In this document: positions 1 to 20,902 of the stretch, in pieces
Layout: each line of letters begins with the position of its first letter
Numbering within the stretch: the first letter of the stretch is position 1
The notes under the pieces: model-generated
Database searches by the model: none
Seen by the model: only the letters and a program-made list of their open reading frames with translations
What the model was told of the DNA's origin: nothing
Source of the DNA: a virus
IMG/VR virus record: IMGVR_UViG_3300017708_002539
Span: 1 to 20,902 of that record
Length of the DNA: 20,902 nt
Reading direction: 5' to 3' (one strand)
Translations under genes and position numbers: made by a program

Positions 1-714
1 AATTCAACAAAGAAGTCGTCAAATCTTTGGCGCCCAGAACCTGGTAAAAATCAAATCAGACTTGTACCATATCAGTACAACAAGGACAATCCGTTCAACG
101 AGTTGTACTTTCATTATAATATTGGCAAGAGAAATCACCTTAGCCCTATTACATTTGGTGAAGCAGATCCTGTTGTTGAATTTGCTGATCAACTTCGAAA
201 TAGTGGAAACAGCGATGACTTTCAACTTGCAAAGAAGCTTACACCGAAAATGCGAGTGCTAGTACCTGTTATTGTACGTGGAAAAGAATCCGAAGGCGTT
301 AAGTACTGGGGCTTTGGCAAGCAAGTCTATCAAGAGCTTCTTCAATTCTTGGCTGATCCAGACTATGGCGATATTACTGACTTGAAGTCTGGTCGAGATA
401 TCACTGTAAACTTTACTCCAGGTGATGGTAATGGCACTTATGCAAAGACGTCAATTATGGTAAAACCTAATCAGTCACCTGCAACCGAAGATGCCAATCT
501 ACTTGATCAAATTGTAAATGGTCAAGTCGATCTATTTGAAATTTACAAGAAGAAGTCTTATGACGAACTTAAGACTATACTTCAAGAATGGCTCGATGGC
601 GGTGATACTGAAGAGTCTACACAAGATACATCAACACAGTCGCAAGCTGCAAGTGTCGGTGCAAAATCTACAGGCGATATTGATAGTGCGTTTGACGAAC
701 TATTCAATAGCTAA
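1..714 (+). CDS. 32: gp32-like single-stranded DNA-binding protein (5' partial)
   Basis: The reading frame is open from the first base of the window, so the N-terminus lies upstream; 237 residues are visible. The stretch LWRPEPGKNQIRLVPYQYN, followed by ELYFHYNIG and LSPITFG, matches the OB-fold core of T4-type gp32 proteins as I know them. The C-terminus is a low-complexity Ser/Thr/Gln linker ending in an acidic tail, GDIDSAFDELFNS, which is the kind of tail gp32 uses to recruit replication and recombination partners. By family knowledge it coats ssDNA at forks and recombination intermediates. It ends 8 bp before the recombinase gene, the same functional pairing as gp32 and UvsX in T4. An ATG at 103 is internal to the conserved core and is not the real start. 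No zinc-binding cysteine cluster is visible in the part present. Confidence 0.85.
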   Translation, partial: NSTKKSSNLWRPEPGKNQIRLVPYQYNKDNPFNELYFHYNIGKRNHLSPITFGEADPVVEFADQLRNSGNSDDFQLAKKLTPKMRVLVPVIVRGKESEGVKYWGFGKQVYQELLQFLADPDYGDITDLKSGRDITVNFTPGDGNGTYAKTSIMVKPNQSPATEDANLLDQIVNGQVDLFEIYKKKSYDELKTILQEWLDGGDTEESTQDTSTQSQAASVGAKSTGDIDSAFDELFNS

Positions 715-722
715 GGAGAACT

Positions 723-1877
723 ATGGCTAGAAAAAAGAAAGATACACTAAGTAACGCAAATCTAAGAGACGATTTAGCCGGAACATTAGCAGAAACGCTA
801 AACAGTAAATTCAGTGACGTAAAGGTTGCATATTTTTTAGACGGCACTGAAGAAACACCTACTGATCTTACAGAATGGATTAGTACTGGCTCATCGCTCT
901 TAGATCTAGCCATTTCAAACAGGCCTGATGGCGGACTACCTGTTGGTCGTATTACTGAAATTACAGGTATGGAAGCTAGTGGTAAATCGCTGATAACCGC
1001 TCATGTATTAGCGAATACTCAGAAGGCCGGTGGTTTGGCTGTATACATCGATACTGAAAATGCCCTTAATGAAGAGTTTGCTAGGGCTATTGGTATCGAT
1101 GTTAGCCAACTGCTATATATCCAACTTGAAGCTGTAGAAGATATTTTCGAAGTTATTGAAAACATCATCTTAAAGGTTCGTGAAAGTGACAAAGATCGTC
1201 TAGTGACAATTGCAGTTGATTCTGTTGCTGCAGCTACTACTAAACTTGAACAAGCTGCTGATTATGAGAAAGACGGTTGGGCTACTGCTAAAGCCCTTGT
1301 ACTTTCAAAGGCTATGCGTAAAATAACGCAGCTTATTGGTCGTCAGCGCATTTGTCTCGTATTTACGAATCAGCTCAGACAAAAGTTAGGTGTTAGTTTT
1401 GGTGATCCATGGACTACTAGTGGTGGAAAGGCTTTACAGTTTCATGCAAGTTGTAGATTGAGACTTAAAGGTATGGGCCAAATAAAAGTCAAAGACAAAG
1501 AGCTGAAGAAAGAAAACGTAATTGGTATCAAAACCAAGGCTCAGGTTGTCAAGAATAGAATGGGTCCACCATTAAGAACGGCTGAGTTTGACATCAGATT
1601 CGATTCTGGAATTGATGATTATGGTAGTTGGCTTCAACTTATGAAAGACTATAAGCTAGTTGATCAAGGTGGAAGTTGGTATACATACACTGATACTGAA
1701 ACTGGTGAAATGACTAAATTCTTGTCTAAGGACTTCGAAGATAAAATATTACATGATACTAGAATCAAGGATCAAATATATTCTAGAATCTGTGATGCGG
1801 TTATAATGTCATATAAGTCTGATGATGTCGGTATTGACGACATAGAAATTGGAACTAATGATCTTCCTGACGGTTGA
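723..1877 (+). CDS. uvsX: RecA/UvsX-family recombinase
   Basis: A 384-residue RecA-fold ATPase that forms filaments on ssDNA and drives strand exchange in phage recombination-dependent replication and repair. Visible motifs: Walker A GMEASGKS (82-89), the catalytic Glu in DTENALN (E112), Walker B with D166 in TIAVDS, the L2-region sensor TNQ (215-217) and TTSGGKALQF, and a RecA-like KNRMGPP segment followed by AEFDIRFDSGI. These make it closer to bacterial RecA than to T4 UvsX, although position and partners are those of UvsX. The start is fixed by AAGGAG just upstream of ATG 723. It lies 8 bp after the gp32-like gene and is the last gene before a strong terminator. The length is near that of RecA (about 350) and UvsX (391). 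Confidence 0.93.
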   Translation: MARKKKDTLSNANLRDDLAGTLAETLNSKFSDVKVAYFLDGTEETPTDLTEWISTGSSLLDLAISNRPDGGLPVGRITEITGMEASGKSLITAHVLANTQKAGGLAVYIDTENALNEEFARAIGIDVSQLLYIQLEAVEDIFEVIENIILKVRESDKDRLVTIAVDSVAAATTKLEQAADYEKDGWATAKALVLSKAMRKITQLIGRQRICLVFTNQLRQKLGVSFGDPWTTSGGKALQFHASCRLRLKGMGQIKVKDKELKKENVIGIKTKAQVVKNRMGPPLRTAEFDIRFDSGIDDYGSWLQLMKDYKLVDQGGSWYTYTDTETGEMTKFLSKDFEDKILHDTRIKDQIYSRICDAVIMSYKSDDVGIDDIEIGTNDLPDG

Positions 1878-1902
1878 TAATAAGTAAACATATCAGACAT
1901 AG

Positions 1903-1940
1903 CACCAGCCACCTATTAACGTAGGTGGTTTGGTGTTTTT
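1903..1940 (+). terminator. Intrinsic terminator after the recombinase gene
   Basis: CACCAGCCACCTA, a six-base loop, then TAGGTGGTTTGGTG form a long GC-containing hairpin with one small internal mismatch, followed directly by TTTTT. It starts 25 bp after the recombinase stop and 13 bp before a promoter, so it separates two transcription units. It is the clearest terminator in the window. Confidence 0.88.
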
Positions 1941-1952
1941 ACAGAAAAATAC

Positions 1953-1983
1953 TTTGAGGTATCAAATATTATAGGTATATTAG
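1953..1983 (+). promoter_or_regulatory. Promoter TTTG-N19-TATATTAG before the 5' nuclease gene
   Basis: TTTG at 1953-1956, exactly 19 bp, then TATATTAG at 1976-1983. The same arrangement recurs at 7152 and 11042. It resembles the Bacteroidota promoter TTTG-N19-TAnnTTTG; it can also be read as a degenerate sigma-70 promoter (TTGAGG, 16 bp, TATATT). Expected start of transcription is near 1988, about 20 nt before ATG 2008. The leader is A-rich and has no Shine-Dalgarno sequence. Confidence 0.75.
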
Positions 1984-2007
1984 TACTGTACAATAAACGA
2001 CCATACT

Positions 2008-3036
2008 ATGAGTAAACAACGCTACAAAGACATCCTAGCTAATCTATCTGAACAACCTAAAATGGAGCAGGATGATCGTATACTTCTTGTTGACGGTCTG
2101 AATCTATTTATTCGCAACTTTACAATCAATCCAAGTCAGAATGAGAATGGTGTTCCTGTCGGTGGCATTAAAGGTTTTCTGCTTGGCTTAGGTGCTGCAA
2201 TCAAGCAAATCAAACCTACTCGGGTTATCATATGCTTTGACGGTAAAGGTGGTTCAGCTCGTAGACGTAAAATATATCCAGACTACAAGGCAGGTCGTAA
2301 ACCTGTTATGAGTGCTCACGGTAAAACATTTAGTACTGATGATACTAGGCTTCTGATGTCACAACAACTCACCAGGCTTACGGACTATTTATCTGTATTA
2401 CCTGTCACTGTTATGTCAACTGAAAATATTGAAGCCGATGATGCTATTGCATACATAGCAAAACAGATCTATCCAGATTCAAACAAGTTTATTATGTCAA
2501 CAGACAAGGACTTTCTACAACTGGTCGATGAAAAATGCTGCGTATGGTCCCCAACAAAAAAGGTATTCTATTTCAGGAATGAAGTTCAAGAATTATTCGG
2601 TATTATGCCTGAAAATCTAGCAGTATTACGTGCTATATTAGGCGACAAGTCTGACAATATTTCAGGTGTACAAGGCGCAGGCTTAAAAACTATACAGAAA
2701 GCAATTCCTTCACTATTTGGTGAAAGCAAGATAACAATAAATGGCCTTTTTGATCTTATAGAGCAGTCTGATTCTACTGCTAAAGTCTGTCAAAGAATAC
2801 TCGACAATAAAGACATTGTCAAAGTCAACTATCGTATTATGCAACTATATGATGTAGAAGTTTCAGGTTATGCTCGTGAATCGTTACTGAATATTACAAG
2901 TAAACCTGTGCAAGCCTTAAACATGGTCAAGTTCATTCAAATGTTGACTGAAGATTCAATGCATCTTCTCAAAAACTTAGACTTGTGGCTCAGATCAGTA
3001 TGGGTTCCAATTGACGCAATAAGGAATAACAAATGA
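2008..3036 (+). CDS. 5'-3' exonuclease / flap endonuclease (T4 RNase H-like)
   Basis: A 342-residue FEN-superfamily nuclease that would remove RNA primers and 5' flaps on the lagging strand. The metal-binding acids are in order: D29 in LLVDGLN, D78 in CFDGKGG, E142/D144/D145 in IEADDA, D166/D168 in STDKDF, and D213/D216 in GDKSDNI. A helix-3-turn-helix follows (GVQGAGLKT, 220-228). The basic arch RRRKIYPDYKAGRKP (86-98) fits this family's substrate threading. It is first in its operon, right after a promoter, and its stop overlaps the helicase start (ATGA at 3033). Polymerase I 5' nuclease domains share this fold, but no polymerase domain is attached. A start without a Shine-Dalgarno sequence was accepted because of the close promoter and because the N-terminal catalytic Asp lies where expected. 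Confidence 0.9.
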   Translation: MSKQRYKDILANLSEQPKMEQDDRILLVDGLNLFIRNFTINPSQNENGVPVGGIKGFLLGLGAAIKQIKPTRVIICFDGKGGSARRRKIYPDYKAGRKPVMSAHGKTFSTDDTRLLMSQQLTRLTDYLSVLPVTVMSTENIEADDAIAYIAKQIYPDSNKFIMSTDKDFLQLVDEKCCVWSPTKKVFYFRNEVQELFGIMPENLAVLRAILGDKSDNISGVQGAGLKTIQKAIPSLFGESKITINGLFDLIEQSDSTAKVCQRILDNKDIVKVNYRIMQLYDVEVSGYARESLLNITSKPVQALNMVKFIQMLTEDSMHLLKNLDLWLRSVWVPIDAIRNNK

Positions 3037-4388
3037 GCGATAGATTAAGTGATTATGGGTACAGTTTTCAAATTAAGATTGTATCAGCCTTACTTCGGGA
3101 CTCTAGCTTTTTACAGCAAGTCCATGATATACTAGAAGGTAGTTATTTTGAAAATGACTCTATACGTTGGCTATGTGAGTCTGTCATAAGCTATCATCTT
3201 AAGTACAAGGAGTCTCCGACTCTTGAAGTATTTAAGGTTATGTCTAGTGAAGTAGAAGACACTGTACTAAAGACTCAGATAGTTGACAACTTAAAGGACG
3301 TTATAGCTAATTTAGAAGCTACAGACCTAGAATTTGTCAAATCTCAGACAATAGACTTTTGTAAGAATCAGAATCTGAAAAAGGCTATTATGACTTCCGT
3401 AGACTTGTTACAGTCAGGCGACTATGACGGCATCAAGACTACTATAGACACTGCAATGAAGGCCGGCACTGAAAGGAATATTGGTCTTGAATATGCAGAT
3501 AATGTCAAAGAGCGATATACTGTGAATGTTAGAGATTGCGTACCGACTGAATGGGAGGTAATAAATAATCTAGCAGATGGTGGATTAGCAGGAGGTGAAT
3601 TAGGCGTATTTGTAGCTCCTGCTGGTATCGGTAAATCATGGGCATTAGCTAATGTAGGAGCTCATGCTGTTAAAAAAGGAAAAACCGTAGTCCATTATAC
3701 ATTAGAGCTCAATCAGAATTATGTTGGTCTCAGGTATGATAGTATTTTTACAGGTATTTCGGCTCAAGAGCTAAAGTACAATATAGATGATGTTGAAAAA
3801 GTCGTCAATAATCTTAAAGGTGAGTTGATCGTTAAATACTTTCCTACTAAAGGTGCTACTGTAAATTCACTTGCTGCACATATTGAAAAGTGCAGAATAC
3901 AGGGTAAAAAACCTGACATGGTTATAGTTGACTATGCAGATCTATTACGTGGTCAAGGATTAAATAATCGTGAAGTCCGTCATGAACTAGGTAATATCTA
4001 TGAAGATCTTCGAGGTCTAGCCGGTGAGTTAGATGTTCCAATCTGGACAGCATCTCAAGCCAACAGAAGTGCAATCAATGAGGAAATAATACAAGCTGAT
4101 AAGATTGCAGAATCATATTCTAAAATAATGATTGCTGATTTTGTAATATCGTTAAGTCGTAAACTTGAAGACAAAACGGCTAACACTGGACGTTGGCATT
4201 TAATTAAGAACAGGTTTGGTCCTGACGGTATAACATTCCCTAGTAAAATGAACGCCGGCAATGGTCATATTGAGATATACGAGCCTAATTCTGCACAGGG
4301 ACAAGAAACTCAACAGGAAATAAATCAGGGCAGCGAGTATATTAGAAAAATGCTCAAAGATAAATTTGCCAATATGCCTCAACAGTAA
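3033..4388 (+). CDS. 41: Replicative DnaB/gp41-family helicase
   Basis: A 451-residue RecA-like hexameric helicase that would unwind DNA 5'-3' ahead of the polymerase and recruit primase. The N-terminal about 150 residues are helical, as in DnaB N-domains, followed by a linker and the ATPase core: Walker A APAGIGKS (195-202), the catalytic Glu in LEL (E225), Walker B VIVDYADLL (D300), and the motif TASQANRSA, as in DnaB sensor/ssDNA-loop segments. The C-terminal part, WHLIKNRFGPDG, is also typical of the family. It is translationally coupled to the 5' nuclease gene by a 4-bp overlap. No primase or helicase loader is visible in this window. Confidence 0.92.
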   Translation: MSDRLSDYGYSFQIKIVSALLRDSSFLQQVHDILEGSYFENDSIRWLCESVISYHLKYKESPTLEVFKVMSSEVEDTVLKTQIVDNLKDVIANLEATDLEFVKSQTIDFCKNQNLKKAIMTSVDLLQSGDYDGIKTTIDTAMKAGTERNIGLEYADNVKERYTVNVRDCVPTEWEVINNLADGGLAGGELGVFVAPAGIGKSWALANVGAHAVKKGKTVVHYTLELNQNYVGLRYDSIFTGISAQELKYNIDDVEKVVNNLKGELIVKYFPTKGATVNSLAAHIEKCRIQGKKPDMVIVDYADLLRGQGLNNREVRHELGNIYEDLRGLAGELDVPIWTASQANRSAINEEIIQADKIAESYSKIMIADFVISLSRKLEDKTANTGRWHLIKNRFGPDGITFPSKMNAGNGHIEIYEPNSAQGQETQQEINQGSEYIRKMLKDKFANMPQQ

Positions 4389-4441
4389 GTATATATCATA
4401 TTTATCCCACACATCAATTTTAACATAATAAAGGAAAGCAC

Positions 4442-6298
4442 ATGGACGTCTCCACTTCAATTCTTAGTGATATCACAGTTTATATGAAATATGCAAAATA
4501 CAATGAAGACCTGCAACGCAGAGAAGCATGGTCTGAAATTGTAGATCGTAATAAGGCTATGCATATAAAGAAATATCCAGATTTGAAGTCCGAGATTGAA
4601 GATGCATATAAGCTTGTATATGACAAAAAGGTTCTACCATCAATGCGCAGTCTACAATTCGGTGGAAAGCCTATTGAAATTTCACCGAACAGGGTATACA
4701 ACTGTGCATATTTACCTATTGATCATCCTGATTCATTTAGTGAAGTCATGTTCCTGCTACTTGGCGGTACTGGCGTTGGCTATTCTGTACAGCGTCATCA
4801 TGTAGCATCACTACCTGAAATCAGAAAACCATACGTAAAACGAACAAAACGTTTTTTAGTAAGTGACACCATCGAAGGTTGGGCAGATGCCATCAAGGTA
4901 TTGCTTCAAAGTTATTTTAAGGGAGGCTCTAGTATCAAATTTGACTTTTCAGATATTAGACCTAAAGGCTCTAGGTTGATCACTTCAGGTGGCAAGGCGC
5001 CAGGCCCGCAGCCACTTAAGGAATGTATATTAAAACTTAAAGGGATCTTAAATGAGAAACAAAATGGCGAGAAGCTCTCGACTCTTGATGTCCATGATAT
5101 GGTTTGCCATATTGCTGACGCCGTTCTTGCTGGCGGTATTAGGCGTGCAGCGCTTATATCGCTATTTAATGCAGACGATGACGAAATGATATCATGTAAG
5201 GCTGGTGATTGGTGGGAACTTAATCCTCAGCGTGGACGAGCAAACAATTCTGCAGTACTTATGCGACATAAAGTTACCAAAGAGTTCTTTATGGACCTAT
5301 GGAAGCGAGTAGAACTTTCTGGTGCTGGAGAACCCGGTATCTATTTGAATAATGACAAAGACTGGGGTACAAATCCTTGTTGTGAAATTGCACTACGACC
5401 TTATCAGTTCTGTAATCTTTGTGAAGTAAATGCTAGTGATATTGAGTCTCAGGAAGACTTTGAAGCCAGGGTCAAAGCTGCTACACTGATTGGTACTTTA
5501 CAAGCCGGGTATACAGACTTTCATTATTTGCGAGAAATCTGGAGAGAAACAACTGAAAAAGATGCATTGATCGGTATTTCAATGACCGGCATTGGCTCAG
5601 GAACAGTACTTGGCTATGATATGTCATCGGCTGCTAATCTTGTAGTTAAAGAAAATAAAAGAATTGCCAAACTAATTGGCATCAATTCAACTGCACGTGC
5701 TACTACTGTAAAACCTGCAGGTACAACCAGTCTCGTTCTTGGTACCAGTTCAGGTATTCATGCATGGCACAATGATTATTACATTAGACGTATTAGAGTT
5801 GGCAAAAATGAGGCTATATATACATACTTATCTATATACCATCCTGAACTAGTAGAGGATGAGTATTTTAGACCTCATGATACTGCTGTTATCAGCATTC
5901 CACAAAAAGCACCTCAAGGAGCTATTTTGAGAACAGAATCACCGTTTGCACTTCTTGAAAGAATAAAAAAGGTATCATCAGAATGGGTAAAACCAGGTCA
6001 TCAGAAAGGTTCTAACTCGCATAACGTTTCAGCAACTGTATCATTAAAAGAAGATGAATGGTCAGATGCCGGTGAATGGATGTGGGAAAACAGGGACTAT
6101 TATAACGGTCTATCTGTATTACCTTACAACGGTGGAACATATACTCAAGCACCATTTGAGGATATTACGGAAGACAAATACAATGAGCTGCTATCCAGTT
6201 TAAAGGAGGTCGATTTGACCAAAGTTATTGAGGTAGAAGACATGACAGATCTTTCAGGTGAATTAGCATGTGTAGGTGGGCAATGCGAAGTACAGTAA
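4442..6298 (+). CDS. Adenosylcobalamin-dependent (class II) ribonucleoside-triphosphate reductase, compact form
   Basis: A 618-residue monomeric class II ribonucleotide reductase that makes deoxynucleotides from ribonucleotides with coenzyme B12 as radical source. Key residues line up with Lactobacillus leichmannii RTPR: C88 (RTPR C119), N311/C313/E315 in NPCCEI (N406/C408/E410), C324 (C419) exactly 11 residues later, and the C-terminal thiol pair C610/C615 spaced as in C731/C736. PAGTTS is also present. It is about 120 residues shorter than RTPR (739), with some 64 residues missing between the first cysteine and the thiyl site. AAAGGA precedes ATG 4442, and a 53-bp gap separates it from the helicase gene. 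No separate small subunit or anaerobic activase gene is seen, which fits class II. Activity depends on host or environmental B12. Confidence 0.92.
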   Translation: MDVSTSILSDITVYMKYAKYNEDLQRREAWSEIVDRNKAMHIKKYPDLKSEIEDAYKLVYDKKVLPSMRSLQFGGKPIEISPNRVYNCAYLPIDHPDSFSEVMFLLLGGTGVGYSVQRHHVASLPEIRKPYVKRTKRFLVSDTIEGWADAIKVLLQSYFKGGSSIKFDFSDIRPKGSRLITSGGKAPGPQPLKECILKLKGILNEKQNGEKLSTLDVHDMVCHIADAVLAGGIRRAALISLFNADDDEMISCKAGDWWELNPQRGRANNSAVLMRHKVTKEFFMDLWKRVELSGAGEPGIYLNNDKDWGTNPCCEIALRPYQFCNLCEVNASDIESQEDFEARVKAATLIGTLQAGYTDFHYLREIWRETTEKDALIGISMTGIGSGTVLGYDMSSAANLVVKENKRIAKLIGINSTARATTVKPAGTTSLVLGTSSGIHAWHNDYYIRRIRVGKNEAIYTYLSIYHPELVEDEYFRPHDTAVISIPQKAPQGAILRTESPFALLERIKKVSSEWVKPGHQKGSNSHNVSATVSLKEDEWSDAGEWMWENRDYYNGLSVLPYNGGTYTQAPFEDITEDKYNELLSSLKEVDLTKVIEVEDMTDLSGELACVGGQCEVQ

Positions 6299-6349
6299 CT
6301 ATAGGAAACGATTGGATTCAGCGATTGTACTATAATCTAGGAGATTATA

Positions 6350-6541
6350 ATGAGCAACGCAAAAAATATCGAACAAAAAATAATTGAATTTGAACAACAA
6401 TTAAAGGAACTACAAGACAACTGTAAACATGAAGAATACATAAAGCAAAAGGCAGACGGCAGACCTATAAAATCTTGTAAAATTTGCAATAAAGAATTAG
6501 GTATGCTATCGTCTCAAGAGCTTGATGATTGGTTGTCTTAA
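6350..6541 (+). CDS. Small putative zinc-binding protein
   Basis: A 63-residue protein with a charged helical first half (about residues 4-24, probable coiled coil) and a possible metal site from C25, H27, C43 and C46 (CKH...CKIC). The start is supported by AGGAG 7 bp upstream of ATG 6350. I do not recognise a named family. Its place between ribonucleotide reductase and the YkuD-like gene says nothing specific about role; small zinc proteins of this type are common among T4-like early genes. Confidence 0.75.
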   Translation: MSNAKNIEQKIIEFEQQLKELQDNCKHEEYIKQKADGRPIKSCKICNKELGMLSSQELDDWLS

Positions 6542-6550
6542 AAGGGTAAT

Positions 6551-7150
6551 ATGAATTTTACAAGAGAGCAAATTGAAACAGCAGTAAAGGCTAAAGGTTA
6601 CAAATGGTTTGAGAATGGCAATTACAATCTTAATATTGTCGGCGTTAGAAATTCTGAAACATATGATGAAGTGACTAATAAATTCGACGATTTGGTCACT
6701 GTAACGTATAAGGTTGGAAATGATTGGAACTTTCATCAATGGAATGCAACGACCGATCCTGGAAAGTATTACACAGAAAATCTACTTAATTCAGATGGTG
6801 TTGCTATAATGGTTCCGGGACAATATCGAAGTTCTCATGTAATTGGAATGCATCAGGGTAAATATAAAGCTTTGAAACAAGCCAGGCCTGTAAAAGTATA
6901 TCGAGACTCTAATAGAGATAACTGTTACGATATGGATCCAGCAAAAATCCAAGAAGGTATCTTTGGTATTAACATTCATAGAGCTTCAGCATCTGGAACT
7001 TCAACTCAGATAGACAAATGGAGTGCTGGTTGTCAAGTTATTGCTAATTATGAAGACTTCAACAAACTGATGTGGCTAGCAATTCAGGCTGAAGATATCT
7101 GGGGTAATTCATTTACATATACGCTCATTGAGAGTAAAGACATAGTTTAA
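6551..7150 (+). CDS. Putative peptidoglycan-active enzyme with YkuD-like H...SxGC motif
   Basis: A 199-residue protein without signal peptide or membrane segment. Near the C-terminus, NIHRAS (H143) is followed after 14 residues by SAGCQV (S158, C161). This fits the spacing of the L,D-transpeptidase (YkuD) active site, H-x(14-17)-[ST]-x-G-C, although Gln replaces the usual residues after Cys. A D-x-N-x-D-x(3)-D stretch (D119-D127) looks like a calcium-loop motif. Related proteins, as I recall, occur in Bacteroidota phages and prophages and are sometimes taken as endolysins. A cytoplasmic cysteine hydrolase acting on cell wall at lysis is my inference. An AAGGG sequence precedes ATG 6551, and it sits 10 bp after the zinc-protein gene at the end of the transcription unit. 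Its place in a replication cluster is unexpected for a lysis gene. Confidence 0.5.
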   Translation: MNFTREQIETAVKAKGYKWFENGNYNLNIVGVRNSETYDEVTNKFDDLVTVTYKVGNDWNFHQWNATTDPGKYYTENLLNSDGVAIMVPGQYRSSHVIGMHQGKYKALKQARPVKVYRDSNRDNCYDMDPAKIQEGIFGINIHRASASGTSTQIDKWSAGCQVIANYEDFNKLMWLAIQAEDIWGNSFTYTLIESKDIV

Positions 7151-7151
7151 C

Positions 7152-7181
7152 TTTGATAATAAACAAAAATTAGTTATATTG
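7152..7181 (+). promoter_or_regulatory. Promoter TTTG-N19-TATATTG before the hydroxymethylase-argGH unit
   Basis: TTTG at 7152-7155, exactly 19 bp, then TATATTG at 7175-7181: the same layout as the promoters at 1953 and 11042. The next start codon is at 7186, only 5 bp after the motif, so transcription should begin at or within a base or two of the ATG and the mRNA may be leaderless. Confidence 0.75.
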
Positions 7182-7185
7182 CAAC

Positions 7186-8049
7186 ATGGTTACATACAAT
7201 TCTTTAGAGGAAGCTCTAGTTAATGAAATTAGGGCGATAAATACTAGCGGATCTGAAACTAATTGTAGAGGTCGGGTCCAACGTGAAACAATATTCAGAT
7301 CATTCCGTATATTAGATCCTACTGACCTAGCAATTAAAAATCCAGCAAGGGCGTTTAACCCGGCATATGCATTTACAGAATGGTTTTGGTATCTAGGTAA
7401 AGATCCTAATGTCAGGAACATCGGTAAATTTGCTAAAATCTGGCTAGACATAGCCGACAGTACAGGTAGAGTCGAGTCCAATTATGGTACATATCTATTA
7501 GGCGATCAGTGGCAGTTTGTAAAGGATGAACTGCAAAGAGATCCATTTAGTAGAAGATGTACTATTGTCATTCATCAGCCTATGCACAAATACATGAATG
7601 ATCAGGACATGCCTTGTACTCAGTATGTACAGTTCTTTATTAGAGATAACAGACTGCATATGGGTGTAAATATGCGTAGTAATGACTTGATCTATGGCTT
7701 CTGTAATGACGTCTTTACATTTTCACTTTTTCAACAACTAATGCTCAATGACTTAAGACAGACAATGCCGGATCTTAAGCTCGGTCATTATTACCATAAT
7801 ACGGGTAGCATGCACGTTTATAAGCGTCATTTCGATATGATGTCCCAGATACTAGATATCCAGGACGCTAAAGAGTCTTTAGGTGGACCTACATATATAG
7901 TACATCTACCTGAGAATAAGTTTCAATTGAAGCCTGAAGTAACTTTAGATTTAATACAGTCTAACGGTTATATGTTGCCTAGAGTGGATGCATCTAAAGA
8001 GGACATGGAATACATAGTAAATGAATTAACTGATAAATTATTTCAATGA
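7186..8049 (+). CDS. Thymidylate-synthase-family pyrimidine hydroxymethylase, probably dCMP hydroxymethylase
   Basis: A 287-residue TS-fold enzyme. Catalytic Cys is C144 (DMPCTQY); phosphate-binding Arg residues are R123/R124 (FSRR) and R164 (NMRSND); E65 lies in EWFWYL; the H210/Y212 pair (SMHVY) is also present. The residue 31 after Cys is D175 (GFCND), where thymidylate synthase has Asn (E. coli C146/N177) and T4 dCMP hydroxymethylase has Asp (C148/D179). That swap is known to favour cytosine over uracil, so the enzyme probably makes 5-hydroxymethyl-dCMP from dCMP and methylenetetrahydrofolate. The C-terminal folate-closing tail of true thymidylate synthase is not recognisable. It is first in a unit with argG, argH and dut, and its stop overlaps the argG start. 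dUMP hydroxymethylase or dTMP synthase is less likely because those keep Asn. Confidence 0.82.
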   Translation: MVTYNSLEEALVNEIRAINTSGSETNCRGRVQRETIFRSFRILDPTDLAIKNPARAFNPAYAFTEWFWYLGKDPNVRNIGKFAKIWLDIADSTGRVESNYGTYLLGDQWQFVKDELQRDPFSRRCTIVIHQPMHKYMNDQDMPCTQYVQFFIRDNRLHMGVNMRSNDLIYGFCNDVFTFSLFQQLMLNDLRQTMPDLKLGHYYHNTGSMHVYKRHFDMMSQILDIQDAKESLGGPTYIVHLPENKFQLKPEVTLDLIQSNGYMLPRVDASKEDMEYIVNELTDKLFQ

Positions 8050-9332
8050 AAAAAGAATATTTCAAATCAGGCTATAAGCGAGTTGCATCGCATGAAGCCG
8101 TTCCAGGTACTTTCAGTAAGGTACTATTATTATACTCAGGTGGTTTAGATACATCTGTTATTACTAAACAAATCCAAGTAGACTACGGTGCAGAAGTATA
8201 TTGTCTGTGTATAGGTATAGGTCAATCAGATGACATTCTGTACCTATGTGACAAAGCACATGACCTTGGTGCAAAGGAGTTTGCATATGTGGATGTTACT
8301 GACGATTTTGTAAATGATATTTGCACTTTAGCAATCAAGGCCAACGCAGACTATGAAGATGGTTATAGACTATTCTGTCCTCTTGGTAGAGTACAAATTG
8401 CTAAAACAGCCGTTGAATATGCTGAACGTTGGGGTTGCAAAGTCATTGCACATGGATGTACAGGCAAAGGGAACGATCAAATCCGCTTTGAGAATTATAT
8501 TACAACCTTGAACCCAGATCTGAAAACACTTGCACCTGTTAGAGAATATGAAATGGGCCGTGAGCAGGAATTGGAATATGCTCGAGATCATGACATACCT
8601 GTTGAGCAATCTAAGGCTAAGATCTATAGTTATGATGAAAACATTTGGGGCTGTTCAGCTGAGGGTGGAGAAATCGAAGATCTAAACATGATACCGCGTT
8701 TACAGAACATTCTAAAGCGAGTTAAAGTTCCTGAAGATGCTCAAGAAGTTCCGCAACTTATTACGCTTTCATTTAACGAAGGGCTTGTTGAATCTATGGC
8801 ATATGGCCATAACATAGGACCAAAGCGAGACCTGCGATCTATTCTCGAGGATCTGAATCACGAGGGCAGTCTACATAGTATTGGAATAACGCATCTTATT
8901 GAAGATCGAGTAGTTGGTTTAAAGGTAAGAGGCGTGTATGAAGAACCTGGCGCTGAAATATTAGTTCAAGCACACATGGCTTTAGAAAAACTAGTTTGTA
9001 CTAGAGAAGAATACATGCACAAGAAGAACATCGATCAACAATGGGCTAATCTTGTATATGAAGGTAGATGGTACCATCCGTTAATGAATCATCTCAATGC
9101 ATACATTGAATCTGTAAACAAGAAAGTTACAGGTACTGTAGTAATGAAACTCTATAAGGGTACGGCTGAATGCGTAGCAATTGAATCACCGTATCAACTA
9201 TTCGAAGAGTCTGATGCTACGTTTATGTCAGGTGGTACATTTAACCAACAGGCATCAGCCGGCTTTATTGAGCATTTTGGATATTCACAACGAGTAGGTT
9301 ATAACAAAACTAAAGGTGTATATGAGCAATAA
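8046..9332 (+). CDS. argG: Argininosuccinate synthase
   Basis: A 428-residue enzyme joining citrulline and aspartate at the cost of ATP. The pyrophosphatase loop is YSGGLDTS (30-37). Residues that contact substrates in human ASS are all kept: Y107 (Y87), T139/N143/D144/R147 in CTGKGNDQIR (T119/N123/D124/R127), S195 and S204 in YSYDEN...GCS (S180/S189), and E286 and Y298 (E270/Y282). It should therefore bind citrulline, not merely a distant analogue. The length is normal (human 412, E. coli 447), with no frameshift. It overlaps the hydroxymethylase gene by ATGA with no Shine-Dalgarno sequence, so it is translationally coupled, and it overlaps argH by 11 bp. The sequence looks like the common bacterial type with YEDxY and DENxWG, unlike the short Bacteroidota ArgG I remember. 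Confidence 0.93.
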   Translation: MKKEYFKSGYKRVASHEAVPGTFSKVLLLYSGGLDTSVITKQIQVDYGAEVYCLCIGIGQSDDILYLCDKAHDLGAKEFAYVDVTDDFVNDICTLAIKANADYEDGYRLFCPLGRVQIAKTAVEYAERWGCKVIAHGCTGKGNDQIRFENYITTLNPDLKTLAPVREYEMGREQELEYARDHDIPVEQSKAKIYSYDENIWGCSAEGGEIEDLNMIPRLQNILKRVKVPEDAQEVPQLITLSFNEGLVESMAYGHNIGPKRDLRSILEDLNHEGSLHSIGITHLIEDRVVGLKVRGVYEEPGAEILVQAHMALEKLVCTREEYMHKKNIDQQWANLVYEGRWYHPLMNHLNAYIESVNKKVTGTVVMKLYKGTAECVAIESPYQLFEESDATFMSGGTFNQQASAGFIEHFGYSQRVGYNKTKGVYEQ

Positions 9333-10590
9333 GATTTGGTCTAAGAACAACGATTCAATTTCAGATCCATTTATCACATCTTTTACTGTTGGTAATGATA
9401 ACCAATTAGATCAAGACGTGTTTATGGGGTACGACATCACCGCCACGCGGGCTCATGCTGAAGCTTTACGAAAGGCGGGTATCTATAGTCGAACTGAATT
9501 GAAACAGGTTAAACATGAACTTGATAATATATATACTGACTGGACTCACGGTCGTATTGAAGTTACTATTGACGATGAAGACGGTCATACTGTACTAGAA
9601 CGCCTGCTTACGGAAAGGCTAGGTGATATAGGTAAGAAGATACATACAGGCCGAAGTAGAAACGATCAATCACTAGTCGCTATGCGTCTTTTTATGGTCA
9701 ATACTCTAGACCTTCATATGGATTCTATCTTAAGCGGCTTATTATCTACGTTATATGATCTACAGTCCAGATATAGATATACGCTGTTTATAGGATATAG
9801 TCATACGCAGCAGGCCATGCCTATTACTTTAGGTCACTATTTCAATGGCTTTTTTGAACAACTGCAAGACGATAAGGGGTTCGCCAGATTGACCTGTAAA
9901 CACATTAATACTAATCCGCTAGGCAGCGGAGCTGGATTTGGCTCTATTGTACCTATTAACAGAAAGTTAACAACTCGTCTGTTAAATTTTGACTCAATTC
10001 AAAAAAATAGTTTATATTGTAAAAACTCTAAAGGTAAGATAGAACTAAAATATGTACATGCGTTGTCGCAGATCATGATGACTTTACAGAAAATATCTAC
10101 TGACATGATCCTGTATACGAGTAAAGAGTTTAATTTCTTTACTGCATCAGATCGTGTTTCAACGGGTTCAAGTATTATGCCTCAAAAAAGGAATTTAGAC
10201 GTTGCTGAAATAGTAAGAGGTAATTCAGCTTTACTATCCGGTATTGAAACACAAATCAAGACCATTTATCATGGGTTAACTTCAGGCTATCATAGAGACA
10301 CACAACTTATCAAGAAATGTATTTATGAGGCATATGAACTAACACATAAATCCGTCAAAGCCGTTGATACACTATTGACTAATCTTACTGTAAATGAAGA
10401 TCAAATATTTTTAAAGATAGACAAGACTATATTAGCAGCGGATATTGCGACTTACAATGCGTTAGACGGACAGCCTTTTAGAGACGCATATAAAACGGCA
10501 ATGGACGAAGTCATGAACATGGATTCTGAAGAAGCTTATTTAGCCATTGCTCTTAAGAGAAAAACAATCGGATCTCCGGGAAATTATTAA
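9322..10590 (+). CDS. argH: Argininosuccinate lyase
   Basis: A 422-residue fumarase/aspartase-superfamily lyase that splits argininosuccinate into arginine and fumarate. Motifs: TGRSRNDQ (109-116), general-base His H161 in GYSHTQQAMP, NPLGSGAGFG (198-207), and the flexible-loop signature TGSSIMPQKRN (281-291) with the catalytic Ser pair, K289 and N291. Leu replaces the usual Pro after the final Asn. The N-terminal FTVGND...LD segment and the SKGKIE stretch (236-241), in place of the usual SDRDHV, match the Bacteroidota subtype as I remember it. ATG 9322 (MSNKIW) was chosen over GTG 9316 because it matches the family N-terminus and has AAAGGTG upstream. It overlaps argG by 11 bp and precedes dut by 11 bp. 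Confidence 0.92.
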   Translation: MSNKIWSKNNDSISDPFITSFTVGNDNQLDQDVFMGYDITATRAHAEALRKAGIYSRTELKQVKHELDNIYTDWTHGRIEVTIDDEDGHTVLERLLTERLGDIGKKIHTGRSRNDQSLVAMRLFMVNTLDLHMDSILSGLLSTLYDLQSRYRYTLFIGYSHTQQAMPITLGHYFNGFFEQLQDDKGFARLTCKHINTNPLGSGAGFGSIVPINRKLTTRLLNFDSIQKNSLYCKNSKGKIELKYVHALSQIMMTLQKISTDMILYTSKEFNFFTASDRVSTGSSIMPQKRNLDVAEIVRGNSALLSGIETQIKTIYHGLTSGYHRDTQLIKKCIYEAYELTHKSVKAVDTLLTNLTVNEDQIFLKIDKTILAADIATYNALDGQPFRDAYKTAMDEVMNMDSEEAYLAIALKRKTIGSPGNY

Positions 10591-10601
10591 AGGAAAAATA
10601 A

Positions 10602-11039
10602 ATGAAAATTTCAAAAATTAGAGACGTAAAAACGCCGACACGTGCAAATATTGAAGATGCAGGAATCGACTTCTTTGTACCAAATACGCTTGAATCGTAT
10701 ACTGTTGAACCGGGCGCTTCAGTAATGATACCATCTGGTGTTAAAGTAAATGTTCCAACTGGTCATGCACTTATTGCATTCAACAAGTCAGGTATTGCTA
10801 CAAAGAAAAATTTACAGGTAGGAGCCTGTGTAGTTGACGTTGGTTATCAAGGCGAAATACACATCCATTTGACAAATGTCGGTATGGACACACAGATGAT
10901 ACATCCAGGTGATAAGATCGTACAATTCGTTCTTGTGCAACTAGGTAATCCTGATGTTGAAGTTGTACAGGAACAGTTTTTGTATGAAGGTGTTTCAAAT
11001 CGTGGTACTGGTGGCTTTGGTTCAACAGGTACAAAATAA
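10602..11039 (+). CDS. dut: dUTP diphosphatase (trimeric dUTPase)
   Basis: A 145-residue protein with all five dUTPase motifs in order: DAGIDFF (19-25), FNKSGIA (60-66, Lys for the usual Arg), VGACVVDVGYQGE with D79 and Y82, GDKIVQFVL (103-111), and the C-terminal lid RGTGGFGSTG (134-143). It hydrolyses dUTP to dUMP and PPi, keeping uracil out of DNA and supplying dUMP. T4 uses an unrelated all-alpha dCTPase/dUTPase (gp56), and no such gene is visible here. Whether this enzyme also hydrolyses dCTP, as a phage with modified cytosine would need, cannot be told from sequence. AAAGGA precedes ATG 10602. It ends the hydroxymethylase-argGH unit. Confidence 0.95.
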   Translation: MKISKIRDVKTPTRANIEDAGIDFFVPNTLESYTVEPGASVMIPSGVKVNVPTGHALIAFNKSGIATKKNLQVGACVVDVGYQGEIHIHLTNVGMDTQMIHPGDKIVQFVLVQLGNPDVEVVQEQFLYEGVSNRGTGGFGSTGTK

Positions 11040-11041
11040 TC

Positions 11042-11072
11042 TTTGGTGTTTAAACTATAATTGTTATATTAG
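11042..11072 (+). promoter_or_regulatory. Promoter TTTG-N19-TATATTAG before DNA polymerase
   Basis: TTTG at 11042-11045, exactly 19 bp, TATATTAG at 11065-11072. It is the third copy of the same layout and has the same 8-bp downstream element as the one at 1976. Expected transcription start is near 11077, about 13 nt before ATG 11090, with an A-rich leader and no Shine-Dalgarno sequence. Confidence 0.75.
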
Positions 11073-11089
11073 ACTGTAAATAAAACTCT

Positions 11090-13537
11090 ATGATAAAACC
11101 GAAGATTAAAGTCTCCAGAATTACTAGCACCTTTGAAAAAGGTCTATACAACATCAATGTTTACGGTTATGACAAAGACCAGAAGTTTGTAACCTACAAA
11201 GACACTTATCGTGACTTCTTTTACTTTGACTGTGAACGTATCAGTGAAATTATTGATGAACGTCAATTAGATTGCTCTGACACCACGGTGCATCAAACGT
11301 TATATGGTGATAAAGTATATAAAGTTTACTATAGTTCTATTAAACTTAAGAATGACTTGAAACGTCGATTCAAAGGCCATATTCATGAAGCCGATGTCAG
11401 TCCTGAGTTTAGATATATGATGTACAAGGGTCTTGAATGGTCTCAAGATCGTCATATCATGTTTTACGATATTGAAACTGATTGGGATCCAAGTCGGCCA
11501 GATCTTAACAAGCCACACATTCATCAGATGCCTATTACATCTATTCAGGCATATTCTAGTAAGAACAAGGAATTCTATGTTTTTGCTTGGCACCCTGATG
11601 AAACTGCACAGTATGATAACCCTCACATGGAATCTGAAGGTAATGTAAATTACATTTACTGTAAGACTGAAGTTGAAGTTATCCTTGGCTTTATTCAACT
11701 AGTCAGAACTACCAATTGCGATGTACTTACTGGTTGGTATTCAACTGGCTTTGATATGCCTTATATCTTAAATCGTGGAAAAGCTATCGGCGTTCCAGTT
11801 GAAAGACTAAGCCCAGTCGGTAGATATTACATCAAGAAACGTGGTGATTATTGGAAAACAACTATCAATGGTCTAGACCACGTTGACATGATCGATGCAC
11901 TTCAAGACATGCATTACAAACTTCCCAACTGGAAACTTGCTACTGCAGCTGAAGAAATTGTACCCGAACGTGAAGTTGATAAGTTAACTGAAGTTACTTG
12001 GAAAGATTGGCGTGACAACTTCGACGGCTTTATGAAATATGGTATTCGTGATGTTGAAATTCTAGTTGAAATCGAAAGTAAACTTAAAGTATTCAATCAA
12101 TACTATCAACTACAATCGATTGCCAATCTTACGACTTTGAATATGATGTTCTATAAGTCAATGATTGTTGATAACTATATTCTTAAAGAACATTTCAATC
12201 AAGTCGTTTTACCTAGTCGCGGTTCTAGCCAAAAGCAAGAATACAAAGCTGCGATTGTTATCAAGCCTACTCAACCCGGTTTACATAAAGATGTTACTTG
12301 CGTTGACTATACGTCACTATATCCAACGACTATCATGGCTTTCAATCTAAGTCCAGAAACATTCATTACTAGTCAGAAACAATGTGATGAACTTGGCGTT
12401 AGTATTGATGAAGTAATATCTCAGCTCAAGTCCGATAACATCGGTTTTATCGATACAGGTCACAATACTGATTTATTCGGTGAAAGATATCTATTCTACT
12501 CTGCAGATCACATGGAAGGTATGCTGCCACGTCTTCTCAGAAAATTGTTCTTGCAACGTGTTGAAATCAATAAAGGTATCAAGTCTGGTCAATATACTGG
12601 CGATGAATTGCTTTCAAAATCCAAAGAACAACTTGGTATTAAGACAATTCTTAATTCGGCATACGGTGCAATGGCCTTTAACCTATTCAGATTATACAAG
12701 CCTGAAGTTGCTGATGCCATTACATTCTTTGCACGAAATGCTCTCAGATATGCAATGGTAACAATCAACAACAAGTTTGGTCATGATATCCTATACGGTG
12801 ATACTGACTCTTGTTTCTTTAAGTCTAATGACAAATCTGCTTCTGACGTTGTTAATATGCTAGATGAGTTTAATGATCTTTTGAAAAACGATTTTGTACC
12901 GCAATACACTGATGCACTCAAAGATGACTATTTCCTAATGGATCTTAAGTTTGAATATGACTTGTCTCATTGTTACTTTGGTGAAAGCAAGAAAAGATAT
13001 TACAGTATCATTCGGGAAACTGGTAAGAAGTATATCAAAGGTATGAATATCATTCGTAAAGATACTCCTAAGTTCATGAAAGAATCTCTCAATACGTTAG
13101 CTGAATTGGCGGTGCGTGATACTCTTACTGTTGAACACTTAGATAATCTTAGAAAAGCCATTGAAACAACTGACTACAAGTTACTAGGTATCAATAAAAA
13201 GTTCAATGGTCCATTCGATGGTTATAAAGTTATACCACAGCATGTGCGTGCATCTGTTTGGGCTAATGAAAAGTTGTCCACCAATATTACACATATGGAC
13301 ACACCATTGCTATTTTATATCAAAAGCAAGTGCGAAGATCATCTTAAAGCCAAAGAACGCCGTGATGCACTTTGCCTTAATGAAGAAGATCTGCACCTTA
13401 TTGACAAGAATACTGACATATTTGAAATTGACTATGACAGATTCTTCAGAAAGCAAGTACTTGATCAACTTGATGAATTTGCACTAATACCTTCGGTTAA
13501 GCTGGCACTAGAACAGTACGAAGCGGAATTAGTTTGA
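11090..13537 (+). CDS. 43: Family B DNA polymerase (T4 gp43-like)
   Basis: An 815-residue replicative polymerase with 3'-5' proofreading. Exonuclease motifs: Exo I FYDIETDWD (D127/E129), Exo II TGWYSTGFDMPYI (D222), Exo III YGIRDVEI (D321). Polymerase motifs: A DYTSLYP (D406), B with K518 and NSAYGA (522-527), and C YGDTDS (D571/D573). It is slightly shorter than T4 gp43 (898) but has all catalytic residues. A promoter lies directly upstream, and groES starts 42 bp downstream. The first methionine was kept because the promoter lies just upstream and the N-terminal domain (MIKPKIKVSRI) has the expected form. Clamp and clamp-loader genes are not in this window. Confidence 0.96.
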   Translation: MIKPKIKVSRITSTFEKGLYNINVYGYDKDQKFVTYKDTYRDFFYFDCERISEIIDERQLDCSDTTVHQTLYGDKVYKVYYSSIKLKNDLKRRFKGHIHEADVSPEFRYMMYKGLEWSQDRHIMFYDIETDWDPSRPDLNKPHIHQMPITSIQAYSSKNKEFYVFAWHPDETAQYDNPHMESEGNVNYIYCKTEVEVILGFIQLVRTTNCDVLTGWYSTGFDMPYILNRGKAIGVPVERLSPVGRYYIKKRGDYWKTTINGLDHVDMIDALQDMHYKLPNWKLATAAEEIVPEREVDKLTEVTWKDWRDNFDGFMKYGIRDVEILVEIESKLKVFNQYYQLQSIANLTTLNMMFYKSMIVDNYILKEHFNQVVLPSRGSSQKQEYKAAIVIKPTQPGLHKDVTCVDYTSLYPTTIMAFNLSPETFITSQKQCDELGVSIDEVISQLKSDNIGFIDTGHNTDLFGERYLFYSADHMEGMLPRLLRKLFLQRVEINKGIKSGQYTGDELLSKSKEQLGIKTILNSAYGAMAFNLFRLYKPEVADAITFFARNALRYAMVTINNKFGHDILYGDTDSCFFKSNDKSASDVVNMLDEFNDLLKNDFVPQYTDALKDDYFLMDLKFEYDLSHCYFGESKKRYYSIIRETGKKYIKGMNIIRKDTPKFMKESLNTLAELAVRDTLTVEHLDNLRKAIETTDYKLLGINKKFNGPFDGYKVIPQHVRASVWANEKLSTNITHMDTPLLFYIKSKCEDHLKAKERRDALCLNEEDLHLIDKNTDIFEIDYDRFFRKQVLDQLDEFALIPSVKLALEQYEAELV

Positions 13538-13579
13538 TAGTTATACTAAACGGTTTTATTAATTAAAAATGGAGTTATA

Positions 13580-13876
13580 ATGCTTTATCCTATCTCTAAT
13601 AAAGTAGTAGTCAAAATTGTAGAAAACATTGGACAGACGGCCGGTGGGGTGATCCTTCCGGACATTGAACAAGAGGGAACTCTTTTAGGCAAAGTCGAAG
13701 CTGTAGGACCTGGAATCATGTTATCAACTGGCAAACGAGCACCTATGCAAGTCAGTCAATCTGATATCGTTGTATTTCCAAAATACAGTGCAAAGAAATT
13801 TGAAGTAGAGGATGACGTCTTCTATATTCTTCCTGAAAACGAAATCTTAACTATAACGGAGTCTGACAATGAATAA
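13580..13876 (+). CDS. groES: Co-chaperonin GroES
   Basis: A 98-residue Cpn10 protein that caps GroEL. It has the beta-barrel pattern LYPISNKVVVKIVE, a mobile loop with AGGVILPD (the VIL triplet corresponds to the GroEL-contacting IVL of E. coli GroES), and the VEAVGPG strand. It is a true GroES type, unlike the diverged T4 gp31. GGAG precedes ATG 13580. Its end overlaps the groEL start by 8 bp (ATGAATAA), so the two subunits are coupled. It probably helps fold phage capsid or other proteins together with the adjacent GroEL. Confidence 0.93.
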   Translation: MLYPISNKVVVKIVENIGQTAGGVILPDIEQEGTLLGKVEAVGPGIMLSTGKRAPMQVSQSDIVVFPKYSAKKFEVEDDVFYILPENEILTITESDNE

Positions 13877-15479
13877 GAATATTGAATTCTCAAACGATGC
13901 CAAAAGTGGCATACTAAAAGGTGTAGATAAACTAGCAAAAGCTGTAACGTCTACACTAGGACCTAAAGGTCGTACTGTTGTAATCGAAAAAGAAGGTGGA
14001 TTTTATTCCGCAACCAAAGACGGTGTATCAGTAGCCGAAGTGATTAAATTCGAAGATAAGCTAGAGGACGCAGGTGCTCAGATGGTAAAAGAAGTTGCTA
14101 GTCAAGTTAATGATGAAGCAGGTGATGGAACCACAACTGCAACCGTTCTTGCACATAACATTGTCACTGAAGGATTTAAGGCTGTAGAAGATGGGGCTAA
14201 TCCAGTTGACATCAAACGTGGAATGGACAAGGCTGTAGAAGTAATACTTGAAAAACTCGATGATGCTGCTAAAGTTGTCAGTACATATGATGAAATTAAG
14301 CAAGTAGCTTCTATTAGTGCCAATAGTGATGAAAAGGTAGGTTATCTTATCGCAAATGCTATTGATGAAGTTGGAACTGACGGCGTTGTTACTGTTGAAA
14401 ATAGTAATACTCATGAGGACGAACTTGAAATTGTAGAAGGTATGCAACTAGACAAGGGATATCTTTCACCATACTTCGTAAACAATCAGACTGAAATGAT
14501 TGCTCAGTATGAGAATCCTTACATATTACTAGTTGACGAGACCCTGAATGACATCAAGAAACTTGTCAAAGTTCTAGAATATTGTATTCAGATCGATAAG
14601 CCATTGGTAATTGTGGCTCAAGATGTAACGGGCGATGCATTGGCTGGACTTATAGTAAATAACGCTAGAGGTACTTTGAAATGTTGCGCAGTTAAAGCAC
14701 CTGCATTCGGTGATAAGCGAACTGACATTCTAGAGGACTTGGCTATCATTACTGGCGCTACTGTAGTAAGTAGTAAAAAGGCTATGCACGTTGACAAGTT
14801 TGATCCTGAATGGCTTGGCACAGCAAAAACTGTTACTGCAAATAGTCAGAAGACTGTGTTTGTTGATGGTCCTGGTACCAAAGAGCAAATCGAAGATCGA
14901 ATTACTGAAATTAAAACGTTAATCGATCAGTCAACTAGTCACTATGAAATTGAACTAATGCAAAAGAGACTTGGTAAACTATCAGGTGGAGTTGCTATTA
15001 TTAAGATTGGTGCACATTCCGAACTTGAACTCAAGGAAAAGAAAGATCGAGTTGAAGATTCACTTAATGCTACACGAGCCGCATTAGACGATGGTATTAT
15101 TGAAGGTGGAGGTGTTGCATTACTTAACTGTACTACAACTGAACCCGAGCCTCAGCATACAATTACTGATACTGATCAGGCTGTTGGCTGGCAAATCGTA
15201 ATGAATTCGCTTACAGCGCCATTGAAGGCCATAGTTCATAATGCAGGTCTTAATTTCAACGATATCTATAGTAAGCTAAACTCATCAACAGAGCCTGGCA
15301 TGGGTTTTGATGTATCAGGAGAGCAATATACTAATATGTTCGATGCTGGAATTATTGACCCAGTTAAAGTTACAAAGACCGCAATCACCAAGGCTGTTTC
15401 AGTTGCAGGTACAATTCTCATGACAGAGGCGGTTATTACTAATATTGACGAAGAAGAAGCTGCACCAAGTTTCATGTAA
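13869..15479 (+). CDS. groEL: Chaperonin GroEL
   Basis: A full-length Cpn60 of 536 residues that forms the ATP-driven folding ring. Visible features: TLGPKGR (29-35), the ATP loop GDGTTT (85-90), the catalytic Asp D397 in VEDSLNATRAA (E. coli D398), the hydrophobic apical substrate site starting at GYLSPYF (197-203), and EGGGVALL (412-419). The C-terminus ends in EEEAAPSFM, without the GGM repeats of bacterial GroEL. Nothing is missing that would prevent function. It lies directly after groES, which makes this a self-sufficient phage chaperonin rather than a single swapped subunit. A zinc-ribbon gene starts 10 bp downstream. Confidence 0.96.
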   Translation: MNKNIEFSNDAKSGILKGVDKLAKAVTSTLGPKGRTVVIEKEGGFYSATKDGVSVAEVIKFEDKLEDAGAQMVKEVASQVNDEAGDGTTTATVLAHNIVTEGFKAVEDGANPVDIKRGMDKAVEVILEKLDDAAKVVSTYDEIKQVASISANSDEKVGYLIANAIDEVGTDGVVTVENSNTHEDELEIVEGMQLDKGYLSPYFVNNQTEMIAQYENPYILLVDETLNDIKKLVKVLEYCIQIDKPLVIVAQDVTGDALAGLIVNNARGTLKCCAVKAPAFGDKRTDILEDLAIITGATVVSSKKAMHVDKFDPEWLGTAKTVTANSQKTVFVDGPGTKEQIEDRITEIKTLIDQSTSHYEIELMQKRLGKLSGGVAIIKIGAHSELELKEKKDRVEDSLNATRAALDDGIIEGGGVALLNCTTTEPEPQHTITDTDQAVGWQIVMNSLTAPLKAIVHNAGLNFNDIYSKLNSSTEPGMGFDVSGEQYTNMFDAGIIDPVKVTKTAITKAVSVAGTILMTEAVITNIDEEEAAPSFM

Positions 15480-15489
15480 GGAGAAAAAA

Positions 15490-15741
15490 ATGAAAGTAGT
15501 TAAAGACGATCCACAGCCACAGGTAAATCTAAAGGCAGAGGACATGACCGATGTGTTATGTGCTAAATGCGGCAATCAAACGTTTGTACCTGTTTTTCTA
15601 TTTAAGAAAATATCTGCAGTTCTATCGCCAACTGGTCAAGAAAGTATGATACCTCTTCAAGTATTTAAGTGTGATGATTGTGGACATATTAACGATGAGT
15701 TTATTCCTAAGTCAGGTGATAAGCAACTGTTAAATGGCTAA
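15490..15741 (+). CDS. Small zinc-ribbon protein
   Basis: An 83-residue protein with two CxxC knuckles, C24/C27 (CAKC) and C61/C64 (CDDC), separated by 33 residues: a zinc-ribbon fold. AAGGAG just after the groEL stop and ATG 15490 give the start; the longer reading frame from 15445 lies inside groEL and is not used. Similar small proteins are common in T4-like phages near replication genes, with no known function. It overlaps the DUF3310 gene by 8 bp. Confidence 0.82.
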   Translation: MKVVKDDPQPQVNLKAEDMTDVLCAKCGNQTFVPVFLFKKISAVLSPTGQESMIPLQVFKCDDCGHINDEFIPKSGDKQLLNG

Positions 15742-15949
15742 TTCAAGTGCAACAAATCACCCTGTACATTACAATAAGGGTAAGATAGAAGTCTGGGATT
15801 TTATCATTGATCAAAATCTAGATTTTATAGAAGGTAATATTGTCAAATACATTTGTCGATATAAACTGAAAGGTGGCTATGAAGATCTTCTAAAAGCCAA
15901 GCAGTATATGGACAAACTACATGAAGTAAAGTCTAAAGAAGATCACTAA
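15734..15949 (+). CDS. DUF3310 family protein
   Basis: A 71-residue protein with the family pattern: HPVHYNKGKIEVWDFI, then LDFIEGNIVKYICRYK, KGGYEDLLKAKQYMDKL. DUF3310 proteins are widespread in tailed phages near DNA metabolism genes; the function is unknown to me. The start overlaps the upstream stop (ATGGCTAA), so translation is coupled. The next gene begins 9 bp after its stop. Confidence 0.9.
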   Translation: MANSSATNHPVHYNKGKIEVWDFIIDQNLDFIEGNIVKYICRYKLKGGYEDLLKAKQYMDKLHEVKSKEDH

Positions 15950-15958
15950 AAGTCCTAC

Positions 15959-16891
15959 ATGGTTGTAAAAACACCTGCAGACCTCGCGAAGCAAGCTAGA
16001 ATGCTGGGTAAAAAGACTATATCCTATAGTCAAATATCCCAGTTTTCTACTTGTCCTCGTAGGTGGAAACTAAGATATATTGATGGTCATAAGGTATATG
16101 AGCCAAGCGTGTATACTGTATTCGGTACATCGATGCATGAAACAGTACAGCACTACTTAACAATGGTTTATAAAGCAACTGCAAAAGCTGCAGATGAATT
16201 TGACCATCATGACTATCTTAAGAACAGAATGCGTGAGAATTTTAAGCAGGACGTTGAACAATCCGGTTCAACCTTCTCATCACCTGCTGAATTAAACGAT
16301 TTTTATCTTGACGGTCTCGAAATAATTGATTATATTAAGAAAAAACGAGGTGTGTATTTCACTAAGAAGAACAGCGAGCTTTTAGGTGTTGAATTACCGA
16401 TCTTAATTGAAACAGACTGCAATGACAAGGTTATGATCATGGGGTTTGTTGACTTAGTAATCAAAGAAGGCGATACAATACGTATCATCGATATTAAAAC
16501 TAGTCGAGCAACATGGACAAAAAATCAAAAGAAGCAAAATGGTCTACAGTTAAGATTGTACAAGAAGTATTTTGCAAAGCAATATGAAGTCAACGAGTCC
16601 GACATCGAAGTAGAATATTTTATACTAAAGCGAAAGATTTGGAATACGGAGTTTGCTCAATCACGTGTACAAGTATATAAGCCGTCTGCCGGTAAACCGT
16701 CAATCAATAAATCTGACAAAGTTCTATCAGAGTTTGTTGATCATGCATTTACTCAAGACGGTAAAAAGAATGCCGATGCCGATTATCCAGCAATACCTGG
16801 TAATAAAAGAGAACATTGTAAATATTGCCCATTTAAAGATAAACCTGAACTATGCCCAGAAAAAGATCGCATCCAAATATTGTCAGAGTAG
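15959..16891 (+). CDS. PD-(D/E)XK nuclease, Cas4/RecB-like, with probable Fe-S or zinc cysteine cluster
   Basis: A 310-residue exonuclease-type protein. Core residues: H60 (GTSMHET), D165 (MGFVDLV), D178/K180 (IIDIKTS), and the RecB QxxxY motif Q197/Y201. Cysteines C32 (STCPRRW) at the N-terminus and C287, C290, C299 (HCKYCPF...LC) at the C-terminus have the one-plus-three layout that holds a 4Fe-4S cluster in Cas4 and AddB nucleases; a bound cluster is inferred. Likely DNA end processing in phage recombination or replication. Cas4-like nucleases occur in many T4-like phages without CRISPR, and no array is present here. ATG 15959 has no clear Shine-Dalgarno sequence. The last 40 bp overlap the next gene. 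Confidence 0.88.
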   Translation: MVVKTPADLAKQARMLGKKTISYSQISQFSTCPRRWKLRYIDGHKVYEPSVYTVFGTSMHETVQHYLTMVYKATAKAADEFDHHDYLKNRMRENFKQDVEQSGSTFSSPAELNDFYLDGLEIIDYIKKKRGVYFTKKNSELLGVELPILIETDCNDKVMIMGFVDLVIKEGDTIRIIDIKTSRATWTKNQKKQNGLQLRLYKKYFAKQYEVNESDIEVEYFILKRKIWNTEFAQSRVQVYKPSAGKPSINKSDKVLSEFVDHAFTQDGKKNADADYPAIPGNKREHCKYCPFKDKPELCPEKDRIQILSE

Positions 16892-17286
16892 GAATAGTTG
16901 GTTCTAGAGAATATGAAAACCATCGTAAAATAAAAGACACTATTCATAAACTTACATTGAAATTTGGGTCCGATAATGTAGAAATTGTTTCAGGCGGCTG
17001 TCCTCATGGTGCCGATAAATATGCTAAGAAATATGCTCTAGAACTAGGCTGTCATTATATTGAGTTCAACCCGAGTCATACGTCAAAAAATTTCTATTCA
17101 GCTATGCCTGATCATTTTTATGATAAAGTCTATATGCCTAAGAATTTCTTTCATAGAAATAAATTGATAGCAAAGTATTCGGATTATCTTATTGCATTTA
17201 TACCAAACGGCGTTCCGTCTAATGGTACTCTTCATACATGTAAAGAGGCGAAAAAACTAGGAAAAAACGTAGTAGTCATATCATAA
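16852..17286 (+). CDS. SLOG-fold (DprA/YspA-like) nucleotide-binding protein
   Basis: A 144-residue Rossmann-like protein. VGIVGSREY (13-21), IVSGGCPHGAD, a HRNK segment and the C-terminal NGTLHTCKEAKKLGKNVVVI are the marks of the SLOG superfamily, whose members bind nucleotides or nucleotide derivatives. The precise ligand is not predictable here. The ATG at 16852 lies 40 bp inside the preceding nuclease gene; no other ATG precedes the conserved fold, so a long overlap is the best reading. The function in phage is unknown; SLOG proteins elsewhere serve in DNA uptake (DprA), cytokinin riboside cleavage (LOG) and anti-phage signalling. Confidence 0.8.
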   Translation: MPRKRSHPNIVRVGIVGSREYENHRKIKDTIHKLTLKFGSDNVEIVSGGCPHGADKYAKKYALELGCHYIEFNPSHTSKNFYSAMPDHFYDKVYMPKNFFHRNKLIAKYSDYLIAFIPNGVPSNGTLHTCKEAKKLGKNVVVIS

Positions 17287-17298
17287 CGCAATATATAC

Positions 17299-17316
17299 CT
17301 ATATTTATATTTATAG
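17299..17316 (+). promoter_or_regulatory. Imperfect palindrome upstream of the ribbon-helix-helix gene
   Basis: The 18-bp CTATATTTATATTTATAG matches its own reverse complement at 14 of 18 positions, with perfect arms CTATA and TATAG. It lies 13 bp before ATG 17329 of a putative DNA-binding protein, just before an AGAGGA ribosome site, so it could be an autoregulatory operator. AT-rich spacers form such palindromes by chance, so this is tentative. Confidence 0.35.
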
Positions 17317-17328
17317 AGGAATTACGTT

Positions 17329-17496
17329 ATGGTGAATAAAGAGAAAAAGCTAACGTCTGTGCATGTTAATGTTTCTGATCACAACAAGTTTAAGCATTTG
17401 TGCGTTGAAGACAAAATGACATTTCAAGCGTTAGTAAACAAAGTTTTGAAAAAGTATATTTCTGATGAGAAATTTAGAAATATGATCAAACAATAA
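17329..17496 (+). CDS. Small ribbon-helix-helix (Arc/MetJ-like) protein
   Basis: A 55-residue ORF, MVNKEKKLTSV..., ending at TAA 17494-17496. The pattern is a basic N-terminus, a short beta strand SVHVNVS, then two predicted helices (about 17-29 and 32-45) separated by KMTFQ. This is the layout of ribbon-helix-helix dimeric DNA-binding proteins. AGAGGA 8 bp before the ATG supports translation, and the ORF fills most of an otherwise empty 230-bp gap between SLOG and glycosyltransferase genes. A role as transcriptional repressor is inferred. No partner toxin gene lies next to it. Confidence 0.7.
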   Translation: MVNKEKKLTSVHVNVSDHNKFKHLCVEDKMTFQALVNKVLKKYISDEKFRNMIKQ

Positions 17497-17515
17497 TTTA
17501 GGTATAAGGGTTATA

Positions 17516-18931
17516 ATGAAAAAGAAGTTATTGATGTTAAGCGACGACATCCGCTTACACTCTGGTGTAGGAACTATGGCGAGAGCTTTAGTTAAAGGTA
17601 CTGCACACAAATACGATTGGATCAACATCGGTGGTGCTGTTAATCATCCTGAACAGGGTAAGATATTTGACTTAAGTGAAGATGTAAACAAGCAGATGGG
17701 TATAACTGATGCTAGTGTAAAGGTTATTCCTGTACATGGTTATGGTGATGAAAACCTTTTGCGTCAAGTTTTACAACAAGAAAAGCCAGACGGTATTGTT
17801 CACTTTACCGATCCAAGATTTTGGGGCTGGCTATATAACATGGAACATGAACTTCGTCAGACCACGCCTTTGATGTATTACAATATTTGGGACGATCTGC
17901 CTTATCCGCATTGGAACGAGCCTTTTTATGATTGCTGCGATCTTTTGATGGCTATTTCAAAGCAGACTTATAACATTAATAAGCATGTATGCACAACTAG
18001 ACCTAGAAAGGAAGGTGTAGATCTTACTTATGTACCGCACGGTATAAACCCTGAAGAATTCTATCCTTGTCATACTGAAGCTGATGTTAGTGCAATTGCA
18101 GATATAAAGCAGCAAATGTTCGGAGACAATCAGCCTGAATTTATTGCCATGTTCAATTCAAGAAACATTAGACGAAAAGGCCCTTCTGACTTGATCTCCG
18201 GTTTTGCTAATTTCGTTAATGAAAATAAACTAGGTGATAAAGCCGCACTATTAATGCATACTGATATTGTAGATGAGCACGGTACTGATCTTCACGCTGT
18301 AGCAGAGAATCTTGCACCCGGCTGTAATATAGTATTTTCATCTAATAAAGTTTCTGCTCAGACATTGAACTGGTTTTACAATATGGCAGATGTAATGTGT
18401 AATCCTAGTTCAGCAGAAGGTTTTGGCTTAACACACGCTGAAGCGATGATGTCTGGAACTCCAACAATAGCAACGGTAACAGGCGGTCTTCAAGATCAAA
18501 TGGGCTTTATGAAGAATGTTTCAGGTAAGGGTAAATACAGATATATTGGTCTAGAAGACTTTACTGCAGATGTTCCAAGTAACTCAGCAGGTAAGCAATC
18601 TCTCAATTCTGGGCCTTGGACTTTTCCATTATTTCCAAACATGAGCTTACAAGGATCTCCGCAGACTCCATATATCTACGACTCTAGGCCGACTATATCG
18701 GACATAACACGAGGGTTAAATCATTGGTATAATATGTCAAAGGCTGATAGAGCTCGATTAGGTGCAGAGGGTAGAACTTACTTAATTGAACAAGGTTTTA
18801 CTGAAGAGGCTATGTGTTCTGAATTTGCAAAATCAGTTGATACTTGTTTTGAAAACTTTAAGCCAAGAACAAAATTTGAATTAATCGATACCAGTGTTAA
18901 ATATGAAAAATCAATCGGAGCTTTAGTATGA
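17516..18931 (+). CDS. GT-B (GT4-like) glycosyltransferase 1
   Basis: A 471-residue glycosyltransferase. The N-terminal LSDDIRLHSGVGTMARAL is an acceptor-side Rossmann start. The C-terminal domain has FNSRNIRRKGP (213-223), a GT4 donor-binding Arg/Lys pair, and the E-x7-E motif of retaining GT4 enzymes, E301/E309 in AEGFGLTHAEAMMSG. The sugar and acceptor cannot be read from sequence. Candidates are hydroxymethylcytosine in phage DNA, which the dCMP-hydroxymethylase-like gene at 7186 would supply, or host or virion surface components. It is not recognisably T4 alpha- or beta-glucosyltransferase. AAGGG precedes ATG 17516, and the stop overlaps the next glycosyltransferase start (ATGA at 18928). 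Confidence 0.85.
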   Translation: MKKKLLMLSDDIRLHSGVGTMARALVKGTAHKYDWINIGGAVNHPEQGKIFDLSEDVNKQMGITDASVKVIPVHGYGDENLLRQVLQQEKPDGIVHFTDPRFWGWLYNMEHELRQTTPLMYYNIWDDLPYPHWNEPFYDCCDLLMAISKQTYNINKHVCTTRPRKEGVDLTYVPHGINPEEFYPCHTEADVSAIADIKQQMFGDNQPEFIAMFNSRNIRRKGPSDLISGFANFVNENKLGDKAALLMHTDIVDEHGTDLHAVAENLAPGCNIVFSSNKVSAQTLNWFYNMADVMCNPSSAEGFGLTHAEAMMSGTPTIATVTGGLQDQMGFMKNVSGKGKYRYIGLEDFTADVPSNSAGKQSLNSGPWTFPLFPNMSLQGSPQTPYIYDSRPTISDITRGLNHWYNMSKADRARLGAEGRTYLIEQGFTEEAMCSEFAKSVDTCFENFKPRTKFELIDTSVKYEKSIGALV

Positions 18932-20193
18932 AACCGACATTAGTTATAAGTTGCCCGGCATCAAGCCGATCAGGATATGGAGATCATTCCAGAGACGTCA
19001 TTTATAGTTTTCTTAAATTAGACAAGTACAATGTTAGTATCTTAGACCAACCATGGGGAAATTGTCCAAGAACTGAATTGGAAAATCACCCGGAGATTGC
19101 TGTACGATGCATTCCAAATATTACTTTCAGACCTGACATCTGGGTCCAGATCACAGTACCTAATGAATTTACACCAGTTGGAAAATACAACGTCGGTATT
19201 ACTGCAGGTATAGAAACGACGTTAGCAGCAGGCCCATGGATTCAAGGTTGTAATAACATGAACTTGATCCTTGTTCCAAGCAAGCACGCTAAAGATGTAT
19301 TTGAAGCCAGTAAATGGGAAATGCGAGACAGTAATACACAACAAGTTACAGGCAATCTTGAACTTCAAGTTCCTGTTGAAGTACTACATGAAGGTTTAGA
19401 TCTTTCTGTTTACAATAAGCGTAGGGACGTAGACCCGGAAGTTGAAGCATTTATGAGCCAGATCCAGGAAAAGTTTTGCTTCTTGTTTGTAGGTCATTGG
19501 CTAAAGGGTAATCCGGGTCATGACAGAAAGAACATTGCTCGAATGTTGAACCTTTTTACTGAAGCTTTCAAAAACAAATCTTCTAGGAATCGACCTGCTC
19601 TAATATTGAAAACTGGCATGTCCGGCTTTAGTAGAGTTGATGAATATGAACTATTGAAGAGAATACGACAGTACACCGGTAAAAATGGTCCTAAAGTTTA
19701 CTTACTACATGGTGATCTTACACCTTTACAAATGAACGCGCTATATAACCATAGTAAGGTTAAATCAATGATATCTTTTACTAAGGGAGAAGGATATGGT
19801 CGTCCACTGTTAGAGTTTAGTGTAACTGGTAAACCTGTAATCTGTTCTAATTGGTCAGGTCACTTGGACTTTATGTCAGAACATGGAGTTCTAGTTCCAG
19901 GTCAGTTAAATCAAGTTGATCCATCTGCAGTTTGGAAAGACGTTATTGTACCAGAAAGCTCGTGGTTTGATATTGATCCAGGCATTGCTGTTCAGTTGAT
20001 GCAAAGTGTTCATTCGGACTATAAAGCCTATTTACCTAAAACTGCTAAGCAGACTAAATACGTCAAGGACAATTTTAGTATCAATAAGGTTACTGACGAT
20101 TTAAGTAATATTATTGACCAGTATTTCGTAGTTGAAAAACAACTGGAATTACCTACACTAAATCTTGAGCCTTTAGAGCTTCCGGAACTATAA
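18928..20193 (+). CDS. GT-B (GT4-like) glycosyltransferase 2
   Basis: A 421-residue glycosyltransferase coupled to the first by a 4-bp overlap. The N-terminal SSRSGYGDHSRDV loop and GITAGIETT (90-98) precede VEVLHEGLDL and the donor-side segment FLFVGHWLKGNPGHDRKN. The E-x7-E motif is E288/E296 in TKGEGYGRPLLE. The sequence differs clearly from its neighbour, so the two are not recent duplicates and may add successive sugars. The last 17 residues are a Leu/Glu/Pro-rich tail (ELPTLNLEPLELPEL), possibly a flexible extension. Donor and acceptor are unknown. Proteins with this N-terminal type are found in marine T4-like phages. Confidence 0.83.
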   Translation: MKPTLVISCPASSRSGYGDHSRDVIYSFLKLDKYNVSILDQPWGNCPRTELENHPEIAVRCIPNITFRPDIWVQITVPNEFTPVGKYNVGITAGIETTLAAGPWIQGCNNMNLILVPSKHAKDVFEASKWEMRDSNTQQVTGNLELQVPVEVLHEGLDLSVYNKRRDVDPEVEAFMSQIQEKFCFLFVGHWLKGNPGHDRKNIARMLNLFTEAFKNKSSRNRPALILKTGMSGFSRVDEYELLKRIRQYTGKNGPKVYLLHGDLTPLQMNALYNHSKVKSMISFTKGEGYGRPLLEFSVTGKPVICSNWSGHLDFMSEHGVLVPGQLNQVDPSAVWKDVIVPESSWFDIDPGIAVQLMQSVHSDYKAYLPKTAKQTKYVKDNFSINKVTDDLSNIIDQYFVVEKQLELPTLNLEPLELPEL

Positions 20194-20211
20194 AGAGTCA
20201 AATAAATTTGT

Positions 20212-20218
20212 TATATTG
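20212..20218 (+). promoter_or_regulatory. Possible weak promoter: TATATTG element without TTTG
   Basis: TTATATTGAA has the same downstream element as the three clear promoters and sits 17 bp before ATG 20236. At the expected upstream position (20189-20192) the sequence is TATA, not TTTG, so only half the motif is present. Unlike the other three downstream genes, this one has a Shine-Dalgarno-like AAAGG. Confidence 0.35.
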
Positions 20219-20235
20219 AAAATAAAGGTAAGACA

Positions 20236-20649
20236 ATGGATAAACCTATGAGATCATATATCGAAAAAGGCGGCGATCTTTTAACGATATCACCTATTAC
20301 AAATGAGTTTACTGCAATCTGTGAATTTGACGATAAAGATGGCGAGACAATGTTATGTACTGAATCTGGGTATATGTGTATACTTGATCAGGATGTCAGT
20401 GTATTTCCAGATGCGCTAAAACGTGAAATGGTTCAAGACGGTATGGGTAAATATTGGTACCCAATTACTGTTAGGACTATGGGCGACATCATATTTAAAG
20501 ATGGAGACAAATGGGTTCATGCACCAATTATTGAATCTAAAGTCGATGCTAAAGGATATGACAAGGCTATCGACATGAAAAACAAAAAAGAGTTTGAAAC
20601 CTTTAAACAGGCGTCTGATTATTTGAATGAGCTATATACCGCAGCATAG
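20236..20649 (+). CDS. Hypothetical protein
   Basis: A 137-residue acidic protein that I do not recognise. It has no signal peptide, membrane segment or cysteine cluster. The N-terminal half is rich in short beta strands (GGDLLTISP, FTAICEF, GYMCILDQDVSVF), and the C-terminal part is charged and helical (KKEFETFKQASDYLNELY). AAAGG lies 8 bp before ATG 20236. It follows the glycosyltransferases after a 42-bp spacer with a possible half-promoter and overlaps the next gene by 23 bp. Coding is supported by its length, the ribosome site and the tight packing; the function is not predictable. Confidence 0.7.
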   Translation: MDKPMRSYIEKGGDLLTISPITNEFTAICEFDDKDGETMLCTESGYMCILDQDVSVFPDALKREMVQDGMGKYWYPITVRTMGDIIFKDGDKWVHAPIIESKVDAKGYDKAIDMKNKKEFETFKQASDYLNELYTAA

Positions 20650-20902
20650 AGTAAACTGGCTCAATAGGCTTGCGACCACTAGATATGGTCTACAAAGGGG
20701 TATGATCGTTTCATGTACATATACCTTTGCTAAACGAAACGAGCGAAGGTTTAAGTTACTTTTAATATTGAACCCGTTATTTAGAGGTTATGTCCATGCT
20801 TTAGATTTAAGTGTTATTCCTGCTCCTAAACTAATCGAATTAGCAAAAAGAACAGGTATAACCTACGCTGTAGGTCCCAAGTTTAAGAAGGTTAAAATGG
20901 AT
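20627..20902 (+). CDS. Unrecognised protein, 3' partial
   Basis: An open frame from ATG 20627 runs 92 codons to the end of the window: MSYIPQHRVNWLNRLA..., with a basic, hydrophobic middle (ERRFKLLLILNPLFRGYVHALDL) and SVIPAPKLIELAKRTGITYA. The start overlaps the preceding gene by 23 bp. Another in-frame ATG at 20702 is possible, but the first 25 residues look protein-like (VNWLNRLATTRYGLQRG) and favour the upstream start. I recall no named family. The rest of the gene lies beyond the window. Confidence 0.65.
   Translation, partial: MSYIPQHRVNWLNRLATTRYGLQRGMIVSCTYTFAKRNERRFKLLLILNPLFRGYVHALDLSVIPAPKLIELAKRTGITYAVGPKFKKVKMD

What the first reader, a model, noticed from the sequence alone, without database searches (positions are those of the whole stretch)
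7186..11039. argG and argH embedded between a dCMP-hydroxymethylase-like gene and dUTPase in a phage operon
The four genes are co-directional behind one promoter, joined by a 4-bp overlap, an 11-bp overlap and an 11-bp gap. A two-step amino-acid pathway inside a pyrimidine cluster is not something I know from described phages. Hypothesis A: an auxiliary metabolic module turning citrulline into arginine plus fumarate during infection. Hypothesis B: the pair turns a ureido group, possibly on a modified base or its precursor, into a guanidino group. The linkage to the hydroxymethylase favours looking at B; the conserved citrulline contacts favour A.
Basis: partly seen in the sequence, partly recalled or inferred. 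Interest (0 to 1): 0.82.

Follow-up and report, generated by a model that had tools for sequence, protein, structure and literature searches.

The report
Phage-borne arginine-making gene pair (argG–argH)
A virus of bacteria carries the two genes for the last steps of making the amino acid arginine, slotted among its DNA-building genes; they look like ordinary working arginine enzymes shared as a unit between unrelated viruses, most likely to keep arginine flowing in the infected cell.

Summary
In detail: dCMP-hydroxymethylase-like gene, argG, argH and dUTPase are co-directional (4-bp overlap, 11-bp overlap, 11-bp gap) behind one phage-type promoter in a T4-like replication region. ArgG and ArgH pass curated equivalog cut-offs and keep every citrulline/aspartate contact and core catalytic residue checked. 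Two other phage contigs, of a different lineage, carry the same argG–argH pair; the phage ArgGs form one clade and so do the phage ArgHs, beside Patescibacteria-type enzymes that are usually argG–argH neighbours too. In those phages the pair is not next to the hydroxymethylase. The window's closest isolated relative, Microcystis phage Mel-JY01, lacks hydroxymethylase, argG and argH, while dUTPase still sits just before DNA polymerase. So the hydroxymethylase link is loose. Best reading: a two-gene auxiliary metabolic cassette turning host citrulline into arginine plus fumarate (A). Base-directed guanidinylation (B) is disfavoured but not excluded. One unexpected lead keeps a related idea alive: one argGH phage also carries, about 40 kb away, an arginine-deiminase-family gene in a conserved block with two cytosine-type TS-family genes.

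The parts
7152..7181 (+). Promoter-like element TTTG-N19-TATATTR upstream of the four-gene operon
   Evidence: Exact match; 3 in window (1953, 7152, 11042), 0.13 expected; pattern derived post hoc; function not tested
7186..8049 (+). dCMP-hydroxymethylase-like TS-superfamily enzyme
   Evidence: Pfam PF00303; best PDB match T4 dCMP hydroxymethylase 4e-24, CMP hydroxymethylase MilA 5e-24; Asp at the T4 D179 / E. coli 177 position and Thr at 147, the cytosine-type residues of PMC8670742, read from the alignment
8046..9332 (+). argG, argininosuccinate synthase
   Evidence: NF001770 and TIGR00032 over equivalog cut-off; all mapped substrate contacts kept
9322..10590 (+). argH, argininosuccinate lyase (alternative GTG start 9316)
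   Evidence: TIGR00838 over equivalog cut-off; catalytic residues kept
10602..11039 (+). dUTPase; belongs to the conserved dUTPase-PolB context rather than to the arg cassette
   Evidence: PF00692, phrog_135; 29% identical dUTPase shortly before PolB in Mel-JY01
11042..11071 (+). Second copy of the promoter-like element, upstream of PolB

Best explanation
A phage auxiliary metabolic cassette. The phage makes its own ArgG and ArgH, apparently co-transcribed with nucleotide-metabolism genes. ArgG joins citrulline and aspartate at the cost of ATP to argininosuccinate; ArgH splits this into arginine and fumarate. Citrulline would come from the host, since no ornithine carbamoyltransferase is seen in any of these phage records. 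The purpose is most likely to hold up arginine supply during infection. Shown: gene identity, intact active-site residues, shared descent of the pair in unlike phages, dN well below dS. Inferred: the reaction, the citrulline source, the benefit to the phage. The place beside the hydroxymethylase reflects a shared promoter and insertion slot, not a shared pathway.
For: ArgG and ArgH over curated equivalog cut-offs; the exception family argG_rel not reached, 152 vs 425. ArgG keeps Y84, T116, N120, D121, R124, S173, S182, E258, Y270 of the Thermus enzyme (site list from memory). ArgH keeps H162, S283, K289, N291, E296, Y323, Q328, K331 (site list from memory). Pair adjacent in two other phages and in most nearest bacterial relatives. 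Phage ArgGs one clade (100/90), phage ArgHs one clade (SH-aLRT 99, quick tree). Francisella L064: argG-argH followed by ORFs read as argR, argD, argC, argJ. dN/dS about 0.1-0.25. No TS/argG/argH in Mel-JY01 although dUTPase-PolB order is kept. No OTC.
Against: No activity shown; host and its arginine status unknown. The only operon partners in the window are pyrimidine enzymes. G001 shows that at least one argGH phage also has arginine-family chemistry beside cytosine-type TS genes. dS is near saturation, so dN/dS is rough. ArgH site R238 is K in the window.
Confidence: 0.72

Rival explanations
1. Hypothesis B: the pair acts on a ureido or carbamoyl group of a modified cytosine (or its precursor) and turns it into a guanidino group.
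For: Same operon as a cytosine-type hydroxymethylase. Carbamoylation of 5hmC by phage-type enzymes is known (PMC8670742), so a carbamoyl group on hmC is chemically plausible.
Against: Equivalog-level scores and unchanged substrate contacts; pair not next to TS in G001, no TS in the G002 fragment; no carbamoyltransferase found near the pair, and no OTC-type domain in the records; closest bacterial relatives look like plain arginine enzymes.
Confidence: 0.06
2. Arginine as feedstock: ArgG-ArgH make free arginine normally, but its main use is a base or nucleotide modification (or arginine recycling) run by an arginine-deiminase-family enzyme together with cytosine-type TS enzymes.
For: G001 has PF02274 + two TS-like + APH-kinase-like + sulfotransferase-like genes in one block, conserved in G008 and G009; PF02274 protein aligns its Cys, His and acidic residue with DDAH/ADI; G008 and G002, from one metagenome, cover different parts of the G001 map.
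Against: No PF02274 gene in the window fragment; pair and block are about 40 kb apart in G001; G009 does not cover the argGH locus, so linkage rests on one contig; substrate of the PF02274 protein unknown, structure model too poor to use.
Confidence: 0.12
3. The cassette serves something other than arginine itself: fumarate supply or drawing off aspartate during infection.
For: The reaction also yields fumarate; ArgH without ArgG is seen in other phage contigs, L015-L017.
Against: ArgG and ArgH are kept together in all three phages of this clade, and their bacterial relatives look like arginine genes; the L015-L017 records are fragments, so a missing ArgG is not proven.
Confidence: 0.08
4. Assembly chimera or host contamination joined to phage DNA.
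For: Every argG/argH hit that I opened in the isolated-phage collection looks like host or unverified DNA.
Against: Overlapping start/stop codons with a phage gene, matching GC3, flanking promoter copies, independent phage contigs with the same clade.
Confidence: 0.02

Closest known systems
Bacterial ArgG-ArgH pair of Peribacteria/Peregrinibacteria type (e.g. L041, L043, L044)
   Same: About 57% (ArgG) and 44% (ArgH) identity, adjacent genes, same YxLFCPLGR motif in ArgG, same N-terminal VASHEA-type extension
   Different: Here in a phage replication operon behind a phage-type promoter; the phage versions form their own clades
Viral contig S27C7391 of a skin virome study (PMC11549919)
   Same: argG and argH reported on a contig classed as Caudoviricetes
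   Different: There with argC, argD, otc and argR, i.e. a fuller operon, possibly host DNA (my inference); here only the last two steps, among phage replication genes
T4 gp42 dCMP hydroxymethylase setting of T4-like phages
   Same: Cytosine-type TS-family enzyme in a T4-like replication region
   Different: No argG/argH there; in the window's closest isolated relative even the TS gene is missing
5hmC carbamoyltransferase systems (PMC8670742)
   Same: TS-family cytosine enzyme near an enzyme that could handle carbamoyl chemistry
   Different: No carbamoyltransferase identified here; ArgG/ArgH read as ordinary arginine enzymes

Membership tests
argininosuccinate synthase (ArgG) | Score above curated equivalog cut-off | tested here: met
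   NF001770 427.9 vs 334; TIGR00032 377.8 vs 268.2; argG_rel exception not reached
argininosuccinate synthase (ArgG) | Citrulline, aspartate and ATP-loop residues | tested here: met
   Nine mapped contacts identical to Thermus ArgG (sites from memory); YSGGLDTS loop present
argininosuccinate synthase (ArgG) | Makes argininosuccinate from citrulline and aspartate | not testable with these tools
   needs an enzyme assay
argininosuccinate lyase (ArgH) | Score above curated equivalog cut-off | tested here: met
   TIGR00838 296 vs 279.5
argininosuccinate lyase (ArgH) | Catalytic His, flexible-loop Ser, Lys/Asn/Glu signature | tested here: met
   H162, S283, K289, N291, E296 kept (sites from memory)
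dCMP hydroxymethylase | TS fold with Asp in place of Asn177 and no His147 | tested here: met
   FCND and PCT in the alignment; positions from PMC8670742
dCMP hydroxymethylase | dCMP rather than CMP or dUMP as substrate, hydroxymethyl product | not testable with these tools
   T4 enzyme and MilA are near equal in score
phage auxiliary metabolic gene | Host-type metabolic gene flanked by phage genes, intact, kept under purifying selection | tested here: met
   dN/dS rough because dS is high
phage auxiliary metabolic gene | Improves infection | not testable with these tools
   needs phage and host in culture
guanidino-base hypermodification module (hypothesis B) | Stable genetic linkage of argGH to base-modification genes | tested here: not met
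   Different neighbours in G001 and G002
guanidino-base hypermodification module (hypothesis B) | Modified guanidino nucleoside in virion DNA | not testable with these tools
   needs mass spectrometry

The most novel reading that the evidence does not exclude
Phages that use arginine chemistry to hypermodify cytosine: an arginine-deiminase/amidinotransferase-family enzyme, two cytosine-type TS enzymes and a kinase build an arginine-derived group on hydroxymethylcytosine, and phage ArgG-ArgH supply or regenerate the arginine.
Probability: 0.1. Interest if true: 0.85.

Novelty: new member of a known kind. Interest (0 to 1): 0.47.

Why it matters
It documents an argG-argH pair inside a genuine phage replication operon and indicates that the pair moves between very different phages as a cassette, so arginine supply may be something some phages control themselves. 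It also points to a conserved phage gene block, not matched in the isolated-phage collection, that joins an arginine-deiminase-family enzyme to cytosine-type TS enzymes and can be tested directly.

Tried and rejected
Single-protein scans of viral contigs with window ArgG or TS found nothing; alignment-based scans were needed. Of the isolated-phage hits, those opened were set aside as host or unverified DNA: Acinetobacter 'phage' contigs with chromosomal genes and unverified records with bacterial neighbours, including 'Pseudomonas phage Y5'; the other hits were not opened. A structure of the PF02274 protein from three sequences was too poor (mean pLDDT 45) to search with. Relatives of a virus record are not drawn. 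A strict Bacteroidota promoter (TTTG-N-TANNTTTG) is absent from the + strand, so a Bacteroidota host is only a suggestion, and the closest isolated relative is recorded from Microcystis. The idea that the GT4 pair downstream glycosylates the hydroxymethylated base was weakened: Mel-JY01 has the same pair without a TS gene. Paper searches found nothing on phage ArgG/ArgH acting on bases.

Full report
What is there. The window is a 20,902-bp IMG/VR fragment of a T4-like replication region: gp32-like SSB, RecA/UvsX-type recombinase, 5'-3' exonuclease, DnaB-type helicase and class II RNR, then the four-gene operon, PolB, GroES and GroEL (the GroES/GroEL names are read from the sequences). A motif TTTG-N19-TATATTR stands exactly three times in the window, each time in a leader, including 7152 before this operon and 11042 before PolB. 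I derived it from these sites, so its statistics flatter it. Similar TTG-N20-TATATT elements stand upstream of genes in Mel-JY01.

What the proteins are. The first gene is a TS-superfamily member nearest in the PDB to T4 dCMP hydroxymethylase, with the CMP hydroxymethylase MilA almost level. It carries Asp and Thr at the two positions that PMC8670742 found to separate enzymes of modified-cytosine contigs from ordinary thymidylate synthases. ArgG and ArgH pass NCBIfam equivalog cut-offs. ArgG keeps the nine substrate contacts mapped from the Thermus enzyme, and ArgH keeps its core catalytic residues, with one R-to-K change at R238; both site lists are from memory. dN is well below dS between the phage copies, though dS is high enough to make the ratios rough.

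Relatives. Alignment-based scans of the viral contigs found two further phages with an adjacent argG-argH pair: G001 (89.8 kb) and G002 (53.6 kb), whose ArgGs are 58-59% and ArgHs 44-45% identical to the window's. Apart from these genes and TS-like genes, no window protein has a match in them at the threshold used. The three phage ArgGs form one clade (100/90); so do the three phage ArgHs (SH-aLRT 99; a quick tree, because the careful search did not finish). The nearest bacterial relatives found are Patescibacteria-type, mostly with argG and argH side by side. That sample was drawn by sequence patterns, so the true donor may lie elsewhere. In Francisella (L064), a more distant member of the same large clade, the pair is followed by ORFs that I read as argR, argD, argC and argJ (by eye, not by HMM). 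This favours ordinary arginine synthesis for the ArgG type, and the trees favour transfer of the pair as a unit.

Why the hydroxymethylase link is weak. In G001 the pair lies among ORFs with a T4-capsid-targeting-like start and phosphatase-like genes, about 40 kb from that phage's TS genes; the G002 fragment has no TS. The closest isolated phage by RNR (67%) and RecA (53%) is Microcystis phage Mel-JY01. It shares the order gp32-RecA-exonuclease-helicase-RNR and has a dUTPase shortly before PolB, but no TS and no argG or argH. The simplest reading is that TS-argG-argH is cargo in a variable slot between RNR and dUTPase-PolB. The alternative, loss in Mel-JY01, is not excluded by one comparison.

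The unexpected lead. G001 has, at 27.0-33.9 kb, a run of guanylate-kinase-like, thymidylate-kinase-like, sulfotransferase-like, PF02274 (arginine deiminase family), TS-like, APH-kinase-like and TS-like genes with one unassigned gene between. Both TS-like proteins carry the cytosine-type Asp (by eye). The block is conserved in G008 and G009. G008 and G002 come from one metagenome and cover different parts of the G001 map, so they may be one phage (inference). The PF02274 protein aligns its Cys, His and acidic residue with DDAH, and nothing like it was found in the isolated-phage collection. It could make citrulline, which ArgG-ArgH would recycle, or move an amidino group. This does not establish base modification, but keeps an arginine-to-base connection open.

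Mechanism and verdict. Best: ArgG-ArgH convert host citrulline to arginine plus fumarate during infection (0.72). No ornithine carbamoyltransferase was found in any of the phage records searched, most of which are fragments. Direct guanidinylation of a base by ArgG-ArgH (B): about 0.06; arginine as feedstock for a base modification or recycling: about 0.12. As a kind it is an auxiliary metabolic gene pair: a new member of a known kind, of moderate interest.

Noticed in passing
L029:7018-13431 (G001 27.0-33.4 kb); L038; L039: Conserved phage block: guanylate-kinase-like, thymidylate-kinase-like, sulfotransferase-like, PF02274 arginine-deiminase-family, two cytosine-type TS-family genes and an APH-like kinase.
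   Followed up: partly
L015:5977-7332; L016:5253-6587; L017:5044-6378: Other viral contigs carry an argH of another (Bacteroidota-like) type without argG on the fragment; in L016/L017 it follows a PRK06886/cytosine-deaminase-like amidohydrolase.
   Followed up: partly
G001 and G002 (L028-L035), many ORFs: Many ORFs begin with an MKxFxxFxxE-like stretch resembling the T4 capsid-targeting sequence (resemblance from memory, not tested).
   Followed up: no
window 1953, 7152, 11042; L112:8696, 21117, 26887, 31514, 38373: Phage promoter-like elements TTTG-N19-TATATTR (window) and TTG-N20-TATATT (Mel-JY01), reminiscent of Bacteroidota -33/-7 promoters although Mel-JY01 is recorded from Microcystis.
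   Followed up: partly
window 17516-20193: Two GT4-type glycosyltransferase genes that are syntenic with glycosyltransferases of Mel-JY01, which has no TS gene, so they need not act on hydroxymethylated bases.
   Followed up: partly
window 13580-15479: Phage-encoded GroES-like and GroEL-like genes downstream of PolB, also present in the window's 55% PolB relative L109.
   Followed up: no
phages collection: CAKLQF02/CAKLQH02, OQ572407, OR844991, MT83xxxx records: Several records filed as phage look like host DNA (chromosomal arg, hem or efflux genes) and would mislead automated searches for auxiliary metabolic genes.
   Followed up: partly
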